Assembly: GCA_937941455.1 (NCBI GenBank)
Contig: CALDHM010000021.1
Coordinates: 1-64,000, forward strand
Length of the DNA: 64,000 nucleotides
From: an uncultured Pirellulaceae bacterium
GTDB lineage: Bacteria > Planctomycetota > Planctomycetia > Pirellulales > Pirellulaceae
Direction of reading: 5' to 3'
The notes beneath the pieces are model-generated. The model searched no databases. It worked only from the letters and a program-made list of their open reading frames with translations, and had not been told where the DNA came from. The position numbers and the translations under genes are program-made. Below, in pieces: positions 1-64,000 of this stretch (within the stretch, counting starts at the first letter, position 1; every line of letters starts with the position of its first letter).

Positions 1-33
1 TATTTGCTCCGCTGGATCGAAAACTCTCGAAAA

Positions 34-60
34 GGTTCATCGTGAACCGACGGTTTTTTT
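34..60 (+). terminator. Possible rho-independent terminator of an upstream gene
   Basis: A 6-bp stem (GGTTCA 34-39 with TGAACC 43-48, loop TCG) is followed after five bases by seven T (54-60). The stem is short and offset from the T-run, so it is only a possible end signal for a gene left of the window. Confidence 0.3.
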
Positions 61-145
61 CGGTTGACCGTAGGTGAACCAGCCAACGGGAATGCAGTCC
101 TTGAATTAGCACCGAACGCCAGCAGGCAAAAAGTTGGTTAGGCCC

Positions 146-757
146 ATGACGCAACGATTTTCATTCGACAACAATGAAAATAAGCTGGAGATCGCCGCAG
201 TCGATTTTTCTCGGCTGATCGGAAAGTTCCTGGTCGCGGCTCCATACTGGATTCAGAGTCCTTTCAGCCGCTCGGTGGTGCTCGTTCTGCAGCTAAACGA
301 ACAAGCCGTCTTTGGTGTCATCGTTAATCGTCCGGCCGATGCCGATTTGAAGAAAACTTGGCTGATGGTTTCGGGCACCCCTGCTGCGCAGGCCGATCGG
401 CTGCACGTGGGCGGCCCGGTTGGCGGGCCGATCTTCGCTTTGCATTCATTGGAGAATTTCGCCGAAATCCAGATCGACTTAAACCTGTATATCTCTGCGA
501 ACTCCGAGGCGATCCACAAAATCATAAAATCGGGCGACCCCCGCTATCGCATTTTTTGCGGGATGATGTCGTGGCAACCGCAAGAATTGGCGGCGGAACT
601 CGCGCTTGGTTTGTGGTTTCCTCTTGAGCAGAATGCAGACCTTGTCTTTCCTCAGCAGCAGATCGAGTGGGAGCAAGCGGTGGTCGAATACGGACGGCTC
701 TGCTTGACCGAAATGTTGGGTGGAAGGCCACTCGCGGGCCAGGCCGAGTTGAACTGA
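146..757 (+). CDS. YqgE/AlgH family protein (UPF0301)
   Basis: The protein has the family pattern: an N-terminal LIGKFLVAAPYW block, then FSRSVVLVLQ, a FGVIVNRPAD segment near residue 55, a GGPVGGPIFALHS glycine block near residue 90, and a C-terminal GMMSWQPQELAAELALGLWF stretch matching the family's G-x-x-W-x-P-x-Q-L-x-x-E motif. At about 203 residues it is slightly longer than usual (about 185). The role of the family is not settled; it is a cytosolic protein named after an alginate regulator in Pseudomonas. I chose ATG 146 over an in-frame TTG at 134. Neither has a convincing ribosome site. It stands alone on the strand, with about 320 bases before the next gene. Confidence 0.85.
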   Translation: MTQRFSFDNNENKLEIAAVDFSRLIGKFLVAAPYWIQSPFSRSVVLVLQLNEQAVFGVIVNRPADADLKKTWLMVSGTPAAQADRLHVGGPVGGPIFALHSLENFAEIQIDLNLYISANSEAIHKIIKSGDPRYRIFCGMMSWQPQELAAELALGLWFPLEQNADLVFPQQQIEWEQAVVEYGRLCLTEMLGGRPLAGQAELN

Positions 758-1040
758 GCGAGGCCCCTGAAAATTCGTCGCACGCGATGGCTGAACTGCA
801 GAACCTCCTAAGTTAGATCGCGATTCCGCAGCTTGACTTTCCCCTGGCGATCGAGGTTTGTCGCCATAAAAACTCTGTCGCCTTCACCTACCGCCTATTA
901 TTTTTAGGAAAACTCGGCCAAAATGGGGGTAATTGCGTAGGATGATAGGGCCTGCTGGGCTGCGAGCGAAGACCTTGGTCGCGCGGAGCGACAGTACGGG
1001 GTCTTAGCCGACCGCGGTGGCGGCTAACGCTCGGACTTTC
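758..1040. other. Intergenic spacer
   Basis: About 320 bases separate the YqgE stop from the lipoprotein start at 1079. I see no conserved reading frame. Near 1000-1030 there is a GC-rich stretch with CCGCGG and GGCGGCTA that resembles the hairpin spacer at 47282, but the match is loose. Confidence 0.4.
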
Positions 1041-1042
1041 GT

Positions 1043-1050
1043 GTTATGCT
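1043..1050 (+). promoter_or_regulatory. Extended -10 promoter for the His-rich lipoprotein gene
   Basis: GTTATGCT ending at 1050, with an upstream TG, makes a TGnTATGCT extended -10 about 29 bases before the ATG at 1079. No good -35 is visible. An in-frame ATG at 1046 lies inside this element, which supports the later start. Confidence 0.35.
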
Positions 1051-1078
1051 AACGGGATTTTTTTTATCGAGGTTTCCA

Positions 1079-1582
1079 ATGAAGATACAACAGTTACCGA
1101 ATTCGGCTCTGTGGGTTGTTGCGACGCTGTTGGCGGTTGCCGTCGGCTGCGACAACACGCTCAACGTCGGCCCCACGGCCCAAAATGCGAAAACGGCAAC
1201 CGGTGGCGGGCACGGCGACAGCGAGTGCCACCACGGACCCAACGGCGGGGACATTTTTGAGATTGAAGGCCAAGAATTCGTCGGCGAGCTTGGCTACAAC
1301 AAATCGAACGACGTCATCACCATCTATTTGCTCAACAAAGACGAAGAGACTCCGCATCCGATCAAGGCCGACAGCATCATCGTCAACTACACTGGCGGCA
1401 AGGAACCCGAGAGCTATACCCTGGCCGCAGTCGAAAAGGATGCCGACGGCAAGGCGTCGGCGTTCGCACTCGACAGCAAGCCGTTGTCGATGATCATCTT
1501 CATGCCCTGCGAAATCGTCATGAAGGACGGAGATCAGGAAATCACGGTGAATCTCTCGAAACGGCATCGTCACAATCACTGA
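1079..1582 (+). CDS. Putative His-rich lipoprotein, possible metal-associated
   Basis: This 167-residue protein begins with a hydrophobic signal (LWVVATLLAVAVGC) ending in a lipobox-like Cys, so it is probably a membrane-anchored lipoprotein outside the cytoplasmic membrane. The mature part has a His/Cys-bearing segment (GHGDSECHHGPNGGDIFEI) and ends in KRHRHNH, both plausible metal ligands. ATG 1079 is preceded by GAGG at 1069-1072, a suitable ribosome site; an in-frame ATG at 1046 would bury the signal peptide. The next gene, 47 bases on in the same direction, is a Fur-family metal regulator, so a link to metal handling is an inference from context. I do not recognise a named family. Confidence 0.7.
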   Translation: MKIQQLPNSALWVVATLLAVAVGCDNTLNVGPTAQNAKTATGGGHGDSECHHGPNGGDIFEIEGQEFVGELGYNKSNDVITIYLLNKDEETPHPIKADSIIVNYTGGKEPESYTLAAVEKDADGKASAFALDSKPLSMIIFMPCEIVMKDGDQEITVNLSKRHRHNH

Positions 1583-1629
1583 TGGTCGCTTCGCAACGCT
1601 AATGCTCGATCGCACCCCGCGGTGATACC

Positions 1630-2130
1630 ATGGTTTTCGAACAATCGCTCGAACGGACCAACCGACGCTCGCCCGCCGATCGGTTCGAGGATTTTTTGCG
1701 AAGCCGTGGGATGCGAAACACCCAGCAGCGGCGGATCATGCTCGACGTCGCCTTCGCGCAAACAGGCGTGTTCGATGCCGAGCAACTCATCGAGCAACTT
1801 CCCGGGAAGTCGTCGCCGGGCTACGTCAGCCGCCCGACGGTTTATCGCACCTTGGCGGAATTCGTCGATGCAGGATTGCTGAAGAAGTTCGAACTCGACG
1901 GGCGGTCGGTTTATCAACACGACGCCGGTTCCGAACAAATCGCGCATTTGTTCTGCGTTGAGTGCCGTTCGCTAGTAGAAATCCGCTCGGCAGTGGTCAT
2001 GGAGTCGATCCAGAAAGTTGCCCAAGAGAGTAATTTTCAGATGACCGGACATCGGCTGCTCGTCCGCGGGACTTGCCAGGACTGCCGCCAGCGGCGGCGT
2101 CGCACCAAACGCCGCGTCGATTTGGTCTGA
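1630..2130 (+). CDS. Fur-family transcriptional regulator
   Basis: It has the Fur layout: an N-terminal winged-helix domain (residues about 15-100) with RNTQQRRIMLDVAF and the recognition-helix region SRPTVYRTLAEFVDAGLLKKF, then a C-terminal dimerisation/metal domain with HLFCVECRSLVEI and GTCQDC. The two CxxC pairs fit the structural zinc site of Fur/Zur/PerR proteins. The usual His-rich regulatory site is only partly visible, so I cannot tell Fur from Zur or PerR. At 166 residues it is a normal length. The tail is very basic (RQRRRRTKRR), which is unusual. It lies directly after a His-rich lipoprotein gene and 45 bases before tyrS on the same strand. Confidence 0.88.
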   Translation: MVFEQSLERTNRRSPADRFEDFLRSRGMRNTQQRRIMLDVAFAQTGVFDAEQLIEQLPGKSSPGYVSRPTVYRTLAEFVDAGLLKKFELDGRSVYQHDAGSEQIAHLFCVECRSLVEIRSAVVMESIQKVAQESNFQMTGHRLLVRGTCQDCRQRRRRTKRRVDLV

Positions 2131-2175
2131 TGACTTCGCCGCACAACGGGCCAGGATTTTGCTCAACAGGAAGTC

Positions 2176-3456
2176 ATGCTACAGGATATTTTTTCAGACT
2201 TGCAGTGGCGGGGTTTGGTTTACCAAACCACGAACCCCGAAAGCATCGGAGCGTGGCTGAGGGAGCGGAGCCGCGTGATCTATGCCGGTTTCGATCCGAC
2301 CTCCAGCAGTTTGCACGTCGGCAATTTGATGCCGCTGTTGATGCTGCGGCGATTCCAGCGCGCGGGGCATCGCCCACTGGCTCTTGTCGGCGGCGCGACC
2401 GGGATGATCGGTGACCCCAGCGGCAAAAACGCCGAGCGGAACTTGCTGTCTGCGGACCAGCTTCGAGCCAATGTGGCAGGCATCGAGTTGCAGTTGCGAC
2501 AGTATTTGGAGTTTTCGGGATCGGCGTCGGCCCGCGTCGTGAACAATTTCGATTGGATCAGCCAATTTTCTGTCATCGACTTCTTGCGCGATGTCGGCAA
2601 GCATGTGACGGTCAATGTGATGATGGCCAAGGATTCGGTGAAGAACCGCCTCGAGAACGAAGCCGGAATCAGCTACACCGAATTCAGCTACATGCTGCTG
2701 CAGGCTTACGACTTCGTCCATCTGAATCGGCAGTTCGAATGCGAGATGCAGTTGGGGGGTAGTGACCAGTGGGGCAATATCACCGCAGGTATCGACCTCG
2801 CTCGGCGTCTGAACGGAAGTCATCTCCAAGGGATGACTTGCCCACTTCTGACCAAGGCCGACGGCAGCAAGATGGGCAAAACAGAAACAGGAACGATATG
2901 GCTGTGTCCGCAGCGAACCAGTCCGTATCAGTTTTACCAGTACTGGTTCAACACCGACGATGCCGATGTCGGAAAATGCCTGCGTTTTTTGACGGAGCTG
3001 AGTCATGACGAAATCGAAGCCCTCGACCGCGCCCGCGAATCGGTACCGCAGGAGAGGCAAAGTCAACGTCGTTTGGCCGAATCCCTGACCGGGTTCATCC
3101 ACGGCCCGGCAGGGCTGGCCAAGGCACAACAAGCGGCTGGGATATTATTCGGTCAGGAAATCGCCGACTTGAATGACGATGACTTGCAACAGATCTTTGC
3201 CGATGTCCCCAGTTGCACGACTCCGCGAAACGTTTTTTTCGAATCGGGACTATCGCTGGTCGATGCTCTCGTGTTGTCGAACTTGGCGAAAAGCAAGAAC
3301 GAAGCCCGCCGATCGATCAGCGATGGAGGAGTTTACGTCAACAATCGCAGGATGGACGCTGTGGATCTGGTACTGGGCCGCGAACATTTGGCTAGCGAAT
3401 CAATGTTGGTGCTCCGCAAAGGCAAGAAAAACTACGCCCTGCTGCGACTGATTTGA
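2176..3456 (+). CDS. tyrS: Tyrosine--tRNA ligase
   Basis: TyrS charges tRNA-Tyr with tyrosine in the cytosol. The class I signature motifs are present: YAGFDPTSSSLHVGN has HVGN (47-50) for HIGH, and KADGSKMGKT has KMGKT (232-236) for KMSKS, with a conserved QLGGSDQWGNI block between them. A C-terminal S4-type RNA-binding domain follows from about residue 360 (SKNEARRSISDGGVYVNN). The 426-residue length is typical. The ATG at 2176 lies just after GGAAGTC, and the N-terminus aligns with the family. It follows the Fur-family gene by 45 bases, so the two could be cotranscribed. Confidence 0.97.
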   Translation: MLQDIFSDLQWRGLVYQTTNPESIGAWLRERSRVIYAGFDPTSSSLHVGNLMPLLMLRRFQRAGHRPLALVGGATGMIGDPSGKNAERNLLSADQLRANVAGIELQLRQYLEFSGSASARVVNNFDWISQFSVIDFLRDVGKHVTVNVMMAKDSVKNRLENEAGISYTEFSYMLLQAYDFVHLNRQFECEMQLGGSDQWGNITAGIDLARRLNGSHLQGMTCPLLTKADGSKMGKTETGTIWLCPQRTSPYQFYQYWFNTDDADVGKCLRFLTELSHDEIEALDRARESVPQERQSQRRLAESLTGFIHGPAGLAKAQQAAGILFGQEIADLNDDDLQQIFADVPSCTTPRNVFFESGLSLVDALVLSNLAKSKNEARRSISDGGVYVNNRRMDAVDLVLGREHLASESMLVLRKGKKNYALLRLI

Positions 3457-3514
3457 TTAGCCCGTCCGGTTATCGCGTCCATCCCAGTTGCAGTGTAAAA
3501 TAGGGCCACGGTGA

Positions 3515-3720
3515 AAAACCGGTGAGAGAGTGCTGCTCCGTCGTGCGAATCAGCCGTCGAGCAGCCGCCGAAGGTGCAAGGTGCCCTGAACCGCTCAGGC
3601 AAACGAATCGCCGGTCTGAAACATCGTCTCTGGAGAGAGATCGCAGCCAAGCGATCCACCGAAGGGGCAAGATGCATCCATCGCATCGCATCTCTCAGGT
3701 ACCTGGACAGAGGGGCAATG
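3515..3720 (+). promoter_or_regulatory. Tandem glycine riboswitch upstream of gcvP
   Basis: Two adjacent glycine-aptamer patterns are visible. The first runs from GGTGAGAGAG (3521) through GCCGCCGAAGGTGCAAG (3564) to CCGCTCAGGC (3591). The second runs from TGGAGAGAGATC (3631) through CACCGAAGGGGCAAGATGC (3658) to TCTCTCAGGTACCTGGACAG (3691-3710) and AGGGGC. The order of a GAGAG strand, a CCGAAGG-GCAA core and a CTCAGGxA strand twice in a row is the hallmark of the tandem glycine riboswitch. It sits in the leader of gcvP, 53 bases before the ATG, and most likely switches on glycine breakdown when glycine is plentiful. No clear terminator stem follows, so control may be translational. Confidence 0.93.
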
Positions 3721-3772
3721 GCCATTCGCATCGGTCCAACGACGTTCACCCCGTTCCCTCAGGAGAAAAGCC

Positions 3773-6628
3773 ATGGCTCGCACTAGTCGCCTCGCTCCCT
3801 TCGTTTCACGGCACATCGGCCCCCGCGAGGAAGAAATCCAACGGATGCTGAAATTCCTCGGGTACAAGTCCCTCGAGGCGTTGACCAAGGACGTAGTGCC
3901 CGCCGCAATCGCCGAAAACAAACTTCCCAAACTCCCGCCGCCTGTCACCGAGGAAGAAGCACTCGCCGAGCTCAAGTCACTGGCCAGCAAAAACAAAGTC
4001 GTTCGTTCCCTGATCGGCCAGGGCTACTACGGAACGCATACACCAAAGGTCATTCAACGAAATGTGCTGGAAAATCCCGCTTGGTACACTGCCTACACTC
4101 CGTACCAGCCGGAAATTTCGCAAGGACGTCTGGAAGTTTTGTTCTACTTCCAAACCATGATCACCGAATTGACCGGGCTGGAAATCGCCAACGCATCGCT
4201 GCTGGACGAAGCCACCGCCGCAGCCGAGGCGATGACCCTGTGCCACCGCAGCAGCAAGAATAAAGGACATCGATTCCTCGTCTCCCGCCAGCTTCACCCG
4301 CAAACCATCGAGGTGATCCAATCGCGAGCTCGCCCACTGGGGATCACCGTCGAACTGTTCGACGATCCGCACGCGATCAGCGATTGGCACGGAGTGTTTG
4401 CGATCATCGTGCAGTACCCGGAAACCGATGGCCACGTGAGGGACTTCAGGGGCTTGTTCGCCACGGCGCACCAACATGACGCGCTGGCGATCATGGCCAC
4501 GGATTTGCTCGCCTTGATGCTGCTCGAATCCCCCGGCAAACTGGGGGCGGATGTCGCCGTCGGCAACGCACAGCGGTTTGGCGTACCGCTCGGGTTCGGC
4601 GGACCTCACGCGGCGTTCCTTGCCACCAAGGACGCCTACAAGCGAACGATGCCGGGCCGCCTGGTCGGTCGCTCCATCGATCGCCATGGCAAACCGGCTT
4701 ACCGGCTGTCGTTGCAAACCCGCGAGCAACATATCCGCCGAGAAAAGGCCACCTCGAATATCTGCACCGCCCAGGCGCTGCTGGCCATCATGTCGACGTT
4801 GTACGCCTGTTATCACGGCCCAGAAGGCTTGCGGGCCATCGCCCGCCGAGTCCACGGACTGGCGGCTACCTTCCACCGCGCCGTGCGGGCAATGGGGTTC
4901 AAGACGCGGACCGATCAATTTTTCGACACGGTCACTGTGGAAACCGGCGAGCGAACCACTGCGATCATCGACAAGGCGTTGCGAGCCGGATTCAATCTGC
5001 GGCGACTGAGCGACACCGAGGTGTCGCTGGCCTTCGACGAAGTGTCCACGGAAAAAGAAGTCAAAAAGGTTCTGAAATGCTTCGGTGACGGCCAATTCGT
5101 TTCAGCTGAAGAAACCGCGCTCCCCAACGATCTGCTCCGCGACGACACGATGCTGACCCAAGAAGTTTTCCACAAGTACCGCAGCGAAACTGAGATGATG
5201 CGCTACCTGCGCCGTCTCGCCGAGATGGACATCGCCCTGGATCGGGCCATGATTCCGCTCGGTTCCTGCACCATGAAGCTCAATGCGGCCGCCGAATTGA
5301 CTCCGGTGACCTGGCCTGAGTTCAACAGCATTCATCCGTTTGCCCCCCGCGACCAGTGGAAGGGCTATTTGATGATGATCGAACAACTCGAGCATTGGCT
5401 CTGCGAAATCACCGGCTACGACGACATCTCCTTGCAGCCGAACGCTGGCTCGCAGGGAGAGTACGCCGGCCTGCTGGCCATCAAGGCCTACCATGAATCG
5501 CGGGGCGAAAAGCACCGCAATATTTGCTTGATCCCCAGCAGTGCCCACGGCACCAATCCCGCCAGCGCTCAAATGGCTAACATGGAGGTTGTCGTGGTCC
5601 GCTGTGACAATGCGGGCAACGTCGATCTCCACGATCTCGATGAGAAAATCGCCGCTTATCCTGACCGCATCGCCGCCATCATGATCACCTACCCGTCGAC
5701 CCACGGCGTTTTCGAAGATGTCGTCACGGCCGTCTGCGACAAGGTGCATGCCGCAGGCGGACAGGTTTATATCGATGGGGCCAACCTCAACGCCCTAGTC
5801 GGTGTAGCCAAACCCGGCAAATTCGGTGGCGACGTCTCACACCTGAACCTTCACAAGACCTTCTGCATCCCGCATGGAGGGGGAGGGCCAGGAGTTGGAC
5901 CGATCGCCGTGCGTGCCCATCTGGCACCCTTTTTGCCCCGCGATGGCGTGCGAGAGCAACGTCAAGGCGCCATGGTCAGCGCGGCACCATTCGGCAGTTC
6001 CAGCATCCTGCCGATTTCCTGGATGTATATCCGCATGATGGGGGCCGAAGGTCTGCGGCGAGCCACCCAAGTCGCCATTCTCAATGCGAACTACATCGCG
6101 AGAAACGTGCAGATCAATTATCCGATCCTCTACACCGGGAACCAGGGCTTGGTGGCTCACGAGTGCATTCTTGACACGCGCCCCATGGACAAGGCCGCTC
6201 ATGTTACGGTCGATGACATCGCCAAGCGTTTGATCGATTTCGGATTCCATGCCCCCACGATGTCATTCCCCGTGCCCGGTACGCTGATGATCGAACCGAC
6301 CGAAAGCGAATCCCTGTACGAACTCGATCGCTTCTGTCGGGCGATGAATCAGATCTTCGCAGAATACGAGAAGGTGAAATCCGGTGAATGGCCCGCCGAC
6401 AACAACCCACTGCGCAACGCTCCGCACACCCTGAGCGCGATTCTCGCGGATGATTTCGGCAAGGTCTATTCACGCACTACAGCAGTCTGCCCGGATCCGG
6501 AAATCGATTATTCCGTGAAATATTTCCCTCCGGTGGGACGGGTAGACAACGTTTACGGCGATCGCAATCTCGTGTGCAGTTGCCCACCGGTCTCGAGCTA
6601 CGCCGAACCGGAACAAGTCGCGCAATAA
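3773..6628 (+). CDS. gcvP: Glycine dehydrogenase (decarboxylating), P protein, fused form
   Basis: The P protein of the glycine cleavage system uses pyridoxal phosphate to decarboxylate glycine and passes the aminomethyl group to the lipoyl arm of the H protein. At 951 residues it is the single-chain form, with the N-terminal half ([15 protein letters not shown], then [14 protein letters not shown]) and C-terminal half ([15 protein letters not shown]) joined. The PLP lysine is K695 in [21 protein letters not shown] 3773 is preceded by CAGGAGAAAAGCC, a good ribosome site. A tandem glycine riboswitch occupies its leader. gcvT, gcvH and lipoyl genes are not next to it, so the system is dispersed in this genome. 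Confidence 0.97.
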
Positions 6629-7146
6629 GCCTACCGTCAGCACTCACGTAGCATGGCCAATTTGACCCGTTAGCGTTAGCGATGCGACCTGCGGCGTCTT
6701 GCCCAATTCAATGCGTGGAGCTTCAGCCTCAGGCGCTGCCTTGCGCGCCGCTTGGCCGCGGCACACACTACCACGCTCGACCAAGGTAGTTCCAGCGGCA
6801 CTCGCTCCGCGAATTGAGCGATGCCACCGGATCCAGGACCAATCACCGCGGTGCGATCGCAGCCCCCGCCGCGTTCCGAAAAACGGGAATATTCCAAAAA
6901 TAGCGGCGGAAAATCCAAATGGCTACCAAAAAACTCGACAAGAATCTCCGACGGCTCTCGAACAAACAATCGTGGCAAGCCTACAGGTCGTGCTATCCTT
7001 AACTATGCCCTGCTCCTACCTGATTCGACGGAACGGATGGGCGTCCGGTTTTCCTGCGAACCGTAGGCTTCTTGTGCTTCGCGGCGGCAAAATTCGAAGG
7101 CGAGGGCTCGGATGACGCCATTCGCAAACTTGTCAAGGAACATCGA
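6629..7146. other. Intergenic spacer, no convincing gene
   Basis: About 520 bases without a gene I can defend. A 27-codon frame begins at ATG 6919 (MATKKLDKNLRR...) and ends with TAA at 7000; it is basic and would be a very small protein, but there is no clear ribosome site, so I do not call it. The start of the spacer (6668-6700) is GC-rich and repeats TTAGCG. Confidence 0.35.
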
Positions 7147-7806
7147 ATGAAATCGAAAACGTTATGGCTCATCCTTCTGGCCCTTGGTTGCAGCGGATGT
7201 TTCCATGTGTTCGAGTTCAAGTCGGCAATCGTCGGTTCGGGAACCTTGCAAAAAGAAGTCCGCAATGTCGCCGACTTTCAGGAAATCGATCTGAGCGGCG
7301 CTGGTACTGTACACTACACGGTTGGTGATCAGGTGACTTGCGAAGTCGAAATCGATGACAATTTGCTCGAGCACATCGTCACCGAGGTCGAAAACGGCGT
7401 GCTCAAAATTTACAACCAGGAACCGATTGTCACGAGACGTGGGCTTACCGTTCGAATCACCAGCTCGAATTTAACCGGTGCTGCGATTCGCGGCGCTGGG
7501 ACCCTGCATCTACGGAACCTGCAGGCGTCGAAATTCCAAGCGGATATTGCCGGCTCCGGCGACATCTACCTCCAGGGTCAAGTCGGCGATGTATCTGCCT
7601 CGATCATGGGATCGGGCAATATCGACGCTTTCGAAGTCAGCGGCGAAACCGCCGACGTGAGCATCTCCGGGTCAGGCACGGTCAAGCTAAATGCGTCGAA
7701 AAAAATCAACGCGCGAATTACCGGCAGCGGCGACGTTTTCTACATGGGCGAACCCCAAATCAATCAGACGAGCATGGGTTCAGGGTCGGTGAAACGTCGG
7801 AAGTAA
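7147..7806 (+). CDS. DUF2807 (GIN domain) lipoprotein
   Basis: The protein starts with a lipoprotein signal, LWLILLALGCSGC. The mature part carries the repeated head-domain pattern of DUF2807: FQEIDLSGAGTVHY, then repeats of G-A/S-G-x-L/I such as AAIRGAGTLHL, DIAGSGDIYL, SIMGSGNIDAF, SISGSGTVKLN and ITGSGDVFYMG. These predict a right-handed beta-helix or beta-roll on the cell envelope. The molecular role of the family is unknown. ATG 7147 puts the signal peptide at the N-terminus; in-frame codons back to 7072 would add 25 non-signal residues. The 219-residue length is usual. It lies alone, 111 bases before the phosphomutase gene. Confidence 0.85.
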   Translation: MKSKTLWLILLALGCSGCFHVFEFKSAIVGSGTLQKEVRNVADFQEIDLSGAGTVHYTVGDQVTCEVEIDDNLLEHIVTEVENGVLKIYNQEPIVTRRGLTVRITSSNLTGAAIRGAGTLHLRNLQASKFQADIAGSGDIYLQGQVGDVSASIMGSGNIDAFEVSGETADVSISGSGTVKLNASKKINARITGSGDVFYMGEPQINQTSMGSGSVKRRK

Positions 7807-7916
7807 CAACCTGTTTTTTGTACTCGCGATTGCGGGTTGAATCGATTCGTTCATTGACGTTAGAATTGCAGCGTGTCGTCAACGACTTGGATTTTCTTTG
7901 ATCCCCGAGCCCTGCG

Positions 7917-9752
7917 ATGTCGCACAATACTCTCGCACCAATCACCGTCGGACCAGAAGTCTTTGAAACGCTGAACGCTGCCGTCGAGCGCAAGGTTTTG
8001 ACCGCCTCGGCCGCAGAAAACATTCGAAAATGGCTCACGGAATCTCGTTACGGTGCCTATGTCCAGCAAATCCTTGAACATATCGAGCAGCAAAAGTGGG
8101 CCGCGCTCGACAATGCTTTTTGGACCGTCATTCCCTTCGGCACGGGCGGTCGCCGCGGCCGTATGTATCCCATCGGCTCGAACGCGATCAACGAACGGAC
8201 AATCGGCGAGAGCGCTCAAGGTTTGGCCGACTATGTGAAAGAAGTCAAACCAGCTGGGCCATGGTCCTGCGCGATCGCCTACGACACGCGACACCGTTCG
8301 CGCGAGTTCGCCGAACTGTGCGCCGGCATCATGACCAGCAACGGATTCACCGTCTATTTCATCGACGATTACCGCAGTACGCCCGAATTGTCGTTCCTGA
8401 TCCGCTTCAAACAATGCGATTGCGGGATCATGGTCACGGCCAGTCATAACCCGCCCAGTGATAACGCCGTCAAGGTCTATTGGTCGAACGGCGCGCAATT
8501 GATCCCCCCCCACGACAAGGCGGTGATTGCGAAGGTTGGCCAAGTCGAAGCTATCCATGCCGACGATTTCGCGCAGGCCGTCGCCGCCGGGAAAATCCGT
8601 ATTTGCACTGCGGAAACCGACGCGGCGTTGCTCCAAGAGCACCTGCGGCTCAGTTTTCCCGGCCCCAGAGATTTGCGAGTCATTTTTTCCCCGCTGCATG
8701 GTGTCGGTGAATTCAACGTCAAAAGCCTCATGGAATCGGCGGGCTTTCAACAACTCGAGATTTACGAGCGGCATCGCACGCCCAGTGGAGATTTTCCCAA
8801 CGTCCCCGGCAACATTTCGAACCCCGAAAATGCCGCGGTCTTCGATGAAATTATCGATCACGCCCGACGAACGGGTGCCGAATTGATTCTCGCATCCGAT
8901 CCGGACTGCGATCGCATGGGGGCGGCTGTTCCCAAAACTCGCGATGCCTCCGGCGAATGGCAGGTCCTCAACGGCAACCAGTTGACCGTGTTGCTCGGCG
9001 AGTTCGTTTTGCGAAAATTCCGCGAGCAAGGGCGCTTGAACCAGCGGAGTTTCGTCGTAACGACGCTCGTGACGACCAAGATGCTCGAACGCATCTGCCG
9101 AACATTTGGCGTTCGCTGCCTCGCAGATAATCTGGTCGGATTCAAATGGATTTGCTCCGTGATGGATCAAGAGGGCCCCGACGATTTCGTTTACGGGAGC
9201 GAGGAATCGCACGGCTTTCTCGTGGGCCAACATTGCCGGGACAAAGATGGCGCGATCGCTTGCTTGCTCATGTCGGAATTGGCGGCCGAGGTGAAGGCGC
9301 AGGGGCGATCGGTCGTCGAACACCTGGACTACCTGTATCGCACGTACGGCTTTCACGGCGAGCGACTGATCACGGTGCAAATGGAAGGATCCGACGGCAT
9401 GCGTCGGATGCGCGATCTGATGGATGAATTGCGGCATCGGCCCCCGCAGACGCTAGGAGGTTTACGCGTGGTGGCTCGCCGCGATTACCTGTCCTCGACC
9501 CGCTGGGTCGGAACCGAATCCTCGCCGTTGAAGGGTCCAATCGACAATTTAATCATCCTTGAAACCGAGGCGGCAGGAAATTATGTCGCCATTCGTCCTT
9601 CGGGGACTGAGCCCAAGGTGAAGTTTTACATGTTCACTTACCGGCCACCCGAGGAAATGCAGGATGGCCTGGATGCGGTTCGCACGGAGCTTAATCACCG
9701 TTTGGATAGCTTCGCCGCCGAATTGCAAACCTTCGCCGCTGGCATCCCCTGA
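7917..9752 (+). CDS. Phosphoglucomutase / phosphomannomutase family protein
   Basis: Alpha-D-phosphohexomutase of about 611 residues, interconverting sugar 1- and 6-phosphates in the cytosol. Motifs in order are: FGTGGRRGRMYPIGSN near residue 75, the active-site loop MVTASHNPPSDN with the phosphoserine at S176, the metal-binding ASDPDCDRMG, the sugar-binding YGSEESHGFLVG, and the phosphate-binding AIRPSGTEPKVKFYM near the C-terminus. The length and an N-terminal extension fit the PGM2-like group. I cannot fix substrate specificity by eye. ATG 7917 fits the family start. The next gene is convergent, with only 13 bases between the stop codons. Confidence 0.94.
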   Translation: MSHNTLAPITVGPEVFETLNAAVERKVLTASAAENIRKWLTESRYGAYVQQILEHIEQQKWAALDNAFWTVIPFGTGGRRGRMYPIGSNAINERTIGESAQGLADYVKEVKPAGPWSCAIAYDTRHRSREFAELCAGIMTSNGFTVYFIDDYRSTPELSFLIRFKQCDCGIMVTASHNPPSDNAVKVYWSNGAQLIPPHDKAVIAKVGQVEAIHADDFAQAVAAGKIRICTAETDAALLQEHLRLSFPGPRDLRVIFSPLHGVGEFNVKSLMESAGFQQLEIYERHRTPSGDFPNVPGNISNPENAAVFDEIIDHARRTGAELILASDPDCDRMGAAVPKTRDASGEWQVLNGNQLTVLLGEFVLRKFREQGRLNQRSFVVTTLVTTKMLERICRTFGVRCLADNLVGFKWICSVMDQEGPDDFVYGSEESHGFLVGQHCRDKDGAIACLLMSELAAEVKAQGRSVVEHLDYLYRTYGFHGERLITVQMEGSDGMRRMRDLMDELRHRPPQTLGGLRVVARRDYLSSTRWVGTESSPLKGPIDNLIILETEAAGNYVAIRPSGTEPKVKFYMFTYRPPEEMQDGLDAVRTELNHRLDSFAAELQTFAAGIP

Positions 9753-9765
9753 CGCAACATTTTGG

Positions 9766-11163
9766 TTACTCGAGGTGGCAGCTCAGCAAGGAATTGATCG
9801 GCTTCGGAACGCCGTCGGCATCCAGTAATCCGCCGCAGGGAAAGCGAGGGTCAACGCCGTCTTGCAATTGTCCCCAAATGATGCCGTGAACGCTCGGCCG
9901 CGTTTGAATCAAGGGGATGATCGAATCGAGAAAGCGGAACAACTGTTCATCGCTGATCGAACCGCGCACCACATTCAGGCCGCTGTTGGAAGATTGTTTT
10001 TGCTCGCCGACGACTTGTGTCGGAGCGATCAAACGGATGACCAGCGGCAAGCCCAATTGGCTCCACAAGTCGATCAAATCGAGCCACTGGATCGGGTCTC
10101 GGGGCAAGCTGCCGTTGGGCCAATAATCGAGATTGATATCCAGCCCAAGCATGGATATCATCGCCCCGCGTCGCAGCAATGAATCGGCGATCTGCAGCGG
10201 GTGAACGCCACCCACGCTCCAGGCCAATCGCTCAGCCCACGGCGTATCGAAACTCAACATCGTGGGGATGGCCAACTCGAAACGCTCGATCAAGCTCAAC
10301 AGGTCCAACGTCATTTGCAATTGCTGCGGATAGCTCAAATGGCGATGCCCCATACCGTTGATACCGCTGACGACATGCAGCACATTCACCCGGTCGAGCG
10401 GACCGCGCAGCACCTCCGAAACGCTGTCGAGGATCGCAGCTTGCCGATCGTCGAAATTGTTGATCCTTGCCCAGTTCTCGGGCATTCCACCGGGACTAGC
10501 ATCCAAAAACGGCCCTAGCACGAGGCCCATTTTCGATGACTTGGCGGCGTCGATCCGGGATACTTGCAAGACATCGGGAGGACACGGCAGCCGCTCGAGC
10601 ATCTGAAATGGGTGCGAGCCCAGATTGACGCCGAACCAACACATCGGTTGCTCGCTGCGCTCGCGGCGCAGCGGCAATACTTGCTCACCGAAGAGTTCGC
10701 AGAGGCGAAAGATGGTGGCCAGCGAATGCCGGATCGACTCGTGGGCCGCTTCGTCGGCCGCGGCGATTTCATTCTGCCAAATCGAGTCGCCTAGAAAACG
10801 TGATGCGACTTCTAAACACTCGAAAACATCAGCTGTGATTTCGAGCCCCCCCTCCTGCCACAGCGAAAGTTGATTGCGTAGCCGATTCAACGTGCCGCGG
10901 GCCAGCTCACGTGTCAGATGGTAAGGCTCATCGTTTTCGAGCAAGGTGCCGGTCGACAGCACGAGTTCTCCATATTCCGGCAAAGCATAGGCCAAAAAAA
11001 CGTGACCTGATTCATCTCGATTGCGGTGAATCCACAGCTGCCGACCGTCAAAGAAAATTTTGCAGGGCCAGGGAATTCCGTCCAGTCCTACCACATGTAT
11101 TGTACTGGACACTCGCCGTTGTAAATCGATGCGCGGCGGTACGGTGAACACAATTTTTCCCAT
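9766..11163 (-). CDS. GH10-like TIM-barrel protein
   Basis: A 465-residue protein without a signal peptide. The second half reads like a degenerate family 10 glycoside hydrolase barrel: MLSFDTPWAERLAW, HPLQIADSLLRRG, then LGLDINLDYWPNGSLPRDP, LGLPLVIRLIAP and near the end VHGIIWGQLQDGVDPRFPCGGLLDADGVPKP. That last block resembles the W...D...GLLD..G.PKPA end of GH10 xylanases. I do not see a clear acid/base and nucleophile glutamate pair, so enzyme activity is uncertain. Proteins of this sort are common in planctomycetes, where their function is not known. Start ATG at 11163. It is convergent with the phosphomutase gene. Confidence 0.6.
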   Translation of the reverse strand: MGKIVFTVPPRIDLQRRVSSTIHVVGLDGIPWPCKIFFDGRQLWIHRNRDESGHVFLAYALPEYGELVLSTGTLLENDEPYHLTRELARGTLNRLRNQLSLWQEGGLEITADVFECLEVASRFLGDSIWQNEIAAADEAAHESIRHSLATIFRLCELFGEQVLPLRRERSEQPMCWFGVNLGSHPFQMLERLPCPPDVLQVSRIDAAKSSKMGLVLGPFLDASPGGMPENWARINNFDDRQAAILDSVSEVLRGPLDRVNVLHVVSGINGMGHRHLSYPQQLQMTLDLLSLIERFELAIPTMLSFDTPWAERLAWSVGGVHPLQIADSLLRRGAMISMLGLDINLDYWPNGSLPRDPIQWLDLIDLWSQLGLPLVIRLIAPTQVVGEQKQSSNSGLNVVRGSISDEQLFRFLDSIIPLIQTRPSVHGIIWGQLQDGVDPRFPCGGLLDADGVPKPINSLLSCHLE

Positions 11164-11354
11164 GTTTTCCCGTGCGGCCCGAATCGACTAGTGCTGCGTC
11201 AAACCAAAATTTGGAGATGGGGCGGATAGGCCTTCGCGCGAACGCCACCAATCATTTTCGTACAAAAAAGCGGCTGCCCTTGTCAGTCGCTGATCCTACA
11301 ACACCAAGGTCGACAATGCACGAGGTGGGTTGTGGATTCTCGCTGGAACTCGAG

Positions 11355-14300
11355 CTAACTCCCCACCGTCGACAATGCCTGATCCGCAGCATCCCCTTCC
11401 GTCATCGGTATATGGGTAGGATGCCCGAGGCGGCTCATCAGCGAACCATAGGAAGAATACCACACGGGCACCAAGATGAGAATCAAGGCCGTACCCGTCG
11501 ACAGTCCGAAAACGATACTGGCCACCATCGGGATCAGCACTTGGGCTTGCGTCGACGTTTCTAACAGAATCGGGCCCAGCCCGCCGATAGTCGTAAGTGT
11601 CGTCAACAAAATCGGTCGGAAGCGGCGTGTTCCCGCCTCGACAATCGCCTTGTTCAGCAAAACGCCGTCACGCACATTGTGATTGATGAAGTCCACCAGC
11701 ACGATCGAGTCGTTAATGATCACTCCGGAAAGGGCGACGAGGCCAAAGAAGCTGAACAATGTCAACTCCAGCCCTAATAGGGCATGGCCGAGCACGGCTC
11801 CAACCAAGCCGAAGGGGATGATCGCCATGACGATCATCGGTTGGAAATATGAGCGGAATTCGAAAACAAGCAGAACGAAAATCGCCATCATGGCCACGAA
11901 GTAGCCGATCCCCATACTGATCAACGATTCGGTCGTGTCCGCTTGCTCTCCCTCCCAGTTGACAGAAATGATGGCGCCATGGCGTTCCTGCATCTCATGG
12001 ACCAGCTTCGGAACGAACTCTTTTTGCATTTCGGCAATGATCTCGCGGGCGTTGGCCTGCTGCGCATCGACGTTGGCACTGACCGCCACCGCTCGTTTCT
12101 GATTGAGGCGATTGATGGTCGACAGCGATCTCGAAAACTCGATCGTCGCCACATCGAGCAAAGGCCGCTCCAGATTGTCATTGCCCCGGATCCGAATATT
12201 TTCGAAGGCATCGATACGTTGGCGTTCTTCCTGGGGATAGCGAACCAACAGTTTGACCTCGTGTCGGCCGCGTTGCAATCGCATCACTTCCTCGCCAAAG
12301 TAACTTGCGCGAATGGTACTGGCGAGGCTGTTCTCGTCGAGCCCCAGCGATTTGCCCAGATCGTTGAGCCGGAGGATCATCTCCGATTTGCCCAGGCGGG
12401 CGTCGTCCTGGATATCGAATACGCCGACTTTCTCCGCCAGATATTGTTTGCAAGCTTCCACAGCCTCCGGCAGATATTTCGCGTTTTGGTCGTTCGCCAA
12501 AATGCGGAACTCGATACCTTTGCCCCCCGGCCCCATCGACTCGGATGCGAAGCTCAACAACTCAGCCCCGGCGATCTTCGGAATCTCCTCGCGCCACATG
12601 GCGATAATGCGCTCCGAAGTCACACTCCGCAATTCGGGTCGCGTCAATTGAACTTCTACGTTAGCCACGTGGCTGCCGTTGGTGACTCCGGTGGGACCTT
12701 GGTTCGCGTTGCCGACTTCACCGATTTTGCAATAGATGTTCACGATAACTTCCTCGCCCGTATCGCGGCGAATTCGCTCGTTGACTCGTTGGATCGCTCG
12801 CTCCAATTGCAACGTCGCGTCGCGAGTATGCTCCACGGCGGTACCATTCGGGAAGGCAACCGTCGCGGTGATCGTCCGCGCATCGAGTTTCGGGAAGAAG
12901 CCGAAGGGAGCGATGCCACCGGCGATCAAGCCGATCGAGGCAATCAACATGGCCATTCCGACCGCCGTCGCGATCCGTCGATTCGCGAGGCTCCAGACCA
13001 GAATCGGTCGATAGATCGTTTCTACGAATCGCTCCAGCCCCATCGACATGGTTCGGTTCAGCCACTCCACGACTTTGACCAAAGGCTTGAAGACATACAG
13101 TATTGTGGTCACGATTTTCAGGAAGAAGTTGTCGGCGTGCGCCAGGTGCCCCGGCAAGATAAAGATCGCTTCGAACAGCGACAGAAGCAGCATCGAGATC
13201 ACCGCCAGCGGCATGACCGAAATGAATTTGCCCATCACGCCGGTCACGAATAACAGCGGCAGAAACGCGATCACGGTGGTCATCACCGAGGCCAACACGC
13301 TGGGAATCACCTCCGCAGTGCCTTCCACTGCCGCCCGCACCGGGCTGAGCCCTTCCTCCATTTTCTTGTAAATGTTTTCGCCTATCACGATCGCGTCATC
13401 GACGACGATCCCCAGCGCCATTAAAAACGAGAACATGGAGAGCATGTTCAACGTCTGCCCCGCAGCAATCAAAATCAAACCAGACCCGATCAAGGCGACG
13501 GGAATCCCGAAGGCGACCCAGAAAGCCAAGCGCAGATTCAAAAACAGCATCAGGCAAACAAACACGACCAACAGCCCTTGCACACCATTCTCGGCGAGCA
13601 AGTCCAGGCGATCCCGCACATCGAGTGAAATGTCCCCCCACACCCGCAACTCATAACCGGCAGGGAGAACTTTTTTATCGACATAGTCACGAACCGTCTC
13701 GACGATGGTGAACAAGTCCTCCGATTCCGTTTTGGAAACACGGATGGCCATCCCCGGACGGCCGTTGATGACGTGCTCCGAAACTGACTCGGCAAATCCA
13801 TCGATGACGACCCCAAGATCGCCGACCGTGACCACGTCCCCATTGGGCCGCGACATCACCGGGATTTTGGCGATTTCAGCCCCGGTTTCTCGTTTATTCT
13901 TACCGCGAAGCAAAACTTCTTCGCTGGCGGTTTCCATTTTCCCGCCCGGGATTTCCACGTTTTGAGCTCGAATCAACCCCGCCAACCGGGTCAACGACAG
14001 GCCATATTCCTGCAAGACACGTTCCGGAATTTCTACCGCAATCTCATACGGTTTGGCGGCGACGATTTCTGCTGACGTCACCGCCGAACTCGAGGGCTGG
14101 AACAATTTGGCGAACGGCCGACGAATCGGGCTCTGTGGCGGCACTGCGGGAAGGTCCAGCAATTCCTCGCGGATTTGCTCAGCCATTTCGCGCAGCTCGA
14201 GCTCTTGCCGCAGTCGCTCTTGCGGATCGGTCGAGCGGTCGGGACCAATCAAGCCCACGGTGATCGCCGGCGCACGAAACACGATCTGCCGAACCTCCGG

Positions 14301-14675
14301 CCGCTCACTGCGGGGGGGAAAGGTCGAAATCTGCTGGATGCGCGATTCGACGTCGTCGAGGACTCGTCGCGTATCGGCGCTTCCCTTGAGCTCGAGAATT
14401 ACGAAACCAGAATTCTCTTGAGAAACGGACCGGATTTTCTTGATCCCTTCCAGATTGGCGACAGCGGCCTCGATTTTTTGGCAGATACCTTGCTCGACCT
14501 CTTCTGGCGTCGCTCCCGGGAATGGAACAGAGACCACCAAAATTTCGAGTTCGAACCGCGGAAAAACCTCGCGTGGCATGATCATCAGGCTGATCCCGCC
14601 CGTCATGAGCAAGACGATCAAAAAGACATTCAGCGCCGCGGAATTATCGATTCCCCATTTGATCAAGGACTTCAT
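11355..14675 (-). CDS. RND family efflux transporter, inner-membrane pump
   Basis: An AcrB-type proton-driven exporter of 1106 residues. It opens with MKSLIKWGIDNSAALNVFLIVLLMTGGISL (first membrane segment), followed by FPGATPEEVEQGICQKIE, the usual porter-domain start. Blocks of membrane helices occur near GVQGLLVVFVCLMLFLNLR, GIVVDDAIVIGENIYKKMEEG (the D-D helix 4 motif) and, in the second half, GVIINDSIVLVDFIN. Two periplasmic porter regions separate them. ATG 14675 was chosen because it starts the first helix; the frame stays open to 14873 but that stretch has no signal. It follows its adaptor gene by 142 bases, in one operon with a TetR regulator. The exported compound cannot be predicted. 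Confidence 0.93.
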   Translation of the reverse strand: MKSLIKWGIDNSAALNVFLIVLLMTGGISLMIMPREVFPRFELEILVVSVPFPGATPEEVEQGICQKIEAAVANLEGIKKIRSVSQENSGFVILELKGSADTRRVLDDVESRIQQISTFPPRSERPEVRQIVFRAPAITVGLIGPDRSTDPQERLRQELELREMAEQIREELLDLPAVPPQSPIRRPFAKLFQPSSSAVTSAEIVAAKPYEIAVEIPERVLQEYGLSLTRLAGLIRAQNVEIPGGKMETASEEVLLRGKNKRETGAEIAKIPVMSRPNGDVVTVGDLGVVIDGFAESVSEHVINGRPGMAIRVSKTESEDLFTIVETVRDYVDKKVLPAGYELRVWGDISLDVRDRLDLLAENGVQGLLVVFVCLMLFLNLRLAFWVAFGIPVALIGSGLILIAAGQTLNMLSMFSFLMALGIVVDDAIVIGENIYKKMEEGLSPVRAAVEGTAEVIPSVLASVMTTVIAFLPLLFVTGVMGKFISVMPLAVISMLLLSLFEAIFILPGHLAHADNFFLKIVTTILYVFKPLVKVVEWLNRTMSMGLERFVETIYRPILVWSLANRRIATAVGMAMLIASIGLIAGGIAPFGFFPKLDARTITATVAFPNGTAVEHTRDATLQLERAIQRVNERIRRDTGEEVIVNIYCKIGEVGNANQGPTGVTNGSHVANVEVQLTRPELRSVTSERIIAMWREEIPKIAGAELLSFASESMGPGGKGIEFRILANDQNAKYLPEAVEACKQYLAEKVGVFDIQDDARLGKSEMILRLNDLGKSLGLDENSLASTIRASYFGEEVMRLQRGRHEVKLLVRYPQEERQRIDAFENIRIRGNDNLERPLLDVATIEFSRSLSTINRLNQKRAVAVSANVDAQQANAREIIAEMQKEFVPKLVHEMQERHGAIISVNWEGEQADTTESLISMGIGYFVAMMAIFVLLVFEFRSYFQPMIVMAIIPFGLVGAVLGHALLGLELTLFSFFGLVALSGVIINDSIVLVDFINHNVRDGVLLNKAIVEAGTRRFRPILLTTLTTIGGLGPILLETSTQAQVLIPMVASIVFGLSTGTALILILVPVWYSSYGSLMSRLGHPTHIPMTEGDAADQALSTVGS

Positions 14676-14771
14676 GTCAATCTCGTGTACTAACTTGGTT
14701 CGCTCAATTAATCGGGTAGTCCGCAACTGGGTGTTGCGGGAAAACATAACACTCCCCTCAATAACCTCAGC

Positions 14772-14814
14772 GGCCGTAACCCGCAGCGTGATCGAGGGCT
14801 CGTTTTGGGATAGG
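14772..14814 (+). repeat. Dispersed intergenic repeat, copy 1
   Basis: This stretch holds GTAACCCGCAGCGT followed by a GAGGG block and TTTTGGGATAGG. A second copy with the same word order lies at 49560-49603, 35 kb away, in another spacer. Here it lies between the adaptor stop and the pump start. Confidence 0.55.
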
Positions 14815-14817
14815 TTT

Positions 14818-16290
14818 TCAACCCGCCCGCGGCGGTTCCCCGCGCTTCGCTTCGGCCGGTTGGTTCTCGGCATTTTCGACTTGATTGACCGAATTTTCCG
14901 TAGCGGTGGGTGCCAAAATCACGGCCATTCCTTCGGTGGGCTGGCCCAACGGGGAAACCACGACCATCGCGCCAGGGGCCAAGCCACCCTCCGTCTGGCG
15001 GACAACCGCAAGATTCTCCCCCGCCGAATTCTCGCCGGCGGCAGCATTTGTGAGCTGATTGACGACCTTTACCGAATGACGCCGCAGTTTACCGTCTTCG
15101 ACGGTCCAGACGATGCCACCACTACGGATCGATTTGGTCGGTACCGTCAAGAACCGGCTGCCATCATTGGCTGACGACGGCGTTTCGATCCGGCATTTAA
15201 CAAACATGCCACGAACCAGAGCGCGATTACCAAGCCGCGTGCGAATCACAGGTTGATCCACCACGATGCGGACCGGGATCGTTTTCGTCTGCGGATCCAG
15301 TCCGATACCGTCATACCGCTCCAAAGTCCCCTGCCAAACAAAATCCGGTTCGTTCTGATCGAAAATTTTGACGGGCATCCGTGGCAACTGGTACGCGTGA
15401 CGCGGATCATCAGCATTCGTCGCGTCACTTGCTGCGGCGTTCTGCCGAATCCACAGCAAATCGGAATTGGCGAGATTGCAAATCACTTCTGCCCGATGGG
15501 TGACTTCGAACGTCAGCAGCGGCGTGCCGATCGAAACAAAACTCCCTTGCTGCACGTTTTTGCGAACGATCACCCCGGTGTCGGGAGCTTTGATCAAAGT
15601 CTTGCTCAGATTGAGCTGAGCCCGTTCCAATCGCCGAGTGGCGAGATCCAAACCGCTGCGTGCTCGTTCCTGCCGGGCAGTCGCCGTCGCTTGGTTGTTT
15701 TGCAAGGCCACCAACTGGGACTCGGCGGCGAGCAAACTGCGTTTGACTTGATCCAACTCGCTTGCAGAGATTGTGCCGCCCAACCGTGTATTGCGGCTCA
15801 ATTCGGCCTGCAATAATTCGACGTCGCGCCGCGCGATATTGATTCTCTGCTCCAATCCCTCGAGTTCCTTCTCGGTCTCAGTGATAGAGTTTTTCGATTG
15901 GGCGACTTCGGCTTCGGCCGTTTTGACTTCCAGCTCGTAGCTCTCGCGGTCAATCACCATAAGCGGCGTGCCTCCCGCGACAAACCCTCCCGGTTCGCAT
16001 TCGGGAAAGACCTCAGTAATGATGCCGCCGACCTCGGCAGCCAAACTGATTTCCCGGTAAGGGACCACCGTACCAGAAACCGTAAGATCGAGATGACCAC
16101 GATAAACCTCGACCGGCGCTGCTACTACCGTCGGGACCAACGTATTGCCGACTCGATTTTTCGGCTTCGGTTTGTTGAGATACAAATACACCGCCAGTCC
16201 GATGCTCATCGATACAACGACAGCGGAGACTGCCGTCTTGAGCGTCTCCGCCGCGTACCAGGCGGTTTTCGTTTTCGCTAGTTTATCCAT
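14818..16290 (-). CDS. RND efflux periplasmic adaptor (HlyD/MFP family)
   Basis: Membrane fusion protein linking the inner-membrane RND pump to an outer-membrane channel. It is 490 residues, with one N-terminal membrane anchor (residues about 15-37, TAVSAVVVSMSIGLAVYLYL). A lipoyl-like half follows (VSGTVVPYREISLAAEVGGII), then a coiled-coil hairpin (TAEAEVAQSKNSITETEKELEGLEQ to about residue 230) and the second lipoyl half (KTLIKAPDTGVIVRKNVQQG). Beta-barrel and membrane-proximal domains complete it. It lies between the TetR regulator and the RND pump on the same strand, 115 bases after the regulator. Upstream control is probably by the TetR operator at 17264. Confidence 0.93.
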   Translation of the reverse strand: MDKLAKTKTAWYAAETLKTAVSAVVVSMSIGLAVYLYLNKPKPKNRVGNTLVPTVVAAPVEVYRGHLDLTVSGTVVPYREISLAAEVGGIITEVFPECEPGGFVAGGTPLMVIDRESYELEVKTAEAEVAQSKNSITETEKELEGLEQRINIARRDVELLQAELSRNTRLGGTISASELDQVKRSLLAAESQLVALQNNQATATARQERARSGLDLATRRLERAQLNLSKTLIKAPDTGVIVRKNVQQGSFVSIGTPLLTFEVTHRAEVICNLANSDLLWIRQNAAASDATNADDPRHAYQLPRMPVKIFDQNEPDFVWQGTLERYDGIGLDPQTKTIPVRIVVDQPVIRTRLGNRALVRGMFVKCRIETPSSANDGSRFLTVPTKSIRSGGIVWTVEDGKLRRHSVKVVNQLTNAAAGENSAGENLAVVRQTEGGLAPGAMVVVSPLGQPTEGMAVILAPTATENSVNQVENAENQPAEAKRGEPPRAG

Positions 16291-16404
16291 GAAGCGAGTA
16301 GCCTTAAATTGAGTTGGCGAATTACGTCAAGCTTATCCATATTGTAAGGTTAGAAAAATAGGCAACCCCTGGTGCGTGCCGAAGGTCGCAAATCCGTCCA
16401 AATT

Positions 16405-17049
16405 TCATTGACGCACATTGGTCGCAGACTCGAGAGATCCGCGAATGCCGGCGACGGAAAAGGCGGCAATATGTCGGGCAAGAGGTTCGACATCGAAGGC
16501 TCCTTCCGACTCCTCTTGCCATGCCAACATGCTGATGATCGGCGACGCCAATCGGTAGTGGAGACACTGTCCAATCACGCTGAAACCACGCCGCAGGCGT
16601 TCCGCTCGGCTCAGTGTTCGCCCAGCGATCCGATCGATGATCGTCAAAAGACTTTCGAAATACGGAGCAAAATATTCCTCGACAATTTGGCGTCCTGCTT
16701 CGGAAGGGGCCAAAAATTCATTAACCAGCAATTTCATTTGCCAGTTAGGTTCCTCGCCAAGCCCTAATTTCCTCAGCAGTACCGTAACGAACCGTTCCAG
16801 CAACTCTTCCGCGTCGATACTGCCGTCAACCGGCGGGAAATCGAGGCCACCACCCTGGTGATCGCGAGCTTGTCGCAAAAGTTCCAAATAAAGCTTCGAC
16901 TTGTCCCCGAAATAGTAATTAATGCTCGCCAGATTTACCCCAGCAGCGACCGAAATGTCCCGCACCGTAGCCTTTTGATAGCCCCGCTTAGCAAAAATTG
17001 GACCTGCGGCCGACAAAATCTTTTGCCTCGTGTTTGCTTCGTTGGTCAT
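16405..17049 (-). CDS. TetR-family transcriptional regulator (CecR/YbiH-like)
   Basis: A 214-residue repressor with an N-terminal TetR helix-turn-helix: RQKILSAAGPIFAKRGYQKATVRDIS, then AAGVNLASINYYFGDKSKLYLELLRQA. The C-terminal half resembles the CecR-type ligand domain (LVNEFLAPSEAGRQIVEEYFAPYFESLLTII). ATG 17049 is preceded on the minus strand by GGGAGGGGCGAC, a strong ribosome site; the frame extends to 17097 but that start has none. It is the first gene of an operon with an RND adaptor and pump, so it probably controls the efflux genes and itself through the palindrome at 17264-17281. The inducer is unknown. Confidence 0.92.
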   Translation of the reverse strand: MTNEANTRQKILSAAGPIFAKRGYQKATVRDISVAAGVNLASINYYFGDKSKLYLELLRQARDHQGGGLDFPPVDGSIDAEELLERFVTVLLRKLGLGEEPNWQMKLLVNEFLAPSEAGRQIVEEYFAPYFESLLTIIDRIAGRTLSRAERLRRGFSVIGQCLHYRLASPIISMLAWQEESEGAFDVEPLARHIAAFSVAGIRGSLESATNVRQ

Positions 17050-17258
17050 GTCGCCCCTCCCTTTAAAATTGCTGTTTGAGCGAGGTGAAACCCGCATTTA
17101 ATTTCTACTGGCAACACTCCGCAGGGGTTCATTTCCTGAATTAAGCCCCAATTAAGCCCCCCTTTCCCAGAAAAAAAATCGCCAGATTCAGCCCTCAGGC
17201 GGCCGTCCCGGAAGCCGCTTCAGACGAACCCTCGTTCCCCCCCGCAACTTATGTTACA

Positions 17259-17286
17259 ACTATATTAAACGCTCGTTTAATTGCAA
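17259..17286 (-). promoter_or_regulatory. Promoter of the tetR-adaptor-pump operon with embedded operator
   Basis: Read on the minus strand, a -35 TTGCAA (17286-17281) and a -10 TATAGT (17264-17259) are separated by 16 bases. A perfect 18-bp palindrome, ATTAAACGCTCGTTTAAT (17264-17281), fills that spacer. A repressor bound there would block RNA polymerase directly. The arrangement is typical of TetR-family autoregulation. The leader to the ATG at 17049 would be about 200 bases. Confidence 0.75.
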
Positions 17287-17289
17287 GGT

Positions 17290-17851
17290 AAAGCCACGGC
17301 TTTCCAGGAAAAATCACGATTCAGGCCAAAAAATCGCTATATCTCGCCAAATCTTTAGCTATTTTCCCCCGACAACACACCCAAGCGACTTGATGCCCCC
17401 CAAAAAACCTCGGGATCTACCTTGCTTTGTCAGACGGCAGACCACTGATCCGCCCAGATTTTCCCCAATCAACCGCCGTCGGTTTCTGAGGACGCAACAA
17501 ACCAAACGCCGATTGCCCCCGAAGGCCCTACTCCGTCAGTTCTGGCAATTTTTGCCTCATGCCTGTCCTTTTATAGACCCATCCTTACGCATCATTCCCG
17601 TTCTACTACGCGATACCACGACTTGCTCGATCGAATCGACTAGGGTTTGTTCCAGAACAATCCGCCGGAACGCGTCAGCGACCGGTTTTCGCGCCGCTGC
17701 GGGCTGGTAACTGGTATTTGCCGGGTTTTGAAACGAATCCTAACCAAATTCATCCGTGTCGCCGTTGCCAAGCGATGGAATTGGAGAGTAACATTGGCAG
17801 GCGGCGAGAAGGGGACGTCCGCTTTATTACAACAAGCGAACCGGGACACTT
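17290..17851. other. Intergenic spacer between divergent units
   Basis: About 560 bases between the tetR promoter and the large exported protein. Short open frames occur (for example one covering 17390-17710) but show low-complexity, arginine-rich translations typical of chance frames. I see no RNA gene. Confidence 0.4.
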
Positions 17852-20314
17852 ATGCAGGAGCTATTTGCCATCGCGTTTCGATCACGTATTGCCCCATTTC
17901 TTTTGGTCGCTCTGTTGGTCTCACCGCTACAGGCATTCCAAGGTCCGACGCGAGTCACCCTGAAAAACGGCTTGGTGTTGGAGGGCAAGGTCGCTCTGCT
18001 CAACGCCTATATCGTCGACGCTCGGTCAGGTTTGCCGTACGACGATTTCTCTCCCGAAAATGTCGTGATGGTGACTGACGGCATGCGGCGGGTATTCGTC
18101 AACAAAGATCGCATCGCTAATCGGCCCGACGATGTGATCGACGCTCGCGAGCGAACCTTTGTCTTGACGGGGCAAAAGGGGATGACCTTATCCGAAGGAG
18201 ACTCCGAGGGTTATGCGTCGCGACTCATCAGCGTCAGCCCCTTTAACGAGTTTGGCCATCGCCAACTCATCGTACAAACCACCAATGGCCCCGAAGTTTA
18301 CGTCCAAGCCATTACCGCGATCTCGCCAACCACGACCACGGTGGAATCCCTTCGCGGCCGCGAGAATCTGAACAAAAACTGGACGATGCAACTATCGACA
18401 GCCTCGATTCCGGCTGAGGTGCTGTCTCAAGTCATGCACCGGGAAATTACAGACCCAGAAAACCCCATCGACTATTGGCGAGTCTATGAGATCTTTTATG
18501 TCGGAAATATCCTGTGGGCCGCGCAGCGGGAACTCGATCGCATTCGCGAGAAATTTCCGGACCAGGCTGATGAGATTGCCGAGCAACAGGCGCGTATTCG
18601 CAGTCGCCAGGCTGCGTTGATTTTGGAAGAAATTCGCCTGCGCCGCGAAGTCGGCCAACCCAAACTCGCCCGTCAATTGGCGGAAACCGTCGCGGGCCAA
18701 ACGCTGGGGGACGAAAGCCGCATCGCGTTTCAAGATACGCTCGACGAACTCAAAAAAGAATCTGAGACGATCGACGAAACTCGTCGCGTCATTCAGCAAA
18801 CGGTGCAAGAATTTTTACAAACCGCGGCCACTCCCGAGTCGCAAGCAAGCCTGCGGTGGTTCCTCGATGAAATCGAGCAGAATCTGTCCCCGGCCAATTA
18901 CCGCCGCTTCGACGCATTCTTGCGATTTCTGAATGATACGACCCTGACCACCGAACAGCGGGTGGCGCAGATCGTGAGTAGTTGGTTCCTGGGGGGCGCT
19001 GACATGGTCAACAATTTCGCGCTGGCGGAATCGCTGCCACCGGTTTACCAACTGGTTCGCCGCTACCTCGCCGCCGAAACCAGCCCTGCCGAGCGGCAAA
19101 ACATCTTGGCTGAAATCAAACGCTACGAGGGGGGGGCACCGCAATATGTCGCCGCGATGCTGAAACAGATGCCACCAGTGCAGCCTCCCGAGTTAGGGAG
19201 CTACACAGGGGCGACCCCGCTGACCTTCGAAATCTCAATGCCGAATTATCAATACCCTGACGCCCCTCCCTTGAGCTTCAAGGCCCACGTTCACCTCCCC
19301 CCCGAATACGACCCCTACCGGAAATACCCGCTCTTGGTCCTGCTGCCACCAAGTAGCGACGCGGCGGGGTACATGACGTTTTGGGCCGGGGACTACGATG
19401 CGAAACTCAACATGCGCAGCGGCTTGGCCTCGCGCAACGGTTACGTGACGCTGGCCATCGATTGGTTGCTGCCGGGACAAAACGCTTACGGCTACTCGAC
19501 CCGCGAGCACATGGCTTGCCTGAAAGCCCTTCGTCAATGCTTCCGGCAATTTTCCATCGACACCGATCGGGTGTTTCTCGCTGGCCACGGCCTCGGTGCC
19601 GAGGCGGCCTACGACCTTGCGATTTCGCACCCGCATTACTTCGCAGGAGTCGTCGGCATCTCCGGCCCGATCGCCAAATACGCAGAGTTCTACAATACCC
19701 ACGAACATCTGGGCTTGGCGGTCTATTCCGTCGTCGGCCATAAAGACCGCTACACCACGATGACCTCGACCAAAAGCTGGAATAACTGGCTGAAATTCAA
19801 GAAGTCGTCGTTCGATCTGATCCTAGTCGAATATATCGGCCGCTTGGGCGAATCCTTCTACGAGGAACTCCCAGAGATTTTCGAGTGGCTCTCAGTCCAA
19901 CGACGGAGGTGGCCGAACCAGACGGAAGACGTTGCCGTCAGCTGCAAGACCCTGCGCCCGTGGACCTGCCAGTATTGGTTCGTCGAGTTTACCGGTCTCC
20001 CCGAGGAAACCATGGTTCCCCCCGAGTTTTGGATAGAGACCGGCTACAAACCCCTCAAAATCGAATACCAGAAAAAAGGCAATCGCGTTATCAACATCGG
20101 TCCGGCCAAACAAGGGAACGTCACCGTCAGCCTCTCCCCTGACTTCTTCGACTTCGGACAGGAAATCGAAATCAAAAGCCGGGGCGACTTTAAGGGGTTT
20201 GTCTCCCCTTCCCTCTCCGTGCTGCTGGAGGACACGCGTACGCGTGGCGATCGACTACGCCCCTACTGGGCCAAGCTCAAGCACGAAGGCCGCAAATGGC
20301 AGGTCGTCGAGTGA
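17852..20314 (+). CDS. Large exported protein with degenerate alpha/beta-hydrolase domain
   Basis: 820 residues. It starts with a signal peptide (about residues 1-29, FLLVALLVSPLQAFQG). A beta-rich N-terminal region (VTLKNGLVLEGKV) is followed by a long helical middle (about 200-430) rich in Glu/Arg and heptad-like. A C-terminal alpha/beta-hydrolase domain from about 455 (FKAHVHLPPEYDPYRKYPLLVLLP) resembles esterase-D / PHB-depolymerase-like folds. At the nucleophile elbow, where G-x-S-x-G is expected, the sequence is FLAGHGLGAEAAYDLA: residue 580 is Gly, not Ser. It is therefore probably non-hydrolytic unless another residue serves. Function unknown; likely periplasmic or cell-surface. Start ATG 17852 leads straight into the signal peptide. 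Confidence 0.8.
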   Translation: MQELFAIAFRSRIAPFLLVALLVSPLQAFQGPTRVTLKNGLVLEGKVALLNAYIVDARSGLPYDDFSPENVVMVTDGMRRVFVNKDRIANRPDDVIDARERTFVLTGQKGMTLSEGDSEGYASRLISVSPFNEFGHRQLIVQTTNGPEVYVQAITAISPTTTTVESLRGRENLNKNWTMQLSTASIPAEVLSQVMHREITDPENPIDYWRVYEIFYVGNILWAAQRELDRIREKFPDQADEIAEQQARIRSRQAALILEEIRLRREVGQPKLARQLAETVAGQTLGDESRIAFQDTLDELKKESETIDETRRVIQQTVQEFLQTAATPESQASLRWFLDEIEQNLSPANYRRFDAFLRFLNDTTLTTEQRVAQIVSSWFLGGADMVNNFALAESLPPVYQLVRRYLAAETSPAERQNILAEIKRYEGGAPQYVAAMLKQMPPVQPPELGSYTGATPLTFEISMPNYQYPDAPPLSFKAHVHLPPEYDPYRKYPLLVLLPPSSDAAGYMTFWAGDYDAKLNMRSGLASRNGYVTLAIDWLLPGQNAYGYSTREHMACLKALRQCFRQFSIDTDRVFLAGHGLGAEAAYDLAISHPHYFAGVVGISGPIAKYAEFYNTHEHLGLAVYSVVGHKDRYTTMTSTKSWNNWLKFKKSSFDLILVEYIGRLGESFYEELPEIFEWLSVQRRRWPNQTEDVAVSCKTLRPWTCQYWFVEFTGLPEETMVPPEFWIETGYKPLKIEYQKKGNRVINIGPAKQGNVTVSLSPDFFDFGQEIEIKSRGDFKGFVSPSLSVLLEDTRTRGDRLRPYWAKLKHEGRKWQVVE

Positions 20315-20339
20315 CTCCTCGGCCTCGCTTCCCCGTACG

Positions 20340-20880
20340 CTACTTCGGGCCATCCCCCGTTTTCGCTTTGGTGTAGCGGACTTCCATCATTTTTTGCTCG
20401 TGCTCATCGACAACCGCATACATCGTGAATGCTCGCGAGCCGTCGCCGTTGTAAACCACCACCATCTTCGATTTCGTCTCGTTCCCCGGTGGATCTTCGC
20501 CGACCCCGTGCGTCGCCATCGTTTTAGTGGCTTCGTCCCAAGTTCCCTGCATAGGCATCGGGTACGGACTGAGGGAGTCCACCCTAGCCCCAACGGATTT
20601 GTTTCTGGCAGGAACCTAGCCGGCCCGACGCCTCCCCGGGAAATCCATCTTCAGGAATGTCCCGTTCAACTGGCTAATCAGCCAAAAGTCCCCCAGCATG
20701 AAGTTGGTCTTCGTTCCCGTCGAAAACTCTGGCGGTGCGTCGGGGGCACTGAAGGCGGTGCGTTGGGGCACTCAAGAATTTGATCTCGGCATCCCTCGTT
20801 CCGACGTCGGCTCGCCGAAGTTTCATTTCATCTTGCCTCAACGCCACCGTCGTCAACGAACCAGTCACCAGAACAATCAC
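20340..20880 (-). pseudogene. Decayed DUF1579 gene
   Basis: Three in-order blocks of a DUF1579 protein are readable on the minus strand. The first is DVGTRDAEIKFLSAP (near 20800). The second, after a frame change, is APDAPPEFSTGTKTNFMLGD and then FWLISQLNGTFLKMDFPG. The third is VGARVDSLSPYPMPMQGTWD down to the stop at 20340, with GEDPPGNETKSKMVVVY in it. Blocks two and three share a frame, broken by a TAG (complement of 20616-20618) where a Tyr of GYDP is expected. Two positions where I would expect Trp (GTWDAE, GTWVDS) read as Arg. One frameshift plus one stop indicate an inactivated gene. DUF1579 is of unknown function and common in planctomycetes. Confidence 0.85.
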
Positions 20881-21208
20881 ATGGAATATCGATCAGACCA
20901 TGTTACTGTGTTGTCGTTGGGACTTAAAAATATTTGCCGCGTGCTTCGCTAACGGAATGAGCACCAGGCAACCGGTGTTTTGGGCTATACCCACCGGATC
21001 ATAGCGCAGCTTCAGCCAATGGGCGAAAGACCATGGCCAACAGTGTCCGCCAGCAGTCCTCAGGTTTGCGATGTCGGCCACGGCGCACACGCCCAGGTTA
21101 ACTCATTATCGAACTGTGGCTTGTGTGCCGATCCATCGCCCGCATGGACAACGCAAAAGCCGCAATTGTTTTCGAGGTTGCCCGATCGGAGCTTACTACC
21201 GATATCGT
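20881..21208. other. Intergenic spacer
   Basis: About 330 bases between the DUF1579 remnant and the stop of the Lgt-like gene. I see no gene, hairpin with a T-run or repeat. It may include the eroded promoter or 5' end of the pseudogene. Confidence 0.35.
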
Positions 21209-21934
21209 TCAGCGTTTCATCTTACTCCTGAAACGAATCGCAAAGGCGACCGCCCCACTTACCACGCACAAACCTGCCAAAAGCATGTACGGCGTCAGCC
21301 CACTGCTTGACCGCGGTGTTTCCCGCCAACCTTCATGAACGATTCGGAAAATCCCGTAGCTGATCAGGTACAGATGAAACCACTGTCCCCGTAATCGATC
21401 CACGTGCCGGAATGACAAGCTCGCTACGAAAAATAACAGCTGAAACAGTAACTCCGCAACAGGCGCTGGCCAACGCTCCCACCCGAATTCGACCAGCCAT
21501 CCGCCGAGCCACTCAGGTAAGTACTCGACCCTCACTCCACGACAACAGCCGTGCACCAGGCAACTGGCCCTTCCTAGGCCGATCCCCAGCGGCAACACCA
21601 TTGCGAATTCATCCCCAAACCACTCGCGACGCCCTGCCAGGCGTTTGGCGATCTCGACTCCTAACCACCCTCCCAACAGCCCGCCGAGGATCGTCTTGCC
21701 ACTCATCATGTAGAAAATCCACTGGGGATCATCTCGACGTACAAAAAGCCATTCCGCCGCCACAAAACCGAGCTTGGCTCCCACGAAACCTCCGAAAATG
21801 CCCCCGATCATGACGGGCAGGCGGTCAATCGAACGCGGCGACCGCCACATCCAATACACGATCGACGCAACCACCCCGAGTAGTAGCAGCAGACTGCTCA
21901 GCGGATTGAGAGGAACAAGCGGATGTTCGATCAT
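21209..21934 (-). CDS. Lgt-like integral membrane protein (prolipoprotein diacylglyceryl transferase family)
   Basis: A polytopic membrane protein of 241 residues. It has the Lgt-type core GLGRASCLVHGCCRG (around residue 120), where the Gly-Arg of the Lgt signature is kept but the following residues are Cys-rich, unlike true Lgt (GRxGNFxNGE). Hydrophobic helices surround it: LSSLLLLLGVVASIVYWMW at the start, GGIFGGFVGAKLGFVAAEW, LFQLLFFVASLSF and MLLAGLCVVSGAVAFAI. GWRETPR near the end also fits the family. It is probably a paralogue handling a lipid rather than the housekeeping Lgt. Its ATG overlaps the stop of the upstream radical SAM gene by four bases (ATGA), so the two are translationally coupled. 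Confidence 0.75.
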   Translation of the reverse strand: MIEHPLVPLNPLSSLLLLLGVVASIVYWMWRSPRSIDRLPVMIGGIFGGFVGAKLGFVAAEWLFVRRDDPQWIFYMMSGKTILGGLLGGWLGVEIAKRLAGRREWFGDEFAMVLPLGIGLGRASCLVHGCCRGVRVEYLPEWLGGWLVEFGWERWPAPVAELLFQLLFFVASLSFRHVDRLRGQWFHLYLISYGIFRIVHEGWRETPRSSSGLTPYMLLAGLCVVSGAVAFAIRFRSKMKR

Positions 21935-23415
21935 CTCCGACCCTTCATACCTGCCAGAGCATAATGGCGGCAGAAGCTATCAAGTTGTCCAGCGGGACCG
22001 ATGACATGCACGCAGCAACGATCGACGCGATGCTGGTCGTAGGTCCAAGCATCCATGAATGGCTTGATCACCAACCGTAAAACGGTTCGCGGCCCGACCT
22101 CGAGCGACTTCAACATCTGCCCCAATGGCTCGCTTTCGCAACCGCATTTCATCAAATCCGTCACGTTGAAATTCAATCGATCTCGCAAAAACCCCTGCAA
22201 GCTCGGCAAATCGATTAACGACGACAGCCCGATCAAGTGATCCCCGTCGCGGATCAGGTAACCCACCGTATGGCAATTGGGATCTCCGCACGGCAGCGGC
22301 GTAAAGTCTGCCTCGCACAATCTCCCCCGCGACTGCGCGACGACATCCCGAATGATGTCCGCCACATTCAATCGCCGAACTTTCGGCCATTTGATGTCTG
22401 GCTCCCGCGCCGTCGCCAAATCGCCGCGAGCCGCCGTTTCGCGCTCGCCTGTGGCGTCCCCGAATTTCGCCAAATCGCTGAAGTGGGGCGCGGCAGATTC
22501 TCCTGCGACTCGATTGAATTCGTCATAAACGCGACCAGAGCCAAACATGGGTTGCCAAGTAATCCCCGAAACCCACGGCGCATCGAGGGCGATCTGCAAC
22601 ACATCCCCCAAATGATCCCGATTATGTTGATCGACGGTCATCGCCAAATTTACTGGTATCTCAGCCTCTTGGCATTGCTCGATCACCCGATGGCGAGTTT
22701 CTCTCAGATCGACCCCACGCAGCGTTAACTGGCCTGCCAACTGCGGTCCGTCGTATTGCAAATAGATCTCCAACTTGCCGAACCGCCGCCGCAACTCTCC
22801 CAATCGCTGGGTAAAAGCCGGATGAATCAACTTCACGCCGTTGGTATTCAGTAAGACGTGGCCGATGTCAGGGTTGGCCAAAGACCACTCCAGCAATTCA
22901 AAGAATTGCGGATGAATCGTCGGCTCGCCACCCGATAATTGCAGGATGTCGATCTTCCCCTTTCGCCCGGTCACTGCCAACACTCGCTTGCGGAATTCGG
23001 AAAACGCCAAGGCATCGACGTGATGCTCGTGGGGACTGTTTGCAAAGCAGACCGGGCAGGCCAAATTGCACGAGTTGACAATCTCGATCAACGCGATGCA
23101 CGTACTCAAATGCTCGACCCCGCCGCAGCCAGCTCCGCCGCACCCGCGACCGCCGTCGGCAGCGCCTGTTGGTAAAACGGGCAGGCCGACCGCCGACGGA
23201 TTCTGGGACGCCACTGGCAGATCCCCAATCGCCGCAGCACCAACCGACAAATAATAAAACCGGTCGTTGCTATTGATCACCGCCGCGAACGCGCCATGAT
23301 CGGAACAGATGCGGTGCAACTGTATTTCCTCACCAACGCGCACGACCGTCGCCGGGACATTCCGCAAACACTGCGGGCACAAGCTCGTCGTATGTTTTAG
23401 AATCTGCATCTTCAC
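21931..23415 (-). CDS. Radical SAM protein, COG1964 / tetraether-lipid-synthase-like
   Basis: A 494-residue radical SAM protein with the CxxxCxxC cluster motif C116-C120-C123 in NSCNLACPVCFAN, then LQLSGGEPTIHP and LLNTNGV. The N-terminus has TTSLCPQCLRNVPATVV and ICSDHG, a zinc/iron-type site, and the C-terminal part has PLPCGDPNCHTVGYLI, KCGCESE and a DRCCVHVIGPAGQ end. This set of extra Cys blocks is how I recall COG1964 proteins, which include the archaeal tetraether synthase Tes. A Gly/Cys insert (GGRGCGGAGCGG, residues 88-99) is unusual. Start is GTG 23415 or ATG 23409. It overlaps the Lgt-like gene, suggesting a joint lipid role, which is inference. Confidence 0.8.
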   Translation of the reverse strand: MKMQILKHTTSLCPQCLRNVPATVVRVGEEIQLHRICSDHGAFAAVINSNDRFYYLSVGAAAIGDLPVASQNPSAVGLPVLPTGAADGGRGCGGAGCGGVEHLSTCIALIEIVNSCNLACPVCFANSPHEHHVDALAFSEFRKRVLAVTGRKGKIDILQLSGGEPTIHPQFFELLEWSLANPDIGHVLLNTNGVKLIHPAFTQRLGELRRRFGKLEIYLQYDGPQLAGQLTLRGVDLRETRHRVIEQCQEAEIPVNLAMTVDQHNRDHLGDVLQIALDAPWVSGITWQPMFGSGRVYDEFNRVAGESAAPHFSDLAKFGDATGERETAARGDLATAREPDIKWPKVRRLNVADIIRDVVAQSRGRLCEADFTPLPCGDPNCHTVGYLIRDGDHLIGLSSLIDLPSLQGFLRDRLNFNVTDLMKCGCESEPLGQMLKSLEVGPRTVLRLVIKPFMDAWTYDQHRVDRCCVHVIGPAGQLDSFCRHYALAGMKGRR

Positions 23416-23724
23416 ACTTGACTGCGGCGATCGTCAACTTGGAACATTGAAGTGGACCATTTCAAAATCGCTCCGAAAACTGGCTGACAATATACCCAAT
23501 GAGCATGGTGCGACGCAGCTTAACCCTTAATGCAACCTTCGACGATGGTCTCTTCTCTTCGCTGGTGCGGAGGCCAGAGCGATTCGATCACCACAAATAA
23601 AACGATGCGCAAACCGAATTTCCCCAAATTGGCGGCACGGTACGCGGCAAACGGTTTACGTTTACGCCACAATCAAACGTTTCACGTCAGAATCATCGCG
23701 CTGCCACGGCCCTCAGCTAGATTA

Positions 23725-24153
23725 TCACCCAAAAAACGTGGCGGTTGAAAACGAGCAAACGCAACCACCAAAGAACAAGCTAAACCACCAGATCGACTGA
23801 AAGATCCCTTGCACCCAACTCCCCAACCAAACTGGTGCCTTTCCACCCACCAGTTTTGAAAAGTAGAACCCGAGCCCAACGCCGTACACGAGACCGACAA
23901 ACGTTAACGCTATGGGAGTTATCATCAACAGGGACAACCCATCGCTACCGACCATTCTGCCCAAGCGATCGAGCAACTCCGTATTAATGGCGAGAATCAG
24001 CGTCAATAGCGGCAAAACCGCCGGTAGCAGAAACACGCACAGCAAAATCCTCCAGGATGAAATCTCAACTCGCGTGCTTTCCGCCGGACTTGCGGCTTCG
24101 AACTCTGGCGGTACAAAAGGATTTTCGGCAGTTTGTGTTTCTTTTGGCTTCAT
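23725..24153 (-). CDS. Small hypothetical membrane protein
   Basis: 142 residues. A polar N-terminus with NPFVPPEF (a motif often seen at the start of small planctomycete membrane proteins) is followed by three or four hydrophobic stretches: ILLCVFLLPAVLPLLTLILAI, LLMITPIALTFVGLVYGVGLGF and IFQSIWWFSLFFGGCVCSF. No catalytic motif is visible and I do not recognise a family. ATG 24153 is the natural start. It stands apart from its neighbours, 310 bases from the radical SAM gene. Confidence 0.55.
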   Translation of the reverse strand: MKPKETQTAENPFVPPEFEAASPAESTRVEISSWRILLCVFLLPAVLPLLTLILAINTELLDRLGRMVGSDGLSLLMITPIALTFVGLVYGVGLGFYFSKLVGGKAPVWLGSWVQGIFQSIWWFSLFFGGCVCSFSTATFFG

Positions 24154-24805
24154 TGATGCCTAACTTTGCTTCGGTGACCACTTACTTAACCCCGCCACAC
24201 GCCGAGCCGATTAGTTTACCATGTCCGAGCAAACCCTGCCCTTCCTGATCTTAGCCAGACTTTTTTTAATCGATTTTTAAAGAAATACGCACATCGATGC
24301 GCGATTAAGCGATACACTGGAAAGCCATAAACGCGCGTTAGGACCTGTCACCTACACCGGTGTTGAAGACGCCGTAGAGCGACTTAATCATCCTGAAGTA
24401 AACTGCGAGAAAAAACGATCATCTACCCCGCCGTCCAAGGTGCAGGCTTGGCAGGTTCGAGCCCATGAACACTTCAAAACGGCTTCCACCAAAATTTGTC
24501 CGAAACCTATTTCGGCCCCTTCTCCCACCGGTCCGTTTCCACGGCGATGTCGGATTTGTTGTTAAAACTCGGGATGGTCTCACTGGTTTTGGACTATCGA
24601 ACAATTTGAAATAGTAACAAGCGGGGTTTTTTCGCGGTTGGGCAGCGAACAAATAAACAAGACAATCCACCCATGTCGCTAGTTGCCAACCGAATTGTTG
24701 CCGAACCAGGCAATGCCCCCAAGCCTCAGTTCGGCGGCAAGTTTGAAGTTTAGTTTTTTCCGGCGACTGGGTGAGCGTCGCCGTTCTTCCTTGACTCGCA
24801 GTTAA
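24154..24805. other. Intergenic spacer with an open frame lacking a start
   Basis: About 650 bases. One plus-strand frame is open from 24281 to 24565 (94 codons), with a plausible-looking stretch GPVTYTGVEDAVERLNHPEV, but it contains no ATG. It may be a remnant of a lost gene. I could not match it to a family. The rest shows nothing clear. Confidence 0.3.
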
Positions 24806-25279
24806 ATGATGACTCAAATCCGATCAACAGATAGCTGGAATCGCGGCGATGCCAAATTTTTCGATGTGCGGTACTCGCGAGCGCATTCTTGGAGCTTCGA
24901 TAGTGGTGCGGTTGTTTCGGCTTCGGCCTCGCCACAGATCGTACCAGTGCCTTACTCGAACGAATCGGCTATTGATCCTGAAGGAGCGTTTGTCGCATCG
25001 CTGTCCAGTTGTCACATGCTCTGGTTCCTTTCCGTAGCAGCTAAACGAGGCTTTTGTGTAAATTGCTATCGCGACGATGCGGTTAGCGAAATGACGAGGA
25101 ATGATGACAACCAATTGGTGATATCGAAGGTTCGACAACGACCTAACGTTGAGTTGATGTTGACTCGACTGATTCAAGGTATTGAGGCCATTGCGGAGGA
25201 TCGAATCGAGTATGAGTTCGGGTACGAGTACGGGGGCCACCATGCTGGGTTCGAGTATCAGCCCAGCCGGGAATCCTGA
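24806..25279 (+). CDS. OsmC-family protein with aberrant C-terminus
   Basis: Residues 1-125 follow the OsmC/Ohr pattern: HSWSFDSGAVVSASASPQIV, then DPEGAFVASLSSCHMLWFLS with the first redox Cys at C69, and AAKRGFCVNCYRDDAVSEM. OsmC proteins reduce organic peroxides with two cysteines. The usual second half, with a H-E-x-C-F-I-A-N-S block bearing the other cysteine, is absent. Instead the sequence turns into RLIQGIEAIAEDRIEYEFGYEYGG and stops at 157 residues. I could not recover the missing block in another frame, so it may be a truncated gene with an unrelated tail. Peroxidase activity is doubtful. ATG 24806 or 24809. Confidence 0.7.
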   Translation: MMTQIRSTDSWNRGDAKFFDVRYSRAHSWSFDSGAVVSASASPQIVPVPYSNESAIDPEGAFVASLSSCHMLWFLSVAAKRGFCVNCYRDDAVSEMTRNDDNQLVISKVRQRPNVELMLTRLIQGIEAIAEDRIEYEFGYEYGGHHAGFEYQPSRES

Positions 25280-25813
25280 CTACCGAACGGTTGTAGGGAA
25301 GCCCTTCAACAAGTCTGTCCTGATGGGGACTACCTTCATGCGAACTTGGCAAACCGACGAGTTGCAGAGCTGAACTTCCAGAAGTGTTCTCATTAGCCGT
25401 ACGCGGAAAGCGGCGAAAGTCAACTCGACCGCGAGCGGTGATTAGTACCTATCCCGCAGAGCGACTGCCGACAGAGGCGACGACGAAGGCGGCGCTGAGC
25501 CGGGGACGCGGCGAACAAATCGGATTTTTACAGAGTCGCGGCATAGGAATTGTGCCTCGGCGTAGGCATGGTGCAAGGCCCCGTAGATAGGTCTCGGAGA
25601 TGTCATTAAACATGCAAGACAAATGACTTTTTCGTTTTCGTAGCGATTAACGATGAAGGTCTGCTCTGGGTAGGTCCTGGTCCAGGCTTTAACTTTTTTG
25701 GCGATGCGGTTAAACTAGATAGGGAATCGAGAGGCCCTGGAAGAAGACGATTCGTATACAGCAGGTGGCAATTACCCGCACGAAATGATCGGTCGCAAAG
25801 GGCGAGGTTCGAC
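25280..25813. other. Intergenic spacer
   Basis: About 530 bases between the OsmC-like gene and the kinase-like gene. Short frames exist on both strands but none looks coding. No terminator or RNA gene was seen. Confidence 0.4.
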
Positions 25814-27472
25814 GTGGAAAAAACGAGAGTAGGGCCTTTCGAGATTCTCGAGCGGTTGGGCAGCAACCGTCGGCAGCGAGTTTTTCGTGCCTTGCAAGTT
25901 GAACAGCAGCGTGAATTCGCACTCAAATTCATCAGCATCCCGCCGAATTACGATCGCGAGCTTGCGCTCAAAAAATTGCGGCTAGAGTTTGCCGTCTTGC
26001 GAGAGTTGCGGCACCCCAACTTGGTGCGTATTTATGGTGCTGGCGTCGATGGGGACTCGATTTTCATCGCCTCGGAGCTTGTCGACGGCGAGTCGTTGGC
26101 ATCGCTACTTTCCCGCCGCGGCCGGATGGCACCCGACTTGGTGGTCGACTACGCGAGGCAGGTGGCCCTGTGCCTGGAGTACTTGCACGCCCAGGACATG
26201 ATTCACAGCAAGATCACGCCCGACAAGATCTTGATTGATCGCGACGGCACCGTCCGCTTGACGGACTTGCGGTTGAACCGTTCGAAGAAGCGTCGCTGGG
26301 ACAACACGCGCCAACGTGACGCCGAATTGGCTGCTTACCTGGCTCCGGAACAATTGACTGGATTTGCCACGGCGAAATCGGATCTCTATTCGCTGGGGAC
26401 CATCATGTACGAAATGCTGGTAGGTCGACTGCCGTTCCCGGCCGAGAATATCGCACGGCTAACGCGGCGGAAACTGGAAGATCGCATCGAACCGGTGGCG
26501 ACCCAAGTCCTGTCGTGCCCTGTTTGGCTGGATCGACTGGTGATGCAGTTGATCGAACCGACCCCCCGGAAGCGTCCACATTCGGCGCACGCCGTAAGGT
26601 TGGCCCTCGAGGAAATCGTGAGAATCGACGCGACGAAGCGCTCGGCCGTCGATGAATTGTCGGGGGCATTCAATCCGTTGCATATCAACGTGGACAAGTC
26701 GGAAGCACGTGCCTTGCTGAACAAGGTACAAGTCGAGGGCCAACCGTTTTGGAAGAATTGGCGACATTGGACAGCGATGGCGGGAGCAATCGCCGTGACG
26801 ACGATGTTGATCTTAATATTATGGATGCCGGCCAACGTGCAGCGGACGATCGATGAGGCACGGGCTTTGGTGGCATCACGGGACCCGCAAGCGTGGGCCA
26901 GGGCTCGTGAGAAGTTGGCAGATATCTTGAGCGATCGGCTCTCTGACGAACAGCGGCAAGAGATCGACGAGATCATCTTGCGATCAAAACGCCAGTCGCT
27001 GTTGCTTCAAGCCAAAAACGGGGAATCGAGTGCGCTCGACACCGAACCTGTTCGGCGTTTCGTCGAGGCTTTTAAGCTCGAGCAAGACTTCGAGTTCGAC
27101 CAAGCTTTTCAGCTTTATCGGCAACTTGTTGACGGCTTGCCGACAATGGACGAACACGTCCGTAGAGAAGCTCAGCAAGGTCTGGTCCGCACGGATTTGC
27201 TGCGGGATCTACCCGCCGGTAAAGTCGCGCTGTTGGCATGGATCAAGCAAGCCACCGTGACGACCAAGCAGCAAGAAGCACGGCTGCGCGATTTGCTGCA
27301 ACAGTTGATCGACACGTACGAGTCGATGCCTTCGCACGAGTCGCTATTGCAAGCTGCCAAGCAAAGGATCGAAGACCTGGACGCGAAACAGCGGGAGGGT
27401 CAAACCTCGGCCGAAATTGGCAAGGGGCATCCTGAGTCGGCCAATCCAGCAGGCTCGACTGCAACGAAGTGA
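25814..27472 (+). CDS. Ser/Thr protein kinase-like receptor, probable pseudokinase
   Basis: A 552-residue protein with an N-terminal kinase fold (about 8-270), a single membrane helix (319-338, TAMAGAIAVTTMLILILWM) and an extracytoplasmic helical region. The ATP lysine is kept (ALK, K38), as are APE (177-179) and SDLYSLG (D190). The glycine loop is LGSNRRQRVFRA, with no GxGxxG. The catalytic HRDxKPxN reads HSKITPDK (131-138), so the Asp, Lys and Asn are all lost. DFG reads DLR (151-153). It should bind nucleotide poorly and not phosphorylate. It may act as a scaffold or sensor. The start could also be a little upstream. Confidence 0.85.
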   Translation: MEKTRVGPFEILERLGSNRRQRVFRALQVEQQREFALKFISIPPNYDRELALKKLRLEFAVLRELRHPNLVRIYGAGVDGDSIFIASELVDGESLASLLSRRGRMAPDLVVDYARQVALCLEYLHAQDMIHSKITPDKILIDRDGTVRLTDLRLNRSKKRRWDNTRQRDAELAAYLAPEQLTGFATAKSDLYSLGTIMYEMLVGRLPFPAENIARLTRRKLEDRIEPVATQVLSCPVWLDRLVMQLIEPTPRKRPHSAHAVRLALEEIVRIDATKRSAVDELSGAFNPLHINVDKSEARALLNKVQVEGQPFWKNWRHWTAMAGAIAVTTMLILILWMPANVQRTIDEARALVASRDPQAWARAREKLADILSDRLSDEQRQEIDEIILRSKRQSLLLQAKNGESSALDTEPVRRFVEAFKLEQDFEFDQAFQLYRQLVDGLPTMDEHVRREAQQGLVRTDLLRDLPAGKVALLAWIKQATVTTKQQEARLRDLLQQLIDTYESMPSHESLLQAAKQRIEDLDAKQREGQTSAEIGKGHPESANPAGSTATK

Positions 27473-27671
27473 CTCCCATCTGGCTGGCAGTCCCGAAGTG
27501 ACAGTTAGAGTATTACCGCGATCCGTTTGGATCTTGCGATCCAACGCTGAAACATTGAGCAATCGCAGCACTTGAGCCCGCTGCATCAGGATGCGCGGCG
27601 CTAACCTCGGCAGAACCATCAGGAGCCGCATCGCAGGCCGATTCCGTTCCGATCAAGCGTAGACCTATTGC

Positions 27672-28601
27672 TTGCCGCACAACGCGATGCGCGCCGCGGC
27701 AAATTCGGCAGATGCGGAACATTTCGCGATGATTCACAGCTTTTGCCCAGGCAACAAGGTTTTCGCAGACAGTCTACCTTGCCGCGGAGACGATCTCAGC
27801 CAGCGAAGAATGGGATATTTCGTAGTTCTGGCGAGACGAACGATGATGATCACCCAGCTGATGTACCTGTGGAGCGTTATTTATATGGCCTTCGGACCGA
27901 CCTTAATGGGATTCGATTCGAAGACGCAGATTGCGGAACAGCAGCGCCCCTTGACACGCCACGCACCGGTTCATCTGACTCCGATTGTTTTCGCGGTGCC
28001 TGATACAACTTTGGTGTTGGCTCACAGTGTTTCGACGTTTCGGCGGCACGTATTTGATTCCGCACGACAGTCTCTGAAAAAATCGAGCCGAACAGCCGCA
28101 AGCTTAGCCTGGTGGACGTTGACAGCCGCACGTGATTTTACAGATCGTTTGGAAAACGATTTTCAAACGTTGCAAGCCGAATTGATCATCGCGAGGTTAG
28201 AGCGTGCCGCTGCCGGTCAGCAAGGATCGTCGCCAGTCGGCGGAAGTTACAAGGTTCCATCGCGTCTGGCGAGTAGCCCACAGCTTCATTCCGGGCAGTC
28301 AACCGCCACGGTAGACCAACCAGCCCGCAAGTCGGAAACCACACGAAGTATTTCGGCATTGGCGCTGGCAAGGACTGCCCATGATGCGACGGCTTACGGC
28401 ATGGAACGGTGCTGCGACGCCGTGGTGAACTTTGTTGAGGCAGGCCACACGTCGCTCGCGACCGCGCGAGCCATGGTGAAAGACTTGGTTTTTCAGGGTA
28501 CTAACCCTGTAGTTCACGGAGATCGGCTTGCCGCGATTCGCGATGCTTTGAAATCCTGGCTAACGGTGAGAGCAAAGGTAGAGGACGGGAACCGTGAGTG
28601 A
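27672..28601 (+). CDS. Hypothetical protein with one N-terminal membrane helix
   Basis: The frame spans 309 codons from a TTG at 27672. Better starts are ATG 27810 (MGYFVVLARR) and ATG 27843 (MMITQLMYLWSVIYMAFG), which leads straight into a hydrophobic helix. After it the chain is polar and helical, with RQSLKKSSRTAASLAWWTLTAARD and, near the end, SISALALARTAHDATAYGMERCCDAVVNFV. I recognise no family or motif. It follows the pseudokinase gene by 200 bases in the same direction, but a link is not shown. Confidence 0.5.
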   Translation: MPHNAMRAAANSADAEHFAMIHSFCPGNKVFADSLPCRGDDLSQRRMGYFVVLARRTMMITQLMYLWSVIYMAFGPTLMGFDSKTQIAEQQRPLTRHAPVHLTPIVFAVPDTTLVLAHSVSTFRRHVFDSARQSLKKSSRTAASLAWWTLTAARDFTDRLENDFQTLQAELIIARLERAAAGQQGSSPVGGSYKVPSRLASSPQLHSGQSTATVDQPARKSETTRSISALALARTAHDATAYGMERCCDAVVNFVEAGHTSLATARAMVKDLVFQGTNPVVHGDRLAAIRDALKSWLTVRAKVEDGNRE

Positions 28602-29285
28602 CGGGTTGGCGATCCGCCGCGCCGATTCGCAGGCAACCATCGGCAGCGTCAACCGTTATCCAGGGACACCATTCGGCCAACCTGTTAGTCGCCCCGAGGA
28701 CACGCGATCGGCATTTTAGGTTTTTTCGATAGTACCGGAAAAGTTGCATGGCGATTGCGGTCGTGAATTCATCGGAAATCGGCCGCCCACTTCGCGGGTT
28801 ACCGCGGGATTTGCAGGGACGCGCCAGGTCCTATCGTGGGAATAATCGCGATTTTGCGGGTAATTTGCTACCGGAAATGACGCAAGTCGTGAGTTGCGGG
28901 TTTGACTTTGCCTCCGAGAAACCGATACAATGAGGGGGAAGAGCGTCAGGGGCGACGCTTCTGAAATCGCATTCTTGCCTGACCAAGCGTTAGAGCCACA
29001 AAATCCTCGTCTTCCGAAAATGGGTTTTTGGCCGGGGTTAACCGACGTTTGGCAAGACCGAGTTTTTGGCTAATTCTCGGTAGTTGAAATACGTTGACGG
29101 AGCAATATGGGCAAAATCGGCTATTTTTTTGTAGCAAAATCGTTTTTGCCAAAATAAGATGGATGTGACGCGATGCGGGCCACCGCATTGGGAAAAACAA
29201 ATAAGGCAAGGCATGGTTTGGGACAGGTAACCGAGGTTGCCGCCCTCAAACCATTTCTATTGATTCGGAGTCGGAGTGAACTGAC
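28602..29285. other. Long spacer upstream of the VWA gene, with a strong promoter
   Basis: About 680 bases. It holds a consensus promoter (see 28902). The 350 bases between that promoter and the VWA gene start could be a long leader or a small RNA. A second TTGACG sits near 29094, but its -10 is poor. I saw no known riboswitch. Confidence 0.4.
28902..28931 (+). promoter_or_regulatory. Sigma-70 type promoter
   Basis: TTGACT (28902-28907) and TACAAT (28926-28931) are separated by 18 bases, close to the housekeeping consensus. Transcription would start near 28938, about 350 bases before the VWA gene. Confidence 0.55.
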
Positions 29286-32200
29286 ATGATCAACCGTCGC
29301 TCGTTAGGAGCCCTGTTGTCCGCGTTGATGGCAGCGGGAATTTTTAGCATCGCCCACGCGACTGCCCGAGATGGGGGTCGGCTTGAGAATCCTCAGGAGA
29401 CTCGCCTCGCAACGTTCGATGATGCCACAGGCGAGACATCGTTTGCACTGAGCCTGCGTCCGCAACTGGACATGACCTCGTCATTCGCGAGCGACGTCGT
29501 GATCTTTGTCGACACGTCGGCCAGTCAAATTGGCCTTTACCAACGCGATTCGTTGGCTGTGCTAGAACAAATGCTCCATCGTTTGGGAGCGAATGACCGC
29601 GTCAAGATTTATGCGATCGACACCGAGTCGGTCGCCATGGTGAATTCGTTTGTCGCAGCGGACTCGAAAGAAATCGCGGTTGCTTTACAAAAATTGAAAC
29701 AACGCACTCCCCTCGGCGCGACGGACCTGGCCGAGTCGCTGTCGTCGATTGTCGGCGAATTCGACGCTCCGTCGGCGGGACGCAACCGCAGTGTCGTCTA
29801 CATTGGAGACGGCATTTCCCGAGCAGGGTTGTTGACCCAAGCTCGCTTCCAAAGGGTCGTTCGCGACATGGCTACCAAGCGGATTTCCTTTTCGGCTTAT
29901 GCGATTGGACCTCAACGTAATTTCGAGGTCTTGGCGGCCATTGCCAATCAATTGGGGGGCAACATCTTCATTGACTCGGACGATCCTAACGCTGTGAAAA
30001 TCGGTGCCGAAGGTCTGGCTCAAACCGTCCATGGCGGCATTTTCTGGCCCAAGGCTCCGGAGTTACCCAACGCGATCGCTGAGATTTATCCGACTACGAT
30101 TCCTCCGCTGCGTACCGATCGCGACACGATCGTGATTGGCACGCTGGCAAATCGCGAGGAAATCAAACTGACACTGTCCGGGGAATTCAACGGCCAGACC
30201 ATCACGATGAATTGGCCGCTCTCACCTGAAGCGTCGAACATCGAATTTTCGTTCTTGCCGCAATTGCTGGCGAATGCCCGCAAGGACGGCGGCCTGTCCC
30301 TTCCCACGATCGGATCGGCAGGGTTGCTCGAGGTGGCTCGACTTCTTTCGTCCACGAGCCACACCTTGACCAAGTTGGGCACGCAGTCGCTGGTTGCGGG
30401 CAATATCGTGCAAGCTTCGGCGTTGGCTCGCGAAGCCCTTGATCGCGACCCCGAAAACGTGGAGGCACAGGCGTTGAATTCGATGGTCGATCGGATGATC
30501 AACGATGGGGCGATGCTCGATCTGCCACAGGATCAAGATCAAGACCCACAACAAGAGCCGCGTCGCACCGACGAATCGGCCAACTCCTTGGAGCTGATCG
30601 GGCCTGCCAAACCGCGCCAAGAAGAAATCGACCGACTACTTTCCGAGCAGCGCCAAGAAGCGCAACGGCTGATCGGTGACGAAGAAGCTCGTGCTCGCAT
30701 TATCAGCTCGCGTTTGAAGGCCGAGGTGGAATACGAGCTGAGCCGGGCCCGCGAAGAACTGAAAACCAATCCAGCTGGGGCCGTTGACCGACTCAAGGCA
30801 ATGGTGGACATCATCGACCAAGCCAATGACGTCAGCGCCAACACTCGTGCCGACCTGCGGAATCGTCTCGAGTCGGCCTTGATGACCGCACGCCAACGTA
30901 AGCTGTCCTTCGACGATGCGATGGCCATGTCCCAAAAGCGAATTGCCACCGCGAACGAGTTGGCCGAGCGGGCCAGCGAAATCGAGCGGCGCGAGGAACA
31001 TATGGCCCGGTTGATCAACCGGTTCCAATCGCTGATGAACGAGGGTAATTTCCTGGCCGCTGAGGAAGTCACGCTCGAGGCGATGAAGATGAATCCGGAA
31101 TCTCCAGAAGCAGCTTCGGCCCAGGAATCCTCGCACCTGATCAACCACTACTTCCTAGAAACGGAGCTGCGCCGCTTACGAGAGTACAATTTCGTAGGCG
31201 CCTTGTATCAAACGGAAAAATCCTCGGTTGGCTTCCCCGGCGATCCTCCGCTGGTTTTCCCTGATGCCGAAACTTGGATTCAGAAAAAAGCCTTGCGTGC
31301 GAAATACCAAGACGTTCGCTTGGCGGGCAATCCGATCGACGAGAGCATCCTCCGGGTCCTGGACGATATCGTGACCACTGACAGCGCTTTGGGAAAGCCA
31401 ATCGAGCAAGAACCGTTCAGCGAAGTCATGCTGCGGATCAAGAAGGAGTATGGCTTCAATGTCATCCTTGATCAGTCGGCGATCGACGACGCGTTGGACC
31501 CGGATACCGAAATTACCTTCGATGCAACAGGAATTCGTTTGAAGAACTGGCTGCGGCTGATGCTCAAGCCCCACAACGCGACCTTCGTCGTGAAAGATGA
31601 AGTTATGCGGATCATCTCGCTGGACTCGGCGAAAAACGAAGAGTTCTTCGTTCGCAACATCTACAGCGTCGGCGACCTCGTTGCACCACGCCAAAACTTT
31701 GGTGGCGGCGGCATGATGGGCGGCGGCATGGGCGGCGGCATGGGCGGCATGGGCGGCGGCATGGGCGGTATGGGCGGCGGCATGGGCGGCGGCATGATGG
31801 GCGGCGGTGCTGGACTTGGTGGCGGTTTCTGCATCCAAGACCAGCCTCTCTCGGTCAACACGGCAACCAACTCGGCTGCAACGTCAGAAGTCGATGCGAC
31901 GGAGCGATCCACGATTGACATCAAAACTCAAGATTGGGATGAATTTTTCCGGAACAACACGCCCGATGCGAAAGATGTTCGGACCGCGGTCCGCAAGCTA
32001 ATGCGGGCTGAGCAATACGACAAAACCGTCGAGCTCATCATGGCCGCGTTGAGGAACGACCAAGCTCAATCGTGGATGTACGAAGGGCTGGCTTTGGCAA
32101 TGAAGATCAACAATGCCGACGATAGGGATATCGAGCGGGCCTTGATGTCGGCACTCGACCTGTCCGGCAATTACACCGATGCTATGATCGTGGCAGATTA

Positions 32201-33320
32201 CATGCTGCGAAGCGGCTTCGAAAAACGAGCGGTGAAGATCCTGCGGGATGTCGCCGAGGATTTACCGGGGCTCGTGGACGTTTACGTGTTGGGGTTGCAA
32301 GCTGCGAAGAAGACGAAAGAAATCGATGCCTTGCAGTGGGCCACGCTAGGTATTCTCAGCCAGGCTTGGCCAACCCATCAGCACGTAGTCAAAGACGCGA
32401 TCCTTACAGCCAAAGCCTTACAGGCGCGTCTCGAAGCAGAGGGGCGCCAAACCGAACTGGCCAGTTTTCGCCAACAACTCGAGGAGGCCTTGCATCGCGA
32501 CGTCATCATTGGCGTTACCTATAGCGGCGACTGCGACATCGACCTGCTCGTCGAGGAACCGGGCGGCACCGTATGTTCCCGGCTCAGCCCGCGCACGACC
32601 TCCGGCGGTGTCCACATGGGTGACCAATATGCAAAAGGGGCTCAAGCCAACGGTGACATTACCGAGTACTATGTACTGCCCAAAGGTTTCTCCGGCGAGT
32701 ATCGCGTGGTAGTGCGGAGAATTTGGGGCAATGTCGCTGGTGACAAGGCGACGGTCTCCATCACAAAATACTTCGGCACTGACCGACAGATCAGCGAAAC
32801 TCGCCAGGTGCCCGTGAGCAACGCTGGCACGCTCGTCTTGTTCAACCTCGAACAAGGTCGCCGTACCGAATCGGCAGCCGAAACCAGCCTCGCCTCGCTG
32901 CCGACGCAACGGTTTGTCGAGGATCGAAAGTATCTGGCCCAGCAACTTGGCCAGTCCAACTCGTCAGGGGCCTGGGCCGATTACTTGCAATCGCGATGGG
33001 GAGCCTCCGCATTCGGACCTCAAAATGGAGCTGATTTTTTCCGCAATCAAGCTTTTTTGTTGGGGCGTCGCGGTGCTGTAGGCTATCAACCAATCGTAGA
33101 ACCGATTCCTAGCGGTTCGTTCTTGACCGTCAACCATGCGACGACGGCCGACCGTTTGTACGTATTCGTCAGCGTCAGCCCGTTCTTTACTAAAATCACC
33201 GAGGTCTTCACCTTCAACTTCCTTGGAAATGCTGGCAATGCCCAGGGCCTGGGTGGTGCGGCCGGAGGGGCCGGTGGACTTGGCGGCGGCGGACTTGGCG
33301 GCGGCGGTGGCTTGTTCTAG
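29286..33320 (+). CDS. Very large exported VWA / STN-like / Gly-Met-rich protein
   Basis: 1344 residues. A signal peptide (about 1-27) is followed by a von Willebrand A domain with the MIDAS motif DTSAS (76-80) and a later GATDLAESL. A helical region rich in Glu/Arg (about 420-620) follows, then an STN-like/secretin-N domain (about 715-775: FSEVMLRIKKEYGFNVILDQ, then VTF-like ITFDATGIRLKNWLRLML). A Gly/Met run lies near 806-845 and helical repeats at about 875-1060. The C-terminal beta-rich domain (DVIIGVTYSGDCDIDLLVEE) ends in a Gly-rich tail. It is probably a surface or periplasmic scaffold. Start ATG 29286 follows GGAGTGAACTGAC. A terminator lies 33 bases after the stop. Confidence 0.85.
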   Translation: MINRRSLGALLSALMAAGIFSIAHATARDGGRLENPQETRLATFDDATGETSFALSLRPQLDMTSSFASDVVIFVDTSASQIGLYQRDSLAVLEQMLHRLGANDRVKIYAIDTESVAMVNSFVAADSKEIAVALQKLKQRTPLGATDLAESLSSIVGEFDAPSAGRNRSVVYIGDGISRAGLLTQARFQRVVRDMATKRISFSAYAIGPQRNFEVLAAIANQLGGNIFIDSDDPNAVKIGAEGLAQTVHGGIFWPKAPELPNAIAEIYPTTIPPLRTDRDTIVIGTLANREEIKLTLSGEFNGQTITMNWPLSPEASNIEFSFLPQLLANARKDGGLSLPTIGSAGLLEVARLLSSTSHTLTKLGTQSLVAGNIVQASALAREALDRDPENVEAQALNSMVDRMINDGAMLDLPQDQDQDPQQEPRRTDESANSLELIGPAKPRQEEIDRLLSEQRQEAQRLIGDEEARARIISSRLKAEVEYELSRAREELKTNPAGAVDRLKAMVDIIDQANDVSANTRADLRNRLESALMTARQRKLSFDDAMAMSQKRIATANELAERASEIERREEHMARLINRFQSLMNEGNFLAAEEVTLEAMKMNPESPEAASAQESSHLINHYFLETELRRLREYNFVGALYQTEKSSVGFPGDPPLVFPDAETWIQKKALRAKYQDVRLAGNPIDESILRVLDDIVTTDSALGKPIEQEPFSEVMLRIKKEYGFNVILDQSAIDDALDPDTEITFDATGIRLKNWLRLMLKPHNATFVVKDEVMRIISLDSAKNEEFFVRNIYSVGDLVAPRQNFGGGGMMGGGMGGGMGGMGGGMGGMGGGMGGGMMGGGAGLGGGFCIQDQPLSVNTATNSAATSEVDATERSTIDIKTQDWDEFFRNNTPDAKDVRTAVRKLMRAEQYDKTVELIMAALRNDQAQSWMYEGLALAMKINNADDRDIERALMSALDLSGNYTDAMIVADYMLRSGFEKRAVKILRDVAEDLPGLVDVYVLGLQAAKKTKEIDALQWATLGILSQAWPTHQHVVKDAILTAKALQARLEAEGRQTELASFRQQLEEALHRDVIIGVTYSGDCDIDLLVEEPGGTVCSRLSPRTTSGGVHMGDQYAKGAQANGDITEYYVLPKGFSGEYRVVVRRIWGNVAGDKATVSITKYFGTDRQISETRQVPVSNAGTLVLFNLEQGRRTESAAETSLASLPTQRFVEDRKYLAQQLGQSNSSGAWADYLQSRWGASAFGPQNGADFFRNQAFLLGRRGAVGYQPIVEPIPSGSFLTVNHATTADRLYVFVSVSPFFTKITEVFTFNFLGNAGNAQGLGGAAGGAGGLGGGGLGGGGGLF
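31699..31810 (+). repeat. In-frame GGCGGCATGGGC tandem repeat
   Basis: Imperfect repeats of GGCGGCATG and GGCGGCATGGGC encode the Gly-Met stretch of the VWA protein (units GGGM, GGM). The units are near-identical at DNA level, which makes the length prone to change by slippage. Confidence 0.9.
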
Positions 33321-33352
33321 TCAGTTGTCGGATGTATCGTGATCTTCATAAG

Positions 33353-33376
33353 GCCCGCGGTTCGCGGGCTTTTTTT
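33353..33376 (+). terminator. Rho-independent terminator of the VWA gene
   Basis: A perfect 7-bp GC stem, GCCCGCG (33353-33359) with CGCGGGC (33363-33369), loop GTT, is followed directly by seven T (33370-33376). It ends the transcript of the 1344-residue protein gene. Confidence 0.92.
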
Positions 33377-33603
33377 GTGGCATGCGCCGCGTTCAATGAA
33401 ACAATCGCTTGTCCTTTAACGACCTAGGTCGAGTCGCTTGCTCTAATTTCGGCCACTGCGTTGACACGAATCGTAGCCGTTTGGTGTTCCACGCCCACAC
33501 CCACGCCGCTTGTCTGCCCAAACCGCAGCCGAACTTGTCCGCTTCTCAAAAGCTGGCCGCTGGGCGACAATTTCAGCAGTGGCCTTGTTAAGGAGATCTG
33601 TCC

Positions 33604-34308
33604 ATGGAACTGAACTGGCTGAAAAGGATCGGCGGAGTCATTCTCGCGATTGCTTGTTCGCTGCCGCTTGGCGAGGGCACGGCACGCGCCCAGCCGATTC
33701 GGAGCGAGTCGGTGGCCCAGGTGTCGATTGCAGAATTGCGAGCGCGATCGAAATCGTTCATCCAAAAGCTTAAGGCCGCTGAGGATCCCGAGGGATTCGT
33801 CGCTGCAGTATTTGATTTGTGTTGGGTTCACACCGACATCGTACGCCATCGCGATTTTCTCACTAGCCCGACGCTCCGCAATCGCCGCGCTGAGATCGCG
33901 ACAGTGCTCAAAAAGGCGGCCGAAGATATCGAGATCACCACCAAACAGCGAGATCGCCGGCAAGCTTCTCACCGCATCCAGCAAATGCCGATGAATGCGT
34001 TACGCGTCAACCGTTGGTCAGACCTCACCCCGGAGCAGCCAAAATGGGACTATCTGCAATCCCGATGGATGGCTCAATGGACCGGGGGACCGTTGGCGCA
34101 CCTCGGGCAGCTACCCGGAAATTACGCCCCTCCCTTTACAGACCAAGAATTGATTGCGTTGATCCTAGCGACGGTCAGTCCAAACTCTTGGTCCGTAAGC
34201 GGGGGGGAGGGAACCATGGCCTACTATTCGCCAGCACTCGCCTTGGTGGTCTATAATTCGCAGCAAGTCCAGGACGAAATTCACGATTTACTGCGGCGAT
34301 TGCGGTAA
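33604..34308 (+). CDS. Hypothetical exported protein with STN-like C-terminal segment
   Basis: 234 residues. It begins with a signal peptide (GVILAIACSLPLGEGTARAQ) and starts at ATG 33604 after AAGGAGATCTGTCC, one of the best ribosome sites in the window. The last 50 residues (ALILATVSPNSWSVSGGEGTM, then YSPALALVVYNSQQVQDEIHDLLRRLR) match a segment common in planctomycete secreted proteins, resembling the short beta-alpha piece of secretin/STN domains. The middle is helical and charged. Function unknown; location periplasmic or outside. Upstream, a terminator separates it from the VWA gene. Confidence 0.7.
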   Translation: MELNWLKRIGGVILAIACSLPLGEGTARAQPIRSESVAQVSIAELRARSKSFIQKLKAAEDPEGFVAAVFDLCWVHTDIVRHRDFLTSPTLRNRRAEIATVLKKAAEDIEITTKQRDRRQASHRIQQMPMNALRVNRWSDLTPEQPKWDYLQSRWMAQWTGGPLAHLGQLPGNYAPPFTDQELIALILATVSPNSWSVSGGEGTMAYYSPALALVVYNSQQVQDEIHDLLRRLR

Positions 34309-34623
34309 ACTGCGGAGATTTCCGGGTTCACGATTAGCCGAATTTTTCCTAGAATTGGAGCGGTTGGTTGGAATAAGCTGGCAGCTCATCGCGTGAAATA
34401 AGCTCATTTCAACGCAAGCTTTAGCACCTCCTCGGCGTATCAAGGCTCCGGGAAAGCCAACTCCTACCAATTGTTTGGCGTGGGCCTCTGGTGTCACCGC
34501 CATACGCGAATTCAAAAAGTTATCATGATTTCAATACTTGCCGATTGCATCGGCTAGCCGGCTCGATCCCGTCGGCGGCGATCGACCGGAGTTGGATGTC
34601 AACACACGTCGTGAACGGAAGCT
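34309..34623. other. Intergenic spacer
   Basis: About 315 bases with no gene or RNA seen. The downstream DUF1573 gene begins at 34624. Confidence 0.4.
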
Positions 34624-35658
34624 ATGTTTCGGAAACCCTCTCGCACCGTGACCTACCTGTTCTCCCCGATCTACCTGTTCCTAGTCGGCCTGCAGCTGGG
34701 AACGGGGACGCTGCCGCTGTCCGCGCAGCCCGCACCGGATTGGGCCAAGCAAATGTTCAAGGAGCTTTCCCACGATTTCGGAACCGTGGTCCGCGGCGAA
34801 GAGGCGGTGCACAAGTTTGAAATCGAAAATGTTTTCCTCGAAGAGATGAAGATTCAGTCGGTTTCGTCGAGCTGCGGCTGCGCTGAAGTTTCGGTGACTA
34901 AAACGACGCTTAAGACTTGGGAAAAAGCTGAAATCGTCGTCCGGTTCGTAACAAAAAATTACGCGGGAAACCGCAAGGCTCGCATCACCGTCGTTTTCGC
35001 TCAACCTTATCCGGCGACGGTCTACCTTGACATCATGGGCACGATTCGCACCGACACCATGATCGAACCCGGCAGCGTCAATTTTGGGACCTTGGTTGAT
35101 CCAACCGCTGCCACTAGAACCATCCAGATTTCGCGGTATGGAAATCCGAATTGGCGAATCATGGATGTCAAATCGACTTTCCCGCATGTCAGCGTCGTAC
35201 TCAAGGAAACCAGTCGCACGTCGAATTATGTTTCGTATCAGTTGACGGCGGCTCTGAAAGAAACGGCTCCTAAGGGATATGTTCAGAACGAATTGATCGT
35301 CATCGCATCGGAACGCCCCGGCGACGAGTCGAATCAAATCACTTTGCCGGTTCCCTTGGTCGCCAACATCACTCCGCCCCTGCAGGTAACCCCCGCGGTG
35401 TTGCCGATTCATGGGGACATTGCCAAGGAAAAGGTCATCCTCAAATCGGACTTGCCGTTTCGAGTGCTCGATGTCACCTGCAGCGACTCTTCGTTTCGAG
35501 CGAAGGCCAAAAAAGATGCTGCCAAGGTCCAGGTGGTCCAAATCGAATACCAGGCTACTGGCGAATCCCCGAGAGGGGAGATCGACCTGACGTTCATTAC
35601 CGATCACCCGCAGCAGTCGGAAGTTAAACTCAAAGCGATCGTCGATCGTAAAAAATAG
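34624..35658 (+). CDS. DUF1573 protein, exported
   Basis: 344 residues. The N-terminus carries a signal (YLFSPIYLFLVGLQLGTGTLPLSAQ). A DUF1573 domain follows (about 45-150): DFGTVVRGEEAVHKFEIEN with the conserved SSCGCAEVSVTK block, an Ig-like beta-sandwich with Cys in the SxCGC motif. The remaining half repeats beta-strand patterns (about 150-340) and may hold one or two further Ig-like domains. DUF1573 proteins are exported in planctomycetes and Bacteroidetes; their role is unknown. The next gene starts one base after its stop (GTG 35660), so the two are likely cotranscribed. Confidence 0.87.
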   Translation: MFRKPSRTVTYLFSPIYLFLVGLQLGTGTLPLSAQPAPDWAKQMFKELSHDFGTVVRGEEAVHKFEIENVFLEEMKIQSVSSSCGCAEVSVTKTTLKTWEKAEIVVRFVTKNYAGNRKARITVVFAQPYPATVYLDIMGTIRTDTMIEPGSVNFGTLVDPTAATRTIQISRYGNPNWRIMDVKSTFPHVSVVLKETSRTSNYVSYQLTAALKETAPKGYVQNELIVIASERPGDESNQITLPVPLVANITPPLQVTPAVLPIHGDIAKEKVILKSDLPFRVLDVTCSDSSFRAKAKKDAAKVQVVQIEYQATGESPRGEIDLTFITDHPQQSEVKLKAIVDRKK

Positions 35659-35659
35659 G

Positions 35660-36985
35660 GTGGTCCAGACGTTTCCCAAGTCGTCGCCTGGTCGTCCGCT
35701 GCGTTGGCTCTGCGGGCTGGGCATCTGGCTGGCACTCCTGGCCGTTGGCTATTTGTTTTTGACCAGTCGCGACCCGGCAGCCACAGCGACATTCGGTCAA
35801 ATCGGCCGATTTCTGGTGCAGCAAAACCGCGAAATCTCCCTGCGATTTCCCGAAGAGTGCGTGGTGGCGGTCGGTGACCCGATCTACGTCAATGATCCGA
35901 AGATTTCAGTCCCCGTCGGACGCGTCGTGCGCATCTTGCCAGACGATGAGGAAGCGCGTGACGATTTGATCGCCTGGACTCGCAGGGCCGATATCGAGTT
36001 GTATTCGAACGCGCCGGCGGATGTCGGGAGGCTGCGATTCCACTACACCGAGTCCCCTTCGTCGCTCGAATGGGTTTTGGCGACGATGTTGCCGGATTAC
36101 AAGCGTGCCGAAATTGCGAAGTTGATCGTTGATTCGTTCGGCGAGCATCGCGAGGAACTCTGGCAAGATTTGCAGCCATTGTTGTTGTCCGTGATCGACC
36201 GGTCGCAGTCCGTCATCATGGAGGATCTCCAAACAGCCTTCAATCGTCATCAAGCTCGCGTGTTTCAAATCGGCAGGAAGTATCGGGAGGCGTATCTCGA
36301 TACGGAAGTGATGCCCGTCGTCCAGCAAATCGTCATGCCGATCATTCAGGAGGAGACAGCCGAACTGGCCCAGGTCATCGGCGCTGAATTGTGGAGCCGT
36401 GCATCCCTGTGGGCGTTGACGTGGCGATACCTTTACGATCGCTCCCCGTTGCCGCAACGAGATTTGACGCGCAAGGAATTCCAGCGTTTCTTGCGAGATG
36501 AAGCGTTGCCGGTGATTGAGGCTTACTCCGATAACATTTTGAATGCCCAAGTCCGAATCCTACGGAGGATCGCGGCTCGGCCCGAATTGAATCGTTTGGC
36601 GAGCTCGTTGATCAATCGAATTGCCGCCGATGAGGAGTTGCGACGACTGAGTGTCGAAATCGTTCAGGAAGTGATTATCGACAATTCGCGATTGCGCGAA
36701 ATTTGGTTGACGGCGTGGAACTCGCCTGAGATGCAAGAGTTACTGCAAAAACTCAACGAGCGGATGGGGCCGACCGTCACCCAGATCGGAGAGGCACTTT
36801 TTGGCAATCCGCGCAAGGCCATCACTCCAGAATTCAGTCGCGTGCTCCGCAACAAGGTCATGTTCAAGGATTTGCGTCTGCTCGTGCTGGATGCCGCCGA
36901 CGATCCGACGACTCCCGCTGACCTGGTCATTCTTGGTCGTAGTTTCGAACATCTCCCACTGCATATTCCCTCGCAGCCGCGATAG
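35660..36985 (+). CDS. Membrane-anchored protein, possible MlaD-like component
   Basis: 441 residues from a GTG immediately after the DUF1573 stop. One N-terminal membrane helix (about 16-35, LCGLGIWLALLAVGYLFLTS) is followed by a short beta-rich stretch, VVAVGDPIYVNDPKISVPVGRVVRI, which resembles the MCE/MlaD core (V-G-x-V). Then comes a long helical region with conserved-looking EDLQTAFNRHQ and an RRIAARPELNRLASSL block. The MCE resemblance is faint, but the next gene but one base-block away is a fused Mla-type transporter (37107), which supports a lipid-transport role. If it is not MCE, it is an unknown anchored periplasmic protein. Confidence 0.5.
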   Translation: MVQTFPKSSPGRPLRWLCGLGIWLALLAVGYLFLTSRDPAATATFGQIGRFLVQQNREISLRFPEECVVAVGDPIYVNDPKISVPVGRVVRILPDDEEARDDLIAWTRRADIELYSNAPADVGRLRFHYTESPSSLEWVLATMLPDYKRAEIAKLIVDSFGEHREELWQDLQPLLLSVIDRSQSVIMEDLQTAFNRHQARVFQIGRKYREAYLDTEVMPVVQQIVMPIIQEETAELAQVIGAELWSRASLWALTWRYLYDRSPLPQRDLTRKEFQRFLRDEALPVIEAYSDNILNAQVRILRRIAARPELNRLASSLINRIAADEELRRLSVEIVQEVIIDNSRLREIWLTAWNSPEMQELLQKLNERMGPTVTQIGEALFGNPRKAITPEFSRVLRNKVMFKDLRLLVLDAADDPTTPADLVILGRSFEHLPLHIPSQPR

Positions 36986-37106
36986 ATTGAAGGCACCTCG
37001 ATTTGCATCTCAAATGGTGACTGCAACAACTGGAACCCGAACCGACTAACAGCGATCAGCAGTGACAAAGTTTTTTCGTTGTTCACGAGCATGGCAGGGG
37101 GGCTAG

Positions 37107-38696
37107 ATGGCCGCAAATGTTGATCCGATTCGCTTGCTAGATTTATCGGTGTCCGCCGGCGAGCGGGTACTGCTGGAGCAAGTGAATGTGTCGTTTCCCG
37201 GCGAGCGGATTTCCCTGATCGTCGGCCCTAGCGGGGTTGGCAAAAGTGTGTTATTGAAACTGATCGGTGGGCTGATCAGCGGTAGTTCCGGTAGCATTCA
37301 AGCCCAAGGCCGCATCGCGTATGGTGATCGCCCGATCCGCCTCGGCGAGGCCGGCATCGTGTTTCAGTCATTCGCACTCCTCGACGAACTCTCTCCTCTG
37401 GGGAACGTCGATTTGGCAGAATCGTGCTCTGGTCGTCGTCCGGCTGGTGGACGGACCCCGCGGGAATGGCTGGACGAATTGAATGTTCCGCTGCAGGTCC
37501 CCACGGCCCGACTAAGTGGTGGCCAGCGGCAACGGCTGGCGATTGCTCGGACATTGGCGGCGAATCCGCCGATTTTGTTGTTTGACGAGCCCACCAGTGG
37601 CTTGGACCCTGCGACAGGCCAACAAGTGGCGACACTTATTCGTCAAACGCATGAGAAATTCGGAAAGACCACGATCATCGTGACTCATGATTATCCGACG
37701 TTGTTGCCGATTGCCGATCAAGTCTTCTTGTTCAATGCTTGCGACAAAAGGCTTGTGGAACTTTCGCGCGACCAGTGGTCCGATTTGGGAACATCGATCG
37801 ACGAAGTGGCGAAGCAGCAACGTAGTCATGAGCCAAGCAGTGTGACGAAGCCGAACGTATGGACGACAACGATTACCACACTGAAACGATTTTTCGAGGG
37901 GACTGCTGACGTGGCCGGACAAGCTTGCCAGGGACTGTTCGGCTTGATTCCGCGCTGGAGCAATATCAAATGGGGCGGGCGATTCTTCTGGCATTACGCG
38001 CGGCTCGTGTTTGGCATCACGGCGATCATTTATTTGCTCTTGGCGGGCTTTATCAACGGCTTTGTGACCACCTATTTCACCTTCCAGTTTTTTCCCTTCG
38101 CGACTTACACGGAACCGCTGCTCATCGAGGATTTGTCGCGTGCCCTCGGGTTTACGATCTATCGGGTCTTCGTGCCGATTCTGGCCTGCATCCTGATCGC
38201 TGCCCGCTGCGGTGCGGCCGTGACGGCCGACGTTGGCGGTCGCCAGTATGGTCATCAACTCGACGCGATGAAGACCTTCGGAGCCCCCCCAGCGGTCTAT
38301 CTGCTGACGGCGATCATGTGGTCGTTCCTGATCGGTACTCCGCTGTTGAATTTCGTTTCTTACGCCGCGTCGGTGCTCGCGAGTCTGTTCGCGTTCGCCT
38401 GGACCCATCCGGAACGGGGCCCCGAATTTTGGGGACATCATTTTTTCGAGAATTTGCGGCAAGTCGGCAGCATGTGGTACGTCGGCACCGGTTGGCTGTG
38501 GGGTAAACTCGCCGCCAGCGGCTTGGGGATCGGTGCCATCGCCTATTTTCAGGGTCTTAAGCCCAAAGGATCCCCCGCCGATGTCAGTCGCAGTGTCACG
38601 AGCACGATTTTGTGGGCTACGCTGTACGTGCTCGTGGTCCACTTCGTTTTTTCCTTGGTCGAATTCGAAGGACTGCGTGTCCAGCCCGAGACGTAG
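37107..38696 (+). CDS. Fused ABC transporter ATPase-permease (MlaF-MlaE type)
   Basis: 529 residues. Residues about 1-230 are an ABC ATPase: Walker A GPSGVGKS (40-47), signature LSGGQ (136-140), Walker B ILLFDE (156-161), and an HDYP switch His. Residues about 285-525 form an MlaE-like permease with several hydrophobic helices, with FVPILACILIAARCGAAVTADVGGRQYGHQLDAM near residue 355 and an LGTP-like IGTPLLNFVSY. In E. coli these are separate proteins of the phospholipid transporter MlaFEDB. Fusion is unusual. ATG 37107 is preceded by GGGGGGC. An MlaD-like gene lies 121 bases upstream. Lipid trafficking across the envelope is inferred. Confidence 0.88.
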   Translation: MAANVDPIRLLDLSVSAGERVLLEQVNVSFPGERISLIVGPSGVGKSVLLKLIGGLISGSSGSIQAQGRIAYGDRPIRLGEAGIVFQSFALLDELSPLGNVDLAESCSGRRPAGGRTPREWLDELNVPLQVPTARLSGGQRQRLAIARTLAANPPILLFDEPTSGLDPATGQQVATLIRQTHEKFGKTTIIVTHDYPTLLPIADQVFLFNACDKRLVELSRDQWSDLGTSIDEVAKQQRSHEPSSVTKPNVWTTTITTLKRFFEGTADVAGQACQGLFGLIPRWSNIKWGGRFFWHYARLVFGITAIIYLLLAGFINGFVTTYFTFQFFPFATYTEPLLIEDLSRALGFTIYRVFVPILACILIAARCGAAVTADVGGRQYGHQLDAMKTFGAPPAVYLLTAIMWSFLIGTPLLNFVSYAASVLASLFAFAWTHPERGPEFWGHHFFENLRQVGSMWYVGTGWLWGKLAASGLGIGAIAYFQGLKPKGSPADVSRSVTSTILWATLYVLVVHFVFSLVEFEGLRVQPET

Positions 38697-38945
38697 AGAG
38701 CCGCCGAAAAACGCGGAAATTTGCGGCCCGAAAAGTTACCGAGGACGAAATTTCGGATAGGTGCTCTACTACTGGATGGCGGTCGACACTGGGCACCGCC
38801 ATGAGGGGACGCCCCCCACAGCTGAACTGCGCCGCTTTCTGGTGCTAAAACCTGAAAGACGCCTGACATCGTGTGACTGCTTCGATAACAATAAGACTCA
38901 GCGAGTTGGCACGAATATTTATTTGTTACAGGGATTTGCCTAGCG

Positions 38946-41132
38946 ATGAAGATGATCGTTCCTGCCTATTACCTTCTGCGGAGTGCGTGGGCACTCGTAT
39001 TCGGGTTCCTCGTTGGTGGGGCCGTCGCGGCTGCCGACGAGGGGATGTTTCCCGTATCGGAAATTGGTCGGCTCGATTTGCGGGCCCGCGGGCTCGAGTT
39101 GTCGGCCGAGGATATTTTTAATGCCGACCGGCCCTGCTTGATCGATGCCATCTGCCGCGTGAACGGTTGTACCGGGGCCTTTGTGTCGCCAGAAGGTTTG
39201 TTGATTACGAACCACCACTGCGCTTACGGCGCGATTCAAACTCTCAGTAATCCTGAGCACGATTATTTGGCAAATGGCTTTTTAGCCTGTCATCGGGGCG
39301 AAGAACTGCCGGCGCCGGGTTACACCGTGCGGATCACCGAATCCTTCGAGGACGTATCAGCGAAAGTCCTGAGCGTGGTGACTCCCAACATGAATTTTGC
39401 GGAACGGACGAGGGCCATCCAGCGGCAGCAACGAGCGCTCGAACAAGAGGCGGAGACTCGGTATCCGGGACGGCGGGCCGAGGTGGCGGAAATGTTTGTC
39501 GGCGAGCGGTATGTGTTGTTCGTGTATGTCAATGTCAAGGATGTGCGGCTGGTATTCGCCCCCCCGTCGTCGATCGGCAATTTCGGCGGGGATATCGATA
39601 ATTGGGAATGGCCGCGGCACACGGGGGATTTCAGCTTCATGCGAGCTTATGTCGCCCCCGACGGTTCGCCAGCCGAATACAGCACCGAAAACGTTCCGTT
39701 CCGCCCCAAACGATATTTGCCGGTGAATCCAAGGGGAACGCAAGAAAATGACGTTGTGATGTTGTTGGGCTATCCCGGACGAACGGCTCGGCACAACACG
39801 GCCTCGTTTCTCAGCTATGAAGAAAAGGTGCGATTGCCGTTCATCGTCGAATCCTATGCCTGGCAGATCGCCAATCTCCAGCGGGCTGGCGCAGGAGACC
39901 GTGCGGTTGAATTGAAATTGGCCAGCCGCATCAAATCACTCGCCAACACCGAAAAACGATCGCGCGGACAACTCCAAGGTTTGCAGCGACTCCGATTCGC
40001 GGAGCGGCGCGCGGCGGAGGAGCGAGATTTGCAAGCGTTTATTGATGCGGACCCTCAACGGCGCGAAAAATATGGGAGGCTGTTTGACGAAATCGGTGCT
40101 GTCTACGCTGAAATGAGCCAGCGGGCTCCTGTCGAATTGGGTTTGCGACAGCTGATCGCGGCCAGCCCTATGATGGGGCTTGCCCACTTTCTGGTCGAGG
40201 CCGTGCATGAACGGCAAAAACCGACGGTTGAACGTGAACGTGGCTTCGGCGATAACGTCTTCGCGCAGACTCGCGAACGGTTCGTCCTGTCGCAAAAGGA
40301 CTTCCACCCGCCCTCCGATCGCGAAGCTCTGGCCTACACGCTGCAGGGGTTGTCTCGGGTCCCCGGCGATCTGCTCCCCCGACGACTGCGCGAGATCGTT
40401 GCGTCAGCTGAGTCGATCCACCAGTTATTGGATGATGTATATCAGAGTTCCGAAATTCACCGTGTGGAGTTTGTCGATCAGACCATCGCTTTGAAACCCG
40501 AACAGCTCAAGGAAATTCGCGACCCCTTCGTTCGCCTTGCACTCGACTTGTATCCGGACTTGTTGGAAATGCGCGAACGAGACAAAGAGCGCGAGGGGCG
40601 GCTGAATCGTGCCTACGGAGACCTGTTCGCGGTAAAACGAGAGTTTTACACGCAAACATCAGGGCGAATTTTGGTGCCGGACGCCAATGGCACGTTGCGA
40701 TTGACCATCGGCCGGGTAGAAGGTTACAGGCCCGCCGACGCCATCTACAAGGCCCCCTTCACCACCGTCCGCGGATTGCTGGCCAAGTCGACGGGCCATG
40801 AGCCGTTCGCAGCACCGTCTCGCGTAGCCGAGTTATATGCGGCTCGCGACTTCGGGACGTATCAAAAGGACGACTTGCAGGATGTGCCGGTAGCCATGCT
40901 GTACAGCACCGACACGACCGGGGGAAACTCCGGCAGCCCTGTAATCAATGCCCGCGGCGAGTTGGTCGGGGTCAACTTCGATCGCACCTTCGAAGCCACG
41001 ATCAATGACTTTGCTTGGGACCACGGCTATAGTCGCAGTATCGGCGTCGATATTCGGTTCGTGCTGTGGATCACCGAGAAGGTCTATGGAGCCGCCCACT
41101 TAATCGAAGAAATGGGTGTGAATCGCGATTGA
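38946..41132 (+). CDS. S46-family dipeptidyl-peptidase (DPP7/DPP11-like)
   Basis: 728 residues with a signal peptide (ALVFGFLVGGAVAAAD). The S46 triad regions are visible: the catalytic His in LLITNHHCAYGAIQTLSN, the Asp region with NFGGDIDNWEWPRHTGDFSF, and the Ser in TDTTGGNSGSPVINARGEL (around residue 660). Length and layout match S46 peptidases, which cut dipeptides from the N-terminus of peptides in the periplasm. I cannot tell DPP7 from DPP11 specificity. ATG 38946 gives the signal peptide. The uvrC gene follows within 40 bases on the same strand. Confidence 0.93.
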   Translation: MKMIVPAYYLLRSAWALVFGFLVGGAVAAADEGMFPVSEIGRLDLRARGLELSAEDIFNADRPCLIDAICRVNGCTGAFVSPEGLLITNHHCAYGAIQTLSNPEHDYLANGFLACHRGEELPAPGYTVRITESFEDVSAKVLSVVTPNMNFAERTRAIQRQQRALEQEAETRYPGRRAEVAEMFVGERYVLFVYVNVKDVRLVFAPPSSIGNFGGDIDNWEWPRHTGDFSFMRAYVAPDGSPAEYSTENVPFRPKRYLPVNPRGTQENDVVMLLGYPGRTARHNTASFLSYEEKVRLPFIVESYAWQIANLQRAGAGDRAVELKLASRIKSLANTEKRSRGQLQGLQRLRFAERRAAEERDLQAFIDADPQRREKYGRLFDEIGAVYAEMSQRAPVELGLRQLIAASPMMGLAHFLVEAVHERQKPTVERERGFGDNVFAQTRERFVLSQKDFHPPSDREALAYTLQGLSRVPGDLLPRRLREIVASAESIHQLLDDVYQSSEIHRVEFVDQTIALKPEQLKEIRDPFVRLALDLYPDLLEMRERDKEREGRLNRAYGDLFAVKREFYTQTSGRILVPDANGTLRLTIGRVEGYRPADAIYKAPFTTVRGLLAKSTGHEPFAAPSRVAELYAARDFGTYQKDDLQDVPVAMLYSTDTTGGNSGSPVINARGELVGVNFDRTFEATINDFAWDHGYSRSIGVDIRFVLWITEKVYGAAHLIEEMGVNRD

Positions 41133-41170
41133 ATCGCTTGCATCGTTCACCCTCCGAGTGCGAGCCAGTT

Positions 41171-42544
41171 GTGACCGAGGACAGAACCAAATCGAATCCG
41201 GCGAACCTCAACCGGCAATCGGGAGAGGGCGAAGAGCCGATCGGCAGCCATTCGGCGGCTGACAAAGTGCGAGGATTTCCCCAGCGCCCGGGTGTCTATC
41301 TGATGAAGGACAGCGCCGGCCGCGTCATTTACGTCGGGAAGGCGACGAACCTGCGGAGTCGTGCCAGCAGTTACTTCCACAAGGCGGCCGCCCAAGAGAT
41401 ACGGACAGCCCATTGGGTAGGCGAAATCGCTGACGTCGATTACATCGAGTGCGACAGTGTCGTCGACGCACTGCTGGTCGAGTCGCGGCTGATCAAAGAC
41501 ATCCAGCCGCGGCACAACAAGGAACAAAAGGATGACAAGACGTTTCCGTATCTGCAGATCACGATCGGCGAAGACTTCCCGCGTGTCGAAATCACACGGG
41601 AACCGTCCGGCAAAGGGGTGAAGTTGTACGGGCCATTCACCAGCGTCGGGAGCCTGCGCAGTGCGCTGCAAGTCCTGCAAAAAATTTTCAAATTTCGCAC
41701 CTGCTCGCTGGATATCGAGGAGGGGGACGAACGATGGCGTTGGTTCCGCCCTTGTTTGCTGGCGACGATTCGCCAATGCACGGCTCCCTGCAATCTGCGG
41801 ATCACCAAGGAGGAGTATCGCCGCGACATTCGCCGCTTGATGATGTTCCTCGAAGGGAAGAAGGAACGCTTGCTCGCCAAAATGGAACGAGAGATGGCCG
41901 AGCATTCGCGAGCGCTGAATTTCGAAGCGGCCGCAAAACTCCGCGATGAAATCAAGATGCTCCGTTCGCTCGACGACCGCGGTGAACTGGAGACTCATGA
42001 GCAACCCGAAGTATTTTATGTCGACCCCAAGCGGGGTTTGGCCGGACTGAAGAAGACCTTCAAGCTCGCCGCGTTGCCGCGCACCATCGAAGGGGTCGAC
42101 ATCGCGCATTTGGGAGGCCAACAAACCGTCGCCAGCTTGGTGCAGTTCATCGATGGTTTGCCGAACAAGCACGGTTACCGTCGCTACAAGATCGAATCAG
42201 TGCGTGGTATCGATGATTTCCGCAGTATTCATGAGGTGATCTCACGACGGTTCCAGCGAAAGGTCGATGAGGGAGATCCGTTTCCCGATATCCTGCTCAT
42301 CGACGGCGGCAAAGGCCAACTGAATGCGGCATTGGCGGCTTTCGCAGCCTTGGGAAGCGAGCCACCGTTCATTTTGGGACTTGCCAAACAGCAGGAGGAA
42401 ATCTACCTTCCGGGCGAAGCCGAGCCGATTCGTATGAGTCGGCATTCCTTTGGGCTCCGACTGTTGCAATACGTGCGCGATGAAGCCCACCGATTCGCGC
42501 AGCACTACCATCACCTCCTGCGCAACAAGGCACAACTCGACTGA
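41171..42544 (+). CDS. uvrC: Excinuclease ABC subunit C, lacking the C-terminal HhH domain
   Basis: UvrC makes both cuts around DNA damage in nucleotide excision repair. The GIY-YIG domain (PGVYLMKDSAGRVIYVGKATNLRSR, for the 3' cut) is followed by the Cys-rich RPCLLATIRQCTAPC link, the UVR coiled coil (EREMAEHSRALNFEAAAKLRDEI) and the RNase H-like endonuclease domain with VDIAHLGG, DILLIDGGKGQL and RDEAHRFA. The chain ends right after that block at 457 residues from GTG 41171. Usual UvrC is about 600 and has a helix-hairpin-helix pair at the end, which is missing. GTG 41171 is after the S46 stop; a frame from 41066 would overlap it. Confidence 0.9.
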   Translation: MTEDRTKSNPANLNRQSGEGEEPIGSHSAADKVRGFPQRPGVYLMKDSAGRVIYVGKATNLRSRASSYFHKAAAQEIRTAHWVGEIADVDYIECDSVVDALLVESRLIKDIQPRHNKEQKDDKTFPYLQITIGEDFPRVEITREPSGKGVKLYGPFTSVGSLRSALQVLQKIFKFRTCSLDIEEGDERWRWFRPCLLATIRQCTAPCNLRITKEEYRRDIRRLMMFLEGKKERLLAKMEREMAEHSRALNFEAAAKLRDEIKMLRSLDDRGELETHEQPEVFYVDPKRGLAGLKKTFKLAALPRTIEGVDIAHLGGQQTVASLVQFIDGLPNKHGYRRYKIESVRGIDDFRSIHEVISRRFQRKVDEGDPFPDILLIDGGKGQLNAALAAFAALGSEPPFILGLAKQQEEIYLPGEAEPIRMSRHSFGLRLLQYVRDEAHRFAQHYHHLLRNKAQLD

Positions 42545-42657
42545 AGCCGACACTAAGCGCGACATTCAGCAGCGGCGTTTGTCACGCTTGATTTCAACGG
42601 TGTGACCGCTGCGGTGAGGGTTTTCACCATGCCCCCCTCCCCTCGGTCTTGCTGCGA

Positions 42658-43731
42658 TCAGCCGCAGGACAAGCTCCCTTGAGCTTTGTGGGCTCGCCCG
42701 TCGGCATACACGCCCGGCCCGTCATGGCTGTACCAGCGGTCAAGGACTTGCAGCCAGTCGGCTTGGGTTTTCGCGCGGGCGAACGCCTCGCGAACTTGCT
42801 CGTATTCCGGATGGAGCACTGCATATTTGATGCCGAATTTTCGCATCGGCGCATCGACACGCTGTTCCCCATACAACTCCGTGGCCAGGCGATAGTGTTC
42901 CAGAATCACGGCTCGCTGCTGGAACAGTGTCGGAGGGGGCGGCAAAATTCCAGTTTCGGTCAAGGCCCGCGTCTGGGCGAAAATCCACGGGTTGCCGATC
43001 GCGCCGCGCGCCACAGTCACGCCATCGATGCCTGTTTCCGCCAGCATCCGCACACAATCGTGCGGGGTGAACAGGTCGCCGCTGCCGAGAATCGTTTTTT
43101 CGCCCGCGTGCCGTTTGACCTCTCGCAGAAATTCCCAGCGGCTGGGCCCGACGTACCGCTGTTCGACGGTTCGACCATGGACGGTGATGGCCGCGATTCC
43201 TGCCGCGAAAGCACCGTCGAGAATTTCGAAAAATTTATCACGGCTCTCGGCCGAGTCATCGATTCCCCGCCGCATCTTGATCGTGACAGGAATCTGCGGG
43301 GGGACAACATCGCGTGTGCGTCGTACGATTTCCAGAGCTACCGCCGGCTGGCTCAAATGATGGCCACCGCGGCAGCGGCCGAGCACCTTTTTTACTGGGC
43401 ACCCGAAGTTGATATCGATCACGTCGAAGCCTGCCTCGACCAATTTTCGTGCGCCGGCCGAAAACTGCTCGGGTTCCGCTCCCATCAATTGACCACCCAC
43501 CGGATGGTCTTCGTCGCTCAGGTACAAAAAGTGGCTGGTGCGCTTGCGATCCTTCAGCTGGACAAGGAACTGATCAAGCATCACCTCGCAAAGGGCATAA
43601 CTCGCGCCGTGCCGCCGCGCGAGAATCCGCATCGGCCAATCACTGTAGCCCGACAACGCGGCTTGAACGATCGGAAAGCCGATGGTGAGATTGCCGATTC
43701 GCAAATTGGGAAGTGTTGTCGGTAGGTTCAT
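42658..43731 (-). CDS. tRNA-dihydrouridine synthase family protein
   Basis: Dus enzymes reduce uridine to dihydrouridine in the tRNA D-loop with FMN and NADPH. The 357-residue chain has the family order: ALSGYSDWPMRILARRHGA at the start, the DINFGCPVKKVLGRCRGG active-site Cys region, VTIKMRRGIDD, ITVHGRTVEQRYVGPSRW, then the FMN phosphate segment GSGDLFTPHDCVRML and GVTVARGAIGNPWIF. It resembles the DusB/DusA group. ATG 43731 was chosen over 43761 because the N-terminus then aligns (MNLPTTLPNLRIGNL). It is convergent with uvrC and 113 bases from it. Confidence 0.93.
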   Translation of the reverse strand: MNLPTTLPNLRIGNLTIGFPIVQAALSGYSDWPMRILARRHGASYALCEVMLDQFLVQLKDRKRTSHFLYLSDEDHPVGGQLMGAEPEQFSAGARKLVEAGFDVIDINFGCPVKKVLGRCRGGHHLSQPAVALEIVRRTRDVVPPQIPVTIKMRRGIDDSAESRDKFFEILDGAFAAGIAAITVHGRTVEQRYVGPSRWEFLREVKRHAGEKTILGSGDLFTPHDCVRMLAETGIDGVTVARGAIGNPWIFAQTRALTETGILPPPPTLFQQRAVILEHYRLATELYGEQRVDAPMRKFGIKYAVLHPEYEQVREAFARAKTQADWLQVLDRWYSHDGPGVYADGRAHKAQGSLSCG

Positions 43732-43975
43732 CGCCACAAAACAGGATCGACGTGCAAGCATAATTTAATAGACGCATGACAACACGATACGCTGTCGGCA
43801 ACGGTTTTTCCAGGGCTTCCATCGCGGGCGAGCATCTTTCCACTACTTTGTAAACACCGTTGGCCAGTCAGAAACCGATGACGTGCCCAAGGCGGTCTAG
43901 GTCCGCTTACTCCTTCGCGGTATCCTGTTTGCCGAAACGCCCCACGACATCAGCATCATTGGGCATTGCAAACAT

Positions 43976-44473
43976 ATGTTAAATCTGATCGAGTCGCATT
44001 GGCTGTTTTTCGTAATCTTGGCGATGATCATCGCGGCGTTGCTGCTGGCAAGGATGTACAGTGGCCCGGCGCGATTGCCCTACCGGGCGCGGGGCCGTAT
44101 CATGACCAATGTCGAGGCGAAATTCTTTCGCTCGTTGCAGCAAGCCGTCCACGGAGATTTCCTGATTTTCACGATGGTCCGCTTGGCCGACTTGCTGCGG
44201 GTCGCCGACGAGGCATCGAACAAACGGATGTGGTTCAATCGAATCGTGGCCAAGCATGTCGATTTCGTTTTGTGCGACGTGGGCAGCTTGCAACCGTTGC
44301 TGGCGATCGAACTGGATGATGCCTCTCATGAGCGAGCGGATCGCCAGGAGCGAGACAAGTTCCTAGAGGACGCCTTCGAAGGCGCGGGCTTGCCGCTGCT
44401 GCGAATTAAAATAGCTGCGGACTACGACCTGAACATGCTGCGGAAGCTGATCGACGATCGCGTGAGAAAGTGA
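43976..44473 (+). CDS. DUF2726 protein
   Basis: 165 residues. An N-terminal membrane helix (LFFVILAMIIAALLLARMY) is followed by a DUF2726-like domain: MTNVEAKFFRSLQQAV, then VDFVLCDVGSLQPLLAIELDDASHERADRQERD and GLPLLRIKI. That D-x-E pattern resembles restriction-endonuclease-like folds, and DUF2726 has been linked to nucleases by similarity, but no activity is shown. Two start codons lie close; ATG 43976 is the outer one. A nudix gene starts five bases after its stop, so the pair is cotranscribed. Confidence 0.82.
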   Translation: MLNLIESHWLFFVILAMIIAALLLARMYSGPARLPYRARGRIMTNVEAKFFRSLQQAVHGDFLIFTMVRLADLLRVADEASNKRMWFNRIVAKHVDFVLCDVGSLQPLLAIELDDASHERADRQERDKFLEDAFEGAGLPLLRIKIAADYDLNMLRKLIDDRVRK

Positions 44474-44477
44474 CCTG

Positions 44478-44915
44478 ATGACCGAGCCTATTCGCCAAGC
44501 TGACGCCGCCCCCCCCAGCCGCCGTGCTGTGGTCGCCGTCGCCCTGCGAGGGCCTAAGTTGCTGATCATCCAGCGCAGTCAATTCGTGCGAGCGCCGGGC
44601 CACTACTGTTTTCCTGGTGGCGGCATCGAGGCCGGAGAAACGTGCGAGGAAGCCATCAAACGAGAGATGCGTGAGGAGTTGTCGATCGATGTCACGCCGT
44701 TGTGGCCATTATGGGTCAGTCGCACACGCTCCGGATATGAACTCAATTGGTGGCGTGTGGACTTTGCCGAATCCCAACCGATCCTGGCCAACGCCAGCGA
44801 GGTCGAGTGGTGGGGCTGGTGCAGCCCGGCGGAGTTTCTGTCCTTGCGTCCGCTGTTGCCGAGCAACGAAGATTTCATGCAGGCGTGGCTGAAAAAGGAA
44901 TTCGTACTCTCCTGA
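44478..44915 (+). CDS. Nudix hydrolase
   Basis: 145 residues with a Nudix box: GGGIEAGETCEEAIKREMREELSIDV (GX5EX7REUXEEXGU, with Gly replaced by Ser-Ile near the end). Substrate is not predictable; family members cleave nucleoside diphosphates linked to another moiety, such as oxidised nucleotides. The N-terminal strand RAVVAVALRGPKLLIIQRSQ is typical. It lies between DUF2726 and MMPL-like genes with tight spacing (5 and 11 bases). Confidence 0.92.
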   Translation: MTEPIRQADAAPPSRRAVVAVALRGPKLLIIQRSQFVRAPGHYCFPGGGIEAGETCEEAIKREMREELSIDVTPLWPLWVSRTRSGYELNWWRVDFAESQPILANASEVEWWGWCSPAEFLSLRPLLPSNEDFMQAWLKKEFVLS

Positions 44916-44926
44916 TCACCCTGACT

Positions 44927-47227
44927 ATGAAATCCCTGATTTCTAGGCTGATTGGCTACCGCTGGCTCTGCCTCCTGCTCGCCGTCGTCCTGTACACCAG
45001 CGCTTGGAATCTCGCCCAGCAGCTCAGTTTCGATCGCCGCATCGAAACCATGTTTTCGCGCGACGATCCGCGTTATCGAGATTATCAAGATGGGCATAGG
45101 TTGTTCGGCAGCGCGGAGACCTGCATTATCGCCTATGACGATCCACAGCTTTTTTCGGTGGCTGGCTTAACTCGGTTGCAGAATCTAAGCGAAACCGTGG
45201 CGGCTGTGCCCGGTGTGGCGGGGGTGATTTCCCTGAACATCGTTCGCCGCCCGTCCGCCCCGTGGGACACGCGCCCGTTAGGGCAGCAACTCCAGCAGCA
45301 GGCGATCACTCCGGGTGCGCTTCGGGACGAACTTCTAGCATCGCGGCTGTATCGCGGCCGTTTCGTCTCCGACTCGGGGGAGAGCCCGATTCTGTGGGTG
45401 GAACTGGAGCGGGATGATCCGACGTCGGGAAAAAGGGTCCAAGCGGAAGCGTTGCAAGCTCTCCGCGAGATCGTGAGGCAGCATGATCCGCCTGCGGTGC
45501 TCGCGGGGGGCCCGGTTCTGGTGGATGAAGTCTTTACGGTGCTCGATCGAGATGGCGATACACTCGGTTGGAGTTCGACCGTCATCCTGACCCTGGTGAT
45601 TCTGCTGCTATTCAAGAATTTGCGGTGGGTGGTGTTGCCCTTGCTCGTGGTGCAACTCGCCATCGTGATGACCAAGGGATTGCTACAAGCGACGGGCTTG
45701 CAGCTGACCATGGTCAGTTCCCCCTTGGTCGCTCTCGTCACGGTGATCGGCGTCGCCACGGTCGTCCATTTGACGGTTCGTTATCGCGAAGAGCGTCACC
45801 AAGCATCGGCGCGGGAGGCCCTGCAGGTGACTCTCGAGCATTTGGGGCCGGCGATCGTCTGGACGTGCGTGACCACGTTGTTGGGTTTTGCTGCATTGCA
45901 AATCTCCCATGTCGGCCCGGTCAAAAATTTTGGCCTGATGATGTCGATCGGTTCCGCCATGGTCCTGCTGGCTGTCGGACTCCTGACGACGCCGCTGATC
46001 CTGTTTTGGCCGCGGCTTCCTGACGAACCGGGGACCGCTTGGTTCGAGGGGGGGGCCGCGCGGCTGCTGGACAGGCTGGTGACTCAAGTCGAGCGATATC
46101 CAGGGCGTGTCGTGCTGGCTTTGACTCTGCTCGTGGCTTGGGGACTGGTCGGCATTTTTCGCGTGGAGGTCGCCACCGATTTCAATGAAAATTTTCGGTC
46201 GTCCAGTCCCATCGTACAAGCGTTCGAGTTTCTCAAAAAACGGATCGCCGGCATCAATGCCATCGACGTGATCATCGGGGGAGCCCCGACCGATGAAAGG
46301 GCAATCGACGATCGGCTCGCAAATCTCCGGCGGCTGCAACAGGAACTCGAAAAAGATCCGCGGGTTGCGGCGACGATGAGCGTGATCGAATTCTTGGACT
46401 TGGTGCCGGGAGGCGTTGGAGAAAATCTGGGCTCTGGACCACCGGATGAGCGGCGGAGGCGGTCGCGCTGGCTGTCGCAGTTGGCGGATAATTTGACGAT
46501 TAACATTTCAGATCGCACTAAGCTCGCAGCCGTAGAGCGGATCGAGCCGCAACTGATCAAAAAATTCTGGAATCGCGAGGCCCATGCCTTGCGGGTCATC
46601 GTGCAGGTCACCCATGCCGCTGGATCGCGGGAAAAACTGGACGTCGTCGAGACGGTCGAGCGGATCGCACAACGCCATTTCCCAGAAGCTCGTGCCACCG
46701 GAATCTACGTGCTGATGGTGTACCTCGTGCAAAGTCTCTTGGCCGATCAATGGACGACTTTTGCTCTGTCGATCGTGCTGATTTTCGCCACGATGGCTTG
46801 GGCGCTGCGCAGCCCGCTGTTGGCGTTCATCGCGATGATCCCCAACGTCGCGCCGATTGTCTTGGTGATCGGCGCGATGGGCTGGTGGGGACTGAAGGTG
46901 AATATGGCCTCCGCCATGATCGCCAGCGTCTCGCTCGGGCTCAGCGTCGATTTCAGCATCCATTATCTATGGCGATTCCGCGAGGAATTTGCCCGCTGCG
47001 CCGATCGTTTCTCGGCGCTGCGTCGCGCGCATGGCAGCGTCGGCCTGTCGATGGTGCTGGCGAACCTGGCGTTGATGGCGGGATTTTTGGTACTCCTCAC
47101 CTCCTCTCTGTTGCCGACCGTGCATTTCGGCTTGTTGGTGACTGTCGCCATGTTCGGCGGGTTGATCGGCAACCTCGTGGTCTTGCCTTTGTTTCTCCGT
47201 TGGTGGTACCTGCCCGCGAGGCGTTGA
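44927..47227 (+). CDS. MMPL/RND-type membrane exporter
   Basis: 766 residues with RND-superfamily topology. The first helix is at the N-terminus (YRWLCLLLAVVLYTSAWNLAQ), then a large extracytoplasmic loop, a helix bundle around VILTLVILLLFKNLRWVVLPLLVVQLAIVM and GVATVVHLTVRYREERHQ, a second loop, and a C-terminal helix set with IVLIFATMAWALRSPLLAFIAMIPN and LGLSVDFSIHYLWRFREEFA. The SVDFSIHY block and AxxIGxG-like pattern fit the MMPL / hopanoid-exporter (HpnN-like) group. The cargo is unknown, perhaps a lipid. ATG 44927 starts 12 bases after the nudix stop. A frame from 44747 would overlap that gene. Confidence 0.87.
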   Translation: MKSLISRLIGYRWLCLLLAVVLYTSAWNLAQQLSFDRRIETMFSRDDPRYRDYQDGHRLFGSAETCIIAYDDPQLFSVAGLTRLQNLSETVAAVPGVAGVISLNIVRRPSAPWDTRPLGQQLQQQAITPGALRDELLASRLYRGRFVSDSGESPILWVELERDDPTSGKRVQAEALQALREIVRQHDPPAVLAGGPVLVDEVFTVLDRDGDTLGWSSTVILTLVILLLFKNLRWVVLPLLVVQLAIVMTKGLLQATGLQLTMVSSPLVALVTVIGVATVVHLTVRYREERHQASAREALQVTLEHLGPAIVWTCVTTLLGFAALQISHVGPVKNFGLMMSIGSAMVLLAVGLLTTPLILFWPRLPDEPGTAWFEGGAARLLDRLVTQVERYPGRVVLALTLLVAWGLVGIFRVEVATDFNENFRSSSPIVQAFEFLKKRIAGINAIDVIIGGAPTDERAIDDRLANLRRLQQELEKDPRVAATMSVIEFLDLVPGGVGENLGSGPPDERRRRSRWLSQLADNLTINISDRTKLAAVERIEPQLIKKFWNREAHALRVIVQVTHAAGSREKLDVVETVERIAQRHFPEARATGIYVLMVYLVQSLLADQWTTFALSIVLIFATMAWALRSPLLAFIAMIPNVAPIVLVIGAMGWWGLKVNMASAMIASVSLGLSVDFSIHYLWRFREEFARCADRFSALRRAHGSVGLSMVLANLALMAGFLVLLTSSLLPTVHFGLLVTVAMFGGLIGNLVVLPLFLRWWYLPARR

Positions 47228-47250
47228 CGCCGCAAGAATGCGGTTGAACG

Positions 47251-47259
47251 TGGTATACT
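47251..47259 (+). promoter_or_regulatory. Extended -10 promoter upstream of the S9 peptidase gene
   Basis: TGGTATACT (47251-47259) is a TGn-TATACT extended -10, about 145 bases before the ATG at 47403. No matching -35 at the right distance. Confidence 0.5.
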
Positions 47260-47281
47260 ACGCTTTGTGCCAAAATCCGTA

Positions 47282-47307
47282 AGCCGCAGGGGTGTTAGCC
47301 CGCGGCT
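47282..47307 (+). repeat. GC-rich hairpin in the S9 peptidase leader
   Basis: AGCCGC (47282-47287) pairs with GCGGCT (47302-47307), and GGG (47289-47291) with CCC (47299-47301), giving a stable 9-bp stem with one bulge. No T-run follows, so it is not a terminator. Nearby TTAGC and GCTAGC words recur in other spacers of the window. Confidence 0.5.
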
Positions 47308-47402
47308 CTCGCGAAAACCGGACGCTAGCGCGTTACGGCTAATGGTTTTGAAATAAAGCCGAGAATGGCAATTTTTATTTCTATACAGGAGCAGAACTGG
47401 CT

Positions 47403-49523
47403 ATGTTGCTGACGATCCGTCGCTTGTCCGTCCTGGTAGTCGTGCTGGCCGTGGGCCTCGTGTGCCTGAATGCCAGGGCCCAGCAAGCGAAACGCATGAC
47501 TCCCGAGATGCTGTGGGATTTGGGTAACTTTTCTGGCGCCGCGCTGAATGAGGCGGGGACTCATGTTGCCTATGTCGTGAGGAATTACGAATTGGCGACG
47601 AATTCGGCAACGTCCGATTTGCATCTGATCGACTTGACGTCGGGAACCGATACCCTTGTGGCCCAAAAATTGATGTCGATCGGCGATTTGCAGTGGGCAG
47701 GCATCGGCGACAAAGAGCGGCTGTATGTCGTTGCCAAAGCGACGCAGGAGGAGTCGGAAAAACCGCAGGTGTGGACCTTGACCGTAACGCGGCCCAAGCT
47801 GGAAGTTTTCTCCAGCTATGAATCGGGGGTAGCCAACCTGAAGGTTGCGAAGGACGGTTCTCAATTGGCCTTCACGGTTCCCATCAAAATGGATACTACC
47901 GTGCAAGACCTTTATCCAGATCTACCGCTCACGAAAGGTCGGATCATCGATGGCCTGATGTATCGGCATTGGGACAGCTGGCATGATTTCACATATTCCC
48001 ATTTGCATGTTGCGCCGATTGTCGATGACAAGCCGGGGCCCACTCACGATTTAATGCCGGGGATTAAGGCCCATTGCCCGGTTCCTCCCTTCGGCGGCAA
48101 TGAGCAAATCGCTTGGTCACCGGATGGGAAAGAAATCGCTTACACGACGAAGATCGTGGATCGTCCGGCCGAATCGACTGATTCAGCGGTTTACGTGCAG
48201 TCGCTTGTGGAAAATCGCGGTGCCGAACTGATCACGCCGAATATGCCCGGCTACGATAACGATCCGGTTTATTCGCCGGATGGTCGCTATTTGTTGTTCC
48301 ACTCGATGGAAAGGCCCGGATTCGAGGCGGATCGCAACCGGCTGATGCTGTACGATCGCCAGCAAAAGACGATACGCGAATTGACCGCCGGCTTGGACCA
48401 ACCGGCCGAACACGCCAAATGGTCCGCGGATGGCAAAAAAGTCTATTTCGTCAGCCCCTATCGCGGCACGACCCAGATATTCGAAATCGATGTGGCATCG
48501 GGCGCGACGCGGAAGGTAACGAATGGGCGTTACAACTGGGACTTGCTGCAATTATTTCCGGACGGCAAATCGGCTCTCGTGACACAACAAAGCATGCTGC
48601 GTCCCGCGGAGTTGTTTCAATTGTCTCTGCTCGATGGAACGGTTATTGCCTTGAGCCATATCAACGATGCGATCTACGCCAACTTGGAACTGCCCAACAT
48701 CGAGGAGCGATTCGTGGAGGCGACCGACGGCAAAAAGATTCATTGCTGGGTAATTCATCCACCGGATTTCAATCCCGAGGACGACAAGAAATGGCCTATG
48801 CTCACTTTCTGCCAAGGTGGGCCGCAGAGTCAAGTATCGCAGTTCTTTTCGTTCCGTTGGAATTTCCACTTGATGGCGGCCAAGGGCTACGTTATCCTCG
48901 CGCCGAATCGTCGCGGCTTGCCGGGATTCGGCCAAGCCTGGAACGATCAAATCAGTCGGGATTGGGGGGGGCAAGCGATGCAAGATATCTTGACCGCCAC
49001 CGACGATCTGTCAAAGGAAGCCTACATCGATCGCAAGCGACGGGCTGCCGTGGGTGCAAGCTTCGGCGGCTACACGGTCTACTGGTTGATGGGAAATCAT
49101 GCAGGCCGTTTCGCCTCGATGATCTCCCACTGTGGTGTGTTCAATCTCGAATCGATGTATGGCAGCACCGAGGAATTGTTCTTCGTGAATTGGGATCTCG
49201 GCGGACCTTATTGGCAGAGCGAAGAAATCGCCCGAGATTATCAGCGGTTCTCACCGCATCGCTTCGTAGGGAACTGGAAGACGCCGCTGCTCGTGATTCA
49301 CGGAGAAAAGGACTTCCGCGTCCCGATCACCCAAGGCATGGAGGCCTTCACAGCGGCCCAAGTCCAAGGGGTCCCCTCTCGGTTCCTCTATTTCCCGGAG
49401 GCGGGGCATTGGGTGACCAAGCCGCAAGATTCCGTGTTGTGGCAACGGGTCTTTTTCGATTGGTTGGATCGCACGCTGAACGCCAATTCGCCGCCGGAGC
49501 CAGGTCCCGATTCGAAGAACTGA
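47403..49523 (+). CDS. S9-family prolyl oligopeptidase / acylaminoacyl-peptidase-like
   Basis: 706 residues, exported (signal peptide about 1-28, LVVVLAVGLVCLNARAQQ). An N-terminal beta-propeller-type region with repeats such as WSPDGKEIAYTT, YSPDGRYLLFHS and WSADGKKVYFVS (TolB-like blades) leads to the S9 hydrolase domain. Its nucleophile elbow is GASFGGYTVYWL, with the region FFVNWDLGGPYW after it, and the catalytic His is in GHWV near the end. It resembles DPP5-like peptidases. It releases dipeptides or short peptides outside the cytoplasm. Start ATG 47403. The gene stands alone. Confidence 0.93.
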   Translation: MLLTIRRLSVLVVVLAVGLVCLNARAQQAKRMTPEMLWDLGNFSGAALNEAGTHVAYVVRNYELATNSATSDLHLIDLTSGTDTLVAQKLMSIGDLQWAGIGDKERLYVVAKATQEESEKPQVWTLTVTRPKLEVFSSYESGVANLKVAKDGSQLAFTVPIKMDTTVQDLYPDLPLTKGRIIDGLMYRHWDSWHDFTYSHLHVAPIVDDKPGPTHDLMPGIKAHCPVPPFGGNEQIAWSPDGKEIAYTTKIVDRPAESTDSAVYVQSLVENRGAELITPNMPGYDNDPVYSPDGRYLLFHSMERPGFEADRNRLMLYDRQQKTIRELTAGLDQPAEHAKWSADGKKVYFVSPYRGTTQIFEIDVASGATRKVTNGRYNWDLLQLFPDGKSALVTQQSMLRPAELFQLSLLDGTVIALSHINDAIYANLELPNIEERFVEATDGKKIHCWVIHPPDFNPEDDKKWPMLTFCQGGPQSQVSQFFSFRWNFHLMAAKGYVILAPNRRGLPGFGQAWNDQISRDWGGQAMQDILTATDDLSKEAYIDRKRRAAVGASFGGYTVYWLMGNHAGRFASMISHCGVFNLESMYGSTEELFFVNWDLGGPYWQSEEIARDYQRFSPHRFVGNWKTPLLVIHGEKDFRVPITQGMEAFTAAQVQGVPSRFLYFPEAGHWVTKPQDSVLWQRVFFDWLDRTLNANSPPEPGPDSKN

Positions 49524-49559
49524 GCTTGCGAGGAAGCGACTATCCCAAAAACGCTCGCG

Positions 49560-49603
49560 GTGGTAACCCGCAGCGTAAGCGCGAGGGAGCATTCTGGGAT
49601 GGG
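49560..49603 (+). repeat. Dispersed intergenic repeat, copy 2
   Basis: GTAACCCGCAGCGT (49563), a GCGAGGG block and TTCTGGGATGGG match the copy at 14772-14814. Here the 5' flank ATCCCAAAAACGCTCGCG is an imperfect inverted match to the 3' end of the repeat, so the copy could fold into a long imperfect hairpin. Confidence 0.55.
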
Positions 49604-49768
49604 CACCAAGCGAGCCGATCCGGAGCACGGCCCTGCTGGCGCGACCCTCGGGGTAGCGTCGACTCGAACGAAAATTTGCAGCCAGAAACCGTTGCGAAAC
49701 GAGGTCGGCTCCCTACCACGGCAGCGGAAAGTATGCTGTGAAACTTCTCGCAAACTTTGGCCGCGTGA

Positions 49769-50188
49769 CTATTCGCCGATGTCCCCTTCCTGGGCTGCCC
49801 GGCGACGAGTGAGGCCAGCTCGGTCCAGCAGCGACGTGCCGAACAGGTTATCCAGCAACTCGTCCTGCGGCGGAGTGCCATAGGCCCCGAGCGCTGCGGG
49901 CTCATATTGGACCTCGAAATTATTTTTAGCGATCGACAGGATCGCCCCCGGGTCGACTCGGCGGCGAACCCCCGGCAGGATGCGTTTATTGTTGATTTTA
50001 ATCCCGTTTTTCGATTTCAAATCGCGGACGAACCAGTAGCCTTCCTCGACTTCCATCAGGCAGTGATGGCCCGAAACGTTAGCCAGATCGAGGACGATAT
50101 CGCAGCCCTCGCGACGGCCGATCCGCAGCCTTTTCTTCAGCAAGGGGATCGGGTCCCCACCACCGACTGGAACAAGTTCGCCATACAT
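49769..50188 (-). CDS. FHA-domain protein
   Basis: 139 residues. A forkhead-associated domain spans about 15-95: RLRIGRREGCDIVLDLANVSGHHCLMEV and LKSKNGIKINNKRI contain the GR, S-x-H and NG marks of phosphothreonine binding. FHA proteins recognise phosphothreonine peptides, often kinase targets. The remaining C-terminus (DELLDNLFGTSLLDRAGLTRRRAAQ) is not recognised. ATG 50188 is within a frame that opens at 50269; the later start gives the domain a normal N-terminus. It is divergent from the YhcC-type gene. Confidence 0.9.
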   Translation of the reverse strand: MYGELVPVGGGDPIPLLKKRLRIGRREGCDIVLDLANVSGHHCLMEVEEGYWFVRDLKSKNGIKINNKRILPGVRRRVDPGAILSIAKNNFEVQYEPAALGAYGTPPQDELLDNLFGTSLLDRAGLTRRRAAQEGDIGE

Positions 50189-50340
50189 GATTAAAATCCG
50201 AACAGGAGAATGCAGGTAAGAATCAAAGCAATCACGAGTCTGGCGTCGATCGCCAGGCTTCGCTCCCACTCCCTTGCGTGACGCAGCGAGCGGCGTAGAC
50301 CTTGTAAAATCTATTTGCCAGTGCAGGTTTAGTCAATCAA

Positions 50341-51309
50341 ATGGCTCGGCGAAATGCCCTCGATGTCGACAAATTTCCGGTTTTTGACTGGCGTAGCGAT
50401 GGGCTGAACTATTACAGCTACCGCTATTTTCTGAAAAAACGTTACGGCCATCGCGTGCAGCGGGTCAGTATCGACGCCGGATTCACTTGCCCCAATGTCG
50501 ACGGGACAGTTGCCTTCGGCGGCTGTACGTTCTGCGATAATCGCAGTTTCAGCCCCAGTCGGCGACGTCCCAAAATACCCATCACCGAACAAATCAACGA
50601 TGGCATTCAGCGACTTAAACGCCGCTACGATTGCGATCATTTCACCGCGTATTTTCAGCCCGCCACGAATACTTACGCCCCCGTCGAAAAGTTGCGAGCG
50701 ATGTACGACGAAGCCTTAGCTCACCCCCAAATCGTCGCGATGTCCATCGGCACCCGACCCGACTGTGTGCCCGACGATATTTTGGACTTGTTGGAGGAAT
50801 TTGCTGCACGAACAGACCTGACCGTCGAGTACGGTATGCAAACCATGCACGACACATCGCTCGATTGGATGAATCGCGGGCACCATCACGAGGCGATGGT
50901 CGATGCGATGGAGCGGAGCCTCGGTCGTGGCTTCGAAATCTGCGCTCACATCATGCTGGGCCTGCCAGGAGAATCCCACGACGATATGCTGGAGACGGCC
51001 CGAGAGGTCGGCCGCCTCGGGCTCGATGCCGTCAAAATCCACAACCTCTATGCGGTAGAAAACACGCTCCTGGCGGATCAGGTGCGGCGCGGCGAAGTCC
51101 AACTGATGAGCCGAGACGATTATGTTAAAACACTCGTTGCTTTTCTCGAACTGATTCCGGCCCATGTGATCGTCGAGCGGATCAGCGGCGATGCCCCCGA
51201 CAATTACTTTATCGGTCCAACTTGGTGTCTTGACAAGCCGGGAGTCTTGCGGGCTGTGCAGGAGGAATTCCAGCGGCGCGCGACCTACCAAGGTCGCCTG
51301 TGCGAATAA
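50341..51309 (+). CDS. Radical SAM protein, YhcC-type (TIGR01212 family)
   Basis: 322 residues. The cluster motif CPNVDGTVAFGGCTFC is a C-x-n-C-x2-C variant with a longer first gap, typical of this family (DAGFTCPNVDGTVAFGGCTFCDNRS). Other marks are FTAYFQPATNTYAPVEKLRAMYDEAL, VEYGMQTMHDTSLDWMNRGH and HIMLGLPGES. The role of the family is not established. A normal length and an intact cluster suggest it is functional. It ends 25 bases inside the opposite gene at 51285. Confidence 0.92.
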   Translation: MARRNALDVDKFPVFDWRSDGLNYYSYRYFLKKRYGHRVQRVSIDAGFTCPNVDGTVAFGGCTFCDNRSFSPSRRRPKIPITEQINDGIQRLKRRYDCDHFTAYFQPATNTYAPVEKLRAMYDEALAHPQIVAMSIGTRPDCVPDDILDLLEEFAARTDLTVEYGMQTMHDTSLDWMNRGHHHEAMVDAMERSLGRGFEICAHIMLGLPGESHDDMLETAREVGRLGLDAVKIHNLYAVENTLLADQVRRGEVQLMSRDDYVKTLVAFLELIPAHVIVERISGDAPDNYFIGPTWCLDKPGVLRAVQEEFQRRATYQGRLCE

Positions 51310-51773
51310 TGATCCGCAGCTTCGTGGTCGCTCCCCAAGAGGAGTTCCATCGTCAAAAATTTTTCGAGGGTCCGCCGAATTTCGGCCGAATCCGACCGGG
51401 TCGTGCGGAGGTCTTCTTGAAACGCTCGATCGAGCAGTGCGGATAAGCGATGACGATTGGCCTCATTGTTGCGTGCCAGCACGGCAAGACTTCGGCGGAT
51501 TTGAGCTTCGATTTGTTGATTCACAGACTGTGGGTCCCGAGGTGAATTGACACAGTCGGTCGAGGCTTCCCTGACGCGTGGCGAAAGCAAGTTCGTTGCC
51601 GCGGCGAAAAAAGCAAGTCGCGCCGACTCCAAGAATTCTAGGTTGCGATCCGCCGATCGGGAGCTAATCGTAACTATTTTTCGTTCACCTTGAACCTTGG
51701 CCGTTACCGAACGGTCATAAAGTTCGCAGGCCAAACGACCGATGGTAGTGAAGGTGAGGATGCCGTCGAACAT
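51285..51773 (-). CDS. Hypothetical protein
   Basis: 162 residues, helical and charged, with no membrane helix or signal. The N-terminus MFDGILTFTTIGRLACELYDRSV is followed by long amphipathic helices (QIEAQIRRSLAVLARNNEANRHRL, SAEIRRTLEKFLTMEL). I recognise no family. It runs convergently with the YhcC-type gene and overlaps its 3' end by 25 bases. Confidence 0.55.
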   Translation of the reverse strand: MFDGILTFTTIGRLACELYDRSVTAKVQGERKIVTISSRSADRNLEFLESARLAFFAAATNLLSPRVREASTDCVNSPRDPQSVNQQIEAQIRRSLAVLARNNEANRHRLSALLDRAFQEDLRTTRSDSAEIRRTLEKFLTMELLLGSDHEAADHYSHRRPW

Positions 51774-51802
51774 GCGGCAGACACCGGTTTTATCAAGTCT
51801 AC

Positions 51803-51831
51803 TTGACTGTTAAAGTCGATTCAGCTAATTT
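51803..51831 (+). promoter_or_regulatory. Promoter of tRNA-Cys
   Basis: TTGACT (51803-51808), 17 bases, TAATTT (51826-51831). Transcription would start near 51838, about ten bases before the tRNA 5' end. Confidence 0.6.
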
Positions 51832-51848
51832 CGCGGGTCTTGGACGCT

Positions 51849-51919
51849 GGCGTTGTGGCCGAATGGCTAGGCAGCGGATTGCAAATCCGTCCATGGCGGT
51901 TCGATTCCGCCCGACGCCT
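51849..51919 (+). tRNA. tRNA-Cys (anticodon GCA)
   Basis: A 71-base cloverleaf. Acceptor GGCGTTG (51849-51855) pairs with CGACGCC (51912-51918, one U-G pair). The D arm is GGCCGAATGGCTAGGC. The anticodon stem is GCGGA/TCCGT with loop TTGCAAA (anticodon GCA). The T arm is GGCGGTTCGATTCCGCC. The discriminator is T, as usual for tRNA-Cys. CCA is not encoded. Confidence 0.95.
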
Positions 51920-51950
51920 TTTTTCCCACCAAGTACTCCCGCCAAAGATT

Positions 51951-51974
51951 TTTCCCTTGCCGGGGAAATTTTTT
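51951..51974 (+). terminator. Probable terminator downstream of tRNA-Cys
   Basis: TTTCCC (51951-51956) and GGGAAA (51963-51968), loop TTGCCG, are followed by six T (51969-51974). A 6-bp stem with a clean T-run, 32 bases after the tRNA. Confidence 0.55.
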
Positions 51975-52012
51975 CCCGCTACGGTGATGGGCGAGGGTGA
52001 TGGGCGAGAACG

Positions 52013-53176
52013 CTACCGGAGACTCGCCTTCAGCTTTTTCTGCGTAATCTCGATGTCCAATCTTGTTCCCTCGGTTATTTGTTCGAGCAGTTTGTCAAGC
52101 GCGACGCCATTGACTTCCAGCTTGATATTATCCTCGAGCACGGATCGTGCCTCGGGTGCGAATTCGAATTCGAGAGACAACTGCTGAGCGAGCGAGGCGA
52201 GCAAACTGCCGCGAGTCGCCCGTGTCGAAATGGTGTAAAGTTGCTTCCCGCTGGGAGTTGCCCCCGCCGGGGCATGACGGAACGCCAGTCGATAGTCGAG
52301 CTCTGAAAAGAAGTCGGTATCGGCAGTGATTGTGATACCCCCCCCTTCTGCCGACGCTTTCGCTGCGGGATGCTTTGCGAGTAGTTCTTCGACCGCCGGC
52401 ATTTTCAATTGCAAATCAGGATATGATCGTGTCCATGTGGTCGGGTAAACAATCGGCTCGAGCGCGATGGTGCCATCCGATTTCACCGTAGGCCAGAGAT
52501 CGAAGCCGCAACTCCAGAGCGCGATGGCCTCGATTACAGGCATGGGGGGGAGCGATTGCGCAGACCAAACATCGTGCGGGATTCGTTCGAGACCCTCGAT
52601 TGACAGTTTCTGTTGGTTTCCCAACGCTGCGAGCCATTCTCGCGGCCGTACCCAAGCAGGGACACTGGGATCGATTTTCGCTGTCAATCGCTGTCGAACG
52701 CTCCCACCTTTTACTTGCGTCTTGACCTGGCGCTCCAACTCATCCATCCACTGCGGCAGTAACACCGCGCGGCGCCTTGGTCCGAGATAGAGTACATTCC
52801 CGAATTTCGCCACGCCCGCTCCCGTCTGTTCGGCGACCAACCACAGGATTTGCTCGCAGGTTGCATTGCTCACCGCAAGTTGAATGATTTGCGAGCTATC
52901 GACGTTTCGATCGATCCACACTCCGAGCTTTTGCAGGGCTGCGAGTTCGCCGATCTGGTCGCGCAATTCTCCACCAAGCCATTGGACGTTGAGAGGCAAC
53001 TCGCTAGCGAATCGATGGAACTCTCTTTCCGTTCGTAAGGATTGTTGCGCTTGCAGTGGGCGATCGGACCAAAATGGTGCCGTGGCCAGGGCGAGAAGCA
53101 GAAAAACGCTTGCCCCCATTTCCCACAATCGGCACGTTTTGCGCAACTTGCCAGTTGTCGCGTGTTTCGAGATCAC
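52013..53176 (-). CDS. Hypothetical exported protein with STN-like domain
   Basis: About 387 residues from GTG 53176; ATG 53119 is an alternative that starts nearer the hydrophobic segment (GASVFLLLALATAPFWSDRPLQAQQ). The mature part has a region VSNATCEQILWLVAEQTGAGV and, at the C-terminus, SLLASLAQQLSLEFEFAPEA and LDKLLEQITEGTRLDIEI, both reminiscent of STN domains (short beta-alpha-beta units at the start of secretins and TonB-dependent receptors). The frame stays open to 53758 but that part lies over the facing TPR gene and carries no signal, so I left it out. Function unknown. Confidence 0.65.
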   Translation of the reverse strand: MISKHATTGKLRKTCRLWEMGASVFLLLALATAPFWSDRPLQAQQSLRTEREFHRFASELPLNVQWLGGELRDQIGELAALQKLGVWIDRNVDSSQIIQLAVSNATCEQILWLVAEQTGAGVAKFGNVLYLGPRRRAVLLPQWMDELERQVKTQVKGGSVRQRLTAKIDPSVPAWVRPREWLAALGNQQKLSIEGLERIPHDVWSAQSLPPMPVIEAIALWSCGFDLWPTVKSDGTIALEPIVYPTTWTRSYPDLQLKMPAVEELLAKHPAAKASAEGGGITITADTDFFSELDYRLAFRHAPAGATPSGKQLYTISTRATRGSLLASLAQQLSLEFEFAPEARSVLEDNIKLEVNGVALDKLLEQITEGTRLDIEITQKKLKASLR

Positions 53177-53398
53177 TTTTTCCGTGATGCGAGCATTTAA
53201 CTCGTTGAGCAAGGGACACCCCGTAATTAAACTCGAAATAAATCGACCGCAGGTCGGCAAGCCGCGAAGCAAAACTTTCGCTCGTCCGTCGACTCGACGT
53301 CGACAGCGCGAACGTTGGCTGAAACGACCTGCCGGTGATTTATTCGACCTTGTGAGAAAACGTTTTGCTCCGCGAACCCGTCCGGGAGTTAGCCGAAA

Positions 53399-54058
53399 AT
53401 GCTGGAAAAATCTGTACGCACGCCGATTCTGGATACTTATTACCAGCACTATCTCCGAGACGAAAACTCCACGCGGTTCATCAACTCCGTCTCCGGCAAG
53501 TATTGTATCGCGGCCCTCGAAAAATTGGCACTGCAATCTCAGCGGATGACTCGTCGCGCGGCGACCTTGGCGTTGGGTTTCCTCGCCGACATTCGCTCGA
53601 ATGAAGTCCTCGGGCGGTGCTTGGGGGATCGCGACCGAGCGGTACGGATGTTGGCCGATCATGGGCTGCGGCAGATCTGGTTTCGCGATGGTGACGAGAA
53701 CGAACGAGCCTTGATTCGCAAACTCGCGCGGCTCAACCAACGGCACCAATACTTGCAAGCAGCGAGGCTATCGGAAATGGCGTTGACGAAATCCCCGCAT
53801 ATCAGCGAGATCTGGAATCAACGAGCGATCGCCCTGTACTCGCTCTCAGAATACGTGGAGGCGATCGAGTGTTGCCAAGAAACCATTTATCGCAATCGTT
53901 TCCACTTTTTGACGGTGGTTGGGATGGCCAACGCCTACTTGCAGATCGAAAACGTTTCGGCCGCGCTAGAAAGCTTCCGTTTAGCGATCGATATCAATCC
54001 GGATTTGGAAATTATCCGTATGCAAATCCGGCAACTTGAAAAATCCCGCGATGAATAA
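53399..54058 (+). CDS. HEAT/TPR repeat protein
   Basis: 219 residues, soluble. The first half has HEAT-like pairs (ALEKLALQSQRMTRRAATLALGFLAD, EVLGRCLGDRDRAVRMLADHGLRQI). The second half has TPR-like units (ARLSEMALTKSPHISEIWNQRAIALYSLSEYVEAIECC, then YLQIENVSAALESFRLAIDINPDLE). Such proteins are protein-protein adaptors. ATG 53399; about 70 bases before the next gene. Confidence 0.8.
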   Translation: MLEKSVRTPILDTYYQHYLRDENSTRFINSVSGKYCIAALEKLALQSQRMTRRAATLALGFLADIRSNEVLGRCLGDRDRAVRMLADHGLRQIWFRDGDENERALIRKLARLNQRHQYLQAARLSEMALTKSPHISEIWNQRAIALYSLSEYVEAIECCQETIYRNRFHFLTVVGMANAYLQIENVSAALESFRLAIDINPDLEIIRMQIRQLEKSRDE

Positions 54059-54124
54059 TCACAGGTTCGATGATCTCAAACCTGGTAACCTTGAACACTT
54101 GGCATCTGAGTCGGTAAACTTCAC

Positions 54125-55258
54125 GTGAAGCGCCCTCTGTTGTTCGCCTGGATCTTCGGCCTCATGGTCACCGGTCCCTTTGCTGCCTGCCAGCCCCCAA
54201 ATGAACCGATCCCACAACTCGGTCGGCCGCTAACGCTGGCTCAGGCCGATGCCTTCGTCCGCTTGGCTCTGAAAAATATCGAAACTGAATTTCCTCATAA
54301 ACCTGGAATCGTTTGGTCCAACGTCGATCAGGTGATTCGACCTCGCCAGTTGCATCCGGCTTTTTACGGATCATTCGACTGGCATAGCTGCGTGCATGGG
54401 CACTGGATGCTGGTTCGTTTGCTCCGGCTCAATCCGGAGGTCAGCGACGCGGTGAAAATTCGTCAAATCTTGGACCAGCACTTGACGCTGGCGAATATCC
54501 AAGCCGAAGCGGCCGTTTTCCAAAACAAAGACAATCGATCGTTTGAACGATTGTACGGGTGGGCTTGGTTTTTACAACTGGTCAGCGAACTTGAACAATG
54601 GGAGGATCAGGATGCGAAGCGATGGCGCGAAAACTTGCGTCCTCTCGAGGATGTCCTTGTCGCCAACGCTCACGCTTATCTGCCGAAACTGAGCCATCCG
54701 ATTCGTACGGGCGAACATACCGACACGGGGTTTGCCCTCGGCATGATGCTGGATTACGCTCGACTGGTCGGCAATGCGGATTTAGAAAAGTTGTTAGCAG
54801 AACGAGCCCGCCACTTTTTCGCAAATGACACCGACTATCCGACGCGTTACGAACCGTCGGGACATGACTTTTTTTCTTCAGGTTGGAATGAAGCCGATTT
54901 GATGCGCCGAGTTCTCGCGGGTCCGGCGTTCGAAGAATGGTTCCAAAAATTTTTGCCGGCCTTATCAGCCAACAACCAAGATATGGGCCGGTTCCTCACG
55001 CCGGTAGAGGTCACCGATGTCACTGATGGGAAACTCGTGCACTTAGCAGGACTGAATTTGTCTCGCGCTTGGTGTTTGAACGGTATAGCGCAGGCGTTGC
55101 CGTCCACGGCACCGACTCGGGATCGACTGCTCGAGGCGTCCCATCAGCATGGCTCGGCGGGAATGGCGTACGTTTTTAGCGGCCATTACGAGGGAGACCA
55201 TTGGCTGGCTACCTTCGCGGTTTATTGGCTGACCGAGGCTGGATTGCAACGTCGCTGA
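54125..55258 (+). CDS. DUF2891 protein
   Basis: 377 residues from a GTG. The N-terminus (LLFAWIFGLMVTGPFAACQPP) looks like a lipoprotein signal. The DUF2891 core has FYGSFDWHSCVHGHWMLVRLLR with a conserved W-H-S-x-V-H, then FERLYGWAWFLQLVSELEQW, HPIRTGEHTDTGFALGMMLDYARL, and near the end LVHLAGLNLSRAWCL. The alpha-barrel-like (alpha/alpha)6 layout resembles glycosidases but no function is known. It follows the HEAT/TPR gene. Confidence 0.85.
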   Translation: MKRPLLFAWIFGLMVTGPFAACQPPNEPIPQLGRPLTLAQADAFVRLALKNIETEFPHKPGIVWSNVDQVIRPRQLHPAFYGSFDWHSCVHGHWMLVRLLRLNPEVSDAVKIRQILDQHLTLANIQAEAAVFQNKDNRSFERLYGWAWFLQLVSELEQWEDQDAKRWRENLRPLEDVLVANAHAYLPKLSHPIRTGEHTDTGFALGMMLDYARLVGNADLEKLLAERARHFFANDTDYPTRYEPSGHDFFSSGWNEADLMRRVLAGPAFEEWFQKFLPALSANNQDMGRFLTPVEVTDVTDGKLVHLAGLNLSRAWCLNGIAQALPSTAPTRDRLLEASHQHGSAGMAYVFSGHYEGDHWLATFAVYWLTEAGLQRR

Positions 55259-55510
55259 CGGGATCGCCGGAGGAGTGGCTTGCCGGAGAAGCATATCTTA
55301 AGCGGTTCCACCAGCGGTTTAGCTGTCCTACCCGCGGTCCGGGCTTCCCCCCTCCCCTCGGCCTGGCTCCGCTCTGCCTCGACCCTCCCAGCAAGAGGGT
55401 GAAATCTATTTGAGCAAGCGTCCTCCTAGAGGGTGAGTGGAATTTTTTCACCACGCCCCGCCCGGAAGGTGGCGAACGTTGCACGGCTCCCCTCTCCCTC
55501 CGGGAGAGCG

Positions 55511-56266
55511 CTACTGGCCCAACGGTGTCAGGGGGACGCGCGGGGCCTTGGTCAATGAAAACGTGAGACTCTTGTCCCAAGTATCATCGGAATTGACCAT
55601 CTCGCGAATGTGTTTCCAGATTTCTACAGGTGGGCCGAACTCGCGCCAGTCGATCGTCAAAACTTTCACGCCACGGCGCCGCATTTCGCTGATCAACTTT
55701 TGATAGTTGGCGTACAACTGCTGCAAATAATCCAGCGGTACCCCGGCCTCTTGGCTGCGACCCCGCATCGCCATCCGTTCGTAGCATTCCTCCGGCGGCA
55801 CATCGAGGAACACAAAAATATCCGGCGGCATCACGTCACGGCTCATATTGCGGTAGACGTCCACGTATAACTCGTATTCTTCGGTTGTCATGAACCCGCG
55901 TTCCATCGCGGTCGTCGCAAACACGGTGTCGCCGTAGATGGGGCGATCCTGGACGACAACGATCCCTTGAGAACCCCAAGCTTGCTCGACGGCCAAGCGG
56001 TGCTGTTCATAACGTTGACAGAGCATGAACATTTGCATGGCAAACCCGCCTCCCGTGTTCACGCCCGATTGCAAATCCGCGTAATACCTTTCGAGGAAAT
56101 GGGCGAACTTGGGATGATGCGTGGGTTCTTCGAGTACCCGCGCGGGCCACCCTGATGCAGTCGCCGCCGAAGCGATGGCATGACACGCATTCGTCTTGCC
56201 AGCCCCGATGTTCGCGTCAATCGTAATGAAAAGGCCTCTTTTTTCCTGTTTTCGTCCAATTGCCAT
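55511..56266 (-). CDS. Deoxynucleoside kinase (dAK/dGK/dCK family)
   Basis: 251 residues. A Walker-A-like loop GLFITIDANIGAGKTN (around residue 15) replaces the usual G-x-I-G-x-G-K. The rest matches the family: QDRPIYGDTVFATTAM near residue 107 (the E/D-R-S/P pattern), DIFVFLDVPPEECYERMAMRGR and VPLDYLQQLYANYQ. These enzymes phosphorylate deoxynucleosides for salvage. The conserved E of the ERS motif reads D here (QDRPIYGD). Start ATG 56266. It is convergent with the DUF2891 gene. Confidence 0.88.
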   Translation of the reverse strand: MAIGRKQEKRGLFITIDANIGAGKTNACHAIASAATASGWPARVLEEPTHHPKFAHFLERYYADLQSGVNTGGGFAMQMFMLCQRYEQHRLAVEQAWGSQGIVVVQDRPIYGDTVFATTAMERGFMTTEEYELYVDVYRNMSRDVMPPDIFVFLDVPPEECYERMAMRGRSQEAGVPLDYLQQLYANYQKLISEMRRRGVKVLTIDWREFGPPVEIWKHIREMVNSDDTWDKSLTFSLTKAPRVPLTPLGQ

Positions 56267-56495
56267 TGGTGGAATCCTCGATACCGCTCCGATTTGTCCT
56301 GATGGAATGGCGAGTGTCGCCTAAGGTACCGTCCGCTGCCGGAAAGTGCAAGCATCGCGCGGCCGAATCATTTTTCGAGCCAAATCACCGCATTATTCGT
56401 CAACGCATTCCGAAACGGCTGAGCGCTTTGTAGGCTCCTATTCCTCAGTTTTCTGCGCTAGCTGTGACCATACTTCCGACGAGACCGCGCCAACA

Positions 56496-57299
56496 TTACC
56501 CCGAGACGTGCCGCACGCCTCTGGCGAGCGCCGCAGCGACAACGTAGACGGCACCCGCACGTTTTAAAATCTTTGCCAGTTGGTTGACGGTCGCTCCCGA
56601 AGTGATCACGTCATCGACAAGGAGAATCGACCGACCCGCTACCGACTTAGGCTGAGTGACGGCAAAGGCACCTTCGACGTTCGCAACCCGCTGCCGAGTG
56701 CTGAGAGTTCCTTGTTTTTTTGTCCTCCGGAGACAGCGAAGGAGGTGATTGGCAACAGGTCGGCGCAGTTCTTGCGCAACCCCCTCGGCAATGATGCCCG
56801 CAACAAAGCTGGGACGCCGCCAATGATTCCACCAATGGGTGGGCGTCGCCAAGATCAGGTCACAGCCGATCAGCGGCGACTCCCTGTTGAGCTTGCGACC
56901 CAACAAGCGGCCGAGTTGCACCGCCAGAGGCTCATCGTGGCTCCCCTTCAGCCGAACGATCAAATCTTGCATCAGCCCATGATAGTTGCCTAAACAGATC
57001 GCGCGGTCGAAATGAAGTTTCATCCCCCGACAAAGGCTGCAACGGCCTTGGGGGAATCGTGCGAAGAAATGCTCCGCACCGCACGCTGGGCAACATTTCT
57101 CGGCCACACTCGCCAACCGGCGTTCGCACTCGGCGCACCACATGGATTGCCGGCCAGACGTATCATGGCGGCGATCCGACAAACTACTGTGGCAGCCAAA
57201 ACATTCGGGAGGAAACGCAAAGTCCACCGCCGCCCCCCAAGCATCGATGGCGGCGGAGGAAAACGCCCGTTTCCAGAATCCCCAAGCGGCATTACGCAT
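56496..57299 (-). CDS. ComF-family phosphoribosyltransferase-like protein
   Basis: 267 residues. An N-terminal zinc-finger-like segment (FPPECFGCHSSLS, WCAECERRLASV, KCCPACGAEHF, CSLCRG) is followed by the phosphoribosyltransferase domain with AICLGNYHGLMQDLIVRLKGS, LILATPTHWWNHWRRPSF and the PRPP loop ILLVDDVITSGATVNQL. ComF proteins act in DNA uptake in competent bacteria; in others the role is open. Divergent from the SRP RNA and dnaX. Confidence 0.93.
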   Translation of the reverse strand: MRNAAWGFWKRAFSSAAIDAWGAAVDFAFPPECFGCHSSLSDRRHDTSGRQSMWCAECERRLASVAEKCCPACGAEHFFARFPQGRCSLCRGMKLHFDRAICLGNYHGLMQDLIVRLKGSHDEPLAVQLGRLLGRKLNRESPLIGCDLILATPTHWWNHWRRPSFVAGIIAEGVAQELRRPVANHLLRCLRRTKKQGTLSTRQRVANVEGAFAVTQPKSVAGRSILLVDDVITSGATVNQLAKILKRAGAVYVVAAALARGVRHVSG

Positions 57300-57558
57300 G
57301 GCTGACGCGCCCTTTTGTTTGGCTATTTAGCCGTACCAGATTTCAGGCACAGAATTCTACCATGATGACACCTAGCGCCGCGGTGAGACACCTGCCAGAG
57401 GATAGGCAGAATTGCGTCGTTATTTCGAGTAATGTGCCAGCGAAAGTAACCATGCTCTTCGAGAATTCTTGTGTGAATCGGTCGCTAGCGCTGGTGATTT
57501 TCCGGATCATCGATAGTTTTTATCGAAATCAAGCCATTTGACGGCTGCCCATCACCCA
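57300..57558. other. Spacer between comF and the SRP RNA
   Basis: No gene seen. At its right end ACGGCTGCC (57541-57549) and GGCAGCCGT (57567-57575) form a perfect 9-bp inverted repeat that overlaps the -35 of the SRP RNA promoter. Confidence 0.45.
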
Positions 57559-57559
57559 T

Positions 57560-57588
57560 TTGACGAGGCAGCCGTTTGCGCCTAAAAC
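57560..57588 (+). promoter_or_regulatory. Promoter of the SRP RNA
   Basis: TTGACG (57560-57565), 17 bases, TAAAAC (57583-57588). The expected start, about 57595-57599, coincides with the 5' base of the RNA fold. An inverted repeat lies across the -35. Confidence 0.6.
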
Positions 57589-57598
57589 ATAAGCAGTT

Positions 57599-57707
57599 GT
57601 TGAGACCGAGTGGGCCCCGTGAGGGGGAGCCGTGAACCGGGTCAGATCTGAAACATGAAGCAGCTCTAAGCGGGGTACTCTTGTGCGGGGTCCGCTCAGT
57701 CTCAAAC
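57599..57707 (+). ncRNA. ffs: Small bacterial signal recognition particle RNA (4.5S-like)
   Basis: The 5' end GTTGAGACCGAGTGGGCCCCG (57599-57619) pairs with CGGGGTCCGCTCAGTCTCAAAC at the 3' end (57686-57707) over 20 base pairs with one bulge and one mismatch. At the tip lie GGTCAG (57640-57645) and AAGCAGC (57658-57664), the two conserved strands of domain IV that bind the SRP protein. At about 109 bases it is the short SRP RNA. It lies 50 bases upstream of dnaX, a common location in bacteria. The apical loop (TGAAACAT region) is longer than the usual GNRA tetraloop. Confidence 0.88.
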
Positions 57708-57756
57708 CACCGCCACCTGCGAACGCAACCTGACAAATCGCCGAGACGACCACCGC

Positions 57757-59596
57757 ATGTCGGATTATGCAAATACGCCTTATACCGTTGTCGCGCGCCG
57801 CTATCGCCCCCAGGCCTTTTCGGAATTAGTAGGCCAACCGCATGTAATTACGGCCTTGACCAATGCCATCGAGCAGCACCGCGTCGGGCACGCCTATTTG
57901 TTCACGGGTGCTAGGGGCGTCGGGAAGACATCTACGGCTCGCATTTTCGCGAAGTGCTTGAATTGCCGGGAGGGGCCGACGACGACCCCCTGCAATGAAT
58001 GCGACGTTTGCCAATCGGTCGCCGCCGGAGAAGACGTGGATGTCCTCGAAATCGACGGAGCCAGCAACCGCGGCATCGACGAGATTCGGCAGTTGCGCTC
58101 CAACGTGAATATCCGGCCGAGCCGCTGCCGCTTCAAAATTTACATCATTGACGAAGTCCACATGCTGACGACGCCGGCCTTCAATGCGCTGCTCAAGACG
58201 CTGGAGGAGCCCCCCCCGCACGTCAAATTTCTGTTTTGCACCACTGACCCCCAAAAAATTCCTATCACGGTGCTGTCTCGCTGCCAGCGATTCGACTTCG
58301 CGCCCGTCGAGGCGGACGAAATTTCCGGACGCTTACGAGAAATCGCCCAGGCGGAAGGCGTTGAAGCGGATGACGAAGCCCTCGCCCTGATCGCTCGGCG
58401 GGCCAATGGATCGATGCGCGACAGCCAATCCTTACTCGAGCAAATCCTTTCATTCGGCGATAAAAAAATCACAGTCAGCGACGTGCATCAACTTTTAGGC
58501 ACGGCCGACCTCAGTCGCGTCACCTCGATCATGCGAGCAATGCTCGACAAAAACTTGGCGACGGTACTCGCGGAAATCGATGCAACCATTAAGTCGGGAA
58601 CCGATGTCGGTCAGCTGTCCCAACAATTAGTAGGCTACTTGCGCGACATGATGGCCACCAAGGCCGGCTGCGATACGAAGTTCTTACTGACTGTGGCCGG
58701 CGCTGAAACCAACTCGATGGTGGAGTTGACGCGGCGAACCGATCTGAACACGATCCTATCCATGCTGCAAATTTTGGATCAAGCGATGACACGCATGCAG
58801 CACAGCCACCATAGCCGAGTACTGCTCGAGGCAGCCGCGCTGCGATGTTGCGAATTGGAAAGCTTGCAAGTGATCGCTGATTTGTTGAGCGGCGTGGCGA
58901 GCCCAGCAGCAGGCAAGGCCGCGACGTCCGCCAGCCCCACCAGTCCGCCGCCGAGCCAAATCCAGCCGAGTCCCCCGCCAGACGTCGATTCAAAAAAAAA
59001 AAGTTGATTCCAACCTAGACCAACCTTCCCGCACGAGCGCCGAGAGAGAATCTGCCGCTCGCGAAACTCCCGTCGTCGCTCCCTTGTCTCTGTTATCAGC
59101 AGGATGTGCCACGGTAGCCGCCATTACGATCTACGATTCGGCTGCCGGCGAGGAGAGGACAACAACGGCAAATCAGCCCGTCGCGGTCAACGATGTCGCG
59201 GCGAACTCGCCCATCGACATCCGGGAGGCATGGCGGGCAACGCTGGATGAGGTAGGAAGCATGACGGCCGATTTCGCGGCCGATTTTACGGCGGTCCAGG
59301 ACCTCGGGAACGGACACATCCGGGTCGTTTTGCGCGAAAGTTACAATGCAACCCTGTGCAATCGCATCGAGCGACGCTCGCGCTTCGAGGCGGTGTTGTG
59401 CAAGCGGCTCGGACGGCCCATCACGCTGGAATTCCTAGCTCAGCAAACGCGCGGGGATTCGGCCCACGAAGCCCCGCGAAAAATCTCCCGCCGTGACCGC
59501 ATTCGTGCCGCCGCACAGGATCCGTATGTCAAGGCGGCCCTCGAAATCTTTTCGGCCGAGATCACGGACGTGATCGAGAACGCACCAAAAAAATGA
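57757..59596 (+). CDS. dnaX: DNA polymerase III subunits gamma and tau, frame interrupted at A11
   Basis: DnaX is the clamp-loader ATPase. The N-terminal part reads RPQAFSELVGQ, Walker A GARGVGKT (51-58), four zinc Cys (C70, C79, C82, C85), Walker B IIDEVHML, and SRCQRFDF with the Arg finger. In frame 1 it stops at 59007 (416 residues; gamma-like) right after a run of 11 A (58992-59002). The frame one base later is open from the A-run through 59596 and encodes a tau C-terminal domain (EAWRATLDEVGSM, then YNATLCNRIERRSRFEAVLCKRLGRPITLEF, and DPYVKAALEIFSAEI). Losing one A, or gaining two, yields a 612-residue tau. Slippage is the likely cause; a sequencing error is possible. Confidence 0.87.
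58992..59002 (+). repeat. A11 run, presumed slippage site in dnaX
   Basis: Eleven A in a row at codons TCA-AAA-AAA-AAA-AGT. RNA polymerase slippage to 10 or 13 A would switch to the tau frame. The -1 frame closes at TAG 59016 (a few codons), so a simple -1 ribosomal shift would not make tau. Confidence 0.8.
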
Positions 59597-59622
59597 CGAC
59601 ATAGCGATTTGCTGCTCGGCCG

Positions 59623-60777
59623 TCAGGCGCTCGCGTTGGCCGCACTGACTTCCCCTGATTTTCGTAAGCCGAAATGCTCGGAAATCGCCCCCAATTGATT
59701 CGCGTAGCGATTGGAAAAAATCAATTCGATGTCAGGATCGCCTGGCAGAATGATCTTGTTGATGAACAGCCCGCTGGACAATTCGGGCGAACCCAAAGAG
59801 GTTTGCAATTCGATCTCCGTCGATCCGATCCACCAATTCGTTCGCCTGACGATCAAACGATGACCCTGACGTCGCAGCCATAAACAACTGCGCGGCGGAA
59901 ATTTGCCTAAACGACGACGATTGAACACCATTAACTCTCCAGGATGCCAGGTCGCGATCCTTGGGAAAACCAGCACCAGGATGGGATCGATCATCATCGT
60001 ACGCAGGTAGTTGGCCCAGCGAAGCATCGGAAAAAACAACCATCCACAAATCGCAAACAGGATGAGGTTCAGGGCCAGTGCGAGCAACGGACTCACCGCA
60101 TAAACGGCCATCAGCATCGCCGCGAATCCCTTGTTGACCAATTCGAATACCGCATCAACTAGCGGGATCGGCGACAGCCAAATGGCGAGTTCGCAGACAA
60201 AGCGAACGGTGCTGATCACGATCACGTTCACCACGGCAGCCAGCAGCAACAACAACTCCCAAGTAACAGTCCCCAACCCTGCCGCATGAATTTCCGCTGC
60301 GGAGGTATCTTCCTGCATAGCCGCCACGCGGAGAACGGCCAACGTAATCAAGACCGACCAGGTCTCGAGTTGATCGAGCAGTTGAACGACCGGTTTGCTG
60401 ACCTTGAAAAACCTGGGCAATGACGTGAGCAGCGTCAGAGCGAGAAACCCCCAGAAAACGGCGGGCTGACGCAAAACAGGGTTTTTGCTGACAAATTCGT
60501 TCGAATCCAACCAAGTTCCCGAGCCGAACTGCGCCATACCTGCCAGGCAGGTCATTCCGAAGTAAGGAGACAATGCAATGGGGGCCAGTGGCCCTAACCA
60601 TTCACTGGTTGTTTCCACATTTGCCCCCCCCTCGACCGACATGCTACCGATCAGCCCCCCCGCGGGACAAGAGACCAACGTTTGGGTCGTCGTTTGCATG
60701 CCGGACGTGAAATAGTTGATGGCATCCAGGCACACGAGCGCCATCAAACAAATTTTGACGCAAGCGATATTTGGCAA
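59623..60777 (-). CDS. Hypothetical multi-pass membrane protein
   Basis: 384 residues from TTG 60777 (or ATG 60744, MALVCLDAI). Hydrophobic helices occur at about 5-25, 105-125 (AVFWGFLALTLLTSL), 175-200 (WELLLLLAAVVNVIVIS), 225-250 (AAMLMAVYAVSPLLALALNLILFAICGWLFF). The C-terminal third is soluble, with WWIGSTEIELQTSLG and LPGDPDIELIFSNRYANQL. I know no family for it. Convergent with dnaX; its 5' end is close to and divergent from the murB region. Confidence 0.6.
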   Translation of the reverse strand: MPNIACVKICLMALVCLDAINYFTSGMQTTTQTLVSCPAGGLIGSMSVEGGANVETTSEWLGPLAPIALSPYFGMTCLAGMAQFGSGTWLDSNEFVSKNPVLRQPAVFWGFLALTLLTSLPRFFKVSKPVVQLLDQLETWSVLITLAVLRVAAMQEDTSAAEIHAAGLGTVTWELLLLLAAVVNVIVISTVRFVCELAIWLSPIPLVDAVFELVNKGFAAMLMAVYAVSPLLALALNLILFAICGWLFFPMLRWANYLRTMMIDPILVLVFPRIATWHPGELMVFNRRRLGKFPPRSCLWLRRQGHRLIVRRTNWWIGSTEIELQTSLGSPELSSGLFINKIILPGDPDIELIFSNRYANQLGAISEHFGLRKSGEVSAANASA

Positions 60778-61122
60778 GGTAAGGCTCCGGCGACAAACTA
60801 CACTGAGCGGACCATCGGCGACCGCTGTATTCTACGGCAGCGGCGAGGGAAGTCATTAGCTGGATCCGCAGCCGGCGCTGGCGGAGCGCAGGAGTATGGC
60901 ATTCGCAACGCTGGCTACCTTGGAAATTCGGTCGGCTTGCTGCATAATCATTTGTCCCCGGTCACCTTGGCGACGGTCCCGCGAGGCGCCTTGTTTTCCT
61001 CGTTCCGGGGACGTCGCCGCGAGCGGCAGCATCCCGATAATAAGGCGAATTGGGGTGGCGGGGTGGAAGCGGGATACTTGCCGTCAATGGAAATCCTTAG
61101 GAGTCAGTCTGGTGGAGCAGGC

Positions 61123-62001
61123 ATGAGTATTTTTGCGGGTCTGGAGCACATCGTTCGGGAAGACGAGCCGTTGGCGCCCTACACCTATTTGAAGCTTGGT
61201 GGGAGGGCTCAGTACTTTGCCGAACCAACCAATCAAGAGGAACTTGCCGAACTCGCTCGCCGCGCAACCCCTGCGGGATTGCCGACACGCTTGATTGGCG
61301 CCGGCACGAATTTGTTGATCCGCTCGCCGCTGGTCAGCGGCCTGGTGATCCTCATGTCGGCCCCTGCGTTCACCCGTCTGACAGTCAACGGTCACCGGCT
61401 TACGGTAGGGGGGGGCGTTAAGTTACCCCATTTCGTGGCGACCTGTGCCCGTGAGGGCTTCAGCGGACCTGAGCATCTCGTGGGGATCCCCGGGACGGTT
61501 GGCGGAGGCCTGCACGTCAATTCCGGAGCAGACGGCGTCGATTTGGGCTCGTGGTGCGTTGAGGCCAAGGCGCTGACGCGCAACGGAGAACTGGTTCATC
61601 GGCAGAAGGATGCTTTGACATTTTCTTATCGCTCCAGCAGCCTCAACGAACTGGCGATTCTTGAGGCGACCTTTGAATTCGAGCGGGAAAACCCCGATCA
61701 AATTACCCGAGAAATGCAACGCAATTGGATCGTCCGCCGCGCTCGGCAACCGGCAATTGGTGAGCCCGCAGCTTTTCTCTTCAAGGATCATCTCGGCGAA
61801 CCCGCCGGTGAGTTGATCCAACGAGCAGGGGCCAAGGGGATGAGCGTCGGCGCAGTATCCCTGTTTGATCCGAACCCGAACTATCTGGTCGCTCGGTCCG
61901 GGGCAACGGTCGATGAGATACTGCAAGTGATCGACCAGGTCAAGTCGCAAGTCCACGAGCGCATCGGCATTGAATTGGCGCTGGCACTTCAAATTTGGTA
62001 G
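61123..62001 (+). CDS. murB: MurB-like UDP-N-acetylenolpyruvoylglucosamine reductase, altered active site
   Basis: MurB reduces enolpyruvyl-UDP-GlcNAc in peptidoglycan synthesis, with FAD and NADPH. This 292-residue protein has the FAD domain (NTYLKLGGRAQYFAEP-like YTYLKLGGRAQYFAE, RLIGAGTNLLIR, GIPGTVGGGLHVNSGADG). Where the family has G-S-x-F-K-N-P (the proton-donor Ser), it reads AAFLFKDH (216-223), and the C-terminal L-E-x-E Glu is replaced by Ala in ELALALQIW (284-292). So key catalytic residues seem lost. It may be a divergent MurB or a paralogue. ATG 61123 follows GGTGGAGCAGGC; the frame upstream to 60682 has no family match. Confidence 0.75.
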   Translation: MSIFAGLEHIVREDEPLAPYTYLKLGGRAQYFAEPTNQEELAELARRATPAGLPTRLIGAGTNLLIRSPLVSGLVILMSAPAFTRLTVNGHRLTVGGGVKLPHFVATCAREGFSGPEHLVGIPGTVGGGLHVNSGADGVDLGSWCVEAKALTRNGELVHRQKDALTFSYRSSSLNELAILEATFEFERENPDQITREMQRNWIVRRARQPAIGEPAAFLFKDHLGEPAGELIQRAGAKGMSVGAVSLFDPNPNYLVARSGATVDEILQVIDQVKSQVHERIGIELALALQIW

Positions 62002-62260
62002 CGATCAAAAAATCGCCGAGGCGATCGCGCTCATAGTCGCTGCACGGATCGTTAATCAAATCTTTACAAGTCGCGGCGCTGCTTGCTTTGGCTGCCGTGC
62101 TCCCAGTCAGCATTAGTTTTTCAATTTGTCGGCAATTGCGGGAGGATTGACCGCCATTTCCGAGGAGCACTGCCATGGGACGCAATGCCGCACTCGCAAG
62201 GGCAATGCTGCCGCAGATTCGGCCGTTTGCTATGATCAAGGATCAGGAAAGGATCCGATC
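62002..62260. other. Short spacer
   Basis: About 260 bases between the murB-like stop and the phoX start; no gene seen. AAGGA lies at 62248-62252 before the phoX ATG. Confidence 0.4.
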
Positions 62261-64000
62261 ATGGTACGCAACGAAAAAAACTCGCAACAAACCAATCCAC
62301 GTTTCTCCGAAATCATCCAGGACGCTCTCGATCGCCGATCATTCGTACACGTCGTGTTGGCGACGGCCTGTGGGGCCGTCCTTTTGCCGCAGACGGGGAC
62401 AGCCTTCGCGACGACAGGCTCGCGCGACCCACTGCATCCGGCCGACGGTCATGAGAGAACGCAACTGTTTCATTTTCACGGCGTTCCCGCCTCACAACGG
62501 GACGCCGTTGTGGTCCCCGAAGGTTACGTGGCCGAGGTCTTGTACCGCTGGGGAGACCCGATCAACGGTATCGAGCCCCGATTTCTCAGCGACGCATCCA
62601 ACTCTGCCGCCGACCAAGAACGACAGGCCGGCATGGGGCACGATGGTATAGAATTCTTCGCCATTCCTGGCCACGATCCCAACGAGCGTGGCGTGATGTG
62701 CGTCAATCACGAATACACCGATCAGATTTTGCTCTTCGCCGATGGTCTGGAACCCATGCCGCCGGCGAAGATGCCCCTGGAGAAAGTTCGCAAATCCCAA
62801 GCCTCCCATGGCATCTCGATCGTCGAAATCGCGCGGCAGCCAGATGGATCGTGGAAAGTCTTGGATTCCAAGTTCGCGCGGCGCTTGACGGCCAATACGC
62901 CGATACGGATCAGTGGTCCGGCGTGTGAATTGATCGGCACCGAGGTGCGTGGCACGATGAACAACTGCGCCGCGGGCCGCACGCCCTGGGGAACGTATTT
63001 GACTTGTGAGGAGAATTTTCAAGGAGTGTTCGGAACGGACCAACCTGGATTCGAACCGAACGAACGGCAACGCCGCTATGGTTTGACCGCAGCCGGTTAC
63101 GCTTACAAAATCGATGGCCAAAACGTGTCCGCTTACCGTTGGTGGCAGCAAGACCGCCGCTTCGACTTGAGCGTCCCAAACAACGATGCCGATCGCTTCG
63201 GCTACGTCGTTGAGGTCGACCCTCTGGATCCGCAGGCGATGCCGGTAAAGCGAACCGCCCTCGGCAGGTTTCGGCATGAGAATGCGGAGGTTACGCTGGC
63301 GCGGGATGGTCGTGTAGTGGTCTACATGGGTGACGATCAGCCTGATGAGTTCATCTACAAGTTCGTCTCGCGTATGCCCTACGATCCCAACAACAAAGAA
63401 TCGTTTGGTGTCCAGGCCACGGGTGGATTGCTGGACGATGGAACCTTGTATGCGGCTCGCTTCGATAACGACGGCGTAGGCCATTGGGTAGAATTGTCAC
63501 CCCAAAATCCGGCCTTGGCCACTTGGACCGCTGCAGAGATCGCGGTTTATAGCCGTGACGCCGCGACGTTGGCGGGAGCAACGCCAATGGATCGCCCCGA
63601 GTGGATTGCTGTCGATCCAAAGACGGGTGAAGTCTTCGCCTCGTTGACAAACAACAAAGGGCGAAAGGTAGCCGACCCGGCGTCAGCCAATCCGCGGGCC
63701 AACAATTTTTACGGTCATATCGTGCGCTGGTTCGAAGATGATCGCGATGCGGCCGCACTAAGTTTCTCATGGAAAGTTTTCGTACTGGGCGGAAACCCGG
63801 CGCTGGCTGATGACGACAAGCGGGGAAACAGTGCCGGGGACGCATTCGCTTGTCCCGATGGGCTCAAATTTGACTCCAGTGGAATCCTGTGGATTCAAAC
63901 CGACATCTCGTCGTCGTTACTGAATCAACCCGGTTTCGAGGAACTCGGGAACAACATGATGTTGGCCGCCGATCCGCAGACCGGCGAGATCCGGCGGTTT
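62261..64000 (+). CDS. PhoX-family phosphatase (DUF839), 5' part
   Basis: The frame runs from ATG 62261 to the end of the window without a stop: 580 codons, the N-terminal part of a PhoX-type alkaline phosphatase (usually 600-700 residues). A Tat signal is visible (DRRSFVHVVLATACGAVLLPQTGTAFA), fitting folded export. Family blocks are GHDGIEFFAIPG, GVMCVNHEYTDQ, GRTPWGTYLTCEENFQGVFG, FGYVVEVDPLDP, and DGRVVVYMGDDQPDEFIYKFVS, then ATPMDRPEWIAVDPKTGEVFASLTNN. The enzyme uses Ca and Fe and releases phosphate from esters. A ribosome site AAGGA precedes the ATG. The 3' end lies beyond 64000. Confidence 0.92.
   Translation, partial: MVRNEKNSQQTNPRFSEIIQDALDRRSFVHVVLATACGAVLLPQTGTAFATTGSRDPLHPADGHERTQLFHFHGVPASQRDAVVVPEGYVAEVLYRWGDPINGIEPRFLSDASNSAADQERQAGMGHDGIEFFAIPGHDPNERGVMCVNHEYTDQILLFADGLEPMPPAKMPLEKVRKSQASHGISIVEIARQPDGSWKVLDSKFARRLTANTPIRISGPACELIGTEVRGTMNNCAAGRTPWGTYLTCEENFQGVFGTDQPGFEPNERQRRYGLTAAGYAYKIDGQNVSAYRWWQQDRRFDLSVPNNDADRFGYVVEVDPLDPQAMPVKRTALGRFRHENAEVTLARDGRVVVYMGDDQPDEFIYKFVSRMPYDPNNKESFGVQATGGLLDDGTLYAARFDNDGVGHWVELSPQNPALATWTAAEIAVYSRDAATLAGATPMDRPEWIAVDPKTGEVFASLTNNKGRKVADPASANPRANNFYGHIVRWFEDDRDAAALSFSWKVFVLGGNPALADDDKRGNSAGDAFACPDGLKFDSSGILWIQTDISSSLLNQPGFEELGNNMMLAADPQTGEIRRF

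Follow-up and report, generated by a model that had tools for sequence, protein, structure and literature searches.

A poly-A run conserved in planctomycete dnaX genes as a probable transcriptional-slippage site for gamma and tau

The dnaX locus and its A-run

The window analysed here is a stretch of 64,000 nucleotides from an uncultured Pirellulaceae bacterium (contig CALDHM010000021.1). It carries a dnaX gene whose two parts lie in different reading frames on either side of a run of eleven adenines, with the following features.

57757 to 59007, plus strand: 5' part of dnaX, domains I-III and the start of the linker; the 0-frame product is gamma, 416 aa (Pfam, TIGR02397)
58992 to 59002, plus strand: A11, the proposed slippage site; the sole exact A11 in the genome, at a run conserved in relatives
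59005 to 59007, plus strand: TGA ending the 0 frame (gamma), five codons from the one that holds the first A of the run
59016 to 59018, plus strand: TAG at which the -1 frame, that of a 12-A mRNA, closes; this would make a further gamma-like end
59003 to 59596, plus strand: linker and C-terminal domain specific to tau, in the +1 frame; an mRNA with 10 A or 13 A would reach it
59219 to 59593, plus strand: tau C-terminal domain, from alignment with the same-genus genome G002 (50% identity)

The run was read directly from the sequence, and in the 0 frame its surroundings are ...GAT TCA AAA AAA AAA AGT TGA. The plain frame starts at 57757 and comprises 416 codons up to the stop at 59005-59007, the +1 frame has no stop from the A-run until the TGA at 59594-59596, and the -1 frame is closed by the TAG at 59016-59018. 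Beyond the run, stops are thus met at 5 and 9 codons in two frames while the third continues for 201 codons. A preliminary description of this DNA had reported the A11, the 416-codon plain frame, the +1 frame open to 59596 and the -1 frame closed at 59016, and reading confirmed all of these coordinates; its tau of 612 aa likewise agrees with codon arithmetic, since 57757-59593 less one base makes 612 codons.

The 5' part matches Pfam PF13177, PF22608 and PF12169 as well as TIGR02397 dnaX_nterm (E 1.6e-136). Against NCBIfam PRK14950 (585 positions), the first open reading frame covers positions 5-407 and the second 404-583 (E 1.2e-8), each half alone scoring under the model's whole-protein cut-off. 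Pfam gives the tau end a weak, sub-threshold match (DUF3646, E 0.032), and the best solved structure for it, E. coli tau (5fku, E 0.069), is too weak a match alone; a family tau-end profile that includes the window's own row detects it at E 4.2e-38. With AAA+ clamp-loader domains I-III, a tau C-terminal domain and the PRK14950 halves in order, the gene belongs to DnaX. The tau frame is conserved relative to G002 (pN 0.37, pS 0.77, 189 codons), a comparison limited to pN/pS as dS is saturated for this pair.

The genome (G000) comprises 4,042,072 bases in 77 contigs and is 96% complete. The dnaX run is the single isolated A11 (11 A and no more, between other bases) in these 4,042,072 bases on both strands; runs of at least 9 A number 39 on either strand, including one A12. 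Each of the 38 other A9-A12 runs was inspected together with flanks of up to about 1.5 kb (longer where a few stretches were merged), and ten were followed through all frames. By a weak ORF criterion none shows a clear split of a long gene, although short open reading frames adjoin three of them (L273, L279, L300) and leave these ambiguous; general homopolymer damage of the assembly is, by the same weak criterion, not supported by the 38 runs. One A9 (L291, G000:C27, minus strand) lies in frame within a 335-aa ORF that by eye resembles an Obg GTPase, and the frame is intact. PF13177 matches two places in the genome, dnaX itself and C11:78280-78795, whose product we take to be delta-prime and which matches the DnaX query at E 9e-21 with 32% identity. 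No second dnaX was seen by this PF13177 search in the 96%-complete assembly and, since the other locus is weakly DnaX-like and read as delta-prime, there appears to be no other dnaX to supply tau.

Conservation of the run among relatives

Using the first 380 residues as query, dnaX was found in 181 of 199 same-family genomes at E <= 1e-60, and the sample for counting consists of 150 same-family loci including the window's own, hereafter the matches listed. Four loci (L044, L123, L130, L139) could not be read through the linker and were left out of the counts, as the contig ends in the linker or, in L130, the frame breaks near the contig end. The preliminary description had called for a check of A-run conservation in related genomes, and the run proved to be widely kept: a run of A9-A11 lies in the linker before the tau domain in 137 of the 146 readable same-family loci among the matches listed. 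By length these are 45 A9, 89 A10 and 3 A11 (n=137, among the matches listed), and in none of the 146 (again among the matches listed) is the longest run 7 or 8 A. With loci clustered on their N-terminal part at 80% identity, the run is present in 53 of 58 clusters among the matches listed. Runs of at least 9 A number only 4 to 67 per whole genome in 31 family genomes, so that chance is a very unlikely explanation for one at a fixed position.

Nine of the 146 same-family loci among the matches listed have no run of at least 9 A, and each of them has one long frame. Four come from a single genus (L029, L030, L041, L060) and the others are L031, L035, L055, L084 and L154; in L055 the longest run is A6. 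Because these loci keep the long frame, slippage-made gamma would not be indispensable in the family and gamma, if made there, would arise in another way.

Outside the family, A9 or A10 is present in 29 of 32 loci from another order of the class, and in all 29 the plain frame extends at least 159 codons from the run. A locus from another family in the window's order (L242) has no run. Among 15 planctomycete-named loci, 12 have A9 or A10, including Gemmata (L170) and three Phycisphaerae (L217, L221, L227), two are without a run (L161, L162) and one is unreadable (L195). In the phylum outside the class the run is patchy: 60 further loci were examined, 5 were unreadable, and a run of at least 9 A is present in 8 of 55.

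Stop codons, phase and length of the run

Among the matches listed, the plain frame extends beyond the run in 133 of the 137 run-bearing loci, and the tau profile is found within that frame in 130 of these 133. In two of the remainder (L070, L149) the plain frame runs off the contig before the tau profile. In the third (L104) the plain frame passes the A10 for 409 nt and the tau domain lies in the +1 frame beyond (E 1.8e-26), so that either a second frameshift or a sequence error is placed downstream of the run and not at the run.

In the stop-codon test, codons were counted from the run to the first stop with the run read with one A more or one A fewer. With an added A, a stop follows within 10 codons in 122 of 133 loci, and with one A removed in 114 of 133, both among the matches listed; by comparison, 30-32% of control positions within these genes are closed within 10 codons per frame. 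Both shifted frames are closed within 15 codons in 123 of 133 loci (10 exceptions) and in 46 of 51 cluster representatives, again among the matches listed. The codon phase of the run is 1, 2 or 0 in 103, 26 and 8 loci respectively (among the matches listed). On a quick tree of the N-terminal part, in which many forks are weakly supported, the phase changed at least 12 times with run length staying at 9-11, and length changed at least 13 times among tau-in-frame loci, within 9-11. With its length held at 9-11 and its phase free, the run looks to be kept as DNA or RNA and not as peptide.

Loci with gamma in the plain frame

Gamma occupies the plain frame in 4 of the 137 run-bearing loci among the matches listed, namely the window, L017, L072 and L079, and the split state was reached at least four times on the same quick tree with its weak forks. 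L072 and L079 have A9 where their close sisters have A10. In all four split loci the tau domain is found in another frame by the family tau-end profile, which includes the window row. One added A restores tau in L017, L072 and L079; the window needs one A fewer or two more, and stands alone in this among the splits seen. In other planctomycete families, two loci (L365, L370) have a split dnaX with A10 in which an added A opens a tau-like frame, the tau-like matches being weak (E 1.2e-4 and 8.3e-5); these two resemble the splits described in 2013.

Proposed mechanism

The A-run of the window is, with high probability on this comparative evidence, a programmed transcriptional-slippage site of the Thermus-type design. 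RNA polymerase would copy the run into mRNAs with differing numbers of A, and the sequence 3' of the run would thereby be read in all three frames. Two of these frames would end within a few codons to give gamma, the clamp-loader core, and one would continue to give tau, the core together with the domain that binds the polymerase in known DnaX. In most relatives the unslipped mRNA would yield tau. In the window the unslipped A11 mRNA would yield gamma, an A12 mRNA would also end early, and tau would come from an A10 mRNA (-1) or an A13 mRNA (+2). The slippage, the two proteins and their ratio in the window dnaX are what we infer from sequence.

More tentatively, and at somewhat less than even confidence, the element could be a Planctomycetia-wide one that tolerates changes in run length: with all three frames fed by the polymerase, a one-A change in the template might cost neither protein, and lineages would flip between tau-in-frame and gamma-in-frame, the window representing a flip opposite to the published splits. 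Passages of PMC5574713 and PMC6260861 report that insertions outnumber deletions at A runs, by which A11 looks to be a poor tau template unless multiple insertions are frequent, and a template one A short should be easier to tolerate than one that is one A long. Passages of PMC6260861 also report that T runs provoke more slippage by E. coli polymerase than A runs do, and that multiple insertions predominate at the Thermus dnaX site in E. coli and similarly at a lacZ A11; a +2 product from A11 could hence be possible.

Alternative explanations

The preliminary description had named a homopolymer sequencing error as the main alternative. This is a proper alternative for the eleventh A and not for slippage itself, since a gene with A10 resembles its relatives and gamma by slippage would still be expected; the slippage element stands whether or not the eleventh A is real, and the role of the unslipped mRNA alone differs. 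In the error reading the genome would really carry A10, with tau encoded in the plain frame and gamma arising by slippage. It agrees with A10 and a plain frame open beyond the run in G001 and G002, the two same-genus genomes with a dnaX match (the other two have no full dnaX match), and with the removal of one A giving the window run the phase and length of G001. Among the matches listed A10 is also the most frequent length (89 of 137) and A11 the least frequent (3 of 137), the window direction is unlike the five other splits seen and unlike the -1 of the 17 splits in passages of PMC3711429, and the preponderance of insertions described above would let a run one A short be tolerated more easily. 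Against it, no long gene is clearly split at any of the 38 other A9-A12 runs in the assembly (by the weak ORF criterion), a 390-aa ORF of the same genome contains an A10 in frame, and in two further family loci (L102, L133) an A11 leads in frame into a long tau part. Run length also evolves, with the 13 or more changes noted among tau-in-frame loci, and the multiple insertions reported as predominant at the Thermus dnaX site in E. coli (PMC6260861) would provide the +2 product. On balance we lean slightly towards the eleventh A being real, an assembly or sequencing error being a serious contender at somewhat less than an even chance.

Programmed transcriptional slippage has also to be set against a ribosomal origin of one of the two products, by -1 frameshifting of the E. 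coli type, and against a true frameshift mutation, with tau lost from the window's lineage or the gene in decay there; both are very improbable. Although the run includes A_AAA_AAA, and A_AAA_AAG occurs in some relatives, the -1 frame would give a second gamma-like end at 59016 and never tau, and the preliminary description was right that an E. coli-type -1 ribosomal shift cannot make tau here. A -1 ribosomal shift needs stops in one shifted frame only, so that the early +1-frame stops that are also kept (114 of 133 within 10 codons, among the matches listed) count against it. Seven bases suffice for a ribosomal site, but the longest run is never 7-8 A among the matches listed, and both lysine tRNAs, tRNA-Lys(UUU) and tRNA-Lys(CUU), are present (30 of 43 tRNA loci read); passages of the review PMC5009743 treat two lysine tRNAs as possibly relevant to polymerase slippage in Thermus. 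As a set, 135 family loci lack E. coli-type stimulators: downstream hairpins are not in excess (61 of 135 exceed the control in stability, Wilcoxon p 0.27), nor are upstream Shine-Dalgarno-like motifs (10 of 135 against 6.9% in the control). A ribosomal -1 shift is thus unsupported by hairpins, Shine-Dalgarno-like motifs, run-length threshold, second-frame stops and tRNA-Lys content. Loss of tau would fit a plain frame that stops ahead of the tau domain, and eight loci from two other planctomycete families do have a short DnaX with no tau-like match. However, about 200 codons remain open after the run in the window, with a tau domain 50% identical to that of G002, the PF13177 search of the genome found no second dnaX, and both early stops are as near the run as in relatives.

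Comparison with known dnaX systems

The closest parallel is dnaX of Thermus thermophilus, where, in passages of PMC1088944 and PMC5009743, an A9-type run leads to tau in one frame and to gamma in two frames with nearby stops. The window likewise has a run of at least 9 A (A11) in the linker before the tau domain, and after the run one frame stays open while the other two soon stop. Where the two differ is in the unslipped product: this is tau in Thermus, where slippage has been measured according to the same passages, and gamma in the window, where slippage is deduced. The Thermus-type slippage put forward in the preliminary description gains strong support from the sequences of relatives in its design, but its likeness fails in the arrangement, as in Thermus and in 133 of 137 run-bearing loci (among the matches listed) the plain frame continues beyond the run, with gamma as the slipped product, and the window is reversed.

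A split dnaX is itself a kind already described in 2013, in passages of PMC3711429 (Antonov et al. 2013), which report 17 split dnaX genes, 12 with poly-A and nine of these with A10. Those splits and the window are alike in having two open reading frames, with gamma in the plain frame and tau by recoding. They differ in direction: all 17 are -1 at the DNA level, where one more A leads to tau, and the window with its A11 is +1. The window has two open reading frames with tau reached only via poly-A recoding, provided that the eleventh A is real, and it is L017, L072 and L079 that show the -1 direction. The passages of PMC3711429 name no planctomycete among split dnaX genes. In the open-licence literature, to which the search was confined, no report was found of planctomycete dnaX slippage, its conservation or a +1-direction split.

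Two further systems share features with the window. The E. coli dnaX -1 frameshift likewise uses an A-rich site to obtain both gamma and tau from a single gene, but it is ribosomal, has Shine-Dalgarno and hairpin stimulators and keeps tau in the plain frame (PMC3711429, PMC5009743). In Blochmannia (PMC3017870) dnaX has a frameshift in a poly-A tract, and slippage has been suggested to correct it, as it has for other homopolymer frameshifts; that tract is situated 3' of the gamma site, within the portion unique to tau, whereas the run of the window is conserved and marks the gamma/tau border.

Other dnaX arrangements in the phylum

Several planctomycete loci show arrangements of another kind. 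In four of the five family f10 loci read (L363, L364, L366, L371), dnaX is a short gamma-like ORF lacking an A-run, and a tau-like domain follows downstream in the -1 frame (E 1.6e-10 to 1.6e-5, own profile); the fifth (L375) has no match with the tau-end profile. By eye, a hairpin-like palindrome seems to come after the gamma stop in L364, L366 and L371. In family f10, tau is possibly a separate gene. Eight loci of families f20 and f4 (L359-L362, L367-L369, L372) have a short DnaX without an A-run, and the approximately 1.2-1.4 kb downstream yielded no tau-like domain; these possibly have a gamma-only DnaX. In a further locus (L358, genome G244) a short DnaX is followed by a weak tau-like match in the +1 frame (E 1.1e-5, best stretch 0.0023), with no A-run at the border.

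Significance

If the proposed slippage is true, slippage-made gamma would be located in a large and partly cultivable group of bacteria. The comparative signature is clean, with length held at 9-11, phase free and stops in both shifted frames. Natural one-base variants within one genus (L072/L085 and L079/L081) could be used to test how far a replisome gene tolerates a flip of frame. For annotators, such split dnaX genes should not be counted as pseudogenes.
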